A stretch of DNA of 64,000 nt from Gemmatimonadota bacterium. Lineage in GTDB: Bacteria > Gemmatimonadota > Gemmatimonadetes > Longimicrobiales > Gaopeijiaceae. The notes beneath the pieces were generated by a model, which worked only from the letters and a program-made list of their open reading frames with translations, searched no databases and had not been told where the DNA came from. Each line of letters opens with the position of its first letter. The stretch's first letter is position 1. Below, piece after piece: positions 1-64,000 of the stretch. A program made the translations under genes and the position numbers. The stretch covers positions 1 through 64,000 of the forward strand of contig VXQO01000053.1 of NCBI GenBank assembly GCA_009838975.1. Direction: 5' to 3'.

Positions 1-2
1 AG

Positions 3-75
<73 letters not shown>

Positions 76-154
76 ATGAAAGGAGGCCCGGGGCGGGCCA
101 TCCACCCCCCGCGGCCAACGTTCCGCGCGAGGATTTCGTCGCAGGGGGACAGCA

Positions 155-183
155 ACGTTAGACGAGCGGTTGCAGGGTGTCAA
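155..183 (-). promoter_or_regulatory. sigma70-type promoter of the tRNA-Gly gene
   Basis: On the minus strand a perfect -35 TTGACA (178-183) is followed after 17 bp by TAACGT (155-160), which matches the -10 consensus at T1, A2 and T6. Transcription would start near 148 and reach the tRNA 5' end at 75 after a leader of about 70 nt. The spacing and the direction towards an RNA gene support the call; no transcript data are available. Confidence 0.55.
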
Positions 184-271
184 CCGCCGCCCGCGCCGCC
201 GCCCGGGCGATTCACGCCCGCAACCGTCACTGTTAACTTGTCACCGCTTCCCTCCCCCTTCCGGATGTGCC

Positions 272-1873
272 GTGCTCGGTAGCCGCCCGACAGTCCTCGC
301 CCTCCTCGCCCTCCTCCTCGCCTCCGCCGGCACGAGCGTCGCCCCGGCGGGCACGAGCGCCCAGGAGCCGTATTCGCCGCTGGTGCCGCGCGGGAACGTA
401 CGTGTGGGGTTGCTGGGGCAGTACTCGTCCTTCTCGGACCTCTACGAGATCGGCGGACTGACCGGCGGGCCGCACCGGCTGGGTGGCCTTTTCTCCGGTC
501 CAGCGGGCAGCCGCATCTTTCCGTTTCTGGCCGAGCCCGAGGCGGCAGTGCGCGCGGCGATCGACGACGACTACGAGATGAGCCTCGGGACGATGTCGTC
601 GGTGCTGGAGAAGAGCACGGCTTGGGTGCCGGTGTCGGTCGACGTGGGCGTCTTCGACTGGCTGACCGTGGGCGCGATGGTGCCGCTGGTCCAGAACGAG
701 ACCGAGTTCACGACGACCTTCGCGGCGGACTCGGCCAGCGCCACCGCCGGCTTCGGCCCCGGACTGGAGAACCCGGCGGCGGTTGCGGGGTTTCTGTCCG
801 GCTTTCAGGGATCGATCGGCGCCTATGACGCGTTTCGTGGCGAGACATGCGCGGCCGACCCGATGTCGAACGTCTGCAGGGACGCCACGGCGCTGCTGGC
901 GGATGCGCGCTCCTTCCACTCGCTCCTGTCGCTCATGTACGGGAGCGTATTCGCGCCGCTGTCGTGGTCCGGCGCCGGCATGGCACTGGACGCAAGGCTG
1001 GCCGCGTTCTCGGAGGCGTTCGAAGCGGCCGGGGTGCCGGGCGTTGCCGATCTGCCGCTGGCGAGCACGCTGCTCACCACCGAAGACGTGGGGCGGCTGA
1101 TCAGCGAACCCGGTTTCGGCATCGAGTCGACCCACCCGCTGGACCAATGGCGGTCGCTCTGGCGGCTCGGCGACATCGAGGTGCGGGCCGATGCACGAGT
1201 GATCGAGACCGGCGAGCCGGGCGCGTCCACGCACCTCACTGCCGGCGCCGGCGCGATGGTGCGGCTACCGACCGGAACGCAGGACGACGCGGCCAACTTC
1301 CTGGACTCGGGGAGCGGCGACAGGCAGATGGACGTCGAGGGTCGTGTGTGGATGAACGGGCGTTGGCGTGGGCGACTCGGGCTGTGGGCCGATGTCCGCT
1401 ACGGCCTCCAGATGCCGGGCAGCACCGTGCGGCGCGTGTTCGATCCCGCCGTCGCATTGGCCCCCCGCATCACCCAGGCCACCCTCGACTGGAATCCGGG
1501 CGACTATCAGTTCATGGAGCTGTCGCCCTGGTACCGGATCACGGAGCCGCTGGCGCTGACGGCCGGGTACCGGTTTTTCCGCAAGGGGAACGACTCGTTC
1601 AGTGTGCCGGCGGTGGTGGTGGTGGACGAGGGTACGGCGGCGGCCCGCGCCAGGCAGAGTGATCCGGCGATACTGGTTCCGGGCAGCGGAGGCTCGGTGG
1701 GCCAGGCGCTGCTGGGCATGGTGTACAACCGGGCGGCGTATGTGGACGAAGACGGGGTGGGCGGTGCGCCGTTGGAGATCCGGGTGATCTATCGGCATCC
1801 GGTCGGCGGGAGCGGGATGATGCCGGTGACGCGGTCGCTGGAGGTGGGGTTCAGGCTGTTTGTGGGGGTTTAG
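272..1873 (+). CDS. Exported barrel-like protein of unknown function
   Basis: A 533-residue protein with an N-terminal hydrophobic stretch (about residues 7-20) followed by a small-residue region, consistent with a Sec signal peptide. There are no later membrane helices. The mature part is rich in alternating polar/aromatic stretches, with segments such as RLGLWADVRYGLQMP and SPWYRITEPLALTAGYRFF that look like outer-membrane beta-strands, and it ends in a strand-like segment EVGFRLFVGV. I chose the GTG at 272 because it opens directly into the signal sequence. A start at 170 would add an Arg/Pro-rich tail that does not look like protein. It is transcribed away from the tRNA and followed by a convergent gene. 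I do not recognise a family; an outer-membrane transporter or porin-like role is only inference. Confidence 0.7.
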   Translation: MLGSRPTVLALLALLLASAGTSVAPAGTSAQEPYSPLVPRGNVRVGLLGQYSSFSDLYEIGGLTGGPHRLGGLFSGPAGSRIFPFLAEPEAAVRAAIDDDYEMSLGTMSSVLEKSTAWVPVSVDVGVFDWLTVGAMVPLVQNETEFTTTFAADSASATAGFGPGLENPAAVAGFLSGFQGSIGAYDAFRGETCAADPMSNVCRDATALLADARSFHSLLSLMYGSVFAPLSWSGAGMALDARLAAFSEAFEAAGVPGVADLPLASTLLTTEDVGRLISEPGFGIESTHPLDQWRSLWRLGDIEVRADARVIETGEPGASTHLTAGAGAMVRLPTGTQDDAANFLDSGSGDRQMDVEGRVWMNGRWRGRLGLWADVRYGLQMPGSTVRRVFDPAVALAPRITQATLDWNPGDYQFMELSPWYRITEPLALTAGYRFFRKGNDSFSVPAVVVVDEGTAAARARQSDPAILVPGSGGSVGQALLGMVYNRAAYVDEDGVGGAPLEIRVIYRHPVGGSGMMPVTRSLEVGFRLFVGV

Positions 1874-1913
1874 GGGGGTGGTTAGGGAGAGGCCCGAAAT
1901 GGCAGAACCCACG

Positions 1914-1937
1914 GCCCCGGTGGTTTGCTGCCGGGGC
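1914..1937. terminator. Possible hairpin terminator between convergent genes
   Basis: A perfect 7-bp stem GCCCCGG/CCGGGGC (1914-1920 and 1931-1937) with a 10-nt loop lies 40 bp past the exported-protein gene and before the convergent DUF5131 remnant. There is no U tract, so this is only a possible terminator in GC-rich DNA. Confidence 0.35.
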
Positions 1938-2014
1938 ACGAGGCGGCAGCGGGCGGGCCCGGCGCGCCGAGTGCGGAGGATAGGGTGGCACGGAGGGGGC
2001 CGGCGGAGCAGTAG

Positions 2015-2323
2015 TCATGCGGAGACCTCTCCCGCGTTGCGGTTCTCACGGTCTGCCGCCCCGCCCCATCCCGGAAACTCGCTCCACTCCCTCCCATCCA
2101 GCAGCCGTCCTCCCGCCTTCGGCGTCCGACCTCCCCACTGCTTGAAGAAGAAGGGCACCCTCGCGGCCACTGCAACCGGCAATCGACGGCGATAGATCCT
2201 GCTCAGCAGCCGCCGGGACAGCGCCTCCGCGTAGCAGTTGTCGCACCCGGCGGACACCTTGGTGCAGCCGGTCGTCGGGTTCCAAGTGACCTCGGTCCAC
2301 TCAATCGACGTTCGCTGGCCCAT
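2015..2323 (-). pseudogene. DUF5131 (phage Gp37/Gp68-type) gene with internal deletion
   Basis: The 102-residue product begins with the hallmark N-terminus of the DUF5131 / phage Gp37-Gp68 family: [15 protein letters not shown] followed by the Cys cluster and CDNCYAEAL. From about residue 57 it jumps straight to the family's C-terminal signature, [21 protein letters not shown]. Full-length members are roughly 230-280 residues, so most of the central part is missing although the frame stays open. The junction residues (about 41-56, Arg-rich) fit neither end. An in-frame internal deletion is the simplest reading, and the product is probably non-functional. It follows recN on the same strand. 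The family is common on phage and mobile DNA, so this may be the remnant of a transfer event. Confidence 0.75.
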
Positions 2324-2397
2324 GCGGCACGCTCCCTGGAAGAGGCTGGTGAATCCGGATACCGAAGATACACCGAACGATTCATTAGCGGAAGAGA

Positions 2398-4068
2398 TCA
2401 GCCCTCCCGCGCCGCACCCAGCAACTCCCGCGCATGCTCCAGCGACGATGCTGAATCGGGGTCCCCACCCAGCATGCGCGCCAATTCACGCACCCGCTCA
2501 TCCGACCCCAGCCGCGTGAGCCTGGTCTCCGCCGCGCCGTCCACCGTGCGCTTCTCGACCGCGAAGTGATTGGCCGCCCGGGCCGCGATCCGGGCGAGAT
2601 GCGTAACCGCCAGCACCTGCCGTCCCCGCGCCACTTCCTCCAGCCGCTCCCCCACCCTCGCCGCGACCCCGCCCCCGATCCCGGCGTCGATCTCATCGAA
2701 GACCAGGGCGGGCAGTTCGTCGATGCCGGCCAGGATCGACTTCAGAGTGAGCATCACGCGCGACAGCTCGCCGCCGGAGGCGATGCGCGATAGCGGCGCC
2801 GGGGGGAAGCCCGGGTTCATGGACACCAGGAAGCGGATGCGTTCGCGTCCCCGCGCGGCCGGCTCGGGCAGCCGCTCGAAATCGACCCGGAACCGTCCGC
2901 CCTCGAGCCCGAGGCCGGGAAACGCGGCTTCGGCCGCACTCGCCAGGCGGTCCGCGGCTTCGCGACGCCGCCGGGACAGCTCGTCCGCGGCTTTTGCCCA
3001 ATGTTCTTGTGCATGTGCAATCTGCTTGCGCAAGGCGGTCGCGTCGAGGTCGGCCGTTTCGAGTTCGTCCAGTTCGCTCGCCAGGGTCTTCCCGGTTTCG
3101 ATCACCGCCGCGAGGGTGGGGCCGTACTTCCGCATCAGCGCCTGGAGGAGGGCCTGGCGTTCGTGCAGGCGTTCGAGCCTCGTGGGGTCGTGGTCGATGG
3201 CGTCGCCGTACGACCGCAGCTCGGCGGCCGCGTCGGCCACGGTGTGGTAGGCGTCGTCGAGCGCCGCCGCGCGGGCCTCCAGCGCCGGGTCGAGCTCGGC
3301 CAGCCGGCGCAGGCGCGCAGCCGCATCCGAGAGGCGGTCCGCGACGGCGTCCTCGTCGTCGTGCAGCAGCGCCTGCAGCGCCAGGGTCTCGCGCAGGAGC
3401 AGGTCGGCGTTGGCCAGGCGGCTCGTCTCGATACGCAGTTCCTCGTCCTCGCCCGCGCGCAGCCTGGCGCCTCGGATTTCGCCGAGCCGGAAGCGGATGA
3501 AGTCGGCGCGGGCCTCCAGTTCGCGCCGACGCTCCAAGAGCGCCGCCAGACCCGCCTCCAGCTCGGCGGCCCGCCGGAAGTGCGCGGCCACGGACGCCGC
3601 GAGTTCGGTGCATTCGCCGAAGGCGTCCAGCACGTGCTGCTGGAAGTCGGCCGACATAAGGCGCTGGTGTTCGTGCTGGCCGTGGATGTCCACCAGCAAC
3701 GAGCCGATTCGCCGCAGCACCCCGGCCGTCGCCGGGGAACCGTTGACCCAGGCGCGGCTGCGTCCCCCGCTCCGGATCTCGCGCCTCAACACCAGGTGAT
3801 CGTCGTCTGCCTCCAGTCCCAGTTCGTCGAGCGCGGCCGGGACGCCGGCGACGCCCTTCACATCCACCACCCCCTCCAACACCGCGCGCGCTTCCCCGCT
3901 ACGCACGGCACCCGAGGACGCGCGGCCGCCAACGAGCATTTCGAGCGCGTCGACGACGATCGACTTGCCCGCGCCGGTCTCACCCGAGATCACGTTCAGG
4001 CCGGGCTCGAGGCGCAGCCTGCAGTCCCTGAGGACGGCGAAGTTCCGGATCCGCAGCTCAACGATCAT
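2398..4068 (-). CDS. recN: DNA repair protein RecN
   Basis: RecN is an SMC-like ATPase that tethers DNA during double-strand-break repair by recombination. The 556-residue product has the normal length. The Walker A motif GETGAGKS is at about residues 29-36, a long charged helical region lies in the middle (about 150-360), the ABC signature ASGGELSR is around 430, and the Walker B stretch [12 protein letters not shown] is at about 455. The ATG start at 4068 gives the conserved [13 protein letters not shown] opening. It lies 62 bp downstream of nadK on the same strand and probably ends the leftward gene train. No LexA box is apparent by eye. Confidence 0.97.
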
Positions 4069-4130
4069 GGCGCTTCAATTGTCGGGATTTGCCGCGGGCG
4101 CGGCCATGGCTGAATGGGCAGCGATCCGGC

Positions 4131-5048
4131 TCACCCTCCGGGCAGGGGGCTGGCGGCCCAGCTCAGCTTGCGGCGCAGGGTGGCAAAGAAGGAGTGTCCG
4201 GGGAGGCGGACCAGGGCCACCTTGAAGGTGCCCATGCGCACGACGACGCGTTCGTCGTCGCCCACCGGCCCGCCCTCCTGCCCGTCGACCGTCAGGAAGA
4301 GTCGTTCGCGCCGGTCGAGCGCCTTGACGGTGATCTCGTCGTCGCCCGGCACCACCACGGGGCGCAGCGCGAGGGTGTGGGGAAGGATGGGGGTGACGAG
4401 GAAGCAGTTCAGGTGAGGCACGATCACCGGGCCGCCCGCCGAGAGCGAGTAGGCGGTGGAGCCGGTCGGGGTGGAGAGGATGACGCCGTCGCCCGAGAAG
4501 CTGCCGATCTCCTCCAGGTCGTCCTGGGGCCCCACGCACAGGTCCAGGCGCACCACCTGTGCGGCGCCGGCCTTGTGCACCACCGCGTCGTTCAGAACGG
4601 TGAAGGTGTCGCGGACTTCGCCCCGCGCGGTGCGGATCTCGGCGCGCAGCGTCCGGCGCTCCTCGATCGAGGCATCGCCGCCCAGCACGCTGCGGAGGCC
4701 CTCGTCGATCCCGTCCGCCGAGACCGAGGTGAGAAAACCGAGGTTGCCGAGGTTGATCCCGAGGACCGGGATGTTGCGCCCGAACACCATCCGCGCCGTT
4801 CGCAGCAGTGTCCCGTCGCCGCCCAGCGAGACGACCAGATCGACGTCCGCACCGTCCAGCGACACGGTGTCGAGACCGGGAGCGGCGTCGGCCAGCCCCG
4901 GTTCCACAGCCACCGCGGCGCCGAACCCCGCGGCCACCGACGCGATCCTGCGGCAGGCCTCGCCGATGCGCCCGTTGGGCCCTCCCTCCGCGGCCCGCCC
5001 GACTACGGCGATGCGCTGGAAGCGATGTCGAGAATTCATGTCGGTCAC
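4131..5048 (-). CDS. nadK: NAD kinase
   Basis: Phosphorylates NAD to NADP using ATP or polyphosphate in the cytoplasm. The 305-residue protein carries the diagnostic GGDGT motif at residues 76-80, the NDAV segment and the Gly-rich SGDGVILSTPTGSTAYSLSAGGP block, all typical of the family. The length is normal. The ATG at 5048 overlaps the stop of the polyprenyl synthetase gene by four bases (ATGA), so the two are probably translationally coupled. recN follows, as in many bacteria where nadK and recN are neighbours. Confidence 0.97.
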   Translation of the reverse strand: MTDMNSRHRFQRIAVVGRAAEGGPNGRIGEACRRIASVAAGFGAAVAVEPGLADAAPGLDTVSLDGADVDLVVSLGGDGTLLRTARMVFGRNIPVLGINLGNLGFLTSVSADGIDEGLRSVLGGDASIEERRTLRAEIRTARGEVRDTFTVLNDAVVHKAGAAQVVRLDLCVGPQDDLEEIGSFSGDGVILSTPTGSTAYSLSAGGPVIVPHLNCFLVTPILPHTLALRPVVVPGDDEITVKALDRRERLFLTVDGQEGGPVGDDERVVVRMGTFKVALVRLPGHSFFATLRRKLSWAASPLPGG

Positions 5049-5947
5049 CGGCTGCGCTCGATAACGAAGGAAGCGAGGCTGCGTAGCATGGGTGCGGCGA
5101 GCCCGGCGTCATCCAGCGCCGCCAGTCCCCTGTCCACCAGCGATGCCGCGCGCTCCCGCGCCCCATTCACGCCCAGAAGCAAAACATAGGTCGATTTCCC
5201 GAAGTCCGCGTCGGAGGGCAGCTTCCCCAGCACCTCCGCCGACCCCGTGGCGTCGAGCACGTCGTCCATCACCTGAAACGCCAGCCCCAGGTGCCTGCCA
5301 AATCCGCCGACCGCCGCCAACTCCTCTGCGGACGCTCCCGCGGCCATCGCCCCCATCTCCAGCGACGCGGCCAGCAGCGCACCGGTCTTGAGCCCGTGCA
5401 CGCCCGCGAGCTCACCCTCCGTAAGCGACGCCCCTTCGGCCAGGAGGTCCAGCGCCTGCCCACCGATCATCCCTCCGGCGCCCGCAGCCTCCAGCAGCGT
5501 CGCCACGATACGCCTCGCCTCCCCGTCGGTCCGGGCCAACCGCATCGCCGCGTCCAAGGCCCACGCCGCCGCCCACGGAATTAGCGCCGCCCCCGCTGCC
5601 GTAGCGACCGCGACCCCGTGCGACACATGCACGGTCGGACGCCCCCGCCGCAGCTCCGCGTCGTCCATGCACGGCAGGTCGTCGTGGACGAGCGAGTAGG
5701 CGTGAATCACCTCGATGGACGCCGCCAGGTCGTACAACGCGGGCCGCGGCGCCCCACCCAGCTCCTCACAGGCCGTCACGCAGAGGAGCGGCCTCAGGCG
5801 CTTTCCCCCGCTCAGCACGGCTGCCGCGGCCGCCTTATGAACCGGCTGTGGCACCACCTCGGCAAGCCCATCCAGGCACCGCCGCAACGACGCCTCCACC
5901 TGCGCAGAGTGGCCCCGCGTCAGCGCCATGAAAGCCTGTTCAGCCAT
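5045..5947 (-). CDS. ispA: Polyprenyl (farnesyl/geranylgeranyl) diphosphate synthase
   Basis: Condenses isopentenyl diphosphate with allylic diphosphates to make C15-C20 chains for quinones, undecaprenyl carriers and carotenoids. The 300-residue protein has the first Asp-rich motif DDLPCMDD at residues 89-96, with the two-residue insertion typical of bacterial short-chain synthases. The second Asp motif (QVMDDVLDATG) lies near 230, and the GGKRLRP substrate motif at about 47-53. Chain length (C15 or C20) cannot be fixed from the sequence. It overlaps xseB by 8 bp upstream and nadK by 4 bp downstream. The xseA-xseB-ispA order is a widespread operon in which dxs often follows; dxs is absent here. 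Confidence 0.93.
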   Translation of the reverse strand: MAEQAFMALTRGHSAQVEASLRRCLDGLAEVVPQPVHKAAAAAVLSGGKRLRPLLCVTACEELGGAPRPALYDLAASIEVIHAYSLVHDDLPCMDDAELRRGRPTVHVSHGVAVATAAGAALIPWAAAWALDAAMRLARTDGEARRIVATLLEAAGAGGMIGGQALDLLAEGASLTEGELAGVHGLKTGALLAASLEMGAMAAGASAEELAAVGGFGRHLGLAFQVMDDVLDATGSAEVLGKLPSDADFGKSTYVLLLGVNGARERAASLVDRGLAALDDAGLAAPMLRSLASFVIERSR

Positions 5948-6194
5948 CCTCGGCGTCGTCGCCGCCCCCGTCGCCGGCCGGCTCGAACTCGCGCACCTCC
6001 TCGCCTTCCTCCCCGATCAGCTCCTCGACCCTGAGTTCCGTCCGCGCAAGCACCTCCCGCGCCCGCCGGATATGCCCGACGCCCTCTTCGAACAGTGCGA
6101 GCGCCTCGTCCAGCCCGAGCGAGTCCGAGTCCAGCAGCCGCACGATCTCCTCGATGCGCTCGAGTCTGCGGTCGAGCCCCGCGTCAGCTTCCAT
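5940..6194 (-). CDS. xseB: Exodeoxyribonuclease VII small subunit
   Basis: Small helical subunit that binds XseA to form exonuclease VII, which degrades single-stranded DNA. Starting at the ATG at 6194 the product is 84 residues, usual for the family. The core LERIEEIVRLLDSDSLGLDEALALFEEG-type helix pair matches the conserved XseB fold, and the tail is very acidic (GEEGEEVREFEPAGDGGGDD region). A longer reading to 6242 would add 16 residues without family resemblance. It starts 11 bp after xseA and overlaps the polyprenyl synthase start by 8 bp. Confidence 0.93.
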   Translation of the reverse strand: MEADAGLDRRLERIEEIVRLLDSDSLGLDEALALFEEGVGHIRRAREVLARTELRVEELIGEEGEEVREFEPAGDGGGDDAEDG

Positions 6195-6205
6195 GATCGA
6201 TCTCC

Positions 6206-7465
6206 CTACGATTCGCGGGTGGGTCGGTCCGCCACCTCGCACGGCACATTCCCGTCGACGACGCGCAACCGGAATCTCTCGGCGGGGACAAAGTCACCGA
6301 CGCCCCGCAGCAGGCGGCCATTCGCGTCCAGCGGCACGGCATATCCGCGGGCCAGGGTGGACAGGGGGGAAAGCGCCTCCATGGCCGCCGCGGCTTCCTT
6401 CAGTCGCGCACTGCGGCGCCGGATCCGCCCCTGCATCGCCTGCGAGATGCCCACGCGACCGCCCTGCAGCCGTTGCCGATACGCACTCGTCAGCCTGCGC
6501 GCACCACCGAACAGCCGCTCCCGGGCCCGGTCGAGACGCCAGCGCCTGGCACGCGCCTGGCCCGACAGCGCCCTGCCGAGCCGCTGCCCGAGCGCTGCCA
6601 ATCGTCGCCCCAGCGCCCGGCCATCCGGTGCGACCGCCTCGGCGGCCGCGGACGGGGTCGCCGCACGCAGATCCGCCACCAGATCGCAGATCGTGACGTC
6701 CGTCTCGTGCCCCACCCCCGAAACGACGGGCACGGAGCAGGCCGCGACGGCGCGCGCCACCGGCTCCTCGTTGAATCCCCACAGGTCCTCGATCGAGCCG
6801 CCCCCGCGGGCGACGATCACGACGTCGACGCCTTGGGCTGCCACGGTGTCGATCGCGGCGGCGATCTGCCTCCCGGCGCCCGGCCCCTGGACGCCCGTGC
6901 CGCGCACCAGCACCCGCACCCACGGCGCCCGCCGCGCCGTCACCGCGAGAATGTCACGCAGCGCCGCGCTGGTGGCCGAGGTGACCACCCCGACCGTGCG
7001 CGGGAAGTCGGGCAGGGATCGCTTGCGGGCCGGATCGGTGAGGCCCTCGGCGTCGAGCCGCTGCCGCAGACGCTCGAAGGCGAGCTTCCACATCCCCTCG
7101 GCGCTCTCCGCTTCGAGCCTGGTCACCACGAACTGGTAGCTGCCCCTGGCTTCGTAGAGGGTGAGGCCCCCGAACACGCGCAGCGTCATCCCCTCTTCCG
7201 GGTCGGTCGGCAGCGTGGCGGCCTCGCGCCGGAACATCACGCAGCGGATCTGGGCCGACCTGTCCTTCAGGGTGAAGTAGCAGTGCCCGGACCGGTGGCG
7301 GTTGAAGTTCGCGACCTCGCCAGTGACCCACAGCTGCGGCAGCGTTTCCTCGAGCAGGCGGCGCACGGCGCGGTTTACCTGGGAAACCGTCCACACCTTC
7401 GGGGCCGGCGGGCCCGGCGGCTCCGTGGTCCGGTCCGCGAAGAGATCCAGGTTGCGTGCCTTCAA
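6206..7465 (-). CDS. xseA: Exodeoxyribonuclease VII large subunit
   Basis: Catalytic subunit of exonuclease VII. The 419-residue product has the N-terminal OB-fold (VSQVNRAVRRLLEET, WVTGEVANFNRHRSGHCYFTLKD) at about residues 28-115 and the catalytic domain with DVVIVARGGGSIEDLWGFNEE and VSGVGHETDVTI at about 230-275. I place the start at TTG (7463-7465): it lies inside the folD stop as a TTGA overlap and has GGAAGG seven bases upstream. The C-terminus ends in the usual ARGYAV / VRLRVVDG-like region. Reading further upstream runs into folD out of frame and is not coding. Confidence 0.95.
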   Translation of the reverse strand: MKARNLDLFADRTTEPPGPPAPKVWTVSQVNRAVRRLLEETLPQLWVTGEVANFNRHRSGHCYFTLKDRSAQIRCVMFRREAATLPTDPEEGMTLRVFGGLTLYEARGSYQFVVTRLEAESAEGMWKLAFERLRQRLDAEGLTDPARKRSLPDFPRTVGVVTSATSAALRDILAVTARRAPWVRVLVRGTGVQGPGAGRQIAAAIDTVAAQGVDVVIVARGGGSIEDLWGFNEEPVARAVAACSVPVVSGVGHETDVTICDLVADLRAATPSAAAEAVAPDGRALGRRLAALGQRLGRALSGQARARRWRLDRARERLFGGARRLTSAYRQRLQGGRVGISQAMQGRIRRRSARLKEAAAAMEALSPLSTLARGYAVPLDANGRLLRGVGDFVPAERFRLRVVDGNVPCEVADRPTRES

Positions 7466-8355
7466 CCGCCGGCCTTCCCCAGTCTGATTGCGGCCTCCAC
7501 CGTATTGGCCAGCAGCATCGCGATGGTCATGGGCCCGACGCCCCCGGGCACGGGGGTGATCGCCGACGCCACCTGGCTGACCCCTTCGAAGTCCACATCG
7601 CCAACCACGCGGTATCCGCGGGGACGGGTCGGGTCGTCGACCCGGTTGGTGCCGACGTCGATGACGGTCACGCCCTGCTTCACCATGTCCCGGGTGACCG
7701 TGTTCGGCCACCCCACCGCGACGACCAGGATGTCGGCGGTGCGGGTGATCGCGCCCAGGTCGGGGGTGCGGCTGTGGGCTACGGTGACGGTGGCGTTGCC
7801 TCCAGCGGCCTTGCGGAGCAACAGGAGCGCCATCGGCTTGCCGACGATGTTCGACCGACCCACGACCACCACGTGCTTGCCGGAAGGATCGGCGCCGCTC
7901 CTCAGCAGCATCTCGATTACCCCTCGGGGGGTACAGGGTGCCAGCACGTTCGGATCGCCGGTGGCGAGCCGTCCCACGTTCACGGGGTGAAAACCGTCCA
8001 CGTCCTTGTCGGGATGGATCGCCAGCAGGACCTTGGACTCGTCGATCTGGCGAGGAAGGGGCAGCTGCACCAGTATCCCGTGGATCTGCGGGTCGTTGTT
8101 CAGGTCATCGATCACGCCCAGCAGCTCGGTCTCGCTCGTCGACTCGGACAGCGTGACCTGGCGCGAGTGGATCCCGGCCTCGGCGGCGGCCTTGTTCTTC
8201 ATTCCGACGTAGAGGCGGCTGGCGGGGTTCTCGCCGACCAGCACCGTGGCCAGGCCGGGCACCAGTCCGTCCCCTGCGAGCGCTGCGACCCGTTCGTTGA
8301 GCTCGTCCCGGATCTCCCGGGCAATGTCCTTTCCTGAGATGATCTTGGCGGCCAT
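7462..8355 (-). CDS. folD: Bifunctional methylenetetrahydrofolate dehydrogenase/cyclohydrolase
   Basis: Interconverts 5,10-methylene-, methenyl- and 10-formyl-tetrahydrofolate with NADP, feeding purine and formyl-Met synthesis. From the ATG at 8355 the product is 297 residues. It shows the active-site segment YVGMKNKAAAEAGI (about 51-64, with the catalytic Lys), the QLPLPRQID signature near 100, the VVVVGRSNIVGKP Rossmann motif near 165 and the C-terminal PVPGGVGPMTIAMLL motif. Its stop overlaps the xseA start by four bases. rny lies 54 bp upstream on the same strand. Confidence 0.97.
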   Translation of the reverse strand: MAAKIISGKDIAREIRDELNERVAALAGDGLVPGLATVLVGENPASRLYVGMKNKAAAEAGIHSRQVTLSESTSETELLGVIDDLNNDPQIHGILVQLPLPRQIDESKVLLAIHPDKDVDGFHPVNVGRLATGDPNVLAPCTPRGVIEMLLRSGADPSGKHVVVVGRSNIVGKPMALLLLRKAAGGNATVTVAHSRTPDLGAITRTADILVVAVGWPNTVTRDMVKQGVTVIDVGTNRVDDPTRPRGYRVVGDVDFEGVSQVASAITPVPGGVGPMTIAMLLANTVEAAIRLGKAGG

Positions 8356-8409
8356 TCGATTCCTGTTAACCGGGGTTGAGGGGTTCAGGCTGGGTGGTGC
8401 ACCACGCAA

Positions 8410-10002
8410 TCAGCGGGCGAAGTCGACGGCTCGGGTCTCGCGGATGACGACCACCTTGATCTGTCCGGGGTACTGCAGCTCGTTCTCGATCTTGCGCGCC
8501 ACCGCTTCGGATATCCGGGCCATGCCTTCGTCGTTGACGCGGTTGGGCTCGACCATGACCCGGAGTTCGCGCCCCGCCTGGATCGCGAAGCAGCGCTCCA
8601 CGCCCGGGTGATCGGTGGCGATTTCCTCGAGCTTCTCAAGGCGCTTCACGTAGCCCTCGAACATCTCGCGCCGGGCCCCGGGGCGGGAGCCGCTGATCGC
8701 GTCGGCCGCCGTTACGAGCCACGCCTCGGGGTAGCGGTGGGGTTCCTCGTCGTGATGTGCCTTGATCGAATTGAGGACGAGATCGGGTTCCTTGTAGCGC
8801 TTGCACAGGCGGTACCCGAGTTCCACGTGCGTAAGCTCCTGTTCGTGCGTCAGCCCCTTCCCGACATCGTGCAGGAGGCCCGCGCGACGGGTGAGCTGGA
8901 CGTTGAGTCCCATTTCGGCGGCCATGTTCCCCGCCAGCAACGCCACCTCACGGGCGTGGGCCAACTGGTTCTGACCGAACGAGGTCCGGAACTTCAGCCT
9001 CCCGAGCACCTTGATGATCTCGGGGTGGACGCTGTGGATGCCCAGCCCGTAGAGCGCTTCCTCGGCGGCCTCGCGCATTTCGGTCTCCACGTCCTGCTCG
9101 CTCTTGGCCACCACCTCCTCGATCCGTCCTGGATGAATGCGCCCGTCCTCGATCAGCCGGGACAGGGCGAGGCGCGCCACCTCGCGGCGGACCGGGTTGT
9201 AGCCCGAGAGCACGACCGCCTCGGGCGTGTCGTCGATGATCACGTCGATTCCGGTGGCCTGCTCGAAGGCGCGGATGTTCCGCCCCTCCCGGCCGATGAT
9301 CCGTCCCTTCATCTCGTCCGACGGAAGCTGCACCACCGAAACGGTCAACTGGGCGGTCTCGTCGGCGGCCATCCGCTGGATGGACATGGCCAGCACCTTT
9401 TTGGCCTCGCGGTCGGCCGTTCGCTGCGCCTCCTCCTTGATCTCGCGCAGCTGGTTGGCGGCCTCGGCGCGGGCCTGGTCGGCCATCTCGGCGACGAGTT
9501 CCTCCTTCGCCTCGTCAGCGGTGATCCCGGCCAGTCCCTCCAGGCGCTCCCGCGCCGTGGCCAGGGCCCGGGTCACGTCCTCCCGCTTCTCGGCGACCTC
9601 CCGCTCCCCCGCCTTCAGCGTCAGCGCACGGTCTTCCAGCCTGCGGGCACGGTCATCCAGAGAATCCTGCCGCCGGTCGAGCTGGTCGGACTTGCGGTCG
9701 GCCGCCTCGGCGCGCTCGACGAGCCTTCGCTCGCCCCGCTCGACCTCTTCCCTGCGGCGACTCTCTTCCTGCTCCCAGGATTCCCTGAGACGCAGGCTCT
9801 GTTCCCTGCCCTGCAATTCGGCGGTGCGGCGAAGATTGAGGACTTCCTCCTCTGCCGCCTTGCGAATACGCGACGCATCATCCCGCGCCGCTTCTGTTTC
9901 CCTGCGCTGTCGCGCGCGCTCCCGGCCCCTGCCCAGGAGGTATGCCACAACCGCGGCAAGCACCGCCGCGCCGACCGCCAGGGACAAACCCAGCGGACTC
10001 AT
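8410..10002 (-). CDS. rny: Ribonuclease Y
   Basis: Membrane-anchored endoribonuclease that starts mRNA decay. The 530-residue product has an N-terminal membrane helix (about residues 4-24), a long charged coiled coil (about 25-200), a KH RNA-binding domain containing GRIIGREGRNIRAFE (about 230-245), and an HD domain whose LLHDVGKGLTHEQELTHVELG carries the metal-binding His-Asp pair (near 365). The C-terminal VKVVVIRETRAVDFAR-type ending is typical. The length matches the family. Gemmatimonadota, like Firmicutes, commonly use RNase Y. It lies between soxD (161 bp upstream) and folD. Confidence 0.97.
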   Translation of the reverse strand: MSPLGLSLAVGAAVLAAVVAYLLGRGRERARQRRETEAARDDASRIRKAAEEEVLNLRRTAELQGREQSLRLRESWEQEESRRREEVERGERRLVERAEAADRKSDQLDRRQDSLDDRARRLEDRALTLKAGEREVAEKREDVTRALATARERLEGLAGITADEAKEELVAEMADQARAEAANQLREIKEEAQRTADREAKKVLAMSIQRMAADETAQLTVSVVQLPSDEMKGRIIGREGRNIRAFEQATGIDVIIDDTPEAVVLSGYNPVRREVARLALSRLIEDGRIHPGRIEEVVAKSEQDVETEMREAAEEALYGLGIHSVHPEIIKVLGRLKFRTSFGQNQLAHAREVALLAGNMAAEMGLNVQLTRRAGLLHDVGKGLTHEQELTHVELGYRLCKRYKEPDLVLNSIKAHHDEEPHRYPEAWLVTAADAISGSRPGARREMFEGYVKRLEKLEEIATDHPGVERCFAIQAGRELRVMVEPNRVNDEGMARISEAVARKIENELQYPGQIKVVVIRETRAVDFAR

Positions 10003-10163
10003 GTATTCTCTCCAAGACCGAACAGCGTCCGGTCACAAGATTCGACTTGGAAACCCGGGCGCGGGCATTCCGGGCCCGGCTTCCTGATTCAGCCAACTAC
10101 ATTAGACCAAGGCTCCAGGGGTGCGCAACCCGAGCGCTGACGGCGCGCTGACAGCCGGTTCGG

Positions 10164-10769
10164 CTACCTGATTTCCGGACCCCCCGCACGGTCGTCCGGA
10201 ACGAAACGGTCGCGCGCGGGCATCTCGATCGCGGCAAGGGACTCGGCGTCGAGAACCGCATCGGCGGCGAGGAGCCCGTTCAAGTGCAGCACATACGCCA
10301 CGACGGCGTACACATCGTCGTCGGACATGGTGCCGGGCGTCAGCTGCGGCATCGCCCTGCGGGTGTAGTCGAAAAACGTCGTCGCGTACGGCCAGAAGGC
10401 GCCGAAGGCCCGCCCCGGCGGCCACTGTTCCCATTCGCCCGCCGCCACGAGGCGGTCGTTCGGGCCCTCGGTGCCGGTTGGTCCGTGGCACTGCATGCAT
10501 GACAGCTCGTAGACGCGCCGGCCTTCCCCGACCGAGCCGCTGCCGGGCGGGAGACCCTCGCCGTCGGGCTTGACGTCGATGTCCCACAGCGCGATGCGGT
10601 CCTCGGACGCATGGGCACCGAAGCCGAACTGCTCCGGGGCGCCCGCCGGCAGCGCGGCCACGGCTTCCCCGCCCGGGCCGGTCGCGTCCGATGCGCCCGG
10701 GGTTGCGGGAGCTTCGGGAGTACAGGCGGCAAGCACGGCGGTCAGCATTCCCACCACAGGGCGATTCAT
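10164..10769 (-). CDS. soxD: Cytochrome c, SoxD-like partner of SoxC
   Basis: A 201-residue exported c-type cytochrome with one heme-binding motif CMQCH (about residues 100-104) and a downstream Met-containing segment RAMPQLTPGTMSDDDVYAVVAYVLHL that should supply the distal Met ligand. The N-terminus (MNRPVVGMLTAVLAAC) has a lipobox-like Cys, so it may be a lipoprotein. The ATG overlaps the SoxC stop by four bases (ATGA). In the Sox system SoxD is the electron acceptor of the SoxC molybdoenzyme; here it would pass electrons from the adjacent enzyme to the respiratory chain. Only one heme site is visible, whereas the classical Paracoccus SoxD has two. Function is by analogy. Confidence 0.8.
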   Translation of the reverse strand: MNRPVVGMLTAVLAACTPEAPATPGASDATGPGGEAVAALPAGAPEQFGFGAHASEDRIALWDIDVKPDGEGLPPGSGSVGEGRRVYELSCMQCHGPTGTEGPNDRLVAAGEWEQWPPGRAFGAFWPYATTFFDYTRRAMPQLTPGTMSDDDVYAVVAYVLHLNGLLAADAVLDAESLAAIEMPARDRFVPDDRAGGPEIR

Positions 10770-12031
10770 ACCAGGTCTCCCAGGCCGAAGGTCACGCTTC
10801 CGTCCGACGCGACCTTCCACGCGCGCTGGTGGTTGTGGTGATACGACGTGCCTTCGCCGCGCGCGTCCCAGAGCTGTTGCACGGTCGGCTGGACGTAGCC
10901 GGTCTCGTCGGTCGCGCAGCTCAGGATCACCGTCTCGCGCCCGTCCCAGTTCCAGAGGTGCCGGAAGCGCACGGTCGACTTGGACAGGATCGGCGGCTGC
11001 AAGACCGCGTCCGCCCACGAGCGGCCGCCGTCTGTGCTGACCTCGACCCGGGTGATCCGCCCCCTTCCCGTCCACGCCAGCCCCTCGATCTCCCACCAGC
11101 CGCGATCCGGGAGGACATAGGGATACGATGGGAAGGTGATGATCGACTTCGCGTCCATCACGAAGCTGAACTGGCGCGCGGTGCCGTCCTTCAGGGGGTC
11201 GGTATAGCGGGAGGTCTCGTCGCGGGTCATGGTCGGGCGGTCGCTGACCTCGATCCGCCGCAGCCACTTGACCTGGGCGTTGCCCTCCCAGCCCGGGAGC
11301 AGCAGCCGCACGGGATACCCCTGTTCGGGCCGGATCGCCTCGCCGTTCTGACCGTAGGCGAGCATCGAGTCGTCCATCGCCTTGTCGAGGGGAACGCTCC
11401 GCGCCATCACGGCTGCGTCGCGGCCCTCGGCCAGGATCCAGCTCGCCCCGGGGCGCACTCCGACCTCGCGCAGGATCGTCGAGAGCATGACCCCGGTCCA
11501 CTCGCTCGTACTGAGCAGCCCGTCGAGTTGCTGGGGCGAGATCGCGGTCGGCATGCGGTTGCGGTTGTACGCACCGCCTCCGTTGCCGGAACACTCGATG
11601 AAGCAGATGCGCGAGGCCTGCGGATAGCGGCGCAGGTCGGACATGCGAAAGACCATCGGGCGCTCCACCATTCCGTGAACGAGCAGTTCGTGCTCCTCGG
11701 CCACGATGTCGGGCACGCCCGCGTGGTGCCGCTCGAAGTGCAGATCGGAGGGCGTTATCGTGCCCTGCAGATCCTGGAGCGGCGTGCGCGACGAACTCGA
11801 AAGCGCCAGCGTGCGCACCAGCCGGCGCGGCTGTTCACCCGGCGCCCGCCGACCAACCTCCGACACGAAGCGCCCCGGCACCCTGGTGGGATCGACACTC
11901 TGGGCCGGCACTTCCTGCACCGTGGCCTTGACGGCGTCGAACCGTGTCATGACCAGTCCGCTCGCCGCCGTGCCGGAAGCCGCAGCGAGCCAGGCCCGGC
12001 GTGAGAACTGTCTTCGTGGTCCCGTTGCCAT
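10766..12031 (-). CDS. soxC: Sulfite/sulfane dehydrogenase molybdoenzyme, SoxC-like
   Basis: A 421-residue periplasmic molybdopterin oxidoreductase of the sulfite oxidase family. The twin-arginine signal SRRAWLAAASG is at residues 10-20. The Mo-ligating Cys lies in CFIECSGNGG (Cys147). The C-terminal half contains VEVSTDGGRSWADAVL, the Mo-co oxidoreductase dimerisation domain signature. ATG at 12031 is chosen because it opens into the Tat signal. It is translationally coupled to the cytochrome gene, a soxCD arrangement. No soxXYZAB genes are nearby, so the physiological substrate (protein-bound sulfane, free sulfite or another S/N compound) is open. It sits between zapA and rny, an unusual place. 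Confidence 0.88.
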   Translation of the reverse strand: MATGPRRQFSRRAWLAAASGTAASGLVMTRFDAVKATVQEVPAQSVDPTRVPGRFVSEVGRRAPGEQPRRLVRTLALSSSSRTPLQDLQGTITPSDLHFERHHAGVPDIVAEEHELLVHGMVERPMVFRMSDLRRYPQASRICFIECSGNGGGAYNRNRMPTAISPQQLDGLLSTSEWTGVMLSTILREVGVRPGASWILAEGRDAAVMARSVPLDKAMDDSMLAYGQNGEAIRPEQGYPVRLLLPGWEGNAQVKWLRRIEVSDRPTMTRDETSRYTDPLKDGTARQFSFVMDAKSIITFPSYPYVLPDRGWWEIEGLAWTGRGRITRVEVSTDGGRSWADAVLQPPILSKSTVRFRHLWNWDGRETVILSCATDETGYVQPTVQQLWDARGEGTSYHHNHQRAWKVASDGSVTFGLGDLV

Positions 12032-12099
12032 ATGGTCGGTCCTTCCCGTCTCGTGTGGGTGTGCGGCTGACTCACGGCCCTGTCCGGCCGGATCGCTGG

Positions 12100-12381
12100 C
12101 TAGTCCAGTCCCTCCAACTCCGCCTCGATCCGCGCGGTCAGGGCCCGCAGGCGATCTTCTACCCTCGACTGCTGGCGGAGCAACTCGTCGGAGAGCGACA
12201 GTGCTGCCAGAATGGCCGCATTCTTGGCGGTCACGCCAGCCTGCTCGGAGACGGCGCTCATGCGCTCGTCGACCAGCGCGGCGCAGCGACGCGTGTATTC
12301 CTCGTCGGCGTCCGCGCGCAGGGTGTACCACTCCCCGGCGATCTCGACCCGAATCGACGTGCGTGGTGCTTCCTCACTCAT
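12100..12381 (-). CDS. zapA: Cell division protein ZapA
   Basis: A 93-residue FtsZ-ring-associated protein that bundles FtsZ protofilaments. The N-terminal half (SIRVEIAGEWYTLRADADEEY) matches the ZapA globular head and the C-terminal half is a coiled coil (residues about 45-90, heptad Leu/Ala). Length is typical. Its ATG overlaps the preceding coiled-coil gene by four bases. Location downstream of pheST is conserved in many bacteria. Confidence 0.92.
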   Translation of the reverse strand: MSEEAPRTSIRVEIAGEWYTLRADADEEYTRRCAALVDERMSAVSEQAGVTAKNAAILAALSLSDELLRQQSRVEDRLRALTARIEAELEGLD

Positions 12382-12689
12382 CGCCGGTCCTCCAGAAAGC
12401 GGATGCTCGCGAGAATCTGGTCGATTCGCTCGCGTCCCCGGTCGATGCGGCCACGCAGGTCGTCGTTCTCGGCCTCCACTTTCTCCATGCGGAGCGAGAG
12501 CGTGGCCGGATCCTGGCGGCCCTCGGCGAAGTCACGCAGAAGCGCTTCGCTGCGCTCGGCCCGCTCCCGTGCCTCCTCCGCGGCCCCGCGAAGATCGCGC
12601 AACTCGCCGATCAGCCGGCGAATCGCCGACTCCAGCGGCGCGACGCCCGCGATCTCCGCGACGGCCGCGTCAGCTTCTCGGTTCGACAC
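12378..12689 (-). CDS. Small coiled-coil protein coupled to zapA
   Basis: A 103-residue, highly charged protein that is predicted to be almost wholly helical: residues 15-100 alternate Glu/Arg with Leu/Ile in heptad-like spacing (for example LIGELRDLRGAAEEARERAE and LSLRMEKVEAENDDLRGRID). There is no signal peptide or membrane helix. It overlaps the end of pheT by 20 bp and its stop overlaps the zapA start by four bases, so it is made together with ZapA. Size, composition and coupling suggest a ZapB-like partner or other divisome coiled coil, but no family motif is recognised and this is inference. Confidence 0.85.
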   Translation of the reverse strand: MSNREADAAVAEIAGVAPLESAIRRLIGELRDLRGAAEEARERAERSEALLRDFAEGRQDPATLSLRMEKVEAENDDLRGRIDRGRERIDQILASIRFLEDRR

Positions 12690-15120
12690 CGGTCGCCCCC
12701 TTCACCTTCTTGAGCACTCGCCGACAGGATCTGTCGACCTCCTTGTCGGTCAGGGTCCGTCCGCGAGCGCGAAAACGCAAGCGAATGGCCACCGAGCGGG
12801 CGCCGGGCGGAAGATCCTCGCCCTCGTACAGGTCGAAGATCTCGGCCTCCTCCAGCAGCCTCCCGCCCCCCGCGCGCGCGGCCTCGAGTACATCGCCCGC
12901 CCCTGTCCCCGCTGGCAGCAGGAAGGCCATGTCGCGCTGGGACGCGGGCTGATCCGGCAACTCCCGCGCCGTAACGGCGACCGCGGCGGCCGGCGACGAC
13001 GGCAGCACCACTTCGGCGCCCACGACCGTTCCCGCCCACGGAGGCAGGTCCATCGCTCCGGCGCGGATCTCGCCCCCCCACCCCACAACCGCACCCGTTG
13101 CATCCACCAGCTGGTAGCAGCGTTCAGGCACGAGCAGCGGCGCACCGTCCAGCACCGGCCCGCGCCGCCCGCCGGCACATGCTTCCGCCGGCACCACGCT
13201 GCCGCCCGGGCAGGCCTCGCCCGCGATCAACTCCAAGACCCGCGCGATGTCGTGGACGTCGAAGCGGCCGCTGGCGCCCGACCACTGCAGGGGCGCGCGC
13301 CGTCCGTGCAGAACCACCGCCACGCGCGCCGACTCGCGTGGGATCGCGGCCACGTTTTCGCCAGGCGAAAAGGCCGTTCCGAGTTCGAAGAGCCGCACAT
13401 CCCGCACGCCCCGGGCAAGGTTGCGCTCCAGATGAGTGAGCAGCCCCGGCAGCCGGTCGCGGCGAAGGTGACTCTCGTCGGCGGACATCGGGTTGAGGAG
13501 GGGGACGTCGCCATGGCGGGGGGGACCGAGAGCAGGGGTCTGCGCCTCGCTGATGCCGTCGCCGGCGAGCCGCACCCGCAGCCGGTCCTCGAGCTGGAAC
13601 ACCGGGTCGTCGGGAACGGTGCCCGGACGGAAGGCGGACAGTGCGGAGGGGAAGGTGTCGTAGCCGTAGGTGCGCGCCACCTCCTCGATCAGATCAACCT
13701 CGCGCAGCGTGTCGTAGCTCCGGTGTCCGGGTATCACGAAGTCCACCACGTCCGAGCCCGTTCGGGCCTCCCGGTAACCGAGCGGCGCGAGCAGCGCGAC
13801 GAGCTCCGTGCTCGAAAACTCGACTCCAAGCAGATGGCGCACGCGCGAAGGGCGCAGCGACACCACCGGAGCCTCCCAGGGCGCCGGACAAGCGTCGATC
13901 ACCTCCCCGTCGAGTTCGCCGCCCGCAGCGGCCAGCACGAGTTCGACGGCGCGCAGCACCGCCGTCTCCATCGTCGCCGGATCCACCCAGCGCTCGAAGC
14001 GGTAGCTCGCGTCGGTGGACATGCCCAGCGCACGACGGGTCGCCCTCACCTGCTTCGGTTCGAAGTGGGCACACTCCAGCAGGATGTCGGTCGACTCGCT
14101 CGAGACCTCGGAGTCCCGCCCCCCCATCACCCCCGCAATGGCGACCGGCCGGTCGGCGTCGCGGATCATCAGCATCTCGGGCGTGATCGGCCGGGCCTCT
14201 CCGTCGAGCGTGACCAGCGTCTCCCCCGGACGCGCCCGCCCCACGACGATCGTGGCGTCGGCCAGCCTGTCCAGGTCGAAGGCGTGCAGCGGCTGCCCCA
14301 GCTCCAGCATGACGTAGTTGGTCGCGTCCACGACGTTGTTGATCGACCGCGCCCCCGCCGCTCTCAGCCGGTTCGCCAGCCACCGGGGCGACGGGCCCAC
14401 CGTCACGCCGCGGATCACCGCGCCCAGGTAGCGCGAGCAGAGCTCCGGATCCTCGATACGGATGCAAACTCCGGCGGAAGCGCTCTCGGAACCGCCCCGG
14501 GCGAACGAACCCTCCAGCCCGGCACCCGCGCCCGCACTCGCGGGAAACGCCGGCAGCACGATCCCCCCCTGTCCGACGGGGTGCAGTTCGCGCGCGATCC
14601 CCACATGCGATAGCAGGTCGCCGCGATTGGGCGTGACCTCGACATCGAGGCGGTGGTCGTCCAGCTCCGCCGCCGTCGCAAAGGGCGCTCCGGCCTCGTA
14701 GGCGCCCTCCAGCAGCATGATCCCCGCCTGATCGTCGCCGAGTTCCAGCTCCCGCTCCGAGCACAGCATCCCCTGGCTGAAGTGCCCGCGGATCTTGCGC
14801 TTCCCGATCCTGAACCCACCGGGGAGCCGCGCTCCCACCGGCGCGAAGGGATAGAAGGAACCGGAGCGGACATCCGGAGCCCCGCACACGACCGGAACCT
14901 CGCCGTCGGGGCCCAGCACGCGGCAGAGGGTGAGACGGTCGGCGTTCGGATGAGGCCTCGCATCGAGCACCTGGCCCACGACGATGTCCCGCAACCCCGC
15001 GGCGAGATCCTCGACCTCCTCCACCGGGGCGCCCCTGAGCGCCAGCCGCGCCATCGCTTCCTCGACCGTGAGCCCGATCCCGGGCGCCACATCGCACAGC
15101 CAGCGGTACGAGACCTTCAC
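12670..15120 (-). CDS. pheT: Phenylalanine--tRNA ligase beta subunit
   Basis: Beta chain of the alpha2-beta2 PheRS, carrying the tRNA-binding and editing domains. The 816-residue product has the N-terminal EMAPII-like tRNA-binding domain (VGQVLDARPHPNADRLTLCRV near 45-65), the B3/B4 editing domain, the B5 domain and the C-terminal FDX-ACB domain (SQRDMAFLLP, IFDLYEGEDLPPGARSVAIRL). The GTG start at 15120 is in a GTGA overlap with the pheS stop and gives the conserved VKVSYRWLCD opening; an upstream reading would run into pheS. The order pheS-pheT is standard. Confidence 0.97.
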   Translation of the reverse strand: MKVSYRWLCDVAPGIGLTVEEAMARLALRGAPVEEVEDLAAGLRDIVVGQVLDARPHPNADRLTLCRVLGPDGEVPVVCGAPDVRSGSFYPFAPVGARLPGGFRIGKRKIRGHFSQGMLCSERELELGDDQAGIMLLEGAYEAGAPFATAAELDDHRLDVEVTPNRGDLLSHVGIARELHPVGQGGIVLPAFPASAGAGAGLEGSFARGGSESASAGVCIRIEDPELCSRYLGAVIRGVTVGPSPRWLANRLRAAGARSINNVVDATNYVMLELGQPLHAFDLDRLADATIVVGRARPGETLVTLDGEARPITPEMLMIRDADRPVAIAGVMGGRDSEVSSESTDILLECAHFEPKQVRATRRALGMSTDASYRFERWVDPATMETAVLRAVELVLAAAGGELDGEVIDACPAPWEAPVVSLRPSRVRHLLGVEFSSTELVALLAPLGYREARTGSDVVDFVIPGHRSYDTLREVDLIEEVARTYGYDTFPSALSAFRPGTVPDDPVFQLEDRLRVRLAGDGISEAQTPALGPPRHGDVPLLNPMSADESHLRRDRLPGLLTHLERNLARGVRDVRLFELGTAFSPGENVAAIPRESARVAVVLHGRRAPLQWSGASGRFDVHDIARVLELIAGEACPGGSVVPAEACAGGRRGPVLDGAPLLVPERCYQLVDATGAVVGWGGEIRAGAMDLPPWAGTVVGAEVVLPSSPAAAVAVTARELPDQPASQRDMAFLLPAGTGAGDVLEAARAGGGRLLEEAEIFDLYEGEDLPPGARSVAIRLRFRARGRTLTDKEVDRSCRRVLKKVKGATGVEPRS

Positions 15121-16127
15121 GTGAACTGCCCCAGGAAACGCATGTCGTTCTCGTAGAAGAGCCTGAGGTCCCTCACCCCGTGCCGCAGCATCGCCACCCG
15201 GGCCGGCCCCATCCCGAACGCCCATCCGGTGTAGCGCTCCGAATCGTACCCCACGTTGTCGAGCACCGCCGGGTCGACCATGCCCGCGCCCATGATCTCG
15301 ATCCAGTCGGTCTCTTCCTCCCTGCCGTCCTCGCGCACGATCACCCGCTTCACGTCCACCTCCGCCGACGGCTCCGTGAACGGGAAGAACGACGGGCGAA
15401 AGCGCACCTGCGTTCCCGGCCCCCAGAACCGCCGCGCGAACTCGGCGAGCGTCGCCTTGAAGTCGACGAAGGTCACGCCCTCGTCCACGACAAGCCCCTC
15501 GATCTGCGCGAAGGCGGGCGTGTGGGTCGCGTCGTAGGTGTCGCGCCGGTAGACCATGCCCGGCGCCATGATCCGGATCGGCGGAGGATACCGCTCCATG
15601 GTGCGGATCTGCACCGGCGACGTGTGGCTCCTGAGCAACAACCCCGGCGCCAGGTACAGGGTGTCCTGCTCATCGGCGGCCGGGTGGTCGAGCGGCGTGT
15701 TGAGCGCCACGAAGTTGTACCACTCGGTGTCGACCTCGGGGCCGCGGGCGCGCGCGAAGCCCAGACTCTCGAAGATCCTCCAGATGTCGTCGATCACCTG
15801 GCTCACGGGGTGAATGCTCCCGCGCCACTTGCGGCGGGGCGGCAGAGTGAGATCGAGCGCCCGTTCAGTCTCCGGCCGCGCCGCCGTGACCTCGCCCAAC
15901 CGGTCCTGCAGCGCCTCGGCCAGCAGCTTCTTGGCCCGGTTCGCGGCCGCCCCGACGCTCGGCCGCTCCTGCGGGCTCAGCGATCCCAGACGGCGCAGCA
16001 CCCCCGAGACCAGCCCGTCCTTCCGCCCCAGATAGCGGACCCGGAGCCGCTCGAGCTCCCCGGCGTCGCGCGCCTTGGCAAACGCGTCGAGCGCCTCCTC
16101 CCGTAGCCTGCGGAGCTCGTCGATCAA
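15117..16127 (-). CDS. pheS: Phenylalanine--tRNA ligase alpha subunit
   Basis: Catalytic class II subunit of PheRS that charges tRNA-Phe. The product is 336 residues, starting MIDELRRLREEALDAF with the N-terminal coiled coil. Class II motif 1 lies around HPVSQVIDDIWRIFESLGF, motif 2 around PPIRIMAPGMVYRRDTYDATHTPAFAQIEG, and motif 3 in AFGMGPARVAMLRHG near the C-terminus. It follows rplT with a 34-bp gap and shares a four-base overlap with pheT. Confidence 0.97.
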   Translation of the reverse strand: MIDELRRLREEALDAFAKARDAGELERLRVRYLGRKDGLVSGVLRRLGSLSPQERPSVGAAANRAKKLLAEALQDRLGEVTAARPETERALDLTLPPRRKWRGSIHPVSQVIDDIWRIFESLGFARARGPEVDTEWYNFVALNTPLDHPAADEQDTLYLAPGLLLRSHTSPVQIRTMERYPPPIRIMAPGMVYRRDTYDATHTPAFAQIEGLVVDEGVTFVDFKATLAEFARRFWGPGTQVRFRPSFFPFTEPSAEVDVKRVIVREDGREEETDWIEIMGAGMVDPAVLDNVGYDSERYTGWAFGMGPARVAMLRHGVRDLRLFYENDMRFLGQFT

Positions 16128-16161
16128 GATCCGTGCAACGGTTGGCGGGAGCCTGCGGGGG

Positions 16162-16521
16162 TCAGTTGCTCAGCGCGGACTTCGCGCGCTCGGCGAGCGA
16201 AGCGAAGGTGTCCGGGCTGCGGATCGCCAGATCGGCGAGCGCCTTGCGGTCGAGTTCGATGCCCGCGCGCTGCAGGCCGTTCATGAAGCGGGAATAGGAA
16301 ATGTCGTTCTGGCGGGCCGCGGCGTTGATCCTGGTGATCCAGAGCCGGCGGAAGTTCCGCTTCTTCTTCTTGCGGTCCCGGTACGCGTGCTCCCATCCCT
16401 TTTCCACCGCGTCCTTGGCGGTCCGGTACAGGTTCTTGCGGCCCCCGAAGTACCCTTTGGCCGCACGCAGGATCTTCTTCTTGCGCTTCTTGCGCGCAAC
16501 CGAACGCGTGGAACGCGCCAT
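16162..16521 (-). CDS. rplT: 50S ribosomal protein L20
   Basis: A 119-residue basic 23S rRNA-binding protein needed for early 50S assembly. The start [20 protein letters not shown] and the motifs [24 protein letters not shown] and SYSRFMNGL are family hallmarks. The ATG at 16521 is chosen for this canonical N-terminus; the frame is open further upstream but gives no conserved sequence. In several bacteria L20 represses the infC-rpmI-rplT operon through its leader; the structured leader seen upstream of infC could serve the same purpose here. Confidence 0.97.
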
Positions 16522-16564
16522 CCATGGTCTCCTTTGCGATTCTGTCTGCTTGCGGTTCCCGGCG

Positions 16565-16762
16565 CTATGTGCCCGGCAACATCCGGCGCACACGTTTCAC
16601 GTCGGCGTCCGCCGCCACCGTGCCCGTGCCCAGCCGCCGCTTCCGCTTGCGGTTTTTCTTGGTCAGGATATGGGACTTGTAGGCCCGCCTCCTCGCGAGC
16701 TTGCCCGACCCGGTCTTGCGGAACCGCTTCGCGGCTCCCCTGTTCGATTTCATCTTCGGCAT
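16565..16762 (-). CDS. rpmI: 50S ribosomal protein L35
   Basis: A 65-residue basic ribosomal protein, [20 protein letters not shown]..., with the classic L35 sequence [10 protein letters not shown]-like core ([20 protein letters not shown]). The ATG at 16762 gives the canonical start. It lies between infC (25 bp) and rplT (43 bp). Confidence 0.96.
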
Positions 16763-16787
16763 CGGATTCTCCAAAATCCTCTCTGGC

Positions 16788-17303
16788 CTAGTTCTTGAGC
16801 GGACTCAGGATCATGGTCATCTGGTTCCGCTCGAAGTTGGGATACTGTTCGACCTTCGCGTGTTCGCTGAGGTCCCTGGTAGCGCGCAGCAGCACCTCCC
16901 GTCCGAGTTCGGGGTGCGTCACCTGACGGCCCCGGAACATCATCGTGAGCTTGACCTTGTTGCCCTCCGACAGGAAGCGCCGCGCGTGGCGCAACTTGAA
17001 ATCGTAGTCGTGATCCTCGATTCCCGGACGGAACTTGACCTCCTTGAGCTGCACGGTATGCTGCTTCTTGCGGGCTTCCCGCGCTGCGCGCGCCGCCTTG
17101 TACTTGTACTTGCCGTAGTCCATCAGGCGGACCACCGGCGGTCTGGAATCCGGCGCGACTTCCACGAGATCGAGGCCCCGCTGGGCGGCCCGGGCACGCG
17201 CGTCGTCCAACGACACGATCCCGATCTGCCCGCCCTTCTCGTCGATCAGTCGAATCGGGCTGATTCGGATCTGTTCGTTCACCCGGACGCGTTTTTCTGC
17301 GAT
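16788..17303 (-). CDS. infC: Translation initiation factor IF-3, probable ATC start
   Basis: IF-3 binds the 30S subunit and proofreads start codon selection. The sequence contains [26 protein letters not shown] and the C-terminal domain [23 protein letters not shown] and [11 protein letters not shown]. The first ATG/GTG in frame is GTG at 17282 (164 residues) and has no ribosome binding site. The frame stays open to ATC at 17301-17303, giving the expected [13 protein letters not shown] start and 171 residues, with GGGAGAG (17311-17317) seven bases upstream. Non-standard ATT/ATC/ATA starts are a known autoregulatory feature of infC, so I annotate from ATC. It heads the rpmI-rplT-pheST transcript. 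Confidence 0.9.
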
Positions 17304-17390
17304 CTTGGCACTCTCCCTGGTTTCGGGACGGCTGCGGCGGTCCCCGGTTTTTTCGCCTGCTTCCCTTTCCGCGCCCCCGCCGACCTGTAC

Positions 17391-17442
17391 AAAAGCCCGG
17401 AGTATCCGGGCCGTTCGACCTGCCGGCCGGGTGAATCACCCG
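17391..17442 (-). terminator. Attenuator-like hairpins in the infC leader
   Basis: On the minus strand, inside the roughly 250-nt leader between the infC promoter and its start, there are two perfect hairpins. The first is CGGGTG-ATT-CACCCG (17428-17442). The second is GCCCGGA-TAC-TCCGGGC (17395-17411) followed directly by TTTTG (17390-17394). The second looks like a short intrinsic terminator about 90 nt before the start codon. This arrangement recalls transcription attenuation of infC-rpmI-rplT by L20 in Firmicutes. The structural reading is from base pairing only. Confidence 0.55.
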
Positions 17443-17561
17443 CCGCCGACCTGAAGACCCGGAAGCTCGTCAGCTACGAGGGTGAGAGGCGGTCAGTCCT
17501 CTTCTTCCTGATTTTTCGTTTGGCCGATGAATAAACGCCAGCCGAGGGGGCACAGACCTTT

Positions 17562-17591
17562 ATTATCGACAATTCGTGGGTCGAGTGTCAA
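17562..17591 (-). promoter_or_regulatory. Promoter of the infC-rpmI-rplT-pheST operon
   Basis: Minus-strand -35 TTGACA (17586-17591), 18 bp spacer and -10 GATAAT (17562-17567) match sigma70 consensus at 11 of 12 positions, in an A/T-richer patch just past the thrS stop. Start of transcription would be near 17555, giving a leader of about 250 nt to infC. It is the best promoter in the window. Confidence 0.75.
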
Positions 17592-17613
17592 GGAAGCGGG
17601 TCGAGTGTCAAGG
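17578..17613. repeat. Two 16-bp direct repeats over the thrS stop and infC -35
   Basis: The 16-mer GGGTCGAGTGTCAAGG occurs at 17578-17593 and again at 17598-17613, a 20-bp period of about two helical turns. Each copy holds a minus-strand TTGACA; only the first has a -10 at the right distance. The second overlaps the thrS stop codon. It may be a chance local duplication or a regulator-binding direct repeat. Confidence 0.6.
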
Positions 17614-19545
17614 GGCCGCAATCGGTTCAAGGGCCCTGGCCGCGGCCTCGTCCTTCAGACGCCGCACGAAGTCCGCCCGATCCATCGTCACCTGCTTCCT
17701 GCCCGCGCCCCGCATCCGCACCGAAACCGTTCCGGCCTCCGCCTCGCGCTGGCCCACGATCCCCATGTAGGGAATCTTCTGCATCTCGGCGGCGCGGATC
17801 CGGTATCCCAGCGTGTCCCGGTCGTCCAGTTCCGCGCGCAGCCCCGCGGCCCCGAGTGCCCCGGCCAGCTCGGCCGCCGACCCGGTCCACTGCTCCGACA
17901 CCGGCAGGATCCGCACCTGCTCCGGCGCGAGCCAAAGCGGGAACGCGCCCCCGTAGTGCTCGATCAGCCCCCCGATGAATCGCTCCATCGACCCGAGCAG
18001 CGTACGGTGGATCACCACGGCCTGGTGGCGATGGTTGTCGGCGCCGACGTATTCGAGCCCGAAGCGCTCGGGCATCAGGAAGTCGAGCTGGAAGGTGCCC
18101 CCCTGCCACTCGCGTCCCAGGGCGTCGGTGACCAGGATATCGACCTTGGGGCCGTAGAAGGCGCCGCCTCCCTCGTCGAGCTCGAAGTCGAGCCCGCGGT
18201 CGCGCAGCACGCCGGCCAACCGGTCGGAGGCGGCGTCATAGACCGCCGGGTCGCCGATCGCCTTCTCGGGACGGGTGGAGAGCGCCGTCCGGTACTCGTA
18301 GCCGAACACCTTCAGAAGGTAGTCGCCCAGGTCCAGGAGGCGGTCGTACTCCTCCTCGATCTGATCCTCGCGGATGAAGATGTGCGCGTCGTCCTGGGTG
18401 AACGAGCGGACCCGCAACATCCCGTGCAACGCGCCGGAGCGCTCGTAGCGGTAGCAGGTTCCCAGTTCCGCGAAGCGTATCGGCAGGTCCCGGTAGGACC
18501 GCACGTGAGAGCGGTAGATCATGAAGTGGTGGGGACAGTTCATCGGCTTCATGCGGAACCGGTCCCCATCGTCGTCCATCGCCGGGAACATGTCGTCGGC
18601 GAAGACGTCGAGGTGCCCCGAGATGCGGTACAATTCCTCGCTCGCGACGTGCGGCGTGTAGACGATCTCGTAGCCGTGCTCGACCAGCGTGTCGCGCAGG
18701 AAGTCCTCGACGATGCGCCGCACGCGGCCGCCGTTGGGATGCCAGAGCACCAGACCGGGACCCACCTCCTCCTGGATCGAGAAGAGGTCGAGGCGCTTGC
18801 CGAGCACGCGGTGGTCGCGCTTCTTCGCCTCTTCCAGCCGGTGGAGGTGCTTTCGCATATCCTTCCGTTGGAAGAAGGCGGTGCCGTAGATGCGCTGCAG
18901 CATCTGCCGGCGCTCGTCGCCGCGCCAGTAGGCGCCCGCCGCGCTCAGGAGCTTGAAATGCCTGAGCCGGCCCGTGCTGGGGATGTGGGGCCCGCGGCAA
19001 AGGTCCAGGAAGGGCCCGTCGCGGTAGACCGTGATCACCTCGCCGTTGTCGAACTCGTCGAGCCGTTCGAGCTTGAGGTGGTCGTCGGAGAAGAGCTCGC
19101 GGGCCTCCTCCCGGCTCACAATGCGCCGCTCGAAGGGGTGGTCGGCCTCGACGACCGCCTCCATGCGCTCCTCGATCGCCTCGATCTGGTCCGGGGTGAA
19201 GGGCTCGGGGACGTCGAAGTCGTAGTAGAAGCCGTCGTCGATCGCGGGACCGAAGCCGATGCCGGCGCCGGGCACGAGTTCGCGCACCGCGGTGGCCAGG
19301 ACGTGCGCGGCCGAGTGGCGCAGCACGCGGAGCGCCTCGGGATCGCGGTCGGTCAGCAGGCGGACCGACGCGCCGTCGGCAAGCGGCCGGTTCAGGTCGA
19401 CGATCTCGCCGTCGACGACCGCGGCCAGCGCCGCCCGCGCGAGGCCCGGGCCGATCGCGGCGGCCACGTCGGCGGCGCTCGATCCGGAAGGCAGGGTGAG
19501 GGCGCGGCCGTCGGGCAGACGGATGGTGATGTCGGGTGTGTTCAT
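17608..19545 (-). CDS. thrS: Threonine--tRNA ligase
   Basis: Class II synthetase that charges and edits tRNA-Thr. The 645-residue protein has an N-terminal TGS domain (ITIRLPDGRALTLPSGSSAA, about 5-65), an editing domain with HSAAHVLATAVRELVPG and the HPFER/CRGPH region, the catalytic core with the Zn-binding Cys in MNCPHHFMIYRS, and the C-terminal anticodon-binding domain (LAPEQVRILPVSEQW). Length is normal and the ATG start at 19545 is conserved. It lies 34 bp after the cyanophycinase gene and is followed by the separate infC promoter, so thrS and infC can be regulated independently. Confidence 0.97.
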   Translation of the reverse strand: MNTPDITIRLPDGRALTLPSGSSAADVAAAIGPGLARAALAAVVDGEIVDLNRPLADGASVRLLTDRDPEALRVLRHSAAHVLATAVRELVPGAGIGFGPAIDDGFYYDFDVPEPFTPDQIEAIEERMEAVVEADHPFERRIVSREEARELFSDDHLKLERLDEFDNGEVITVYRDGPFLDLCRGPHIPSTGRLRHFKLLSAAGAYWRGDERRQMLQRIYGTAFFQRKDMRKHLHRLEEAKKRDHRVLGKRLDLFSIQEEVGPGLVLWHPNGGRVRRIVEDFLRDTLVEHGYEIVYTPHVASEELYRISGHLDVFADDMFPAMDDDGDRFRMKPMNCPHHFMIYRSHVRSYRDLPIRFAELGTCYRYERSGALHGMLRVRSFTQDDAHIFIREDQIEEEYDRLLDLGDYLLKVFGYEYRTALSTRPEKAIGDPAVYDAASDRLAGVLRDRGLDFELDEGGGAFYGPKVDILVTDALGREWQGGTFQLDFLMPERFGLEYVGADNHRHQAVVIHRTLLGSMERFIGGLIEHYGGAFPLWLAPEQVRILPVSEQWTGSAAELAGALGAAGLRAELDDRDTLGYRIRAAEMQKIPYMGIVGQREAEAGTVSVRMRGAGRKQVTMDRADFVRRLKDEAAARALEPIAAP

Positions 19546-19579
19546 GCCGGTAAAGCTAACCCGGTCCGGCGCCCCGTCC

Positions 19580-20482
19580 CTACCTCCCCGGCGGCCAGGG
19601 CGTGCCGGTGACCCGCTGCATGGCCGACTCCCCGCGCGATGGCCGGAACGCCTGTCGGGCAGCCATGTCGTAGCGGTCGCCGGGCGCCAGGAAGTAGAAG
19701 AGTCCGCCGCTGTCCAGCGTCGCGTTCGCGTCGTAGATGACGGCGTAGCTCTGCCCCACCACCTCGAAGCGATCGCCCTGCACCACGATCGCCGTGTTCT
19801 CGTCGATCCCGATCCCCAGGAGCTCGGGCTTCGCGCGGATCACCTCGATGAGGTCGAACTGCCGGTTCCGCATGAGCAGGTGCTGATCGATGCCGACGCC
19901 CTTCAGGAACCCCAGCCCCTCTTCGTGGTCGCCCATCATGATCGTGTTGGTGCGCGTGTCCCCCCGGACCAGGTAGGACCCCTGGATCGAAGCGCCCGCC
20001 GACGACCCGCCGATCACGCCGCCGCGGTCGAGCACATCCCAGAGCGCGTCGTGCACCTTCGTGCCGAGGTAGGAGTCCGCAAGCCGCCACTGCCGCCCCC
20101 CGGTGAACCACACGCCGCGGGCGTCGAGCAGCGGTTCGACGAATGCGTCGGTGTCGGCCTCGGCCGGGTCGTAGGTGTGCAGGATCGTGATGTCGGTCGC
20201 CCCCGCAGCCTCGAACGGACGCCGCCCCCGGAAGTACTGATCGTAGGAGTCGCCACCGCCGGCCGTTGGGATGACCACGATCGGCGCCGACGGCCCGCCG
20301 GCCAGCTCGACGAAGCGCGCGAACACAGCCGGATCCGACAGCGCGCCGCCGGCGACGATCAGGCTGCCGTTCGCGGGACCGACTTGCTGGGCCGAGGCGA
20401 AGGGAACCGCCACGACGGACAGGACGAGCAAGGCGGAGAGTGAGAGGAGGAGTGAAGGGCGACGGTGTCTGGTGCTGTTCAC
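19580..20482 (-). CDS. Exported cyanophycinase-type S51 peptidase
   Basis: A 300-residue protein with an N-terminal signal peptide (LLLSLSALLVLSVVAVPFASAQ, about residues 10-31) and the peptidase S51 domain: GSLIVAGGAL at 38-47, FTGGRQWRLADS, and the nucleophile elbow VIGGSSAGASI around residue 155, as in cyanophycinases that cleave beta-Asp-Arg polymer. The GTG at 20482 is preferred because it opens into the signal peptide. The exported form would act on external cyanophycin or related isoaspartyl peptides, not on a storage granule. No cyanophycin synthetase is in the window. It is upstream of thrS on the same strand and divergent from a lipoprotein gene. Confidence 0.87.
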   Translation of the reverse strand: MNSTRHRRPSLLLSLSALLVLSVVAVPFASAQQVGPANGSLIVAGGALSDPAVFARFVELAGGPSAPIVVIPTAGGGDSYDQYFRGRRPFEAAGATDITILHTYDPAEADTDAFVEPLLDARGVWFTGGRQWRLADSYLGTKVHDALWDVLDRGGVIGGSSAGASIQGSYLVRGDTRTNTIMMGDHEEGLGFLKGVGIDQHLLMRNRQFDLIEVIRAKPELLGIGIDENTAIVVQGDRFEVVGQSYAVIYDANATLDSGGLFYFLAPGDRYDMAARQAFRPSRGESAMQRVTGTPWPPGR

Positions 20483-20672
20483 GGTTCGTATCCTCGCGAA
20501 GCGGTTAATGCGGTCGGCGGAGTGAAGCCGAAGTTGGGGGCGCGGACAGCGTGTCGCCAGTGGCGCCGCTCGTCTGCCCGGCTGGCCTTCGCCGCACGGA
20601 CGGGGCATCTTGGGGTCTCTCGATTGCAGCCGGGTGCTGCCCCGCAGAGCGCACCAGCCAGGAGATGTCGCC

Positions 20673-21464
20673 ATGATGCCCAGGAGCTTGCCCGCGCCGG
20701 CCTTCTCAGGCTGCCGCAGGCTCACCGTGGCCGCCATCCCGGTCGCGTTCGGCCTTCTCGCCTGCGCCGGGGAGCAGGCACCCTCCGGTCCACCCACCAC
20801 CGGCCCCGAGCTTCTCGATGCGGCGATCCGGTACCACGACCCCGACGATCGATGGCCCCGCCTTCGCCACACGCTCGTGATCGACCAGTCCAGGCCCGAC
20901 GGAAGCGAACGCCGTGCGGCGATATTCGTCGACGCCGCCTCCAGCGACTACCGCTACGAGGAGGACACGGCGGACGGGCACCTGGTCAAGGGGACCGACG
21001 GAGACGAGTGCTTCTCCAGCGTCGATGGCGCAGCGCCCACTGAGGACCAGGCGGCCAGGCTGCGGCTGGACTGCGCGAACGTGCGGCGTATGCGGAACTA
21101 CTACCTGTACCTCTGGGGCCTGCCGATGAAGCTGCGTGATCCGGGGACCAACATAGACCCGGCCATCGGCGACGCCGAGTTCGACGGCATGGCGACGAAG
21201 ACGCTGAGGGTCACCTACGACCCCGGCGTGGGCAGCGACACCTGGTACTTCCACTTCGACCCCGGCACCTATCGGATGGTGGGCTACCGGTTCTACCACG
21301 ACGAGGCCGCCGGGGACGGCGAGTACATCCTGCTCGACGGCGAGCGCGAGGTCACGGGGATGCGGATTCCCGTGGAGCGGCGCTGGTTCACCAACGCCGG
21401 GGACCGGTACCTGGGAACCGACGTGCTGGTGGACGACTATCCGGGGGCACAACCGGGCGCGTGA
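20673..21464 (+). CDS. DUF6503-like lipoprotein
   Basis: A 263-residue predicted lipoprotein: residues 1-27 form a signal peptide ending in a lipobox GLLAC. The mature part starts with ELLDAAIRYHDPDDRWPRL, resembling the DUF6503 family opening (a short helix with YHDP followed by W). It continues as a mainly beta domain with KTLRVTYDPGVGSDTWYFHFDPGTYRMVGYRFYHDEAAGDGEYI. ATG at 20673 has GGAG eight bases upstream. The stop overlaps the next start by four bases (GTGA), so the two lipoproteins are probably co-made. Family call from memory of motifs; function unknown. Confidence 0.8.
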   Translation: MMPRSLPAPAFSGCRRLTVAAIPVAFGLLACAGEQAPSGPPTTGPELLDAAIRYHDPDDRWPRLRHTLVIDQSRPDGSERRAAIFVDAASSDYRYEEDTADGHLVKGTDGDECFSSVDGAAPTEDQAARLRLDCANVRRMRNYYLYLWGLPMKLRDPGTNIDPAIGDAEFDGMATKTLRVTYDPGVGSDTWYFHFDPGTYRMVGYRFYHDEAAGDGEYILLDGEREVTGMRIPVERRWFTNAGDRYLGTDVLVDDYPGAQPGA

Positions 21465-22690
21465 GGCGCTTGACCCATCCCGGCACCGAGTCCGTGCGGC
21501 CAGCACACCCGATCCGGCGGACGCGGCGTGTGTGGGCCGTCGTAGCGGCGGTCTGTGTCCCGGCCTGCGGCGATTCCGGCCCCGGGGGCATGAGCGCGGA
21601 CGATCAAGTACAACCCGAATCGCTCGGCCCGCCCGACGCCGTCTTTCCCGATGACTTCGGCTATGTGCATACCGCGGTCGAGCTTCCGGGCGGTCATGTC
21701 CTTGTGGCCGACCCGCTCGGCAAGGCGCTCTACCGCGTCGATATGGAAGACGGTACGCGCGCCGTCATCGGGAGCCTGGGCCAGGGGCCGGGCGAATACC
21801 TGCAACCCGACGCGGTCTGGCCTTTCCGGGGCGACTCCATTCTCCTCGTGGACCTGGGCAATGCACGGCTGGTGCGCATCGGGCCGGATCTCGTGTTCGG
21901 CGGGAGTCGCCCGATCGCGACATTCGCCGGGGACGATGCACCGGTCATGGTGCTTCCCGACGCCGTCGATGGGGAGGGCAACGCCTTTGTATCCGTGTTG
22001 GGAGGCTATCCGCCACCGGACAGCGGCGCGATTCTGCGGGTGGGTCTGACTACCGCGACGGTGGACACGGTAGCCAGATACAAGCTGCGCGAGTACGAGA
22101 TCACCGAGACCGACGACGGCACCTACGTCATTCCGATTCGACTGTCGCCCCAGGACGCATGGGGCGTGGCCCCCGACGGATCGGTCGTCATTGCCCGTGC
22201 CGGACACTATGGCGTGAACTGGTTCGGGCCGAACGGTGCCGTGACCCGGGGCGACACCATTTCGTATGCACCAGTGCCCGTTACCAGGGCGGATATGGCG
22301 GAGGACCTGCGGGCCGCGCAACGGCACGGCGGGGTTTCCATCGATTCCGGACTGAACGAAGACGGCACCAGAACCACCAGGTTCTCGCGCGGCGGATTCG
22401 GGCCACCCGACGAAGAGGTCGACTTCGACGACTACACGTGGCACGACGTCAAGCCGGCCTTTCACAACGCGGTGGTGCGCGTGGACCCGCTCGGTCGGGC
22501 CTGGGTTCGCCGGCACCTGCCCGCAGACAGCGGAACCCGTTACGACGTGTTCAGCCGCGGGGGGCAACTGGTCAAGGCGCTGACCCTTGAAGGCGACCGG
22601 ATCGTGACCGGCTTCGGCCCTTCGCACGTGTACATTGTCGCCTTCAACGAAGTGGACCTGGCGCATCTGGAGCGGTACGAGCTGCCGTAG
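21461..22690 (+). CDS. 6-bladed beta-propeller lipoprotein
   Basis: A 409-residue predicted lipoprotein with a signal sequence ending at a VPAC lipobox (about residue 35). The rest is made of propeller-like repeats, each with a hydrophobic strand plus Asp/Gly turn, such as GHVLVADPLGKALYRVDME, GSLGQGPGEYLQPDAVWPF and DSILLVDLGNARLVRIGP. The GQGPGEY segment is shared by the 6-bladed beta-propeller family that is abundant in Gemmatimonadota and Bacteroidota. It resembles the propeller lipoprotein at 38312-39559, which has GEGPGEF. GTG start at 21461 in a GTGA overlap with the DUF6503-like gene. Probably surface or periplasmic; ligand unknown. Confidence 0.85.
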   Translation: MRRLTHPGTESVRPAHPIRRTRRVWAVVAAVCVPACGDSGPGGMSADDQVQPESLGPPDAVFPDDFGYVHTAVELPGGHVLVADPLGKALYRVDMEDGTRAVIGSLGQGPGEYLQPDAVWPFRGDSILLVDLGNARLVRIGPDLVFGGSRPIATFAGDDAPVMVLPDAVDGEGNAFVSVLGGYPPPDSGAILRVGLTTATVDTVARYKLREYEITETDDGTYVIPIRLSPQDAWGVAPDGSVVIARAGHYGVNWFGPNGAVTRGDTISYAPVPVTRADMAEDLRAAQRHGGVSIDSGLNEDGTRTTRFSRGGFGPPDEEVDFDDYTWHDVKPAFHNAVVRVDPLGRAWVRRHLPADSGTRYDVFSRGGQLVKALTLEGDRIVTGFGPSHVYIVAFNEVDLAHLERYELP

Positions 22691-22721
22691 CGGATAGCGG
22701 CATTCTCTCTCGCCTATGCCA

Positions 22722-22755
22722 AAGGGGCCCGGACGCTGCCGCGCCCGGACCCCTT
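22722..22755. terminator. Bidirectional terminator hairpin
   Basis: Stem of 13 pairs with two mismatches: AAGGGG/CCCCTT outer, CCGG/CCGG middle and CGC/GCG inner around a TGCC loop, between the convergent propeller gene and groEL. Pyrimidine-rich CTTCTCTT follows on the plus strand and CTTTGG on the minus strand. Confidence 0.6.
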
Positions 22756-22844
22756 CTCTTCACGCTGCCGGCTTACCTCACCGACCTTGATGTAAGGCCA
22801 ACATTACATATTGTCGTGTTGTCCTTACACTTGCACGGGTTTGG

Positions 22845-24476
<1,632 letters not shown>

Positions 24477-24536
24477 TTCGTTTTCTCCTGGTATGTTCCC
24501 GGGCGGCCCCTGGGAGGGCGCCGCCGGATGAGTGTG

Positions 24537-24836
24537 CTAGTTGACCCTGGCGAGAATGTCGGATTCGCGAAGGATCAGGAAATCCTCCCCGTCGATCTTG
24601 ACCTCGGTGCCGCTGTACTTGCCGTACAGCACGCGGTCGCCCGCCTTCACCTCCATGGGTATCCGGTCTCCGTCCTCATCGAGCTTGCCGGGTCCCACGG
24701 CGACGACCTCGCCCTCCTGGGGCTTTTCCTTGGCGGTGTCGGGGATGTAGAGGCCGCCCCGCATCTGCTCGGCCTCTTCCAGGGCCCTCAGCACCACGCG
24801 ATCCGCCAGGGGCTGGATCCTTTCTGCAGCTGACAT
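24537..24836 (-). CDS. groES: 10 kDa co-chaperonin GroES
   Basis: A 99-residue co-chaperonin that caps GroEL. It has the mobile loop ([21 protein letters not shown]), [10 protein letters not shown] and [27 protein letters not shown], all conserved. The ATG at 24836 gives [17 protein letters not shown]. Immediately upstream is a perfect CIRCE element, so expression should be heat-inducible through HrcA. Confidence 0.98.
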
Positions 24837-24910
24837 GCGCTACTCCTTGGAAAATGGGTGTTGATTGGGGTCTCTTTGCGGGCAGGGGATCGAGACCCGT
24901 GCCCACGGCA

Positions 24911-24937
24911 TTAGCACTCGTACTCGTCGAGTGCTAA
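24911..24937 (-). promoter_or_regulatory. CIRCE operator (HrcA binding site) of groES-groEL
   Basis: Perfect TTAGCACTC-N9-GAGTGCTAA inverted repeat, the exact CIRCE consensus, about 75 bp upstream of groES and just downstream of the predicted transcription start. It implies an HrcA repressor elsewhere in the genome. Confidence 0.97.
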
Positions 24938-24951
24938 TAAGTCAGCGAAGG

Positions 24952-24980
24952 AGTCTCGCAGGAGCAGGCCGGAGTGTCAA
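24952..24980 (-). promoter_or_regulatory. Probable promoter of groES-groEL
   Basis: Minus-strand TTGACA (24975-24980), 17-bp spacer, then GAGACT (24952-24957), which keeps A2 and T6 of the -10. The predicted start near 24945 puts the CIRCE repeat at about +8, the usual HrcA roadblock position. Confidence 0.5.
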
Positions 24981-24998
24981 GCCGGAACGTCGGATCGC

Positions 24999-25787
24999 TC
25001 AGCCAGCCCCGGCGAGGTGCGCTCCGGCGATCCCGAGACCTTGCAGCGTGAGGTATGGCTCCACCCGTTCCACCGACGCCGCGTGCGGTCCGATCACGGG
25101 GGCGAAGCCGCCCGTAGCGACCACCAGGAGGTTCTCGGGCCTCCAGCTCGCCCGGATCCGTGCCACGATGCCGTCGACCGCGTCAACGGCTGAGTAGAAG
25201 ACGCCACTCTGAATGCACGTCTCCGTCCGGCGTCCGATCACAGCCTCTGGGGGCACGAGGTCGACCCGGGGCAGCTTGGCGGTGCTGCGGGCGAGCCAGT
25301 CCAGGCCGGCGCTGAGGCCGGGAGCGATCACTCCCCCGCGGAACACGCCCTCCGCCGTAATGCAGTCGAAGGTGGTGGCCGTGCCCAGGTCCACCGCGAC
25401 GGTGTCGCGCCCGAAGCGGGTCTTGGCGGCCAGGGTGTTCACGATACGGTCGGCGCCAACGGTGAGCGGCTCCTCCACGTCCAGCTCGATCGGCAGTTCG
25501 GAAGTCGCGTTCACCTCGAAGACGGCGCCGTCCACGACCGACGCCATCGCGTCTGCGACCGTGCGCGTGACCGAGGGCACCACGGAGCCGATGACGCCTC
25601 TGCGAATCGTGGACCCCGGCACAGGCTGCATGGCAAGCAGCGCGTTGAGGAGGACCCTGTACTCGGCGGGCGTGCGCGGCGCGCGCGTGCTGACCCTCCA
25701 GGTCTCCATGACCTCGTCTCCGGAAAGGTCCAGGAGGCCGAACACGGTCTCGGTGTTCCCCACGTCGGCGACCAGTTGACAATCCAT
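24999..25787 (-). CDS. coaX: Type III pantothenate kinase
   Basis: First step of coenzyme A synthesis: phosphorylates pantothenate. The 262-residue product has the CoaX features: N-terminal phosphate-binding VADVGNTETVFGL (residues about 6-18), the central GADRIVNTLAAK motif with DLGTATTFDCI, and GGVIAPGL. It starts with ATG at 25787, three bases after birA, in the common birA-coaX pair. It is the last gene of the secD-to-coaX operon, next to the groESL promoter. Confidence 0.95.
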   Translation of the reverse strand: MDCQLVADVGNTETVFGLLDLSGDEVMETWRVSTRAPRTPAEYRVLLNALLAMQPVPGSTIRRGVIGSVVPSVTRTVADAMASVVDGAVFEVNATSELPIELDVEEPLTVGADRIVNTLAAKTRFGRDTVAVDLGTATTFDCITAEGVFRGGVIAPGLSAGLDWLARSTAKLPRVDLVPPEAVIGRRTETCIQSGVFYSAVDAVDGIVARIRASWRPENLLVVATGGFAPVIGPHAASVERVEPYLTLQGLGIAGAHLAGAG

Positions 25788-25790
25788 GGT

Positions 25791-26603
25791 TCAGCTCCGG
25801 AATGCGGCGGACCCGGCGATCACATGCAGCCGGACCCCGTTGTCGTCTCGTATTACCAGGGCCCCGTCGGCGAGGACGGCTCCGCCCGTTGCGGAGAGCG
25901 CCTCGACCTTGCGGGGGGGTCGGGAAGAATGGCGTACGACACCGCTCACGGACAACCGCCGTCCCCGCACGGCCGAGCGGGCATCGAGTTCCTCCAGGTC
26001 GTCGGCGGGGATCTCCGGTGCGGACGCGCGCCACACCGCCGCGAGTTCGTCGGCGAGGCGTTGGAGGACGAAGGCTCTCCGCGCCGGGCGGCCGGTGTGG
26101 AGCAACAGCGAGGTCGCTGGCGGAACGAGTCCCGCCGGAAGCTCCTCCGGCGGCTGATTCAGGTTGATGCCGATGCCGACCAGGACGGCACCGCGTACAT
26201 GCTCGCACAGAATGCCGCCCACCTTGCGGCCCGCGAGCATGACGTCGTTGGGCCACTTGACCTCCGTCCTGATCCCGGGGGCGGTCGCGTCGAGGGCCCG
26301 GGCGACCGCGAGCCCCGTGCGCAACGGCAGCGTGGACACGGCGTTGCCGGATCCGGGGCGGGCCATGGTGAACCAGAGTCCCCGCGCGGTATCGGAGGCC
26401 CACTTCCTCCCCTGCCGCCCCCTGCCTGCAAGCTGACGGTCGGCCAACACGATGGCGGGGAGAGGCCGCCCTTCCTTCACCAACTCCCTTGCGCGGTCGC
26501 TCGTCGAGCTGATGCGCGCGTGGAACTCGGCCGTCGCCACCCCCAGCCGCTCGGCCCAGGCGCGGGTGGAGCGGCCCTGCCAGCTGCCCAGAGGGGGCTT
26601 CAC
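25791..26603 (-). CDS. birA: Biotin--[acetyl-CoA-carboxylase] ligase
   Basis: Attaches biotin to the carboxylase carrier protein. The 270-residue product has the catalytic GRGRQGRKWAS biotinyl-AMP loop (about 62-72), PLRTGLAVARAL, KWPNDVMLAGRKVGGIL, and GIGINLNQPPEEL. The N-terminal helix-turn-helix of E. coli BirA is absent, so this is a monofunctional ligase without repressor role. The GTG start at 26603 is in a GTGA overlap with the uppP stop. The frame is open further upstream, but that stretch is uppP read out of frame. Confidence 0.93.
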   Translation of the reverse strand: MKPPLGSWQGRSTRAWAERLGVATAEFHARISSTSDRARELVKEGRPLPAIVLADRQLAGRGRQGRKWASDTARGLWFTMARPGSGNAVSTLPLRTGLAVARALDATAPGIRTEVKWPNDVMLAGRKVGGILCEHVRGAVLVGIGINLNQPPEELPAGLVPPATSLLLHTGRPARRAFVLQRLADELAAVWRASAPEIPADDLEELDARSAVRGRRLSVSGVVRHSSRPPRKVEALSATGGAVLADGALVIRDDNGVRLHVIAGSAAFRS

Positions 26604-27379
26604 CGGATCGTGAACCACAGAAAGAGGACGCCCACGACCCAGAGGTAGGGGGCGAATACATGGAAGGAACGGTTGGCGAGCATGGCCTGGAAGATTCGGA
26701 TCGCCGCCACACCGGTGACGCATGCGGCCGCGGCCGACAGGAGGAGAGCGGGTGGCGCAACGCCGCCGGAGGAGATGGCGTCGGGGAGCCTGAGGAGCGC
26801 GGCGCCACCGACCGCCGGGAGCGACAGGAGGAAGGAGAACGCGGCGGCTTCCGACGGACTCACCCCGCGCCAGAGGGCCGCGACGACGGTGCTGCCCGAA
26901 CGTGAGATGCCGGGCACTATCGCCGCGGCCTGGGCGAGCCCCATGACCAGCGCGGAAGAAGCGCCGATTTCGCCCGCGGGTCTCCGGACCAGCGCGCGCT
27001 TCGCGGTCCAGACCACGCAACCGGTGACGATCAGGGCCACGGCGGTGACGGCGGGGCGGTCGAAGAGCGACTCGAGGAAGTCGCCGAATCCGAGGCCGGC
27101 GATGGCCGCCGGGACCGACGCGAGAACCAGCAATCCCGCTTGGGCGAGTTGCTCGTGGTCACCGCGGACGGCGCCCGCCACCAGCGCCCCGAGCCTGGAG
27201 CGGTAGACGATTGCGACGGAAAGGAGCGTCGCCGCGTGAAGGGCGACCTCGAGGCCCGCGCCGGGGACCTGGACACCGAGGAGCGCCTGACCCATGACGA
27301 GGTGTCCGGAGCTCGAGACGGGCAGGAACTCCGTCGCCCCCTGGACGAAGCCGAGAAGGAGCGCCTCGTACCAGGTCAC
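26600..27379 (-). CDS. uppP: Undecaprenyl-diphosphatase
   Basis: Integral membrane phosphatase that recycles undecaprenyl diphosphate for peptidoglycan and other envelope polymers and gives bacitracin resistance. The 259-residue product has GATEFLPVSSSGHLV (about 13-27) and PGISRSGSTV (about 157-166), the two active-site motifs, and about seven to eight hydrophobic helices. GTG start at 27379 in a GTGA overlap with bshA; an upstream reading in this frame is only a shadow of bshA and miaA. Its stop overlaps the birA start. Confidence 0.95.
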   Translation of the reverse strand: MTWYEALLLGFVQGATEFLPVSSSGHLVMGQALLGVQVPGAGLEVALHAATLLSVAIVYRSRLGALVAGAVRGDHEQLAQAGLLVLASVPAAIAGLGFGDFLESLFDRPAVTAVALIVTGCVVWTAKRALVRRPAGEIGASSALVMGLAQAAAIVPGISRSGSTVVAALWRGVSPSEAAAFSFLLSLPAVGGAALLRLPDAISSGGVAPPALLLSAAAACVTGVAAIRIFQAMLANRSFHVFAPYLWVVGVLFLWFTIR

Positions 27380-28500
27380 CGCAGCAGGAAGCGGTAGAAG
27401 TCCTCGTACCCGGGGAGCACCGTTGCGGTGGCGAACCGATCGAGCGCCGCCGCTCTCCCGGCCTCGCTGAAGCGTCTCCAGACCGAAGGGTCCCCCAGCA
27501 GGAAGGTGCCCGCCTCGGCGGCTTCGTCCACGGCGCCGACCGGCACGAGGAGGCCGTTCTCGCCGTGGGAGATCACCTCGGGCAAGCCTCCCGCCCGGTA
27601 CCCGACGACGGGCACGCCGCAGGAGATGGCCTCCAGCGCGGCCAACCCGAACGACTCGCTGTCGCTGGTCAGCAGGAAGAGGTCGGCCAGACCGAGGAGT
27701 TCCTCGACCGAGGCGTGCTTGCCGAGAAAGACCACGTCGCGCTCCAGCTCCAGCTCCCCGACGCGCTGGGCCGCGCGGGGGCGGTCGGGTCCGTCGCCTA
27801 CCATCACCAGGCGGGCCGGGATCGTTTGTCTGATCCGCGCGAACACCTCGATCACGTCCTGAACCCGCTTCACGGGGCGGAAGTTCGAAATGTGCATGAC
27901 GATCTTCTCTCCCGCGGGCGCGAAGATCCCGCGGTGCCGCGGGTCGGAGGCGGGACGGAAGACGTCCGTGTTGACGAAGTTGGGAATGACGCGCACCCGG
28001 TCCGCCGGCACGTCGAAATCGCGCACCGTCACGTCCTTCAGGAACTCGGAGACGGCGGTGATGCCCTGTGACCGGAGGATCGAGAAGCGCGTGATGGGCT
28101 TGAACGATGGCTGCGTGCCGACCAGGGTCACGTCGGTGCCATGCAGCGTGGTGACCAGCGGCGGGGCCGCCTCGCCGTTCAGCATCTCGCCGGCGATCCA
28201 GGCGGACGTCGCATGCGGGATGGCGTAGTGCACGTGCACAATGTCGAGCCCCTCGCGCAGTGTGGTGTCGTGGATGGTGGCTGCGAGCGCGAGGGTGTAG
28301 TGGTTGTGCTCGAAGAGCGGGTAGCGTTCGATCTCGACCTCGTGGAAGTACACCCGCTCGTGAAAGCCGGACAGGCGAAACGGCTGTGCGTAGGAGATGA
28401 AGTGCACCTCGTGCCCCCGCGCCGCGAGCCCGATTCCGAGCTCCGTCGCGACGGCGCCCGAACCGCCGTATGTCGGGTAGCAGGTGATCCCGATCTTCAT
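27376..28500 (-). CDS. bshA: BshA-like GT4 glycosyltransferase (GlcNAc-malate synthase)
   Basis: A 374-residue GT4 glycosyltransferase closely resembling BshA, which joins N-acetylglucosamine to L-malate as the first step to bacillithiol. Features: MKIGITCYPTYGGSGAVATELG with the GSGVVA-like loop at about 10-17, IVHVHYAIPHA, TLHGTDVTLVG (about 125-135), and the C-terminal donor site SDSESFGLAALEAISCGVPVV. The ATG at 28500 overlaps the miaA stop by four bases. bshB and bshC are not in the window, so bacillithiol production is plausible but not shown. Confidence 0.88.
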   Translation of the reverse strand: MKIGITCYPTYGGSGAVATELGIGLAARGHEVHFISYAQPFRLSGFHERVYFHEVEIERYPLFEHNHYTLALAATIHDTTLREGLDIVHVHYAIPHATSAWIAGEMLNGEAAPPLVTTLHGTDVTLVGTQPSFKPITRFSILRSQGITAVSEFLKDVTVRDFDVPADRVRVIPNFVNTDVFRPASDPRHRGIFAPAGEKIVMHISNFRPVKRVQDVIEVFARIRQTIPARLVMVGDGPDRPRAAQRVGELELERDVVFLGKHASVEELLGLADLFLLTSDSESFGLAALEAISCGVPVVGYRAGGLPEVISHGENGLLVPVGAVDEAAEAGTFLLGDPSVWRRFSEAGRAAALDRFATATVLPGYEDFYRFLLR

Positions 28501-29480
28501 GTCGCCCCTCGGGCCAGGCAGGATCGCCATGCTCCCACCACGGCCACGCACTGTGCTTCCAGCGGCGCCGTGCCATCGACCCTCACGGTCCCGGGCCCCA
28601 GCTGGTGACGGAACCAGGTTCGCTGTCTGCGGGCGTACTGCCGGGTGGCCACCCTGGTTCGCTCCATCGCCTCTTCCAGGCTGATCTCACCCCCCAGGTG
28701 GTCCGCCATCTCACGGTATCCCACGCCGTCCAGCCCCGGATCGGCTCGGTTGTGGCCGGCTGCCAGGAGGCCGTCCACTTCCTCGACGAAGCCTTCCTCC
28801 ATCATGGCGCGCACGCGCTCACCGATCCGTGCGTCGAGGACGTCGGGCGGCACCTCGAGCAGGCACGTCAGGGCACTGAGGGGAGCGGCCTCGGCCGGCC
28901 GGCGGCGGTGCCACGCGGACAGGGGCCGACCGGTTAGAAGAGCGACCGAGATCGTGCGAACCATGCGCTGCCTGCCTCCTTGTGCCGCGACCCGGGCCCG
29001 GGCGGGATCGAGAAGTCGGACCCAGCGTTCGAGCTCGGATCCCGGCAGATTGCCCAGGAAGTCCTCCAGGATTGTGCGGCGCCCGGAATCGAGCGCCGGC
29101 TCCCGGAAGATCGGGTCGGTCAGGACTTTGAGAAAGAAGCCGGTACCCCCGACGAGCAGCGCGACCCTGCCCCGTCCCCTGATTTCCCGGATCCAGCGGC
29201 GCGCGTCCCGGCCGAATTGGCCGGCGCTGTACCGTTCCCCGGGGTCCCGTATGTCGAGGCCATGGTGCGGGACCACCGCCCGCTCATCCGGACTCGCCTT
29301 GGCCGTCCCGACATCCATGCCACGGTAGATCTGCCGCGAGTCCATCGAGATGATCTCGCCGCCGATCTGCGTGGCCACGCGGAGTGAGAGCGCCGTCTTC
29401 CCGGCGCCGGTGGGCCCCACGATGGCCAGGAAGTCGGGCCCCGCCGACTTACGTGCGCCCGAAGCTCCGCCGCAGCTCAT
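28497..29480 (-). CDS. miaA: tRNA dimethylallyltransferase
   Basis: Adds the isopentenyl group to A37 of tRNAs that read UNN codons. The 327-residue protein has the P-loop VGPTGAGKT (about 21-29), SMDSRQIYRGMDVGTAK, the DGVGYREM and ATRQYARRQRTWFR motifs. The ATG at 29480 lies 32 bp inside the 3' end of mutL, the usual mutL-miaA adjacency, and the stop overlaps bshA. Confidence 0.96.
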   Translation of the reverse strand: MSCGGASGARKSAGPDFLAIVGPTGAGKTALSLRVATQIGGEIISMDSRQIYRGMDVGTAKASPDERAVVPHHGLDIRDPGERYSAGQFGRDARRWIREIRGRGRVALLVGGTGFFLKVLTDPIFREPALDSGRRTILEDFLGNLPGSELERWVRLLDPARARVAAQGGRQRMVRTISVALLTGRPLSAWHRRRPAEAAPLSALTCLLEVPPDVLDARIGERVRAMMEEGFVEEVDGLLAAGHNRADPGLDGVGYREMADHLGGEISLEEAMERTRVATRQYARRQRTWFRHQLGPGTVRVDGTAPLEAQCVAVVGAWRSCLARGAT

Positions 29481-31230
29481 CGAGTCTGAGGTTCACGGTC
29501 GTGGGCCGGCCGTGGATGTCGTGATAGGGCAGCTCCGTCGCGAAGAGCTGGTCGAACAGTTCCTGCATCTCCTCGTCGGACAGCTTCTGCCCCGCCTTGA
29601 TCGCGGCCTTGCAGGCGAAGCTCATCGCCACCCGCTCGTTCTGGTTTCGCGCGCCCTTCATCAGTTCCGAGCCGTGGACGAGTTCGTCGATCATCTCGCG
29701 CATGCACCTTTCGGCGTCGAAGTAGGCGTGCGGACTTGGCACGGCCTGGACCAGAAGCGCGCCGTCGCCGAAGCGCTCGAACTCGAAGCCCAGCCGCGTC
29801 AACGGCGCACGCACCGATTCGACTACATCCATTTCCGGCCCGGAAAGGCGGATCGTGAAGGGAAAGAGCAGCCGCTGTCCCTCCCCGTCCCTGCGTTCGA
29901 AGCCGGCGATGATCCGCTCGTAGAGGACTCGTTCGTGCGCCGCGTGCTGGTCCACGATGATCACGCCGTCCCGTGTTTCGGCCAGGATGAAGCTGTTGTG
30001 GACCTGCAGGAGCGCCGGGCGGGGTGCGCGCTGTGCCGACGCCTCGTCCTCGGCGCCTTCAACGCCGCCCGCGGCACCGCGGAACAGCTGCATCTGCCCG
30101 CGATCGCCGTCGCCCGATTCGGCCGCGCCGTCCGTGCGGTCGGTCCGGCCCGCACCGGGCACGGGCCCGCGCCCGCGGGTGCCGGTACCCTCCCGGACCA
30201 TCTCTGGGCCGGCGTCCCACCTGGCCGCCGATTCGATCCCCTCAAGCGTCTCGCGCACCGCCGCTTCGACGAAGCCCTCGACCTGGCGGCGGTTCCGGAA
30301 CCTTACCTCGGCCTTGCCCGGATGGACGTTTACGTCGACCTCGACCCGGGGCATTCCCAGGAAGAGAAAGAGCCAGGGACGGGTGCCCTCCGGCACCGTG
30401 GTGCGGTAGCCGCGATCGGCGGCCGCGACGAGGCGCCCGTCGCGGAAGGGGCGCCCGTTCACGTACAGGTGGCTGCGCCGAAACCCGGGCCGGGCGAGGT
30501 CGGGCCGCTGGATCACGCCCGCCAGGCGCAGATCGCCCTGCCCTGTGGAGAGGTCGATCAGGCCAGCCTTTTCGGCGTCCTTCCAGATGGCCTCGACGCG
30601 CGATCGCAACCCCCGATCCGCCGGCAGGTCGAGCACCGTGCGACCCCCGGACTCGAACACGAAGCGCGTGCCCTGGTGGGCCAATGCCAGAGAGTGGATC
30701 ACGTCGCTCACCGCCCTCGTCTCGGCAGGGACACTGGCCAGGAACCTCGCCCTCACCGGCGTGCTGAGGAAGAGATTGGCGACATCGACGGTCGTTCCGC
30801 GGCGGCGGGCCACGTCCTCGACCCCCTGCATGCGTCCGGCCAGCACCCGGAGCCGCGTTCCGACCTCCTCGCCCTCGATGGCCGTCTCGATCGTCAGGCG
30901 GGATACGGCCGCGATCGACGGGAGCGCTTCGCCCCGGAAACCCAGCGTGTGAATCTCCCGCAGTTCCTCCGCGCGGCGGATCTTGCTGGTGGCGTGGCGG
31001 TCCAGACAGACCAGGGCATCCTCCCGCGTCATCCCGCACCCGTCGTCCGATACGCGGATGCGTCCCTTGCCGCCCCGTTCGATCGAGATGCGCACCGTGC
31101 CCGCCCCGGCATCCAGCGCGTTCTCCACAAGCTCCTTGACGACCGAGGCGGGCCGCTCCACCACCTCTCCGGCCGCGATCTGGTTGGCCACGTGGTCGGG
31201 GAGGACCCGGATTCGCGAGCGCGTCACCAT
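29449..31230 (-). CDS. mutL: DNA mismatch repair protein MutL
   Basis: Mismatch repair ATPase, 593 residues. The GHKL ATPase motifs are clear: ELVENALDAGAG (about 33-44), DDGCGM, HATSKI, and GFRGEALPSIAAVS. The C-terminal domain holds DQHAAHERVLYE, matching the metal-dependent endonuclease signature DQHA(x)2E(x)4E, so this MutL probably nicks DNA itself, as expected where MutH is lacking. A Gly/Arg/Thr-rich linker (about 345-395) joins the two domains. It starts 8 bp after tatD and overlaps miaA by 32 bp. Confidence 0.96.
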   Translation of the reverse strand: MVTRSRIRVLPDHVANQIAAGEVVERPASVVKELVENALDAGAGTVRISIERGGKGRIRVSDDGCGMTREDALVCLDRHATSKIRRAEELREIHTLGFRGEALPSIAAVSRLTIETAIEGEEVGTRLRVLAGRMQGVEDVARRRGTTVDVANLFLSTPVRARFLASVPAETRAVSDVIHSLALAHQGTRFVFESGGRTVLDLPADRGLRSRVEAIWKDAEKAGLIDLSTGQGDLRLAGVIQRPDLARPGFRRSHLYVNGRPFRDGRLVAAADRGYRTTVPEGTRPWLFLFLGMPRVEVDVNVHPGKAEVRFRNRRQVEGFVEAAVRETLEGIESAARWDAGPEMVREGTGTRGRGPVPGAGRTDRTDGAAESGDGDRGQMQLFRGAAGGVEGAEDEASAQRAPRPALLQVHNSFILAETRDGVIIVDQHAAHERVLYERIIAGFERRDGEGQRLLFPFTIRLSGPEMDVVESVRAPLTRLGFEFERFGDGALLVQAVPSPHAYFDAERCMREMIDELVHGSELMKGARNQNERVAMSFACKAAIKAGQKLSDEEMQELFDQLFATELPYHDIHGRPTTVNLRLDELRRSFGRT

Positions 31231-31238
31231 GGAAGTCC

Positions 31239-32018
31239 TCAGTTCTTCGGGCTGTCTCCCGGCAGCCCGAAGAAGCGCTCCGTGTTGGCCCAGCTGTCCC
31301 CGGCCACTTTCTCCAGCGTCTCGTCACGCAGCCGGGCCAGCGCTTCGGCGACATGGACCACGAACGCGGGCTCGTTGCGCCGGCCCCGTTTCGGAACCGG
31401 GGCAAGATAGGGGCAATCCGTCTCGATCATGTATCGGTCCGAGGGCACCATCCGCGCCAACGCGGCGTCGAAGCTCTTGAAGCTCGCGATTCCCGTGAAC
31501 GAAACAAACCACCCCGCTTCCATGGCCACCTCAAGAAGCCAGGCAGGGCCCGTGAAGCAGTGCAGCACCCCGGTCACGCGTCCCGCGCATTCCCGCAGGA
31601 CGGCGGCCGTATCGTCCGCAGCCTCGCGGGAGTGGACGACCAGGGGCAACCCCAGTTCCTCCGCAAGGCGGACGTGCCGCGCAAAGCTCTGCCGCTGCGC
31701 CTCGCGGGGTGCGTTGTCGTAGTAGTAGTCCAGCCCGGTCTCGCCGATCGCCACACAGCGCCTGTGAGACGCCACGTCACGGACCGTCCCGGTTTCCGGG
31801 GTAGGCCACGATGCCACCGAGTGGGGATGAATGCCCGCGGAACACCACACGTCGTCGTGGCGGCACGCGAGTGCGAGAGCGTCCAGCGAGTCCTCCTGGT
31901 TTGAGGCGATCGAGACGATGCGGGCAACGGATGCCTCGCGAGCCCTCTCGAGGACCGCCTCGCGGTCCGGAAGGAAGGCGGAGTCGGTCAGATGGCAGTG
32001 GGAGTCCGCAAACCTCAC
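31239..32018 (-). CDS. tatD: TatD family metal-dependent DNase
   Basis: A 259-residue TIM-barrel hydrolase. Metal ligands are visible in DSHCHLTD (about 5-12), IGETGLDYYYD, LPLVVHSREAADD, GVLHCFTG and the TDCPYLAPVPKRGRRNEP signature. TatD enzymes act as 3'-5' exonucleases on DNA or RNA with roles in DNA repair and quality control. It sits between secF (four-base ATGA overlap) and mutL (8-bp gap). Confidence 0.94.
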   Translation of the reverse strand: MRFADSHCHLTDSAFLPDREAVLERAREASVARIVSIASNQEDSLDALALACRHDDVWCSAGIHPHSVASWPTPETGTVRDVASHRRCVAIGETGLDYYYDNAPREAQRQSFARHVRLAEELGLPLVVHSREAADDTAAVLRECAGRVTGVLHCFTGPAWLLEVAMEAGWFVSFTGIASFKSFDAALARMVPSDRYMIETDCPYLAPVPKRGRRNEPAFVVHVAEALARLRDETLEKVAGDSWANTERFFGLPGDSPKN

Positions 32019-32977
32019 ACCGCGGCTGCTCTCCTCGCCTTGGCCTTCTGCTTGTCGCGAACATCCCCGGTACCGTACCGCTTCTGGATTTCGAGGAGCG
32101 CGGGAGACGCGATGAATATGGACGAGTAGGTCCCGATCAGCACGCCGAGGATCAGCACCATGGTGAAGTCCCGGATGACGGCCCCTCCCAACACCAGAAG
32201 GGAGAAGAGCACGCCCAGGGTGGTGCCCGAGGTGAGGACCGTTCGGGGCAGGGTCTCGTTGATCGAGCGGTTCACCAGCTTGTAAGGGTCCTCGCGCCGT
32301 CCGCCGCGCGCGTTGAGGTTTTCGCGGATGCGGTCGAAAACTACGATCGTGTCGTTCAGGGAGTACCCCACGATCGTCAGCAGCGCCGCGACCGTCGGCA
32401 GCGAGATCTCGACCCGGAAGAGCGCGAGAAGTCCCAGGACAATGAGGATGTCATGCGTGGTCGCGATCACCGAGGCCACGCCGAAGCGGAACTCGAAGCG
32501 GATGGCGATATACAGAAGCGTCAGGAAGAGGGAGAAGATGATCGCCAGCGCGGCCCTGCCCTGCAGTTCCTCGCCGATCTTGGCGCCTACCGACTCCGTG
32601 CGCACGACCTCGAAGCGGTCCTCGCCGTAACTCGCGGCGATCTGCTCCGAGAGGCCCGCGGCTACTACGTCGATGCTCACTCCCTCCTCCACGGCCGCGC
32701 GGATCACGTAGTCGCCTTCACCGCCGAAGCTCGTGATGGTCGGGGCCTGCGTGCCCCCCAGCGCCTCGCGCAACTCGGTGTCGTCCGTGGGAGGATCGAA
32801 GGCCACCTGTACCAGAACCCCCCCGGTGAAGTCGACTCCGTAGTTCTGCCAGTTGCCGATGGTGGCGAAGTTGACCACCATTGCCACCATCCCGGCCGCC
32901 AGAACGCTGGCCGAGACCACGTACGCCTTGCGGCGCATGTTGATGAAACCGTACTTCGCGTCGTGAAAAAGCCACAT
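32015..32977 (-). CDS. secF: Protein translocase subunit SecF
   Basis: Membrane component of the SecDF proton-driven motor that pulls proteins across the membrane after SecYEG. The 320-residue product has TM1 (about 20-38), the VDFTGGVLVQV motif, a periplasmic domain, and TM2-6 with YSLNDTIVVFDRIREN and the ending SSIFIASPALLEI. It lies 49 bp after secD and overlaps tatD. Confidence 0.96.
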   Translation of the reverse strand: MWLFHDAKYGFINMRRKAYVVSASVLAAGMVAMVVNFATIGNWQNYGVDFTGGVLVQVAFDPPTDDTELREALGGTQAPTITSFGGEGDYVIRAAVEEGVSIDVVAAGLSEQIAASYGEDRFEVVRTESVGAKIGEELQGRAALAIIFSLFLTLLYIAIRFEFRFGVASVIATTHDILIVLGLLALFRVEISLPTVAALLTIVGYSLNDTIVVFDRIRENLNARGGRREDPYKLVNRSINETLPRTVLTSGTTLGVLFSLLVLGGAVIRDFTMVLILGVLIGTYSSIFIASPALLEIQKRYGTGDVRDKQKAKARRAAAV

Positions 32978-33026
32978 GGCTGGTCTGTCCCCGATTGCTG
33001 GCTGATGCCGTTCCCGAGTGCCGATC

Positions 33027-34706
33027 CTAGATGCTGATGGGGTCCGAACCGCGTTTCCTGGTCAGGTAGATCAGGAAGAGCGTGCGGGTCACGTAGAGCG
33101 CTGAGAAGAACGAGGCCACGATTCCGATACAAAGCGTGACCGCGAATCCCCGCACCGGTCCGGTCCCGAACTGGAAGAGGATCAGACCTGTGATGAGCGT
33201 GGTGATGTTGGCGTCCACGATTGCGGACAATGCGTTGCCGAAGCCTTCGTCGACCGCGGTCCTGGGTGCGCGCCGGCGTTCCAGTTCCTCCCGAATGCGC
33301 TCGAAGATCAGGACGTTGGCGTCGACCGCCATCCCGATGGACAGGATCAGCCCCGCGATCCCCGGCAGTGTAAGCGTGGCGTTCAGCGCGGACAGGCCTC
33401 CCAGGACCAGCATGAGGTAGATCGCGAGCGCCGCGACGGCCAGGATCCCGGCCATCCTGTAGTAGACCATCATGATCACGAGGACCGCGATCACGCCCAC
33501 GATGCCCGCCATCTGCCCCTGCTCGATCGAGTCCGCACCCAGCGACGGCCCCACGGTGCGCTCCTCCATGATGCTCAGCGGCGCCGGCAACGCACCGGCG
33601 CGCAGCACCAGCGCCAGGTCGGTGGCCTCCGACATGTCCGCGGAACCCAGGTCGATCGTGCCGCGGGCCCCGATTCGGTCGCGCACCACCGGCGCGCTCA
33701 CCACCTCGCCGTCGAGGACAATCGCGATTCGGTTGCCGATGTTCGCCGCCGTCAACCTCTGGAAGTCCCGGCCTCCGCGCCGGTTCAGTTCGAACAGAAC
33801 CTGCGGCTGGTTGAACTGCTGGTCCCGGTTCGCGGTCGCGTCATCGAGCTGGTCGCCGGTGAGGAAGGCGTCTTCCTCAAGCACGTAGAGTTCGCGGTAG
33901 AACCTGCCGGCACGCGGAATCGAGTCCCACCCCCACTGAAGGCTGACGCCCCGCGGAAGCGCCCGCTGGAACTCGGGCAGGGCCATGAACGCCGTCGCGT
34001 CATCGATGTCCTCGGCGTCGACGAGGTAGGTCCCCACCTCGCCCGTGTTGAGGAGTCCCGAGAAGGGGCGGAAGTTGACCTCACCCACTTCGTCGCCGGC
34101 CTCGTCCTCGGCCGTGGCCTCGTCTTCCGGCACGGCGTCCGCGGGATCGGCCTCCGCTTCCGGGTTGTCCGCGGCCGCGCTGTCGTCTGCCTGCACCGAG
34201 TCAGAGGTGTTGAACAGCAGCTGCTCGATCGAGGAGGCGCCGGCCTCCCCCGCCTCGGTGTCCCGCCCCATCTCGCGCAGCGTCTCCGCGCCCAGGGCGA
34301 CCACCACGGCCCGGTCCAGCCTCTCCAGAGCCTGGTCGACATCCGCGTTCGAGAGAACCAGCTTCCATTCGAGGAACGCCTGCTGGTTGATGATCTCCTT
34401 GGCCCGCGATTCGTCATCCAGACCCGCAAGCTCGACGATAATGCGGTCGGAGCCGCTCCTCTGGATCAGCGGCTCCTCGACGCCGAACTCATCCACGCGC
34501 GTGCGTATGATCCGCTCCGCGCGTTCGATGGCGCTTGCCTTGGCCTCCGGCGTGAGTGTGCCGTCGGGGTCGTCGATCTCGAGCACGAGGTGCATGCCTC
34601 CCTGCAGATCGAGGCCCAGCTTGAGGCCCTCGGTGACGTAGTATCCGATCGCAATGCCCAGCGCCGCCAGTATCACGATCAGCCGGACACGAAATGACTT
34701 CAGCAT
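33027..34706 (-). CDS. secD: Protein translocase subunit SecD with acidic insert
   Basis: SecD subunit of the SecDF translocation motor, 559 residues. TM1 is at 8-25, then GLDLQGGMHLVLEID (31-45) and a large periplasmic region. TM2-6 include AVDANVLIFERIREELERRRAPRTAV, the proton-relay helix with conserved Asp. Residues about 168-210 form a very acidic Ala/Asp/Glu/Pro-rich segment between the two periplasmic parts, followed by the normal TYLVDAEDIDDA. It looks like a disordered insert. First gene of the operon to coaX, with a TTGACA promoter upstream. Confidence 0.95.
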   Translation of the reverse strand: MLKSFRVRLIVILAALGIAIGYYVTEGLKLGLDLQGGMHLVLEIDDPDGTLTPEAKASAIERAERIIRTRVDEFGVEEPLIQRSGSDRIIVELAGLDDESRAKEIINQQAFLEWKLVLSNADVDQALERLDRAVVVALGAETLREMGRDTEAGEAGASSIEQLLFNTSDSVQADDSAAADNPEAEADPADAVPEDEATAEDEAGDEVGEVNFRPFSGLLNTGEVGTYLVDAEDIDDATAFMALPEFQRALPRGVSLQWGWDSIPRAGRFYRELYVLEEDAFLTGDQLDDATANRDQQFNQPQVLFELNRRGGRDFQRLTAANIGNRIAIVLDGEVVSAPVVRDRIGARGTIDLGSADMSEATDLALVLRAGALPAPLSIMEERTVGPSLGADSIEQGQMAGIVGVIAVLVIMMVYYRMAGILAVAALAIYLMLVLGGLSALNATLTLPGIAGLILSIGMAVDANVLIFERIREELERRRAPRTAVDEGFGNALSAIVDANITTLITGLILFQFGTGPVRGFAVTLCIGIVASFFSALYVTRTLFLIYLTRKRGSDPISI

Positions 34707-34757
34707 GGTGCTCCCTTGACTCCTCCTGGACCCCTGGCCGCCGCGCGGTGGATTCGG

Positions 34758-34786
34758 AACTTCGCCCGGCCCGGAAATAGTGTCAA
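34758..34786 (-). promoter_or_regulatory. Possible promoter of the secD operon
   Basis: Minus-strand TTGACA (34781-34786), 17-bp spacer and GAAGTT (34758-34763), a poor -10 that keeps only A2 and T6. Transcription would start near 34751, about 45 nt before secD, whose ATG is preceded by GGGAG at four bases. The rest of 34707-34996 shows no gene. Confidence 0.4.
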
Positions 34787-34961
34787 TCGCCTACGGGCGG
34801 TATGGGCGTTCGCTTCATTCCCGTTTGGGCCCGCAGGCGTCTCCGCGGGCGCGCTCGTGGTCTGCGAACACGGTCGTCCGATTCGACCAATCGGTTGTCA
34901 CGCCAGTGTTTGTGCGCGCATACGCCCCCGTCCTGGCCAACAGACGGCAATCGCGAGCGCC

Positions 34962-34991
34962 TTGTCACTGCGCTGGTTCGACCGGTAGCAT
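34962..34991 (+). promoter_or_regulatory. Possible promoter giving a leaderless transcript
   Basis: TTGTCA (34962-34967), 18-bp spacer and TAGCAT (34986-34991) point at the ATG at 34997, only five bases past the -10. No ribosome binding site precedes that ATG, so the message could be leaderless. Confidence 0.35.
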
Positions 34992-34996
34992 TCCCC

Positions 34997-36379
34997 ATGT
35001 CCCAACGGAGCATGCCAGCGGCCGGAAGCGCTACGCCCCGCGCGATCGCGCTTGTCGCGGCCGGGTTGGCCACGTGTGCGCTTCTCGCCGTGGTTGCCGG
35101 CGCGGTGTTTCCGCAGGCTCCCCGCGACGGACACCCGGGCGGTTTCCAGGCCTCGGAGGCCGCGATCGGCAGCGCCGCCCTCTCCCATCCCTCCGACACC
35201 GTCCTGCGCGTGACCTTCCTGGATGTGGGCCAGGGAGATGCCGTGCTGCTGCAGGCGCCCGAGGGGCAGACCGCGCTCGTTGATGCGGGGCGGTACGACG
35301 TGGTGCCGCTTCTGACGGAGATGGGCGTGGAGCGGATCGATCTGCTGGTGGCGACGCATCCGCATGCGGATCACATCGGGGGGATGGCGCGCGTGATCGA
35401 GTCGATGCCGGTGCGCTTCTACATGGACAACGGCGATCCGCATTCGACGGCGACCTACCGGCGGCTGCTGGGTGCCCTCGATGCGCGGCCGGAGATCACG
35501 TACCTGGAAGCGCTGCCGAGGACGATTTCGCTGGGGAGTGCCGACATCGAGGTGCTGCCGCTGCTGCCCCGTGGCACGACGGATCACAACAACCGGTCCG
35601 TAGCGCTGGTGGTGCGTTTCGGAAGCTTCACCGCGTTCCTGAGCGGCGATTCGGAGATCCGGCAGCTGACGGACCTGGTGGGCCGGGGTGTCGTTCCCCG
35701 GATGACGCTGCTGAAAGCGCCCCATCACGGAAGCGACAACGGTTTTACGCCGGGTTTCCTGCGGACCGGACGGCCCGAGGTGGTCGTGATCTCGGTGGGC
35801 AGGAACAGCCATGGGCACCCCAGGCCAGCCGCGTTGAGCGCGTACGCGGGAGGCGGGGCGAGGGTGTTTCGTACGGACATCGACGGGCACGTAGCCATAC
35901 AGGGGTACCGGGATGGTGGGTACGGGGTGGCGCACGGGCAGCAGCTGGCGTCGCTGAGGACGGAAGGAACGGGCGACCGGGACCGGGTTCGGGTGGGGGA
36001 GGCGGTTGGCCCGGCAGCGGTCGTCGGTGGCGGCGCGGCCGCCGCGACCGGTGCCGGGGTACGGGTGAGCGTGCACGCCGACGCGCCCGGGGACGACCAC
36101 CGGAACCTCAACGGAGAATACGCGGTATTGCAGAATCAGGGGAGCCGGGGCCTGGCCATCGGCGGGTGGACGCTCTGCGACGGCGCCAGCCATTGCTTCC
36201 GGTTTCCGGCGGGAGCGGTTCTGGAGGCCGGTGGCACGGTCGTCGTCTACACCGGTTCGGGACGGCCCGACGGCGAACGTTACTACATGGGCATGGGGAG
36301 GGCGGTGTGGAACAACAACGGCGATACGGCGACACTGCGCGACGGAACAGGCGTGACGGTGGCCGTGTTCCGGTACTGA
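34997..36379 (+). CDS. ComEC-like metallo-beta-lactamase with lamin-tail domain
   Basis: A 460-residue exported protein. Residues about 15-38 form a signal or anchor helix. The metallo-beta-lactamase domain begins VTFLDVGQGDAVLLQ (73-87), with metal ligands HPHADH at 121-126 and later KAPHHGSDNG and FLSGDSE. This matches the stand-alone version of the ComEC C-terminal domain, a nuclease-like fold. After a Gly/Ala-rich linker, a lamin-tail domain (LNGEYAVLQNQGSRGLAIGGWTL to RAVWNNNGDTATLRD, about 335-455) follows, as in secreted nuclease-like proteins. The ATG at 34997 is preferred over 65 extra upstream residues of Arg-rich nonsense. A DUF3006 gene follows. Confidence 0.85.
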   Translation: MSQRSMPAAGSATPRAIALVAAGLATCALLAVVAGAVFPQAPRDGHPGGFQASEAAIGSAALSHPSDTVLRVTFLDVGQGDAVLLQAPEGQTALVDAGRYDVVPLLTEMGVERIDLLVATHPHADHIGGMARVIESMPVRFYMDNGDPHSTATYRRLLGALDARPEITYLEALPRTISLGSADIEVLPLLPRGTTDHNNRSVALVVRFGSFTAFLSGDSEIRQLTDLVGRGVVPRMTLLKAPHHGSDNGFTPGFLRTGRPEVVVISVGRNSHGHPRPAALSAYAGGGARVFRTDIDGHVAIQGYRDGGYGVAHGQQLASLRTEGTGDRDRVRVGEAVGPAAVVGGGAAAATGAGVRVSVHADAPGDDHRNLNGEYAVLQNQGSRGLAIGGWTLCDGASHCFRFPAGAVLEAGGTVVVYTGSGRPDGERYYMGMGRAVWNNNGDTATLRDGTGVTVAVFRY

Positions 36380-36390
36380 GGCGTCGGTAC

Positions 36391-36687
36391 GTGGACAGGG
36401 ATCCGGGCAGCGGCCGGCCAGAGAGCGTCTGGGTCGTCGACCGCATCGAAGGCGCCGTGGCGGTGCTGGTTCGGGATGAGGACGCGCACCATGAGGACGT
36501 GCCCGTGACACTCCTGCCTGCCGGCGTGGGAGAGGGCGCGGTGTTGCGGGTTCCGGAGTTCGGGGACAGCCCGGCCTGGGCGCACGCGACAGTCGACGAG
36601 GAGTTGCGCATGGCCAGACTGCGCGAGGCGGAAGAGGTGCTGGACCGCCTCCGAAGGCGTGACCCCGGTGGGGACGTGGTCCTCTAG
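36391..36687 (+). CDS. DUF3006 domain protein
   Basis: A 98-residue protein starting at GTG 36391 (GAGG nine bases upstream), 11 bp after the metallo-beta-lactamase gene. The core VWVVDRIEGAVAVLVRDEDAHHEDVPVTLLPAGVGEGAVLRV, residues about 13-55, matches the DUF3006 pattern (D-R-I-E-G, then L-P-x-G-x-x-E-G-x-V). The C-terminal part is a charged helix ending RLRRRDPGGDVVL. DUF3006 genes are often next to ComEC-like metallo-beta-lactamase genes. There is no signal peptide, so it is cytoplasmic. Function unknown. Confidence 0.82.
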   Translation: MDRDPGSGRPESVWVVDRIEGAVAVLVRDEDAHHEDVPVTLLPAGVGEGAVLRVPEFGDSPAWAHATVDEELRMARLREAEEVLDRLRRRDPGGDVVL

Positions 36688-36690
36688 CCC

Positions 36691-37122
36691 ATGACAGGAT
36701 CAGGCCGGGCGCGGATCGCCATGAGGTGGACGAGCGCGGTTGTTGCGCTCGTGCTGCTGCCGTCCATTGCGCCCGACCTGTTCGACCTGGGGTGTCCCCA
36801 CCACCTCGGGCATGCGGATGCGGAGGAGCACGCTCACGAAGCGGTCCACCACAGCGCAGCCGCGGACCACGCCAGCGCCGGTGAGCATATCACGGCGCTC
36901 GCCGCGAGCCACGACGCCCACGACGGCACCCTGCCCCCGCCCTGCACATGCGTCGGCAGCTGCCCTACATCCGCCGGGCCCTCCGTTGCCGCGGGTCCCG
37001 TCGCGACCGCCCCGGCGATTCAGGCCACCTCCCCAGCCCGGGCCACCCCCACCGTCGACCGCGCTCCGGCCCGGCGCGCCCCCTACACCCTGCCCTTCGC
37101 GAACGGTCCTCCTCTCGTGTGA
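36691..37122 (+). CDS. His/Cys-rich exported protein, possible metal binder
   Basis: A 143-residue protein with a short hydrophobic N-terminus (WTSAVVALVLLPSIAP, about 13-28), likely a signal peptide. Residues 37-77 hold 11 His in pairs and His-x-His patterns (GCPHHLGHADAEEHAHEAVHH), followed by CTCVGSC at 85-91 and a Pro/Ala-rich tail ending in LPFANGPPLV. Such composition is typical of small periplasmic metal-binding proteins of copper- or zinc-responsive operons. It is not a family I can name. It starts 3 bp after the DUF3006 stop and lies 87 bp before a Met/His-rich outer-membrane protein. Metal binding is inference from composition and neighbour. Confidence 0.75.
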   Translation: MTGSGRARIAMRWTSAVVALVLLPSIAPDLFDLGCPHHLGHADAEEHAHEAVHHSAAADHASAGEHITALAASHDAHDGTLPPPCTCVGSCPTSAGPSVAAGPVATAPAIQATSPARATPTVDRAPARRAPYTLPFANGPPLV

Positions 37123-37209
37123 ATCCGGCGCCGACCCCGGCGCGCGCTGCCGGTGCGTATGCCCGGCGAAACAGCAATTCAACGGATTCAATCAAGAGAG
37201 GATACTCAT

Positions 37210-38247
37210 ATGCGCATGTTGGTATGCCTGGGTGCGGCGATCGCGCTTGCGGCCGTCTCGCCGGCACTCGTTCAGGCCCAGTACGAATGGACCTCGTCCC
37301 GTCCGGACGGTCACGCGCCCATCGGTGTCATGGGCGATCACACCCACGAGCACGGCGAATTCATGCTCTCCTACCGCTTCATGCGGATGTTCATGGAGGG
37401 GAACCTCGACGGGAACGACGAACTCGACGTCAGCGAGATCCACCGGAGCTTCATGGTGGCGCCGCTCGACATGACGATGACGATGCACATGGCCGGGCTG
37501 ATGTACGCGCCCAGCGACATGGTCACCCTCCTGGTCATGACCAACTGGCTCGACCAGTCGATGAACCACGAGACGCGCCCCGGCGGCATGTTCGAGGCCG
37601 CTTCGTCCGGGCTGGGCGACACCAGCCTGGGCGCGCTCATTGGCGTCAAGCGGACCGGACCCGTTCGCATGCACCTGAACGCGGGCGTGTCGATCCCGAC
37701 CGGGTCCATCGAGGAGACCGGCGTCAATCCAATGAGCATGGGCCGCGCGGTGCAGATGCCCTATCCCATGCAGCTGGGCTCGGGCACATGGGACTTCACC
37801 CCGGGGGTCACTGTCCTGGGGATGAACGAGAGCGTGTCCTGGGGACTCCAGGCCAGGACCGTCGTTCGGATGGGCGAAAACAGCCGCGGCTACACGAAGG
37901 GCGGCCAGACCGACGCGACACTGTGGTTCGCGGTGAAGCCGGGCGACCGGCTGAGCCTCTCGGCCCGCATGCTCACGAGGACCTGGGGCAACTATTCCGG
38001 TCACGACGAGGCCTACGGCAACCTGATGATGGTCCCCACGGTCAATGAGCAGCGGCGCGGAGGCACGCGCGTCGATCTGCCCCTCGGGTTCAACTTCTAC
38101 TTCCCGGATGGGGCGCTGAGCGGGCACCGGATCGCCGCCGAGTGGCACATCCCGGTCTACCAGAACCTCCAGGGGCCTCAGCTGGCAACCGACTGGGTGC
38201 TGACGATCGGCTGGCAGAAGTCGTTCGCGCCGTTCGGGCACGACTGA
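37210..38247 (+). CDS. Outer-membrane transporter-like protein, Met/His-rich
   Basis: A 345-residue protein with a signal peptide (MLVCLGAAIALAAVSPALVQA) and a beta-barrel-like body. Sequence pattern FMLSYRFMRMFMEGNLDGND, FMVAPLDMTMTMHMAGLMYAPSD and NAGVSIPTGSIEETG matches the family of putative outer-membrane transporters related to the phenol-degradation MetA type. In proteobacteria, as I recall, relatives often sit beside copper-resistance genes. The mature part is unusually rich in Met (for example residues 95-120). It ends in a barrel strand TDWVLTIGWQKSFAPFGHD. The ATG at 37210 has GAGAGG eight bases upstream. Predicted role in metal (copper) handling is inference. Confidence 0.8.
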   Translation: MRMLVCLGAAIALAAVSPALVQAQYEWTSSRPDGHAPIGVMGDHTHEHGEFMLSYRFMRMFMEGNLDGNDELDVSEIHRSFMVAPLDMTMTMHMAGLMYAPSDMVTLLVMTNWLDQSMNHETRPGGMFEAASSGLGDTSLGALIGVKRTGPVRMHLNAGVSIPTGSIEETGVNPMSMGRAVQMPYPMQLGSGTWDFTPGVTVLGMNESVSWGLQARTVVRMGENSRGYTKGGQTDATLWFAVKPGDRLSLSARMLTRTWGNYSGHDEAYGNLMMVPTVNEQRRGGTRVDLPLGFNFYFPDGALSGHRIAAEWHIPVYQNLQGPQLATDWVLTIGWQKSFAPFGHD

Positions 38248-38249
38248 GG

Positions 38250-38316
38250 GCTGAAGCCTGGGGGTGTTGAGGCGGGGGGCGGTCGATGGGGCCGTCCCCC
38301 GCCTCGACGCTTCAGC
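38250..38316. terminator. Nested bidirectional hairpin terminator
   Basis: Between the convergent barrel and propeller genes lies a nested structure. The outer 8-bp stem is GCTGAAGC (38250-38257) with GCTTCAGC (38309-38316). The inner 14-bp stem is 38269-38282 with 38292-38305 (one G-T pair), around a TCGATGGGG loop. The propeller stop codon (38312-38314) is inside the outer arm. There is no U tract; the strength and position suggest a two-way transcription end. Confidence 0.7.
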
Positions 38317-39559
38317 GCACCTCCAGCCGGTGCAGGTGCACGCTCTGGACGCCGAGCTCCGACTCGCGTTGCAGCAGCACGTAGTCGGCTCCGAATTCCC
38401 GAACCGAGCCCGGTATCCGGGCGGGAAGGTGGCAGAGGAAACGACCGTCGGGCTCGAAGGCGAGCCAGCCGCGGTCCTCGCGCGGCCGATCGTATTGGGC
38501 GACCCAGATCCGCCCGTCGCGCCCGATCATGATGGACGAAATCGCCGGGAACAGTTCAGCCACCGGGCGTTCCGGGCTGATCCTGGCGTCGTCGAACTCT
38601 CCCCACTCCCGCTCTCCCGGTCGGCGGCGACGCGCGATGTAGTCTTCACGCCAGGCGCGCACGTCGGCGGCGGTGACTTCCCTGTCGGGCTCGGTCCAGC
38701 GCACGATCAATCGGAGGTTGAACTGGTCGTCCAACACCCTCACCTCCGTCTCGCTGCCGTGCCCCAGCACGACAGTGGAACCGCCCGCGTCGACCTCCGC
38801 GAACGACTGGAAGAGGGGGTATAGCCAGAAATTCTCGGCATCACTGACCTGGCCGCTGGTCCGGTCGGGAATGCGAGCCAGGTTGCCGACAAGCCCGCCA
38901 TCGGGATCGTACACCAGGACCATCAGGGTGTCAGCCACGCTGAAGTTCTCGTTGCGAGCCCTTTTGCTGCTCGTATTCAGGCTGTATCCGTTGTCCAGGA
39001 CGCCGCCTGACGCCGGCGGATTGGGAAGAATCGGTGAGGGATTGACCTGACGGACGAACTCGCCCTCCGGTGTGAAGAGGTTGTAGCGCCATGGACGGTA
39101 GTCGCCGACCCAGAGCGTGTCGCCCGCCGTAATCCACAGCAGGAAGGGATCCCGGAACTCGCCGGGTCCCTCGCCGTGCCGGCCCATGGTGCGCAGGTGT
39201 GCGCCGGTTTCGTCGTAGATGCGCACCTCGGCGCTGTTTCGGTCTACCGCCACGATCGACCCGTCCGACAAGCGAGCTGCGCCCCGGATATAGGAGAACC
39301 ACTGGGTTTCGTCGCCCTCGTTTTCGCCGATTGCTGCAGTCGGTTCGTCGCTGATTGCGCACGTCGCATCCGAGTCCGCCGGATGGCTGGTGACGATCTG
39401 GACGCCGGCGCTGTTGATCGCGATATCGGGTACTCGCTCGGCCACGGGGCCGCACGCTGCCGCCAGGAGGGCGCAGCACGCCGCGACAACGGCCGGCAGG
39501 TGGTGCGGCGTGCGCCCGGAAGATACCCTGAGTGCGCCCGTACTCATTCCGAGACCCAT
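38312..39559 (-). CDS. 6-bladed beta-propeller lipoprotein
   Basis: A 415-residue predicted lipoprotein: signal sequence with lipobox LLAAAC at about residue 36, then a propeller body with repeats such as GSIVAVDRNSAEVRIYDETGAHL, GRHGEGPGEFRDPFLL and GDTLWVGDYRPWRYNLFTPEGEF. The GEGPGEF motif and DSIVAVD-type strands match the 6-bladed propeller family, and the gene is similar in build to 21461-22690. ATG at 39559 has AGGGG eight bases upstream. It is divergent from the PadR gene and shares its operator region, so it is a likely target of that regulator. Confidence 0.85.
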   Translation of the reverse strand: MGLGMSTGALRVSSGRTPHHLPAVVAACCALLAAACGPVAERVPDIAINSAGVQIVTSHPADSDATCAISDEPTAAIGENEGDETQWFSYIRGAARLSDGSIVAVDRNSAEVRIYDETGAHLRTMGRHGEGPGEFRDPFLLWITAGDTLWVGDYRPWRYNLFTPEGEFVRQVNPSPILPNPPASGGVLDNGYSLNTSSKRARNENFSVADTLMVLVYDPDGGLVGNLARIPDRTSGQVSDAENFWLYPLFQSFAEVDAGGSTVVLGHGSETEVRVLDDQFNLRLIVRWTEPDREVTAADVRAWREDYIARRRRPGEREWGEFDDARISPERPVAELFPAISSIMIGRDGRIWVAQYDRPREDRGWLAFEPDGRFLCHLPARIPGSVREFGADYVLLQRESELGVQSVHLHRLEVR

Positions 39560-39637
39560 GTCCAGTTCCCCTTTTTCGTGCAAGCGTTTCCGCCGACAGC
39601 TTCCGTCCGCGCCGGTGCGAAATGGTCCGACAGGCCT

Positions 39638-39665
39638 TTGATCTCGCAGCGAACCGACATACATT
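39638..39665 (+). promoter_or_regulatory. Probable padR promoter
   Basis: Plus-strand TTGATC (39638-39643), 16-bp spacer, TACATT (39660-39665). The start near 39672 would fall inside the TGTAC-N6-GTACA repeat, so PadR could repress itself. GAGAGG precedes the GTG start by six bases. Confidence 0.45.
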
Positions 39666-39691
39666 GTACATCAAGGTACATTGTTTCACAA
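39663..39691 (-). promoter_or_regulatory. Probable divergent promoter of the propeller lipoprotein
   Basis: Minus-strand TTGTGA (39686-39691), 17-bp spacer and TACAAT (39663-39668), a five-of-six match to the -10 consensus. Its -10 overlaps that of the padR promoter on the other strand. Confidence 0.5.
39665..39680. promoter_or_regulatory. Candidate PadR operator, TGTAC-N6-GTACA
   Basis: Perfect inverted repeat TGTAC (39665-39669) and GTACA (39676-39680) with a 6-bp centre, overlapping the -10 elements of both divergent promoters. PadR-family operators are commonly ATGT/ACAT-type dyads of this size. It is the only A/T-rich dyad in the 149-bp intergenic region. Confidence 0.55.
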
Positions 39692-39708
39692 GATATGAGA
39701 GGCATACC

Positions 39709-40050
39709 GTGAAGAGGCCGGTATCGAAGGAACTCGTGGCAGCGTCCTCGCGGCCCATGGTCCTGTCCATCCTGGCGGGAGGCGAGAACTACGGATACGA
39801 GATCCTGAAACAGGTCAGGCTGCTATCGGGCGGCAGGCTCGAATGGTCTGACGGAATGCTCTACCCGGTCCTTCACCGCCTGGAGCGGGACGGGTTGATC
39901 AACGGCCGCTGGCAACTCACCGACGAGGGACGGCGTCGGAAGTACTATCGGCTGACCGCCCGCGGAAAGGGGCAGCTGGCTACGGATCGGGAGAACTGGC
40001 GCATGGTCCACGGGGTACTCGAAACGTCATGGGGAGGCGGGCATGTCTGA
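39709..40050 (+). CDS. PadR family transcriptional regulator
   Basis: A 113-residue winged-helix repressor. The helix-turn-helix and wing are seen in MVLSILAGGENYGYEILKQV (about 17-36), EWSDGMLYPVLHRLERDGLI and RRKYYRLTARGKGQL, all PadR hallmarks. GTG at 39709 gives MKRPVSKELVAASS. The next gene, a membrane protein with a permease-prefix-like N-terminus, overlaps by 8 bp; PadR genes are often paired with such genes. It probably senses an unknown ligand and controls its own operon and the divergent lipoprotein. Confidence 0.92.
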   Translation: MKRPVSKELVAASSRPMVLSILAGGENYGYEILKQVRLLSGGRLEWSDGMLYPVLHRLERDGLINGRWQLTDEGRRRKYYRLTARGKGQLATDRENWRMVHGVLETSWGGGHV

Positions 40051-40675
40051 CATGGAGCGGGCGATCGAGCACTGGCGCCGGAAGCTGGAGCGACGGTCCG
40101 GGCTGACGGTACGCGAGGTGGACGAGCTGGAGGACCATCTCCGGGCGAGACTCGAGGTGGAACTGGAGCTGAACGGGGGGGTGGAGCCAGCCGGGACACT
40201 TCGGGATGTCCTGGATGAGATCGGCGAGGCAAGTGCGCTTTCGCGAGAGTTCGCGAAGGCGGGTTGGATCAGATGGCGCCAGCTTGTGGTTGCCGGTTGG
40301 GCGCTGTTCGGAGTCTCCCTGTTCCTTCCGGTATTCGGAGAGTTCTCGATCCGGTACGGATATGACGTCTTCTGGGAGCGCTGGCCGATCTGTTTGCCCC
40401 TGTTCCTGACGCTGTGGGAGGCAGGGCGCTACGATCCCTCAAGAAGTCGCGTACTGGCCTGGCTCAACGCTGCTGCAGCGTTCTACCTGGTGGTTGTCGG
40501 AATGGACCAGCTCGTCCGAGGCAACAGCGCCATCATAGTCGGCGATACGATCCGATCCGGCAGCTTCCTCGTCGGGTTCTGGACCTGGACCATCGCGCAG
40601 TTGCTCGTAGCGACGGGTTGTTGGTTGCGTACGGGCCGGTGGGTGTCGGCCGGGGCCCTGCGGGCGCCGGGCTGA
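40043..40675 (+). CDS. Permease-prefix-like membrane protein next to padR
   Basis: A 210-residue protein. The N-terminal 70 residues are soluble and charged (ERAIEHWRRKLERRSGLTVREVDELEDHL), resembling the permease prefix / DUF1700-type domain that accompanies PadR regulators. It contains LRDVLDEIGEASALSREFAK. Four hydrophobic helices follow (about 82-100, 112-125, 134-152, 172-190). It overlaps the PadR gene by 8 bp and precedes a second small membrane protein. It may be a membrane partner or anti-regulator of PadR; function not known. Confidence 0.8.
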   Translation: MSDMERAIEHWRRKLERRSGLTVREVDELEDHLRARLEVELELNGGVEPAGTLRDVLDEIGEASALSREFAKAGWIRWRQLVVAGWALFGVSLFLPVFGEFSIRYGYDVFWERWPICLPLFLTLWEAGRYDPSRSRVLAWLNAAAAFYLVVVGMDQLVRGNSAIIVGDTIRSGSFLVGFWTWTIAQLLVATGCWLRTGRWVSAGALRAPG

Positions 40676-40712
40676 GGACAGGGGCCGGCATCAAATCTGA
40701 AAGGGTGATCCA

Positions 40713-41129
40713 ATGAGCCAGGAAAACAGACAATGGCGTCGGCTGGTGTTCGCCGCGTGGGCAGTGTTCGCGGTTTCGTTCGTCTTGCCGGCCTATGTCC
40801 AGGGGGGCTCCGAGCTCGGCTGGGAAGCGTTCCTGAATGCACTGTTTTTTGGGGAGTGGACCGGGAAGGTGAGCGCGCTCACGAACCTGCTCATGCTCGC
40901 CAGCCTGGCGACGCTGCGGGCCAGGTGGACCCGTAGTCGGCTCGTGGGCGGCCGCTGGCTTCCACTGGTTCTGGGCGGGGCAGGTGTTCTGAATCTCGTG
41001 TACTGGCCGATCTGGGTGGCCGACTCAAGCAGTGTAACGGGTCTCCTCGCGGGTTACTGGTTGTGGGCGGCTTCCTTCCCGGGTGTCGCCCTGGGCCTGT
41101 GGATGCTCGCATCGAAACGACAGATGTAA
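40713..41129 (+). CDS. Small four-helix membrane protein
   Basis: A 138-residue integral membrane protein with hydrophobic segments at about 10-27, 54-67, 84-101 and 110-130 and no recognisable family. Its WRRLVFAAWAVFAVSFVLPAY opening resembles the WRQLVVAGWALFGVSLFLPVF helix of the preceding gene (residues about 77-97), so the two may be related by duplication. It starts 37 bp after that gene and belongs to the same PadR operon. Confidence 0.75.
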   Translation: MSQENRQWRRLVFAAWAVFAVSFVLPAYVQGGSELGWEAFLNALFFGEWTGKVSALTNLLMLASLATLRARWTRSRLVGGRWLPLVLGGAGVLNLVYWPIWVADSSSVTGLLAGYWLWAASFPGVALGLWMLASKRQM

Positions 41130-41382
41130 TCCAGACATGACATAGTGACGTGTCTGCTTTACATGTTGCTGGCGTCGGTGGATCATCCATGCGCGGTCGT
41201 CCGAGGTCGATAGCGGTCCAGCTCGATCGTGTCCTCCAGCTCGCGAGCCCTGGCTGAGTCGTACGCGGCCGGCACTTCCGGGAGGTGACGGGGTCAAGTC
41301 TATCAAGACCGTCTTTCGCTCCTCATCAGCGCGGGTGTAGGTTCCGCCACAAGGCCCACCGACCCCAAGGAGCAAAGCCGTC
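41130..41382. other. Intergenic stretch with a possible coding remnant
   Basis: 253 bp with no intact gene. On the minus strand a short open stretch (41188-41286) reads PEVPAAYDSARARELEDTIE followed by LDRYRPRTTAHG and a stop, with GC-rich third positions but no upstream start and a TGA a few codons earlier. It may be the end of a decayed gene. The right end holds AAGGAG (41367-41372) before the S9 peptidase start. Confidence 0.4.
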
Positions 41383-43614
41383 ATGACAGGTCGCCGACAC
41401 CCATCCACGCTCCCGTTGGTCGCCGGTTTCGCCGGCACCCTCGCCCTCGACGTCCGCGGCGTGGGCATCGCGGCGGTGACCCGCGACGGCACCCGCGTCG
41501 CCGCGACCGTGCGCACCCGGCGCGACCGCACCGATGTCGACCATCAGCGCTATGGCGACCCCACGTACATCTCCCCGGTGTCCACACGGCTGATGGTGAT
41601 CGACACGCGGAGCGGGGAGCGCACGTGGGTGCATGAGGAACCCGCGCAGATCCGCGGCTTCGCGTGGTCGCCCGACGGGGAGCGGCTGGCGTACTTCGCC
41701 GTCGAGGACGGTGACCACGGACTCCGCATCTTCGACGCGAACGCGGGCCGCGCCGAAACGGTGGCGCTCGGCACCGACATGCAGATCGCGTCGTCGTCGC
41801 CGCTCGTGTGGGCTCCCGATGGCGCGAGCGTGCTCCTGGGCCTGCGCCCCGCCGGGTGGGCCACCGAGGCGCGCGCGGCCTTCGTCGCCCTGACCGAGGC
41901 GCCGGTCATCGTGCAGGATTCCCGCAACGACTTCCTGGCCTGGGACCGCGTGAGGAACATCGCCGCGCGGCAGATCACCGCACTCGTCTCACTCGACAAT
42001 GGCAGCGTGCGAGAGATCCTGAGCGATGCAACGCCCTCGGGGCCGGGCTTCTCGGAGGACGGGTCGTACATCACGTATTCGACGGCCACGCGCACGAAGA
42101 CGTCGTACACGCGGAGGGACGGGACGGAGTACGAGCTCTTCCGGCTCGACCTGGCGGACGGCGGCGAGCCCGAGTCGCTGCGGGACACCGGCGAGGAGCG
42201 CATGAATGTGACCTGGAACGACGCGCGTGACGCGTTCGCGTATGCAGATGACGGATCGGTGTACGTGCGGCGGCTCGACGAGGACGAGGCCGTGGACGTG
42301 ACGGCCGATCACCGCGGCGACCCGCCGGCCGACGCCGGGACCGACGCGGAAGGAGGCGATGACGCGAGCGCCGAGTCCACCCGCATCCGCTTCTCCGTCC
42401 AGCGCTGGAGCCCGGACGGCGACGCGCTGCTGCTCGCCTCGCAGGACGCCTGGCACCTCCTCGACCTCGGCAGCAACGAAATGCGCACCATCCTGCAACT
42501 CGAGGAAGACGAGGACACGCGCCCCCGCCGCCAGGTCCAGGGCTGGAGCAACGACGGACGCCACGTCCACTTCAGCTACTCCGCCCGCGACCGCTGGCAG
42601 CGCGGGCTCAAGCGGCTCGACGTGGCCACGGGCGACATCGAAACCCTCACCCTCGACAGCAATCTCTACCGCTCCTGGAACATCGCCGACGACGGCAACA
42701 CGATCGTCTACACCATGTCGGACGGCGACCACCCCGACGAGATCCACGTCGCGCGCGGCGACCTCTCGGCGGCCCGGCAGCTCACCACCTCCAACCCCCA
42801 GCTCGACGAGGTCGCCCTCACCCGCAGCGAGCTCATCGAGTACCTCGACGTCGACGGCAACACCCTCTACGGCATCCTCTACTACCCGGCCAACTACGAG
42901 GCCGGGCGCAAGTACCCGCTCGTGGCCGAGATCTACGAGCAGTACTTCGACAACGGCTTCAACGAGAACATGAACCTGATCACCGCGCAGGGGTGGTTCG
43001 GGTTCCGTCCGTCTGTGCGCTTCGAGGAGGGCTTCCCCGGCGAGGCGTGGCTCAAGGCCGTCCCCAACGCGATCAACAAGATCATCGAGCGGGGGCTCGT
43101 CGACCCGGACCGGGTGGGCGTCTACGGGCAGAGCTACGGCGGCTACGCGACCAACCTGCTGATCACCCAGACCGACCGGTTCGCGGCGGCGGCCAACGTG
43201 TCCGGCAAGGTGAACATCATCTCGTTCCTGGGCGACTCGCCGAAGATCACGACGCGCAACTACGCGGCCGCCGAGGTCGGGCAGGACCGGATCGGCGCGA
43301 CGCTCTGGGAGCAGCCGCACAAGTACATCGAGCACTCGGCGGTCATGTTCGCGGACCGGATCGAAACACCGCTGCTCATGCTCTCGGGCGAGGGCGACTG
43401 GAACGTGCCGGCGACGAACCAGCGCGAGATGTACTACGCGCTGAGGCGGCTGGGGAAGGAGGTGGTGTGGGTGCACTACACGGCGGGCGGCCACGGGGCC
43501 GGGCGCGCGAGCACGGCGGCCGATTTCGCGGACCACTGGCAGCGCATGTTCGAGTGGTTTGCAGAGCACTTCGGAGAAGAGGAGGAGAGGAGGGCGGCGA
43601 CATCGGACCGGTGA
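41383..43614 (+). CDS. S9 family serine peptidase (prolyl oligopeptidase type)
   Basis: A 743-residue peptidase. Residues about 25-480 form a WD/PD40-type beta-propeller (FAWSPDGERLAYFAVEDGD, VWAPDGASVLLGL, RWSPDGDALLLAS). The C-terminal alpha/beta hydrolase has the nucleophile motif GQSYGG (Ser584), Asp in GEGDWNVP (near 672) and His in GGHG (704). An acidic loop (GDPPADAGTDAEGGDDASAE) interrupts the propeller near 310-330. No clear signal peptide is seen at the ATG start, though AAGGAG lies ten bases upstream and a stop blocks any extension, so it may be cytoplasmic. Its stop overlaps the SDR start (GTGA). Confidence 0.92.
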   Translation: MTGRRHPSTLPLVAGFAGTLALDVRGVGIAAVTRDGTRVAATVRTRRDRTDVDHQRYGDPTYISPVSTRLMVIDTRSGERTWVHEEPAQIRGFAWSPDGERLAYFAVEDGDHGLRIFDANAGRAETVALGTDMQIASSSPLVWAPDGASVLLGLRPAGWATEARAAFVALTEAPVIVQDSRNDFLAWDRVRNIAARQITALVSLDNGSVREILSDATPSGPGFSEDGSYITYSTATRTKTSYTRRDGTEYELFRLDLADGGEPESLRDTGEERMNVTWNDARDAFAYADDGSVYVRRLDEDEAVDVTADHRGDPPADAGTDAEGGDDASAESTRIRFSVQRWSPDGDALLLASQDAWHLLDLGSNEMRTILQLEEDEDTRPRRQVQGWSNDGRHVHFSYSARDRWQRGLKRLDVATGDIETLTLDSNLYRSWNIADDGNTIVYTMSDGDHPDEIHVARGDLSAARQLTTSNPQLDEVALTRSELIEYLDVDGNTLYGILYYPANYEAGRKYPLVAEIYEQYFDNGFNENMNLITAQGWFGFRPSVRFEEGFPGEAWLKAVPNAINKIIERGLVDPDRVGVYGQSYGGYATNLLITQTDRFAAAANVSGKVNIISFLGDSPKITTRNYAAAEVGQDRIGATLWEQPHKYIEHSAVMFADRIETPLLMLSGEGDWNVPATNQREMYYALRRLGKEVVWVHYTAGGHGAGRASTAADFADHWQRMFEWFAEHFGEEEERRAATSDR

Positions 43615-44528
43615 CGCCGGCCCCACTCCGCGGCGAGGTCGCGGTCGTGACCGGAGCCAACTCGGGCGTCGGCCGCTCGGCGACCGAGATGCTCCTCCGC
43701 GCGGGCGTTCATGTCACGATGATCTGCCGCAGCCGCGAGCGCGGCGCGCAGGCGCTGGCGGAACTGCGGGAGCTCGCGACCGCCGCAGGCGCCGACGTGG
43801 CACTGGAGCTCGCCGACATGTCGCGACTCGACGACGTGCGCGGGGCCGCCGCGCGGATCGCCGCCCGGTTGCCCGCCATCGACATCCTCGTGAACAACGC
43901 CGGCGTCTCGCAGGCGCGCTGCGTGGAGTCCGCCGAAGGCTTCGAGCTGACCTTCGCCACGAACCACCTCGGGCACTTCCTCCTCACCCACCTCCTCCTC
44001 GAACGGCTGGAGACGGGGCGCGGGCGCATCGTCAACGTGAGCTCGCGGGGTCACCGGGGCGGCGATCTGAGGCGCGCGCCACTCGAGGACATCGCCCGGG
44101 GGCGCGCCTGGGAGGGTGCCCTTCAGGCCTACGGGGACTCGAAACTCGCCAACGTCCTGTTCACCACCGAATCGGCGCGGCGCTGGGGCGACCGCGGGAT
44201 CACCGCCAACTCCGTGCATCCCGGCGTGCTCGCCACCGAGATCTGGAAGAAGACCCCGCGCCTCGTCCGCATTCTGCTCCGGCCGTTCACATGGTTCATG
44301 GACAAGCCCGATGTCGGGGGAGCGGCGGTGATGAACCTCGTCCGGGATCCTGCCCGCGACGATGTCGTGAACGGGCTGTATTTCAGCGAACTCGACGAGG
44401 AGAAGCCGAGCGCGCAGGCCCGCGACGACGATCTGGCGCGGGAACTCTGGGACCGCAGCCTGGAATGGACGGAGGACCACACGGGCCGAACGCCCACCGA
44501 CGAAGGAGACAACGATGCCCGAAGCTGA
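43611..44528 (+). CDS. Short-chain dehydrogenase/reductase
   Basis: A 305-residue Rossmann-fold oxidoreductase of the retinol-dehydrogenase-like SDR type. It has the cofactor motif TGANSGVG (about 14-21), NNAG (near 96-99), and the active-site AYGDSKLAN (Tyr/Lys), with HPGVLATEIW after it. R at the end of beta-2 (CRSRERG) suggests NADP preference. GTG at 43611 overlaps the S9 peptidase stop; reading further upstream is a shadow of that gene. Substrate unknown. It overlaps the VOC gene by 14 bp. Confidence 0.9.
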   Translation: MTPAPLRGEVAVVTGANSGVGRSATEMLLRAGVHVTMICRSRERGAQALAELRELATAAGADVALELADMSRLDDVRGAAARIAARLPAIDILVNNAGVSQARCVESAEGFELTFATNHLGHFLLTHLLLERLETGRGRIVNVSSRGHRGGDLRRAPLEDIARGRAWEGALQAYGDSKLANVLFTTESARRWGDRGITANSVHPGVLATEIWKKTPRLVRILLRPFTWFMDKPDVGGAAVMNLVRDPARDDVVNGLYFSELDEEKPSAQARDDDLARELWDRSLEWTEDHTGRTPTDEGDNDARS

Positions 44529-44976
44529 CCGTATCGGCACCTGCCTCTGGTTCGAAGACCGCTCGGTCGAAGCGGCCGAGTTCTACGTCTCGCTCTTCCC
44601 GGACTCCCGGATCGTGGAGGTCGCGACGGTGGGCGGCGGTCCGGCCGAGGGCAATTCGTTCGTGGTATTCGAGCTGTCCGGACGCACGTTCCAGGGGATC
44701 GACGGCGGCCCGATGTTCAAGTTCACCCCCGCGATTTCGTTCGTCGTGAACTGCGAGTCCCAGGAGGAGATCGACCATTACTGGAACGCGCTGGCGGCGG
44801 GCGGCCGCGAGGGTTACTGCGGCTGGCTCGACGACCGCTTCGGGGTGTCGTGGCAGGTGGTGCCCGCAAACATGGGCGAGCTGATGAGCGCCGATCCGAA
44901 GCGCGTCATGGAGGCGCTGCTCAAGATGGGGAAGATCGACATCGAGGGGCTGCGCAAGGCGGGCGCGGGCGGCTGA
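44515..44976 (+). CDS. VOC family protein (PhnB / 3-demethylubiquinone-type)
   Basis: A 153-residue vicinal-oxygen-chelate fold protein of the PhnB-like group once labelled 3-demethylubiquinone-9 3-methyltransferase: GTCLWFEDRSVEAAEFYVSLFPDSRI (8-33), FELSGRTFQGIDGGP (about 53-67), SFVVNCESQEEIDHYWNAL, and GREGYCGWLDDRFGVSWQVVP. It starts 14 bp inside the SDR gene. Members of this group vary widely in activity; no specific reaction is claimed. Confidence 0.9.
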   Translation: MPEADRIGTCLWFEDRSVEAAEFYVSLFPDSRIVEVATVGGGPAEGNSFVVFELSGRTFQGIDGGPMFKFTPAISFVVNCESQEEIDHYWNALAAGGREGYCGWLDDRFGVSWQVVPANMGELMSADPKRVMEALLKMGKIDIEGLRKAGAGG

Positions 44977-45015
44977 GACCGGGCGCTCGCCTCGAGACCG
45001 GGCGGGCGCCCCCCT

Positions 45016-45588
45016 TCAACCCTCAGTCACGACCCCCAGTGACGCCTTGAATCCTATGCGGCCCCCTCCGTCCTTCCACGTCACCGCGTGCGGCACGCCC
45101 TCACGCGCGAGGTCCTCCAGGATGCCGCGCACCTCGTCCGCGAGACGCTGGTCGAAGAGGTGAGGGTGGTCGAGGTACCAGATCATCCACGCTTCGTCCT
45201 CCAGATGATCCTTGAAGGAGCGGCGGTAGGTCTGCCACATCCTGTCCTCCATCGCACCCGTTTCCCACTGGTACATCAGGTTGCCGAAGTGGCGGAAGAT
45301 CGCGGTCATGTAGGCATCCCAGCGCAGCCGCTCTCCGGGCGTCAGCCGGCCTGGATCGTTGGCGGCGCGCGCGAGGAAATCGGCCATTTCACGGTCGCGG
45401 AAGACGTGTTCGAGGAGGCGGATACTGTTCTCGACCATCGAGTTGAACGCGGCGGCGCGCACGCTCTTCGTGTTGCGCCTGGTCTGTTCGACGCCGCGCT
45501 TCATCTGGCGCGCCACCAGCAGCAGCGACAGCACGACCCCGATGGCGCCGACGAACTCGCCGAGATTGCCGAGGATGTCCAGCGTCAT
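45016..45588 (-). CDS. Membrane-anchored hypothetical protein
   Basis: A 190-residue protein with one N-terminal helix (FVGAIGVVLSLLLVARQM, about 12-29) followed by a soluble helical domain rich in Arg/Trp/Tyr (NSMVENSIRLLEHVFRDREM, YMTAIFRHFGNLMYQWETGA, TYRRSFKDHLEDEAWMIWYL). The layout, one helix with a RRNTKSVRAAAFNSM linker, is common among uncharacterised bacterial proteins. It is convergent with the VOC gene and sits 49 bp past the DUF5916 gene. I cannot assign a function. Confidence 0.7.
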   Translation of the reverse strand: MTLDILGNLGEFVGAIGVVLSLLLVARQMKRGVEQTRRNTKSVRAAAFNSMVENSIRLLEHVFRDREMADFLARAANDPGRLTPGERLRWDAYMTAIFRHFGNLMYQWETGAMEDRMWQTYRRSFKDHLEDEAWMIWYLDHPHLFDQRLADEVRGILEDLAREGVPHAVTWKDGGGRIGFKASLGVVTEG

Positions 45589-45637
45589 TGGCTACGCGAA
45601 ACACACGGGTGGACGTGCATGGCGAGACGCTCGCGCG

Positions 45638-48073
45638 CTACCGCCTGAACCGATAACTCACCTTCGCGAAGAGCCCGTCCGCGGTGGGCCGCACGTCGCG
45701 GAACCGCAGCCGCCCGGTGTCCTCCATCTGCCGTGAGTAGCCCACGAAGAACACGGTGCCGGGGGTAGGCTCGTAGCTGAGCAGCGTCTCGATCCCGAAG
45801 TCGTTGGAGTCCGAGCCGCTGCGGAGCGAACAGTCACCCGAACTGCAACTCAGGAGCGGGCGGCCCGTGACCGGATCGACCAGGCCGTGGCGCATCTGGG
45901 CCCCGTACTCCACGATCGCGCGCAGGAAGAGCGCCCGGTTGAACTGGTACTGGGTCTTGATGCGCGGAATCACTGCCTCGAGCGCAAGGGTGCCGTCGCT
46001 CTGGCGCACCAGGTTCTGGTAGCGCAGCCCGAGTTCGGCCGACAGGTGGCGCGACGGGTAGGCGTACATCGCGATGTCCGCGTCCCAGCCGGTACCGACC
46101 TCGATCGGCACGCCGTACCTGAGATCGAACACCGCGTCCTGGCTGTAGCCCCAGCGCACCCGCCCCCGCAGCACGTCCCAGCTGTTGACCCAGAAGAACC
46201 CGCCGACTCCGTGCAGGAGACCGAAGGGGTCCTGGTCGGCGACGAAGGGAACCTCGGCGCCCCGTCCGTCGTCGACGAACAGCCCGTCGTAGTCGGCGGC
46301 GCGGAAATCGTAGCGCCGGGCGGTGGCGGCGAGCAGCACGGTGATGTTGTTGCGGAACGAGGTCGTGACCCCGTAGCGCACCTCGGCCTCCTCGAAGACC
46401 TCGCGCCGCCAGAACGACTCGTGGTCCCAGAAGAACGAAGCGTCGAAGCCGGGCCGGAACTGCTCCACGAGAGCGCCGGGCTCGCCCCGGAAGTTGTACT
46501 CGAGGCGCGACTGGAGGCGCGTGTCGCCCACGCGCGGAATGAGCCCGCTGCCAGCGTCGAAGCCGTGGGCGACATCCTCCAGGTCCAGGTTGAAGGTCAG
46601 CGTCGGACTGGCGCGCTCGAACTGGAGCGCCAGGTAGCTCCCTGTCTCCGGGGTGTCGTCGGGCGTTGCGGTCCGGCTCCCCGCGCCGATCACCGTCAGC
46701 GTGTAGCGGCGCGCCATTACGAAGCGGCCGTCGAAGCCGAACATGCGGTTGTATTCGTCGCCGCTCGTGGTGCGGTCGGTGTACACCATGCCAAGCGTCG
46801 AGGCGCTGCCAAGATCCCGCCGGGCCCGCAGCAGGTTGACCACGGGCCTCTCCGCAGGCTCACCCGAGTCGCCAACCTCGTCGACCGCGCCGAGATATCC
46901 CAGCTGGAAGCTGCCCGCCTTCCCCGACAACTTCGCCCCCGCCACCGGATTGATGATGCTGCGGGTGTACACGAGGTTCTTCGGCATCGTGAAGATCTCG
47001 GTCCCCTCCAGGAAGAACGGCCGCTTCTCTTCGTAGAACAGCGCGAAGCGCTCGTTGACCGCGATCTGTCCGGCGTCGGCCTCGACCTGGCTGAAGTCGG
47101 GGTTGTACGTCCCGTCGAGCGTGAGGTTGGAGGTGAGGCCGTACTTGGCGTTGAAGCCGAATTCGCCGCTCACCGGCTCCCGTGTGAATGCACTTGCGCC
47201 TGCGTCATAGGTCCCCTGGCGCGTCCCGGTGAGCACCGGGTTCAGCTCCAGGAAGAGGCCGCGTTCGAGGTCGCGCAGCCCGCTGAGAGAGCCCGAGAGC
47301 GTCAGGCGGTTCGCCACGTCCTTGGTGACCGGCGCCCACGACTCGTCGAAGCCCGCGCGCTGGATCTTGCGGAAGACGTGCAGCCCCCACTCCTGGTCGG
47401 CCGACTCGGGGAAGCGGATGCTCTTGAACGGTATCTTGACCTCGAGCGCGTATCCCCAGTCCTCCACCCGGCCCTCGGAGTCCCAGACGAAATCCGGGTT
47501 CCAGTCGATAGGGGGACCGAAGTTGCGGCCGAAGCGCCCCACCCTGCCCTCGATCCAGAGGCCGTCCTGCTGGACCCCGTAGGGGTTCACCACGATCGAG
47601 TACGCCTGCCGCTGGTCGTTGAACGTGTCCAGGACGAACTGGATGTAGTCGTCGGTGCGATAGAACGTGTCGCGCTCCCCCAGCGTGGCCCGAATGCCGC
47701 CCGGGTTGTCGTCGAATGCCCGCACCCCGAAGTAGACGGCGTCCTCGGAGATGAGGAGCAGAACCTCGGTCTCCTGGGTGCCGGGTATCCCTTCGGAGGG
47801 GTCGAACTGGGAGAATCCGGTCAGGAGCGCCGCCTCGGACCAGGCGGGGTCGTCGAGCCGCCCGTCGATATCGATTCCCGGGCTCGCCAGGCGCGGGGGC
47901 ACCACGTCGAGTTGCCCGTCCATGCCGTTGTACACGGCGGCCGCGGCACGGTCCCCGGGAATCGGCCGCGCGGGTCGGTCGGAAAGCACATCCTGTGGGA
48001 CCGACAATGCGAGGGGTGCGAGGAGCGCCAACTCTGCGATCAAGGATCCCCCTGGGAACGAGGCACCGGGCAC
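45638..48073 (-). CDS. DUF5916 outer-membrane protein with CBM9-like domain
   Basis: An 811-residue protein: signal sequence (LIAELALLAPLALSVPQ), then a CBM9-like beta domain (about 65-250: DGRLDDPAWSEAALLTGF, YFGVRAFDDNP, FVLDTFNDQRQAYSIVVNPYGVQQDG) followed by a long barrel-like part with KRPFFLEGTEIFTMPKNLVY, the DUF5916 signature. The ending KVSYRFRR-type strand suggests outer-membrane insertion. GTG at 48073 is the first start; a TTG 11 codons downstream, preceded by AGGGGG, gives a cleaner signal peptide and may be the true one. DUF5916 proteins are widespread in marine Bacteroidota and Gemmatimonadota; function unknown, possibly polymer binding. Confidence 0.85.
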   Translation of the reverse strand: MPGASFPGGSLIAELALLAPLALSVPQDVLSDRPARPIPGDRAAAAVYNGMDGQLDVVPPRLASPGIDIDGRLDDPAWSEAALLTGFSQFDPSEGIPGTQETEVLLLISEDAVYFGVRAFDDNPGGIRATLGERDTFYRTDDYIQFVLDTFNDQRQAYSIVVNPYGVQQDGLWIEGRVGRFGRNFGPPIDWNPDFVWDSEGRVEDWGYALEVKIPFKSIRFPESADQEWGLHVFRKIQRAGFDESWAPVTKDVANRLTLSGSLSGLRDLERGLFLELNPVLTGTRQGTYDAGASAFTREPVSGEFGFNAKYGLTSNLTLDGTYNPDFSQVEADAGQIAVNERFALFYEEKRPFFLEGTEIFTMPKNLVYTRSIINPVAGAKLSGKAGSFQLGYLGAVDEVGDSGEPAERPVVNLLRARRDLGSASTLGMVYTDRTTSGDEYNRMFGFDGRFVMARRYTLTVIGAGSRTATPDDTPETGSYLALQFERASPTLTFNLDLEDVAHGFDAGSGLIPRVGDTRLQSRLEYNFRGEPGALVEQFRPGFDASFFWDHESFWRREVFEEAEVRYGVTTSFRNNITVLLAATARRYDFRAADYDGLFVDDGRGAEVPFVADQDPFGLLHGVGGFFWVNSWDVLRGRVRWGYSQDAVFDLRYGVPIEVGTGWDADIAMYAYPSRHLSAELGLRYQNLVRQSDGTLALEAVIPRIKTQYQFNRALFLRAIVEYGAQMRHGLVDPVTGRPLLSCSSGDCSLRSGSDSNDFGIETLLSYEPTPGTVFFVGYSRQMEDTGRLRFRDVRPTADGLFAKVSYRFRR

Positions 48074-48178
48074 GGCCCGCGGAACTCCCCGGGCAACTGC
48101 GGTGCGGCCTCGTTGAATATGCTGGAACGGACGGTGTGGAGCCAGTGCGGCGCCACCCTGCCCCGCGGCCCTGCGCCG

Positions 48179-49369
48179 CTACCCGACGCGCGGAACGATC
48201 AGGGCACCGTCGCGGGTGCGATTCGGAAGGAGCGGGAGACCCGCTTCCAGCTTCAGGGTGATCTCCCGGTGCGTGGCCTCGAGGCGCAGGAACCGCTCGG
48301 GCAGGGACGGATGCGTCGACTCGCCGCGGTCCCGCACGTCCTCCGGGTTCTCTGCGGCGAGGAGGCGCCACACCTGCCCGACCTCCCCGGTGTCGATCCC
48401 TGCGCGGGCGAGATAGTACATGCCGACGTAATCGGCTTCGTGCTCCTGCGTGCGGCTGAACTCGACCTGCGAAAGCGGCCTCGCCGCCTCGGCCGCCGCA
48501 TCCCGGACGGAGCCGCGCAACCCCGTGAGCACGAGATTGCTCGTGATCTCCGCGAGGTGGCCCTCGGAGTTGTGGGCGATCTCGTGCGCGAGGACGGCCT
48601 GCAGGTGGGTGTCCGACATCGGAAACCGCATGAGCCCCCGGCTCACATGAATCGCGTCGCCGCTCGCCCATGCGTTGATCTCGTCGTCCTCCGTCACCGC
48701 GATGTCATAGTCACACACCGTCTCGGCCGGGTAGCGGATATCGACCGCCACTCCGTTGCGCTCGACCTGCACGGGAAGCGCGCCTTCCGCCGGCCACCGC
48801 CTGGTCACCGCGGCGATCGTGTCGCGGCCGGGTCGTCCGCCCGGCACCGTGACCCCACCCACCGCTGCAATGAAATCGCCGGGCGCGATGCCGGCCCGCT
48901 CGGCAGCACTACCGGAGACGACCAACAGGACAGTGGGCCAGGATCGGATACCCAGTACGGTCTCGTACACCCTGCGCTCCGCGTCGGCGGGATACTGGTC
49001 GAGCGTGGCGTACAGGAAGCCCAACTCGTTGCGCAGATGCCCCTTGCACATCTCGAGTCCCCCGCGCAGCAGGGGCATCGTCAGATCGTGCAGGCGCTGA
49101 AGGCGGTCGAGGCGCGTGCGGACCGCGCCTTCCATCTGGAGCGCCCGCTCGCTCTCGATGGTGGGTCGGGTGGCCGCTTCGGCGTCCGACGGGGATGGCG
49201 TGGGCTCTGCGTTGGCCGTCGCGTCCGCGGGAGCACCGGGAGGCCCGGCGGGTGCACCCGGAGCCGGAGAGGGAGGGAGGGGCCCCGACTGGAAACAGGC
49301 TGCGACGAGCACGGGCAACGCCAGCAATGTCGTTATCCTGTATCGCACGAGTTCTCTCCGTGAGATCAT
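48179..49369 (-). CDS. M48 family metalloprotease with PDZ domain, lipoprotein
   Basis: A 396-residue predicted lipoprotein (lipobox LVAAC at about residue 25) with a Pro/Ala-rich linker, then a helical segment, a PDZ-like domain (about 125-205: VVSGSAAERAGIAPGDFIAAVGG) inside the region before the catalytic site, and an M48 zinc site HEIAHNSEGH with the third ligand Glu in EHEADYVGMYYLARAG. ATG at 49369 is preferred to GTG at 49375 because AGAGG sits five bases before it. M48 lipoproteins such as BepA and LoiP act in outer-membrane protein quality control. A Sel1-repeat lipoprotein lies divergently 34 bp away. Confidence 0.88.
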   Translation of the reverse strand: MISRRELVRYRITTLLALPVLVAACFQSGPLPPSPAPGAPAGPPGAPADATANAEPTPSPSDAEAATRPTIESERALQMEGAVRTRLDRLQRLHDLTMPLLRGGLEMCKGHLRNELGFLYATLDQYPADAERRVYETVLGIRSWPTVLLVVSGSAAERAGIAPGDFIAAVGGVTVPGGRPGRDTIAAVTRRWPAEGALPVQVERNGVAVDIRYPAETVCDYDIAVTEDDEINAWASGDAIHVSRGLMRFPMSDTHLQAVLAHEIAHNSEGHLAEITSNLVLTGLRGSVRDAAAEAARPLSQVEFSRTQEHEADYVGMYYLARAGIDTGEVGQVWRLLAAENPEDVRDRGESTHPSLPERFLRLEATHREITLKLEAGLPLLPNRTRDGALIVPRVG

Positions 49370-49403
49370 TGCCACCTCTACAAAGATAGGCGATCCTCCC
49401 GGA

Positions 49404-50513
49404 ATGCGGAGTCACCTGATCTGTGCGAGGGCGCTTCCACGGGGGGTCACCCTGGTCGCCCTGCTTGCCGTGGGAGCCTGCGACCCGGCCCCTCCCCCAC
49501 CGGTCCCGGAACCCCCGCTCGCGGACGCCCTGTTCGACCGGGCCGGGCAGGGCGATGAGGAGGCTCTGGAATGGTTGCTCGCCGCGGCGGAGTACGGCCG
49601 TGTCGATTTGCAGCACCGCCTGGCCCGGATGTATCTGGAGGGCGCGGGCGTTGCGCAGGAGGACTCGACGGGTCTCGCGTGGCTGGTCAGGGCCGCCGAG
49701 CAGGGGCACCCGGAGTCGCTGGCACTGCTGCGCTCGGTTGCCGAAGAAGGCGACGCCGAGGTCCGGTTCCGGCTCGCCCGTATGTACCGACGGGGCGATG
49801 GCGTGGCCCCCGGCGACAGCACCGCGGTCGAATGGCTGCGCGCGGCCGCGGCGCTGGGCCACGCGCAGGCGCGGCACGACCTGGGCCTTCTCCACCTCAC
49901 CGGCGATGGCGTGGCCCCAAGCGACTCCGCGGCCGCGGAGTGGTTCCTTGCGGCGGCCGAGGCCGGTCACGCGGGCGCGCAGGACCAACTCGGCCTGCTG
50001 TACCTGCGGGGTGAGGGCGTGGCGCAGAGCGAGGCGGAAGCGCTCAGGTGGTTCCGCGCGGCCGCCCAACAGGGGCACGCCCGTGCCCAGAGCCACCTCG
50101 GACAGGCCCATGCGACCGGCTGGGGCGTGCAGCCGAACCCCGCCGAGGCCGTCAGGTGGTTCCGCGCGGCGGCCGAACAGGGCGACGTCACCGCCCAATA
50201 CAACCTCGGTTACATGTACGACCTCGGTCTGGGCACGCCCCGCAACCTGGGCGAGTCCGTTCACTGGATCCGCGCCGCGGCCGAGCGGGGCTACGCCGAT
50301 GCACAGTACTACCTGGCGACCGAATACATGCAGAGCGACCCGGTCAGCCGCTACGCCTGGCTGTTCCTCGCCGCCGAACAGGGACACGAAGAGGCGAGGC
50401 AGGTTCGGGACGACCTCCGTCGGCGCCTGACGGCCGACCAGGTCCGGCGCGCGCTGGAGGTCAGCGCGGAGCTTCTCGCACCTCTGGCCGACGAATCACG
50501 ACGCCCGCAATGA
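49404..50513 (+). CDS. Sel1-repeat lipoprotein
   Basis: A 369-residue predicted lipoprotein: signal sequence with VGAC lipobox (about residue 26), a Pro-rich linker and about eight to nine Sel1-like repeats of about 36 residues, for example AAEWFLAAAEAGHAGAQDQL and GLLYLRGEGVAQSEAEALRW. The DSTAVEWLRAAAALGHAQA and GYMYDLGLGTPRNLGESVHW repeats are clear. Sel1 repeats form superhelical scaffolds for protein binding. Divergent from the M48-PDZ protease (34-bp gap, promoters must overlap) and convergent with the next S9 peptidase gene. It may be an adaptor of the protease, which is inference. Confidence 0.9.
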   Translation: MRSHLICARALPRGVTLVALLAVGACDPAPPPPVPEPPLADALFDRAGQGDEEALEWLLAAAEYGRVDLQHRLARMYLEGAGVAQEDSTGLAWLVRAAEQGHPESLALLRSVAEEGDAEVRFRLARMYRRGDGVAPGDSTAVEWLRAAAALGHAQARHDLGLLHLTGDGVAPSDSAAAEWFLAAAEAGHAGAQDQLGLLYLRGEGVAQSEAEALRWFRAAAQQGHARAQSHLGQAHATGWGVQPNPAEAVRWFRAAAEQGDVTAQYNLGYMYDLGLGTPRNLGESVHWIRAAAERGYADAQYYLATEYMQSDPVSRYAWLFLAAEQGHEEARQVRDDLRRRLTADQVRRALEVSAELLAPLADESRRPQ

Positions 50514-50543
50514 TAGCATTACGATATCAATACGATATCATTG
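50508..50543. repeat. AT-rich inverted and direct repeat at a convergent gene end
   Basis: CAATGATA (50508-50515) pairs perfectly with TATCATTG (50536-50543), and the 9-mer ACGATATCA occurs twice (50521-50529, 50532-50540). The patch is far more A/T-rich than its surroundings and covers the stop of the Sel1 gene. A GGCCAC/GTGGCC stem (50548-50553, 50572-50577) follows at the end of the S9 gene. It may be a terminator region or a protein-binding site. Confidence 0.6.
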
Positions 50544-50561
50544 TGTCGGCCACCGGCGCCG

Positions 50562-52613
50562 TTACCGGTCCGTGGCCGCCCTCGCGTCGTCGTGCGTGCC
50601 CCAGCGCTCGAACCACTTCCGCAGGTAGAGCTGGGTGCGCAGGAAGTTCGACGGCATGCGCGAGGTCCCGTGCCATTCGCCCTGGAATCGCAGCATGGCG
50701 GTGGGCTTCTTCTGGGCCTTGAGCGCCTGGTAGAACTGCTCGGTCTGGGACATCGGGGTGCGCAGATCGAGTTCGCCCGTCATCAGCATGGTCGGTGTGG
50801 TCACGTTGCCGACGTACATGATCGGCGAGCGCCGGATGTGCTCGCTCGGGTCCTCCCAGGGGAAGTGCTCGAAGTCCGCGTACCAGCGCAGGAAGTTCCC
50901 GTCCACCTCGCCGGGAAAGGCCAGCCAGTTGGTCACCGGGCAGTTCGACGAGGCCGCGCGGAAGCGGTCGGTGTGGCCGACCACCCACGCGGTAAGCACG
51001 CCGCCGCCCGAGCAGCCGTAGACGAACATGTTGTCCTCGTCCACGTAGCCCCGGGACAGCAGCTCGTCAACGCTCGACATGAGGTCATGGAAGTCGTTGT
51101 TCGGGTAGTCGTACTGGATCGCGTTGCCGAACTCCGTGCCGTACCCGGAACTCCCCCGCGGGTTCGTGTACAGGACGACGTAGCCGTTGGCCGCGTGTTC
51201 CTGCCAGCCGAAGTTGAAGCCCCCGTTGTACATGCCGTGGGGTCCGCCGTGGATGACGAGCATCATCGGGTATTCGCGCGAGGGGTCGAATCCGGGCGGC
51301 TTGATGACCCAGCCGTGGATCGCGAGACCGTCGTGTGACGACTCGGCCCAGATCTGCTCGACTTCTCCGAGTGTCACCCCGGCCAGCACGTCTCCGTTGG
51401 CGTCCGTGAGGCGTGTTCGCCGTTCCGGGTTGTCCACGGGGAAGGCGTAGACATCACCCGGTTCGTGAGCGTCGCCCCACGTCCCGACCGCCATGCCACC
51501 GGCGCTCACGTCGCTGAGCGCGAACATCTGCGGGCCTTCGCTCATGGCCCGCACGTCGCCGCCGACCGATGCGTACATGATTTGGGCGTAGCCGTCGGCC
51601 TGCACGTTGAAATAGACCCCGCGTCCGTCCGGCGCCCAGCGCAGGCCCCGCGGGGTGCGGTCGAGTTCGGCGGTGAGCGCGCGGGCGTTGGACCCGTCGG
51701 CGTTCATCACGTAGAGCGTGGACTCGATGTAGTCGAAGGTGGTCGTGTCGTGACCGACGTACGCGATCATGCTTCCATCGGGCGAGGGGGTCGGTGCTCC
51801 GTCAGGCCCCTTCCGGGTGGTTACCTGCCGCAGATCGCCCGAACCGACGCCGAGCCGATAGACTTCGGTCTCCTGCCAGCGATACAGCGCGTCGTCCTCG
51901 ATCAGGCCGCTGAAGAGCAGGGTCTCGCCGCCCGGCTCCCAGACGGGCGTGCCGTAGTTGTGATCGCCGCTGGTGAGCTGGCGCGGCGTACCTCCGTCGG
52001 CCGGTACGACGAAGATGTGACGGAACGTCTCGTCCAGGAATCCGACGCCGTCCTGCCGGTAGACGAGGCTCTCGATGATGCGCGGCCCCGGCGTCCAGTC
52101 GGCGCCCTCGGGCCGCGGCAGCGAGACCTGCCAGTGTCGCGAGCTGGGGTTTTCGGCAGGCACGCTCATGGTGAACGCCAGCCGCGCGCCGTCGGGCGAC
52201 CAGGCCGGCGCCGACGGGCTCTCCTCGACGCGCGTGACCTGCGTGACCGCACCCTCGGCGTCCATGTAGCGCACGAAGATCTGGGTGTTGCCGTCTTCGT
52301 CGGGGGCGAGAAACGCGATCCTGTCGCCGCTGGGCGACCAGCGTGGCGAGGAGCCGTCGATCAGGTTCCGCGGGCGCGTTCCGTCGGCGCCGACGATGCG
52401 AATGGACGACTTCCAGCGGTCGTTCTGCTTGTCCACCCAGCCCCGCGTGTAGATGACCTGCGAGCCGTCCGGCGAGATGCGCGGATCCGAGACGCGCTCC
52501 CATTCGAGCCAGGTCTCGAGGGACAGAGGCGTGGGAGCTTGCGCGCGGGCGGTTTCGGGGGCGCCGGCCACGACGATGGCGATGAGTGCGAGAGCGGGAA
52601 CGATGGCCTTCAT
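50562..52613 (-). CDS. Exported S9 family serine peptidase
   Basis: A 683-residue peptidase with signal peptide (MKAIVPALALIAIVVAGAPETARAQ), a WD/PD40 propeller (RISPDGSQVIYTRGW, RWSPSGDRIAFLAPDEDGN, APAWSPDGARLAFTM) and a C-terminal hydrolase domain with VIHGGPHGM, the nucleophile elbow YGCSGGG (Ser535), Asp in GELDLRTP (616) and His in GEWHG (648). The ATG at 52613 has AGGAG seven bases upstream. It is like the dipeptidyl/acylaminoacyl peptidases abundant in Gemmatimonadota. It lies 82 bp downstream of the acyl-CoA mutase gene on the same strand. Confidence 0.93.
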   Translation of the reverse strand: MKAIVPALALIAIVVAGAPETARAQAPTPLSLETWLEWERVSDPRISPDGSQVIYTRGWVDKQNDRWKSSIRIVGADGTRPRNLIDGSSPRWSPSGDRIAFLAPDEDGNTQIFVRYMDAEGAVTQVTRVEESPSAPAWSPDGARLAFTMSVPAENPSSRHWQVSLPRPEGADWTPGPRIIESLVYRQDGVGFLDETFRHIFVVPADGGTPRQLTSGDHNYGTPVWEPGGETLLFSGLIEDDALYRWQETEVYRLGVGSGDLRQVTTRKGPDGAPTPSPDGSMIAYVGHDTTTFDYIESTLYVMNADGSNARALTAELDRTPRGLRWAPDGRGVYFNVQADGYAQIMYASVGGDVRAMSEGPQMFALSDVSAGGMAVGTWGDAHEPGDVYAFPVDNPERRTRLTDANGDVLAGVTLGEVEQIWAESSHDGLAIHGWVIKPPGFDPSREYPMMLVIHGGPHGMYNGGFNFGWQEHAANGYVVLYTNPRGSSGYGTEFGNAIQYDYPNNDFHDLMSSVDELLSRGYVDEDNMFVYGCSGGGVLTAWVVGHTDRFRAASSNCPVTNWLAFPGEVDGNFLRWYADFEHFPWEDPSEHIRRSPIMYVGNVTTPTMLMTGELDLRTPMSQTEQFYQALKAQKKPTAMLRFQGEWHGTSRMPSNFLRTQLYLRKWFERWGTHDDARAATDR

Positions 52614-52695
52614 GGAAGAACTCCTGCGATGCGGGGCGGATGCTCGGACCTTCCTCAACATGGGGCGGCCCGCCGCGGTTGGGCCAGCAGGGCTG

Positions 52696-54414
<1,719 letters not shown>

Positions 54415-54418
54415 CTGA

Positions 54419-55507
54419 CTAGTCCTCTGCTGCCCGGTCGTGGACCTCCGGCGCTCTACTCAATATGGCGGGTACGATTCGATCCGCCACTCCGTAGGCG
54501 GTGGCACGGCCCGTCTTCACCTGTGCTACCCATTCGGTGAGGTGGGGGTCCGACGCGAAGAAACGCTCCGCACGGCGGTGCAGCCGGCGCTCCACGACGT
54601 CGCGGATGCGCCCCAGAGCCCGTCGCTCGCGGCGCGTCTCGAGCTCCCCCGAATCGCGCAGATGGCGGCCGTGTGCCAGGATCGCCGCGAGGAGTTCGTC
54701 GATGCCCTCGCCGCGCCCGGCCGAGGTCTTGAGGACCGGGATCTCCCAGCGGGCCGCGGCGGAAGCCGGGTCGCCGCCGGGCGGGGCCGTCTCGGGGCGC
54801 CCGATGCGCGTGAGGTCGACGCCGTGATGAGCGGGGACGTCGTGCGAAGCCCGCCCGCTCCGCAGCATGAGCGCCTGACCGATCTCGCGCACCAGGCGGT
54901 CCGCGCCGATGCGGTCGGACTTGTTCACCACGAAAACGTCCGCGATCTCCATGAGGCCCGCCTTCATTGCCTGGATTCCGTCGCCGGACTCGGGCACCAG
55001 CACAACGACGGTCGAGTCGGCCGCGGCCTGGATCTCGAACTGTGTCTGCCCCACGCCGACGGTCTCGATGATGATGTTGGAAAAGCCGAAGGCATCGAGG
55101 AGGTCGATCACCTCGCGCGTGGTCGCCGCCAGCCCGCCCAGCGAGCCCCGCGTGGCCATCGAGCGGATGAAGATGCCCGGGTCGACCGCGAGTTCGTTCA
55201 TGCGGATCCGGTCGCCGAGGAGCGCGCCTCCCGAAAACGGTGACGTGGGGTCGACCGCCACGATCGCCACATCCTCGTCCCGCTCGCGCAGCAGCTTGGC
55301 GAGGAGGGTCGCCAGGCTCGACTTTCCGGCCCCGGGCGGCCCGGTGATCCCGATTCGGCGCGCGCGCGGTTCGACCATCAGGACCTCGTCCAGCAGGTCG
55401 GCCACGCCCGGGCGGGATGCCTCGACCATCGAGATTGCGCGGGCGAGTGCGGGGCGGCGGCCCTGGCGGAAGTCTTCCGCCAGGCGGCGGCGGCCCGAGC
55501 GGGTCAC
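54419..55507 (-). CDS. meaB: MeaB/ArgK GTPase chaperone of the acyl-CoA mutase
   Basis: G3E-type GTPase that loads and protects B12 on acyl-CoA mutases. The 362-residue product has the P-loop GITGPPGAGKSS (about 53-64), VDPTSPFSGGALLGDRIRM, the ETVGVGQ motif and NKSD (base recognition). The C-terminal helical part (ERRLHRRAERFFASDPHLTEWVAQV) mediates dimerisation. The GTG start overlaps the mgtE stop (GTGA). It is immediately upstream of the mutase large subunit, strong evidence for that partner. Confidence 0.95.
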   Translation of the reverse strand: MTRSGRRRLAEDFRQGRRPALARAISMVEASRPGVADLLDEVLMVEPRARRIGITGPPGAGKSSLATLLAKLLRERDEDVAIVAVDPTSPFSGGALLGDRIRMNELAVDPGIFIRSMATRGSLGGLAATTREVIDLLDAFGFSNIIIETVGVGQTQFEIQAAADSTVVVLVPESGDGIQAMKAGLMEIADVFVVNKSDRIGADRLVREIGQALMLRSGRASHDVPAHHGVDLTRIGRPETAPPGGDPASAAARWEIPVLKTSAGRGEGIDELLAAILAHGRHLRDSGELETRRERRALGRIRDVVERRLHRRAERFFASDPHLTEWVAQVKTGRATAYGVADRIVPAILSRAPEVHDRAAED

Positions 55508-56874
55508 GCCAGCAGCGTGCTGGCGAGGCTCAGGACCATCACGAACCCCACCAGATCGGTCAGAGTGTGGACGAAGACCGAGGAGGCAACCGCCGGGTCG
55601 ACGCCGAGCCGGTCAAGCACGGTCGGCACGAGCGCGCCCGCGAAACCCGCCACGATGATGTTGGACCACATGGCCACGAGCACGACCAGCCCGATGCGCG
55701 GGTCGCCTCCCTCCCAGAAGAAGGCGAAGAGCGAGAAGATCACGCCGAGGACGAAGCCGTTGAGGAGCCCGACCAGCACTTCCTTCCCCACCGCCTCGAA
55801 ATGGTTAGGGCCCAACCCGTCACCAACCGCGATCCGCCGTATGGTCACCGCCAGCGCCTGGGTGCCCGTGTTGCCGCCGAGCGCCGCGATCACGGGCATG
55901 AGGAAGGCCAGAAAGGTCCACTGGCCGATGACAGCCTCGAAGCTGAGAATGACCGACGCTGCCAGGCCGGCGGTCACCAGGTTCAGCGTCAGCCACGGGA
56001 GCCGCGAGCGCACCGACTCAAGCCACCCCGCCCTGAGTTCCTCCTCGTCGGACACGCCCGCCAGCCGGAGGATATCCTCGGTGGTCTCGGCTTCGATCAC
56101 GTCGATCACGTCGTCGAAGGTGATCTGGCCCAGCAGCGAACCCTCTTCGCTCACGACCGGGATACTGACCAGGTTGTAGCGCCCCATGACACGGCCGACT
56201 TCCTCCTGGTCGGTGTCGGGGTGCGCGACCGCCAGAATCGGCTCGACCAGCGACTCGACCGGCGCGTCCGGGTCCGCGAGGATGAGGTCGGCCAGCGGAA
56301 CCGTGCCGCGGAGGCGGTTGAGGTTGTCGACGACGAAGACCGAATAGAAGTCCTCGATCTCGCGGCCCTGCCTGCGGATCTCGGCGATGGCGTCGTAGGC
56401 GCTCGACGCGGCGGCCACCGCGACCACGGCGGTCGTCATCAGGCCGCCCGCAGTCTCCTCGCCGTAGCGCAGCAGGTCGCGGATCTCGCCCGCCTCGGCG
56501 GAGGGAAGCGCGGCAAGCATGCGGTCGCGGTCGTCGGGCTCCATCTCGCCCAGGAGGTCCGCCGCATCGTCGTCGGCGAGCTCCTGAAGCAGCGCTGCGC
56601 CCCGGGTCTCGTCGAGCGCGGAGAGGAGTTCGGCCCGGTCCTCGTACTCCTCCATCTCGGCGAGCGTTTCGGAGGCGACCTCGTCGGGGAGCGCCTCGAG
56701 GATTTCGAGCTGCTGCGCCTCGGAGTCGAGCGAAGCCACGAGGTCGGCGATGTCCGAGGGGTGTATTCCGGCCACCCAATCCGGAAGCTCGATGTGTTCT
56801 CCCTGTTGGGCGAGCGCTCGCAGCTCCTCGAGCTTCGCGGGGTCCACCGCCACCGAGGTCTTCTCGGAGCTCAC
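55504..56874 (-). CDS. mgtE: Magnesium transporter MgtE
   Basis: A 456-residue Mg2+ channel/transporter. The acidic N-terminal domain (about 25-125, IHPSDIADLVASLDSEAQQL with Mg-sensing Asp/Glu), two CBS domains (about 130-260: TTAVVAVAAASSAYDA, SIPVVSEEGSLLGQITFDDVIDVIE) and five membrane helices with PVIAALGGNTGTQALAVTIRRIA in the pore are all present. The GTG start overlaps the ybeY stop by four bases and the mgtE stop overlaps the meaB start. No Mg-sensing leader is apparent because it is inside an operon. Confidence 0.96.
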   Translation of the reverse strand: MSSEKTSVAVDPAKLEELRALAQQGEHIELPDWVAGIHPSDIADLVASLDSEAQQLEILEALPDEVASETLAEMEEYEDRAELLSALDETRGAALLQELADDDAADLLGEMEPDDRDRMLAALPSAEAGEIRDLLRYGEETAGGLMTTAVVAVAAASSAYDAIAEIRRQGREIEDFYSVFVVDNLNRLRGTVPLADLILADPDAPVESLVEPILAVAHPDTDQEEVGRVMGRYNLVSIPVVSEEGSLLGQITFDDVIDVIEAETTEDILRLAGVSDEEELRAGWLESVRSRLPWLTLNLVTAGLAASVILSFEAVIGQWTFLAFLMPVIAALGGNTGTQALAVTIRRIAVGDGLGPNHFEAVGKEVLVGLLNGFVLGVIFSLFAFFWEGGDPRIGLVVLVAMWSNIIVAGFAGALVPTVLDRLGVDPAVASSVFVHTLTDLVGFVMVLSLASTLLA

Positions 56875-57299
56875 GGCGACACCACCCGTCTGACCACCGC
56901 CTCCTGGACGCGGTACATCTCGCTGGACCGGCGCTCCGGGCCGTCGGGGTGGTCGTATCCCAGGACGTGCAACGCGCCGTGGACGGCCAGTCGCACGAGT
57001 TCCTCGTCGGGTGTGGCGCCGGCTTCCGCCGCTTGTCTGAGGGCCTGCGCGCGGCCGACGTAAACGTCGCCGAACGGGTCCTCGTCCTCCCCGTGCAGGG
57101 CGAAGGAGATCACGTCGGTGGGACCGGCGGAGCCGAGATAGCGTGCGTGCAACCTGGAAATCTCTTCGTCGTCCACAAACGTCACGGACAGCTCCGCACG
57201 CCGCACGCCCTCTTGCCGCAGGGCTTCGCGCAGCGCCCGGTCGATCAGTGCGCGAGGCACGCGGCCGTTGCCCGGGGCGTTTACGTGGATGGTGATCAC
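56871..57299 (-). CDS. ybeY: Endoribonuclease YbeY
   Basis: Single-strand endoribonuclease for 16S rRNA 3' maturation and ribosome quality control. The 142-residue product has the zinc motif HGALHVLGYDH (about 107-117), the VTFVDDEEISRLHARYLG segment and TDVISFALHGEDED. GTG start in a GTGA overlap with the 7TM-HD gene. The order phoH - 7TM-HD - ybeY is widely conserved. Confidence 0.95.
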   Translation of the reverse strand: MITIHVNAPGNGRVPRALIDRALREALRQEGVRRAELSVTFVDDEEISRLHARYLGSAGPTDVISFALHGEDEDPFGDVYVGRAQALRQAAEAGATPDEELVRLAVHGALHVLGYDHPDGPERRSSEMYRVQEAVVRRVVSP

Positions 57300-59494
57300 G
57301 GCGTGCTCCTCGCGGTCAGATGCCGCGTGCCCGGATAGTCGATGCGCCGATGGTGGATGCCGCCCAGAATCCTTCGGAATCGCCGCTTGAGGAGGGCCAG
57401 GTCGCGCAGGGTCAAGCCGGCCCGGTTGAGCTGCTTGCGCTCCAGCTTCGTGGCGAAGATCTCGTCGATCAGCCGGGAGATGCGCCGGGGTGTCGGTTCC
57501 TTGAGGGCCCGGGCCGCCGATTCCACCGAGTCGGCCAGCATGAGGATCGCGGTCTCGCGGGTGCGGGGCCGGGGTCCCGGGTAACGGAACTTCGCCGGAT
57601 CAGGCGGCTCCCGGCCTTCCTTTTCGGCCTTGTCGACGGCCTGCTGGAGAAAGAAGCCGATGGTCTGGTCGCCGTGGTGCTCGGATATGAAGTCGATCAG
57701 AACGGCCGGCACCTTTTCTTTCCGGGCCATCCTGACCCCTTCGACGACATGTCCGCGCACGATCGCGGCGGATGCCTCGGGGTCCAGCGCGTCATGCGGG
57801 TTGTCGCCGCTCTGGTTCTCGATGAAAAACTCGGGATGGACCATCTTGCCCACGTCGTGATAGTACGCGCCGGCGCGGCACAGGGTGGGGTTGGCGCCGA
57901 TGTCGTCCGCCCCGGACTCGGCGAGGTTGGCGACCTGGATGGTGTGTGCCCAGGTGCCGGGTGCCTCGGCCGCGAGCCGCTTGATGAGGGGGCGGTTGGG
58001 GTCGGCCAGGCCGGCCAGGGTCTGGTCGGTCGTGATCCCCGTCAGCCACTCGAACACCGGCAGGAATCCGATGCCGAGTATGGCCCAGATCACCGTGCCG
58101 GCCAGCGCCCAAGCGAGAGTCGTGGCGAATTCGAATTCCGCCCCCTTGAGGTACACCGCCGCCAGCGCGAGAGCGTACGCCGCGAAGGTAATCGCGATGA
58201 TACGCCATATCTGGGACAGGCGCCGGTAGCCTCTCACCGCGAGCGCGGCCGCGGCGCCTCCCGCGAGCGCGACGAGAAAGGTGTCCACGGACGCAAAGGG
58301 TTCCTGCGCCGCCGTGAGAGCGGACAACACCAATACCGTCAGCAGGGCCAGCCGTCCGTCCCACATGACGGCAAGCACGACCGTGACGAACACCGTTGGG
58401 AGCGCGGCGCCCGGAAACGCCGCCGCACCGGCCACGAAAAAGGCTCCGCTGAAGTAGATGACCGCGATCACGGCGAGCGCCAGCAGATCGCGGAATTCGG
58501 GATAGATGTCCGGTCTGAAGAAGAAGAGAAGGACGCCGAAGATGGAGAGCATGACGGCGTTGAGGATCAACCCGCCGAACGCTGCGCCAAGGTTCGACTC
58601 GTCCACGCTGATCCCGTTCGCGCGGAGGTGGTTGCGGTATGCGTCGAGCTTCTGCAGTTCGGCGGGTCCCACCTGATCGTTGGCGCGCACGATGGCTTCG
58701 CCCTGCAGGACCCGACCGGCCGTCACGGCGACCGAATCGCGCGCCACGGCGCGTTCGCGCGCGTTGCGCGCCGTGTCCGGGGCCAGGCTGGCGACCAGGT
58801 AGCGCGCCAGGATCAGGCGCAACAGGTCCGTCTCGGAACCCTCCTCCCGGCCGGCGAGGGCGGCCTCGTAGAACTCCCTCCCCGAAAGGACCGAAGTGCG
58901 GGGCACCAGCATCTCCTGGCCCGACCTCAACACCCGGATCGAGTCGGTGGTGACCTCCGAGGCCGCCCCCGGCGCCATGACTCCCTGGTCGAGCAGTCGG
59001 CCGATCGCCTCGGTCGCGCTCTCGTAGATGGCCGTGGCCCGGCTCCTGTCGACGAGGACCTCGGTCTGCTCCGGACTCGCCTCGATTCCGGCGGCGGAGA
59101 GCACGCTGGCGATGCCGGCCACCCCGGCCCCCGTGGCCGCCGAGTCGAGGCGCATGAAGAACCCGGCCAGAGATTCCAGGGCCGCTGCCCGCGCCGAACC
59201 ATCGAAGTTGAAGGTGGGGATCACCGACGAGGCCGCCGCTGACCGCTCCTGCCTCAGTTGCTCCGCGTCCTTGGGGACGTCGAAGCCGCTCACCGCGATG
59301 ATGTCCCTGTCGGCGACCGTGCCGAGCTCGTGACGTCCGATGAAGACGCCGGGATCGGGCGGGTACAGGAGGACCAGCCCCCCCGCGAGGGAGAGCAGCA
59401 GCAGCCACCGCGCGCCGTGGTGAACCACCGCGTCCGGCCAGGGCCGCACGGGGGTCCCGGAAAACAGGCTGCGGCGCCGCCCCCTACCGCTCAT
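57296..59494 (-). CDS. 7TM-HD (PgpH-type) phosphodiesterase
   Basis: A 732-residue membrane protein: one N-terminal helix (about 30-45), an extracytoplasmic 7TMR-HDED domain (about 60-290), seven helices (about 295-485) and a cytosolic HD domain with AGAYYHDVGKMVHPEFFIENQ and HVVEGVRMA, HHGD and ESAARALKEPTPRRISRLI. PgpH-like proteins hydrolyse cyclic-di-AMP. It overlaps phoH by 11 bp and ybeY by four bases, the conserved phoH-pgpH-ybeY set. Substrate inferred from the family. Confidence 0.92.
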   Translation of the reverse strand: MSGRGRRRSLFSGTPVRPWPDAVVHHGARWLLLLSLAGGLVLLYPPDPGVFIGRHELGTVADRDIIAVSGFDVPKDAEQLRQERSAAASSVIPTFNFDGSARAAALESLAGFFMRLDSAATGAGVAGIASVLSAAGIEASPEQTEVLVDRSRATAIYESATEAIGRLLDQGVMAPGAASEVTTDSIRVLRSGQEMLVPRTSVLSGREFYEAALAGREEGSETDLLRLILARYLVASLAPDTARNARERAVARDSVAVTAGRVLQGEAIVRANDQVGPAELQKLDAYRNHLRANGISVDESNLGAAFGGLILNAVMLSIFGVLLFFFRPDIYPEFRDLLALAVIAVIYFSGAFFVAGAAAFPGAALPTVFVTVVLAVMWDGRLALLTVLVLSALTAAQEPFASVDTFLVALAGGAAAALAVRGYRRLSQIWRIIAITFAAYALALAAVYLKGAEFEFATTLAWALAGTVIWAILGIGFLPVFEWLTGITTDQTLAGLADPNRPLIKRLAAEAPGTWAHTIQVANLAESGADDIGANPTLCRAGAYYHDVGKMVHPEFFIENQSGDNPHDALDPEASAAIVRGHVVEGVRMARKEKVPAVLIDFISEHHGDQTIGFFLQQAVDKAEKEGREPPDPAKFRYPGPRPRTRETAILMLADSVESAARALKEPTPRRISRLIDEIFATKLERKQLNRAGLTLRDLALLKRRFRRILGGIHHRRIDYPGTRHLTARSTP

Positions 59495-60479
59495 CGTCGC
59501 GGCCGTCCGACCGGCGCTGGTCTGCCGCCGCGTAGGCCCGGACGATGTGCTTGACCAGGCGGTGGCGGGTGACGTCCCGCTCGTCGAGATAGACGAACTC
59601 GATCCCGTCGATGTCCTTGAGGATATCCTCGACCTGAATGAGCCCCGAGACCTGCGAATTCGGCAGGTCGATCTGGGTCTTGTCCCCCGTGATCACGACC
59701 CGGGAGCCGACACCGATGCGCGTCAGGAACATCTTCATCTGGGCGGCGGTGGCGTTCTGGGCCTCGTCGAGGATGACGAAGGCGTCGGAGAGGGTTCTGC
59801 CGCGCATGTACGCCAGCGGCGCGATCTCGATCGTGCGCTCCGAGATGCCCCTTCGGACCCTGGCGGCCGGCATCATGTCCTCGAGTGCGTCGTAGAGGGG
59901 GCGCAGATAGGGGTCGACCTTCTCCTGAAGGTCCCCCGGGAGAAACCCGAGGTTCTCGCCGGCCTCGACGGCGGGACGCGCAAGGATGATCCTCCGGACC
60001 CTCTTGCGAAAGAGTTCGTCCACGGCGCGTGCCACCGCCAGGTAGGTCTTCCCCGTTCCGGCTGGACCGATGCTGATCACTATGTCCGAGTCCTCCATCG
60101 CCTGGAGGTACCTGCGCTGCCCTTCGGAACGCGGCGCGATGATCCGGCGCGACCCCGGCAGCGAGATCTGCAGCCGCTCGTCGCCGCTGCGGATGTCCGG
60201 CCCGTCGCGCGACTCCAGGCTCGTGGCGAACCGGGCCACATCGGACGCGGGAAAGCCCTTCCCCAGCCGCGCCAGCTCGATCATGTGTTCGACGACCCTT
60301 GCCGAATCGGCAACCGCCTCGAGTTCGCCGGCGATCTTGACGTATTCGCCGCGCAGCACGACCTGCACCCCGAACAGCGACGCCAGTTCCCGGAAATTGG
60401 CATCTCCCACGCCGGCGAGGATGAAGTGGTCGGCGCCTTCGGCGTTCAGGTGGTGCTCGACCATCGTACCGCTCGTCAT
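59484..60479 (-). CDS. phoH: PhoH family ATPase (PhoH/YbeZ)
   Basis: A 331-residue PhoH-type ATPase. It has an N-terminal KH-like part (about 10-95), then the P-loop GPAGTGKTYLAVARAV (about 139-154) and Walker B FVILDEAQNATAAQMKMFLTR, SRVVITGDKTQIDLP. ATG at 60479 is in an ATGA overlap with the aspS stop; a longer reading is a shadow of aspS. PhoH partners with YbeY in RNA processing, and the gene lies two genes upstream of ybeY. Confidence 0.95.
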   Translation of the reverse strand: MTSGTMVEHHLNAEGADHFILAGVGDANFRELASLFGVQVVLRGEYVKIAGELEAVADSARVVEHMIELARLGKGFPASDVARFATSLESRDGPDIRSGDERLQISLPGSRRIIAPRSEGQRRYLQAMEDSDIVISIGPAGTGKTYLAVARAVDELFRKRVRRIILARPAVEAGENLGFLPGDLQEKVDPYLRPLYDALEDMMPAARVRRGISERTIEIAPLAYMRGRTLSDAFVILDEAQNATAAQMKMFLTRIGVGSRVVITGDKTQIDLPNSQVSGLIQVEDILKDIDGIEFVYLDERDVTRHRLVKHIVRAYAAADQRRSDGRDDER

Positions 60480-62260
60480 TCTCGGCCTCCAACCAAAATC
60501 CCGAGTGCGGCCAGTTCGGCCGCGGCGACGGGCGACGGAGCGCCCTCGAAGAGCGCGCGGACCGCCGTCGTCTTGGGAAACGCGATCACGTCCCTCAAGC
60601 TTGAGCCGCCCGAAAGGCGTGCCGCAAGGCGATCCACGCCCAGCGCGATGCCGCCGTGGGGCGGCGCGCCGGACCGCAGCGCCTCGAGGAGGAAGCCGAA
60701 CTTGGCCGCGATCTCGTCGGGCTCCAGGCCCAGCATGCCCAGGAGGCGCGTCTGCAGGTCGGCGTCGTGGACGCGGATGCTCCCCGAGCCCAGTTCCGTG
60801 CCGTTGTAGACGAGATCGTAGGCGAGGCCGCGCACCGCCAGCGGGTCCGAATCCAGGAGGTGCGCGTCGGCGGGGTCGGGCTGGACGAAGGGGTGGTGGT
60901 TGGCGGCCAGCGCCCCGTCCGCCCCCTCCTCGAAGACGGGGAAGCCGGTCACCCACAGCCACGCGTGCTCGGTGGTCCTGGGGAGTTGCAGGGCGGCGAT
61001 CGAGGCCGCGCGCGCGGCGTCCAGCGCCGGGGAGGTTACGCGGTCGGGCCCGGCGGCCGCGAGGAGGAGATCGCCGGGCGAGAGGGCCAGATGGGCGCGG
61101 GTATCGTCCCGGAAGAACCGGCCGAGGGGGCCCGTGGCGCGGTCCTCCTGGACCTTGGCCCAAAGGAGGCCGGGAGCGCCCGCCGCCTTTGCCGCCTGTT
61201 CGATCGCGTCGATCTGTTTCCGTGAGAGCCGGGCGCCGCCGGCCAGGTGGAGGCCGCGGATCCGGCCGTCCTTCGCGACGGCGCCCCGGAGGATGTTCGA
61301 GTCGAGCGTGCCCAGAACCGCGGTGTCGTCAACGATCTCGAGATCGTAGCGGAGATCGGGGCGGTCGGAGCCGAAGCGCTCCATGGCGTCGTGGTAGGGG
61401 AGGCGCATGAAGGGCGTCTCCGCCTCGACCCCGGCGACCTCGGCCAGCCTGGCCATGAGACCTTCGCCCCACCCGTAGATGTCCTCGGGCTGGACGAACG
61501 ACGCCTCGACGTCGATCTGCGTGAACTCGGGCTGGCGGTCGGCGCGCATGTCCTCGTCCCTGAAGCAGCGCGCGATCTGCATGTAGCGGTCGAACCCCGC
61601 GATCATCAGCAGCTGCTTGTAGATCTGCGGGCTCTGCGGAAGCGCGAAGAACTCGCCCGGATGGACCCGGCTCGGGACCAGGAAATCGCGTGCGCCCTCG
61701 GGCGTGGGCTTGGTCAGCATCGGGGTTTCGACGTCGACGAAGCCCTGTTCGTGGAAGTAGTTCCGCGCCGCCAGGACCAGCCGGTGGCGCAGGATCAGCC
61801 TGGCCTGAAGCTCCCGGCGGCGAAGATCGAGTACGCGGTGCCGCAACCGCAGCCTCTCCGAAGGCAGCTCCTCTTCCGGCGGAAGGTAGACCGGTATGGC
61901 GGGTGTGCGCGCCTTGTTGAGGATCACCAGTTCGCCGACCTGCACCTCGACCTCGCCCGTCGCCATGTCGGGGTTCCGCGCCGCCTCCGGACGCGGCGTC
62001 ACCACGCCCCGTATCGCCACCACGTCCTCGGGACCCACCCCCCGTGCCGCTTCCATGGCGGCGGGCGAGGACCACCCCGGCCCCGCCGAAGCCTGGAGCA
62101 GGCCCGAGCGATCCCTCACGTCCAGAAAGACCAGCCCGCCCAGATCCCTTCGGCGGTGTACCCAGCCGGCGATCCTGACCTCTCCGCCGGCCATCTCCAG
62201 CGTTACATCGCCCGCTCCCGCGGAACGCATCGTCGTCGCATTCTGTTCGGCTCTCGACAC
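60476..62260 (-). CDS. aspS: Aspartate--tRNA ligase
   Basis: Class II synthetase, 594 residues. The N-terminal OB-fold (VRIAGWVHRRRDLGGLVFLDVRDRSG, about 30-55) is followed by the catalytic core with FVDVETPMLTKPTPEGARDFLVP, FFALPQSPQIYKQLLMIAG, RCFRDEDMRADRQPEFTQID, the bacterial GAD insertion domain (about 300-430), and HGGIALGVDRL motif 3. GTG at 62260 has GGAG eight bases upstream; a downstream ATG (62230) lacks one. It overlaps phoH by four bases. Whether it also charges tRNA-Asn cannot be told. Confidence 0.96.
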   Translation of the reverse strand: MSRAEQNATTMRSAGAGDVTLEMAGGEVRIAGWVHRRRDLGGLVFLDVRDRSGLLQASAGPGWSSPAAMEAARGVGPEDVVAIRGVVTPRPEAARNPDMATGEVEVQVGELVILNKARTPAIPVYLPPEEELPSERLRLRHRVLDLRRRELQARLILRHRLVLAARNYFHEQGFVDVETPMLTKPTPEGARDFLVPSRVHPGEFFALPQSPQIYKQLLMIAGFDRYMQIARCFRDEDMRADRQPEFTQIDVEASFVQPEDIYGWGEGLMARLAEVAGVEAETPFMRLPYHDAMERFGSDRPDLRYDLEIVDDTAVLGTLDSNILRGAVAKDGRIRGLHLAGGARLSRKQIDAIEQAAKAAGAPGLLWAKVQEDRATGPLGRFFRDDTRAHLALSPGDLLLAAAGPDRVTSPALDAARAASIAALQLPRTTEHAWLWVTGFPVFEEGADGALAANHHPFVQPDPADAHLLDSDPLAVRGLAYDLVYNGTELGSGSIRVHDADLQTRLLGMLGLEPDEIAAKFGFLLEALRSGAPPHGGIALGVDRLAARLSGGSSLRDVIAFPKTTAVRALFEGAPSPVAAAELAALGILVGGRE

Positions 62261-62361
62261 AGGTCCGTCTCCGGTGCGCCATGGGGTTCCGTACCCGACG
62301 GTGCCACGCGGAGATTCCACTATGGATTGCCTGAGGCGGCGCCGGATGTTTTCCGGCGGTA

Positions 62362-62391
62362 AACTTAATCCCCGCTTCAAGGGGCGTTCAA
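62362..62391 (-). promoter_or_regulatory. Possible promoter of the aspS operon
   Basis: Minus-strand TTGAAC (62386-62391), 18-bp spacer and TAAGTT (62362-62367) in the A/T-rich part of the divergent aspS-rlmN region. Matches are moderate (4 and 3 of 6). Nothing clearer is seen for rlmN. Confidence 0.3.
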
Positions 62392-62432
62392 CGCCAGTCG
62401 CACCCGCCCGAAGAGAAAGGCCTCCCTGTATC

Positions 62433-63566
62433 GTGTCCGTCAAACTCCCGAATCCGGCCGACCGCCCGAACCTGCTGGGGTTGACCCCACCGGCGCTCGC
62501 GGAGGCGCTGGACGGCCATTTCCAGGCTCGCGGGCAGCCGCGCTACCGCGGCGGACAGGTCCGGGAGTGGCTGTCTGCCGGTGACGCGCGCGGCTTCGGG
62601 GACATGACCAACCTTCCCCTGCGCGAACGCGATGCCCTGGGCGAGCGTTTTCGGCTCGACGAGCCCGGCGTCGACACGGTGTCCGAGTCGGCCGACGGGA
62701 CCGTCAAGCACCTATGGGCGCTGCGCGGGGGCGAGGTCGTGGAGAGCGTGCTCATCCCTGCGGGCGACCGCCTGACGCTCTGCATTTCGTCGCAGGCGGG
62801 GTGCGCGCTCAGGTGTCGCTTCTGCGCGACCGGGTGGTCGGGTTTCGGGCGCCAGCTGTCGACGGCGGAAATCGTGGGCCAGTACCGCGCCTCGGTGCGG
62901 TGGGCCCGGGAGCACGGCCGCGGACCCGTCACGAATGTGGTCTTCATGGGCATGGGCGAACCCCTCGCCAACCGCAGGGCGGTCTTTCCGGCGCTCTCGA
63001 TCCTGAACGGCGGGTACGGACTGGGCGCCCGGCGCATCACCGTATCGACCGTCGGGGTGATACCCGGGATCGAGGCGCTGGCGAGACGCCCCGAGCAGTT
63101 CCGGCTGGCACTCTCGCTGCACGCGCCCGTCTCCGAACTTCGCGCCGAGTTGATCCCGCTCGAGAAGCGCTACCCCCTGGAACAGCTCATGGCCGCCCTG
63201 GAGGGGTTCAATCGCAAGGGAGGCCGCCGGATCACCTTCGAGTACACGATGATCCGGGGCGTCAACGACGACCTCCAGCTCCTGCCGAGGCTGGCCGAGC
63301 TGGCCGTCCGGGTCCAGGCGTTCGTCAACCTGATTCCGTTCAATCCCATCCCCTACGTCGCGTGGAAGCCGAGCTTCGCTGGCCGCATCCGCGCGTTCCG
63401 CGAGGGGTTGGAGCGGGCTGGTGTTCCCGCGGCGGTGCGGGAGCCAAGGGGACGAGACATCGACGCCGCGTGCGGTCAGCTACGTGCCAGCAGGCGCCCC
63501 GACTTGACGCGCCAGCCGGTAGTCAGCGAACGCGGTCGCCGATTCGGCTCCAGCGAATCTCCCTGA
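62433..63566 (+). CDS. rlmN: Dual-specificity RNA methyltransferase RlmN
   Basis: Radical SAM enzyme that methylates C2 of A2503 in 23S rRNA and A37 in some tRNAs. The 377-residue product has the cluster motif CALRCRFCATG (about 122-132), VFMGMGEPLANR, the LALSLHAP region and the catalytic Cys in DIDAACGQL (near 349). The start is uncertain: GTG at 62433 is used because it gives the VSVKLPNPADRPNLLGL opening, though an ATG at 62346 is in frame. The last 44 bp overlap the 3' end of lepB on the other strand, giving a C-terminal Arg/Ser-rich tail that is probably unconserved. Confidence 0.93.
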   Translation: MSVKLPNPADRPNLLGLTPPALAEALDGHFQARGQPRYRGGQVREWLSAGDARGFGDMTNLPLRERDALGERFRLDEPGVDTVSESADGTVKHLWALRGGEVVESVLIPAGDRLTLCISSQAGCALRCRFCATGWSGFGRQLSTAEIVGQYRASVRWAREHGRGPVTNVVFMGMGEPLANRRAVFPALSILNGGYGLGARRITVSTVGVIPGIEALARRPEQFRLALSLHAPVSELRAELIPLEKRYPLEQLMAALEGFNRKGGRRITFEYTMIRGVNDDLQLLPRLAELAVRVQAFVNLIPFNPIPYVAWKPSFAGRIRAFREGLERAGVPAAVREPRGRDIDAACGQLRASRRPDLTRQPVVSERGRRFGSSESP

Positions 63567-64000
63567 TCCACGGAAAAGGCAGGAACGAGCCCCGGTTGTA
63601 CGAGAAGTAGATGGCCCACACGCGCCCTTCCAGACGCCACCGCTCGAGGAGTCCCCACGTGCGGCCGTCGAGGCTCGAATCGCGGTTGTCCCCCAGCATG
63701 AAGTACCGGTCGGACGGGATCACGATCGGTCCCCACGTGTCGCGGGAAGGCCTATAGTCGTCGCGTGGCCCGCCCGGCAGGTATTCCTGCTGCCAGAGCA
63801 TGGCCCGGTCGGAGTAGTCGGGCTGGCGGGTGGTGACCACGTACGGCTCGTGCTGCGGCCGACCGTTCACGTACAGCGCCTTGTCCCGCATCTCCACGGT
63901 GTCGCCGGGCATCCCCACCAGGCGCTTGACGAGAATCAGCGTGTCCTCGTGAGGCGGGTCGAAGACCAGGATGTCCCCCCGCCGCGGCTCGGCGTAGCCC
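63523..64000 (-). CDS. lepB: Signal peptidase I, 3' part (runs off the window)
   Basis: The visible 158 residues are the C-terminal part of a type I signal peptidase: GDILVFDPP, the catalytic-Lys motif LVKRLVGMPGD (the general base), MRDKALYVNGRPQHEPYV, the SDRYFMLGDNRDSSLDGRTWG signature (box E) and a Trp/Arg-rich end. The catalytic Ser and the N-terminal membrane anchor lie beyond the window edge. It is convergent with rlmN and overlaps it by 44 bp. Confidence 0.95.
   Translation of the reverse strand, partial: GYAEPRRGDILVFDPPHEDTLILVKRLVGMPGDTVEMRDKALYVNGRPQHEPYVVTTRQPDYSDRAMLWQQEYLPGGPRDDYRPSRDTWGPIVIPSDRYFMLGDNRDSSLDGRTWGLLERWRLEGRVWAIYFSYNRGSFLPFPWIREIRWSRIGDRVR

Follow-up and report, generated by a model that had tools for sequence, protein, structure and literature searches.

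Adjacent genes for a small protein rich in His and Cys and for a Met-rich outer-membrane barrel, found in a Gemmatimonadota contig (VXQO01000053.1), raise the question of whether the first protein captures a metal for the second or controls the second gene in response to that metal. The routes by which copper enters Gram-negative bacteria are still poorly known, and the Gemmatimonadota are a widespread, little-studied phylum with few cultured members. A sequence-only reading of the window (the whole stretch analysed, 64,000 nt) had taken the pair for a means of metal, probably copper, capture or efflux. Gene 1 is probably a regulatory leader that senses copper, with gene 2 as its target. On this reading copper controls the production of an outer-membrane channel that supplies the metal; we infer the ribosome arrest, the response to copper, the sign of that response and the transport itself. 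The reading draws on features evident from sequence: a leader family, its motif and spacing, a cognate hairpin, copper-type partners and a Met-rich barrel.

The gene pair and the leader family

Gene 1 (36691-37122, + strand; 143 aa) and gene 2 (37210-38247, + strand; 345 aa) lie on the same strand, 87 nt apart. The start of gene 2 was placed at an ATG with a good Shine-Dalgarno sequence; the ORF list also offers a GTG at 37153. Gene 1 opens with a basic-hydrophobic N-terminus (36691-36789), by eye a likely Sec export signal or anchor, followed by CPHH (aa 35-38) and a His stretch reaching His77 (36793-36921), by CTCVGSC (aa 85-91; 36943-36963), a predicted metal-binding motif of the form CxCxxxC, and by PYTLPFANGPP (aa 131-141; 37081-37113), a putative ribosome-arrest motif. 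The sequence-only count of 11 His within about 40 residues was accurate, with all 11 in residues 37-77 and 10 in the densest 40-residue span, and the CTCVGSC cluster is real, its Cys at positions 85, 87 and 91 adding to a fourth at position 35. The C-terminal residues are PYTLPFANGPPLV, with LPFANGPP ending 2 residues before the stop codon. Across 16 aligned leaders the CPHH Cys and the three Cys of CxCxxxC do not vary, and L134, P135, P140 and P141 are likewise invariant.

Neither Pfam nor NCBIfam gave a family above cut-off for gene 1. A known metallochaperone was considered and rejected, as NCBIfam returned no family and Pfam returned YorP alone, a chance match below cut-off (E 0.2). The 5' neighbours are an MBL-fold hydrolase with a lamin-tail domain (ComEC-like, 34802-36379) and a DUF3006 ORF (36397-36687), the stop codon of which lies 3 nt 5' of the leader ATG, and the leader may therefore be cotranscribed with them.

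A single-sequence search with gene 1 found it in 16 of 59 relatives, and a profile built from 16 aligned gene 1 homologues matched 124 of 395 Gemmatimonadota genomes, spread over 53 of 138 genera. Leader contexts were taken from the matching loci, including 118 regions; these held 135 leader matches, and exclusion of 3 without a complete C-terminal end left 132. The pattern LP-aromatic-x-x-A/G-P-P, or one near it, ends 129 of the 132 leaders, and 1 to 5 residues separate PP from the stop codon in 122. Cys motif and PP lie a nearly constant 47.7 ± 1.1 residues apart (n=121), against 46.9 ± 13.2 for CPHH and the Cys motif (n=77). This uniformity is inflated because the search profile itself includes the motifs; on the other hand, the profile tolerates gaps, and the two spacings differ greatly in their spread. 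Some relatives are longer than 143 aa. From this conservation LPFANxPP appears to be a candidate arrest sequence.

Two described copper leaders share much of this plan. CutF, the leader of cutFOG in Rhodobacter capsulatus, is reported as a short exported protein with a Cys metal motif, a C-terminal proline motif and a hairpin over the Shine-Dalgarno sequence of the next gene (PMC9973294, PMC8456105); the two motifs are 45-48 residues apart across CutF and the present leaders. In both CutF and CruR, 45 residues are given between Cys motif and proline motif (PMC9973294, PMC9426467), and the CutF authors reason that with this spacing the Cys would have only just emerged from the membrane channel by the time the prolines enter the active site (PMC9973294). 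The CutF proline motif alone caused no stall in a LepB fusion. Under the loose filter for CutF-like proteins, as given in PMC9973294 (fewer than 150 aa, an N-terminal signal, PP in the last 15 residues and a same-strand gene within 1000 nt), gene 1 would count as CutF-like, having 143 aa, Pro140-Pro141 inside its last 15 residues, gene 2 at 87 nt and, judged by eye alone, a signal in its basic-hydrophobic start. It differs from CutF in pairing CxCxxxC with CPHH and a His stretch and in its LPFANxPP end, and the present leaders target outer-membrane transporters and supply proteins whereas CutF targets a multicopper oxidase.

CruR (DUF2946) of Bordetella pertussis is similarly a copper-type leader, in which 45 residues separate the Cys motif from the proline motif that follows (PMC9426467), and it too precedes an outer-membrane transporter (CrtA/BfrG; PMC12914433). 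Its Cys motif is CxxC, not CxCxxxC, and it ends in RAPP, whereas gene 1 ends in NGPP and the leader family in A/G/P-PP. The DUF2946 profile (PF11162) gave no match to gene 1 up to E 1 and none in its own genome, and one leader-family member, L094, reached only E 0.11. By profile and by the RAPP motif, gene 1 is not a member of the DUF2946/CruR family. CruR-type leaders ending in RAPP or RGPP form a separate family in the same phylum, DUF2946 matching 7 of 59 relatives; such leaders, with CxxC, were seen at L106-L109, L111 and L112.

Genes downstream of the leaders

The genes immediately downstream were identified for 125 of the 132 leaders: 32 are of gene-2 type, 77 encode TonB receptors, 6 MbnP, 6 PCuAC and 4 CopC/CopD. 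Profiles assigned the 32 gene-2 homologues and 67 of the TonB receptors, all within 900 nt of the leader, and Pfam scans of the other 33 complete leaders gave 10 TonB receptors, 6 MbnP, 6 PCuAC with cytochrome c (one of them, L201, slightly below the PCuAC cut-off) and 4 CopC/CopD. Five of the seven leaders with an unnamed first gene are near a contig end. Every nameable downstream gene thus encodes an outer-membrane transporter or a copper-handling protein, and the pairing of the two genes proposed from the window recurs elsewhere in the 32 leaders that precede a gene-2 homologue.

The MbnP, PCuAC and CopC/CopD genes, which neighbour other members of the leader family and not the present locus, point to copper as the metal, in line with what the sequence-only reading had favoured. 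Sensing of zinc, nickel or cobalt is quite improbable: His-rich CutF-like proteins can adjoin HupE/UreJ genes, linked to nickel and cobalt, as reported in PMC9973294, but each of the 16 named non-transporter partners here belongs to a copper protein family, and loss of His leaves the Cys motif in place. Such a loss is seen in the L055 leader, 291 nt 5' of a gene-2 homologue, which has lost CPHH (its Cys replaced) and most His and has kept CDCIGKC and LPFANAPP, a natural test of the importance of the His stretch.

No RND/efflux pump, CopA-type Cu-ATPase or multicopper oxidase gene occurs among the 125 named first genes, which favours supply over removal and makes efflux, one of the two roles first suggested, the less likely. 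The accompanying remark that the usual CopA/CusABC genes are missing is correct for the neighbourhood and wrong for the genome, other contigs of which carry a Cu-ATPase (TIGR01511, E 2e-176) and a CusA/CzcA-type RND pump (TIGR00914, above cut-off).

The capture role first suggested for gene 1 fares worse. A lasting periplasmic protein that binds copper or zinc and works with the gene 2 barrel would account for the 11 His and 4 Cys, the export signal and the constant partner, and a leader might retain a binding role once released. Yet the His part is variable, as the L055 leader illustrates; conservation sits instead in the C-terminal motif, in its distance to the Cys and in the hairpin described below; and the quite different genes that follow one leader family suit a regulator better than a binding partner. 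We therefore regard a capture protein as improbable. These conserved parts, as far as sequence comparison can tell, indicate a cis-acting regulatory leader.

A hairpin over the gene 2 Shine-Dalgarno sequence

The end of gene 1 is predicted to fold onto the start region of gene 2. The 5' arm (37106-37127), the anti-Shine-Dalgarno strand, consists of the codons of Pro140-Pro141-Leu142, the stop codon and ATCCG, and it pairs with a 3' arm (37183-37203) made of CGGATTCA and the gene 2 Shine-Dalgarno sequence GAGAGGA (37196-37202). The hairpin in the window has a folding energy of -49.1 kcal/mol (z -3.53), and none of 200 shuffles was equally stable. It is kept with changed letters in relatives, as TGAGTCC/GGACTC at L068 and as CGCATCTGAGG/CCTCAGATGCG at L079. 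An Rfam scan of 36300-37500 gave no known RNA family.

Pairing between each leader end and each start region was compared across 99 loci, those with a gene-2-type gene (32) or a TonB gene (67) downstream, the start codons being chosen by script and some perhaps wrong. After double centring, cognate pairing exceeds in strength the value predicted by row and column means by 4.07 kcal/mol (z -11.4; permutation sd about 0.36; 0 of 5000 permutations as strong), with P values that overstate independence because the sequences are related. The two sets taken separately gave -5.75 against -0.90 ± 0.66 permuted (gene-2 set, n=32) and -3.27 against -0.20 ± 0.45 permuted (TonB set, n=67), again with 0 of 5000 permutations as strong in either. 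Five displaced control pairings, with downstream coding sequence or with other leader parts, gave no signal (|z| at most 0.7). The cognate preference is absent in 20 of the 99 loci, clearly so in L069, L070 and L273. A plain rank of cognate duplex energy over 15 loci had been uninformative because close relatives share both arms, and it was replaced by the permutation test.

The Pro-Pro pair begins with CCT in 53 of 132 leaders, whereas of the Pro codons in the preceding 60 residues 96 of 1124 are CCT (odds ratio 7.2), an enrichment expected if that first codon must pair with the Shine-Dalgarno sequence. The anti-Shine-Dalgarno strand of gene 1 is formed by the Pro-Pro codons themselves, which may be a difference from CutF. 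Since the leader end pairs with the start region of its own gene, a ribosome stalled at Pro-Pro should free the ribosome-binding site.

This suggests control at the start region, in contrast to the Rho-dependent termination reported for CruR (PMC9426467). A switch that has transcription, through Rho termination between the two genes, as its sole or main point of action in place of the Shine-Dalgarno sequence is unlikely but carries some weight, given that CruR is of related plan and that the intergenic stretches are variable and sometimes long; against it, the conserved pairing is specific to the downstream start region and absent with the other nearby segments tested, which fits control of translation start.

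Under the preferred reading of gene 1 as a copper-sensing leader acting on translation, a ribosome translating it would stall at Pro-Pro as the Cys/His part leaves the ribosome and the translocon. The stalled ribosome would keep the hairpin open, exposing the gene 2 Shine-Dalgarno sequence and allowing gene 2 to be translated. Copper binding at the Cys motif would act on this stall, most likely by releasing it in the manner of CruR, and gene 2 would be produced under copper scarcity. The leader protein itself would probably have no lasting role.

The low-copper sign is chosen because copper relieves the CruR arrest (PMC9426467), which has been seen in vitro with an E. coli cell-free system (PMC12992588), because the CruR target is reported to be a TonB-dependent copper transporter (PMC12914433), and because the partners in the present family are of supply type. 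CutF has the opposite sign, so that low-copper activation is a choice and the step of which we are least sure after transport itself. In the reverse arrangement copper would prolong the stall, as for CutF, and gene 2 would serve copper removal. CutF, with its hairpin over the Shine-Dalgarno sequence, is the closest mechanical match in anatomy, but the partners are TonB receptors, PCuAC, MbnP and CopC/CopD, with none of the 125 a pump, Cu-ATPase or multicopper oxidase, and we give this arrangement only a minor share of our confidence.

The Met-rich barrel and proposed copper supply

Gene 2 matches PF13557 (Phenol_MetA_deg) barely above cut-off (E 3.3e-5; 24.5 bits against a cut-off of 22). The barrel with clustered Met residues described from the sequence alone is upheld by an AlphaFold2 model built with 13 sequences (pLDDT 71.9, pTM 0.72), which predicts a barrel, and by the composition of the protein, in which 27 of 345 residues are Met, mostly in alternating runs. 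The model resembles the COG4313 channel 4rl8 (Z 23.9; rmsd 2.6 over 254 residues) and FapF (5o65, Z 22.6), with other barrels, chiefly autotransporters, at Z of about 20 and lower. Gene 2 differs from 4rl8 and 5o65 in its 11-12% identity to them, its invariant Met runs, the HTHEHGE motif (aa 44-50; 37339-37359), found in variant forms in leader-bearing copies, and the copper-type leader upstream. By alignment and model the Met runs of the first two strands (M52/58/60/62 and M82/88/90/92/94/98) span 37363-37503, and M52/58/60/62 and M88/90/92/94/98 are invariant among 17 aligned gene 2 homologues. Together with the invariant Cys of the leaders, this marks the composition of the pair as no accident.

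Met content was compared in 51 gene-2-family ORFs of at least 250 aa: the 32 with a leader have 4.8-8.8% Met (median 6.8) and the 19 leaderless ones a median of 1.6% (Mann-Whitney P 1.2e-7), in a sample biased by the choice of loci through a leader or a gene-2 match. L189 carries both kinds, a Met-rich copy with a leader and then a Met-poor copy without one. Among the copies counted as leaderless, L065 (Met 7.7%) lies at a contig end and retains a leader tail, and L081 (4.2%) and L088 (3.8%) are intermediate. An upstream leader was looked for and not found at the fairly Met-rich homologues L280 (6.0%), L279 (5.9%) and L283 (4.5%).

A COG4313 channel of the usual kind, passing hydrophobic or aromatic compounds and with a merely incidental Met content, would agree with the top fold match, with the phenol-degradation origin of the PF13557 name and with the part in hydrophobic molecule uptake ascribed to the COG4313 family in PMC4493636. 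It is nonetheless distinctly unlikely, as Met content distinguishes leader-bearing from most leaderless homologues, including the two copies at L189, and the Met runs are invariant. We favour a supply channel, in which copper or a copper complex would cross the outer membrane through the Met-rich barrel, in a role parallel to that of the TonB receptors behind the same leader type in related families.

More broadly, and with rather less than even confidence, we propose that the Gemmatimonadota have a distinct class of arrest peptides that respond to copper (CPHH...CxCxxxC...LP[FYW]xx[AG]PP-stop), the Pro-Pro codons of which would be both arrest site and anti-Shine-Dalgarno strand, and that one target is a Met-rich channel of COG4313 fold admitting copper without TonB, an undescribed entry route. 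The literature consulted describes no such Gemmatimonadota leader and no copper role for a COG4313/Phenol_MetA_deg channel, though some of the leaders may already be listed, without comment, in the supplements of PMC9973294 and PMC9426467. As far as the literature examined goes, the LPFANxPP class, the dual use of the Pro-Pro codons and the Met-rich COG4313-fold target are novel. If the proposal is true, a pair that would otherwise be annotated as a hypothetical protein plus a putative phenol transporter turns into a copper-supply operon open to experiment, and the profile of the leaders offers a means of finding copper-regulated transporters across the phylum, including many TonB receptors of unknown substrate. 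Metal-sensing arrest peptides would then extend past RAPP, with arrest-site codons doubling as an RNA switch.

Homologues of gene 2 also occur on plasmids (9 annotated records, 5 examined), in contexts that neither prove nor refute a role in copper. The Ruegeria copies have genes for cytochrome c maturation and DsbD-like genes as neighbours, and no such leader was found upstream of them; the Methylocystis copies adjoin nitrate genes. On a Methylosinus plasmid (L103), a Cys-rich leader ending in RAPP lies 139 nt 5' of an ORF at 6780 encoding a 738-aa gene-2-related barrel, which is followed by feoB. Only fragments of gene 2 (21 to 98 residues) are found at L025-L030 and L091, in congeners (G017, G006, G016, G033, G001, G014), as if the gene had repeatedly decayed. 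The L074 homologue (Met 5.7%), from another family and counted above as leaderless, is preceded by a different PP-ending leader, a Cys-rich one with YARPPPSYA (about 9024-9416, - strand), possibly an independent replacement.
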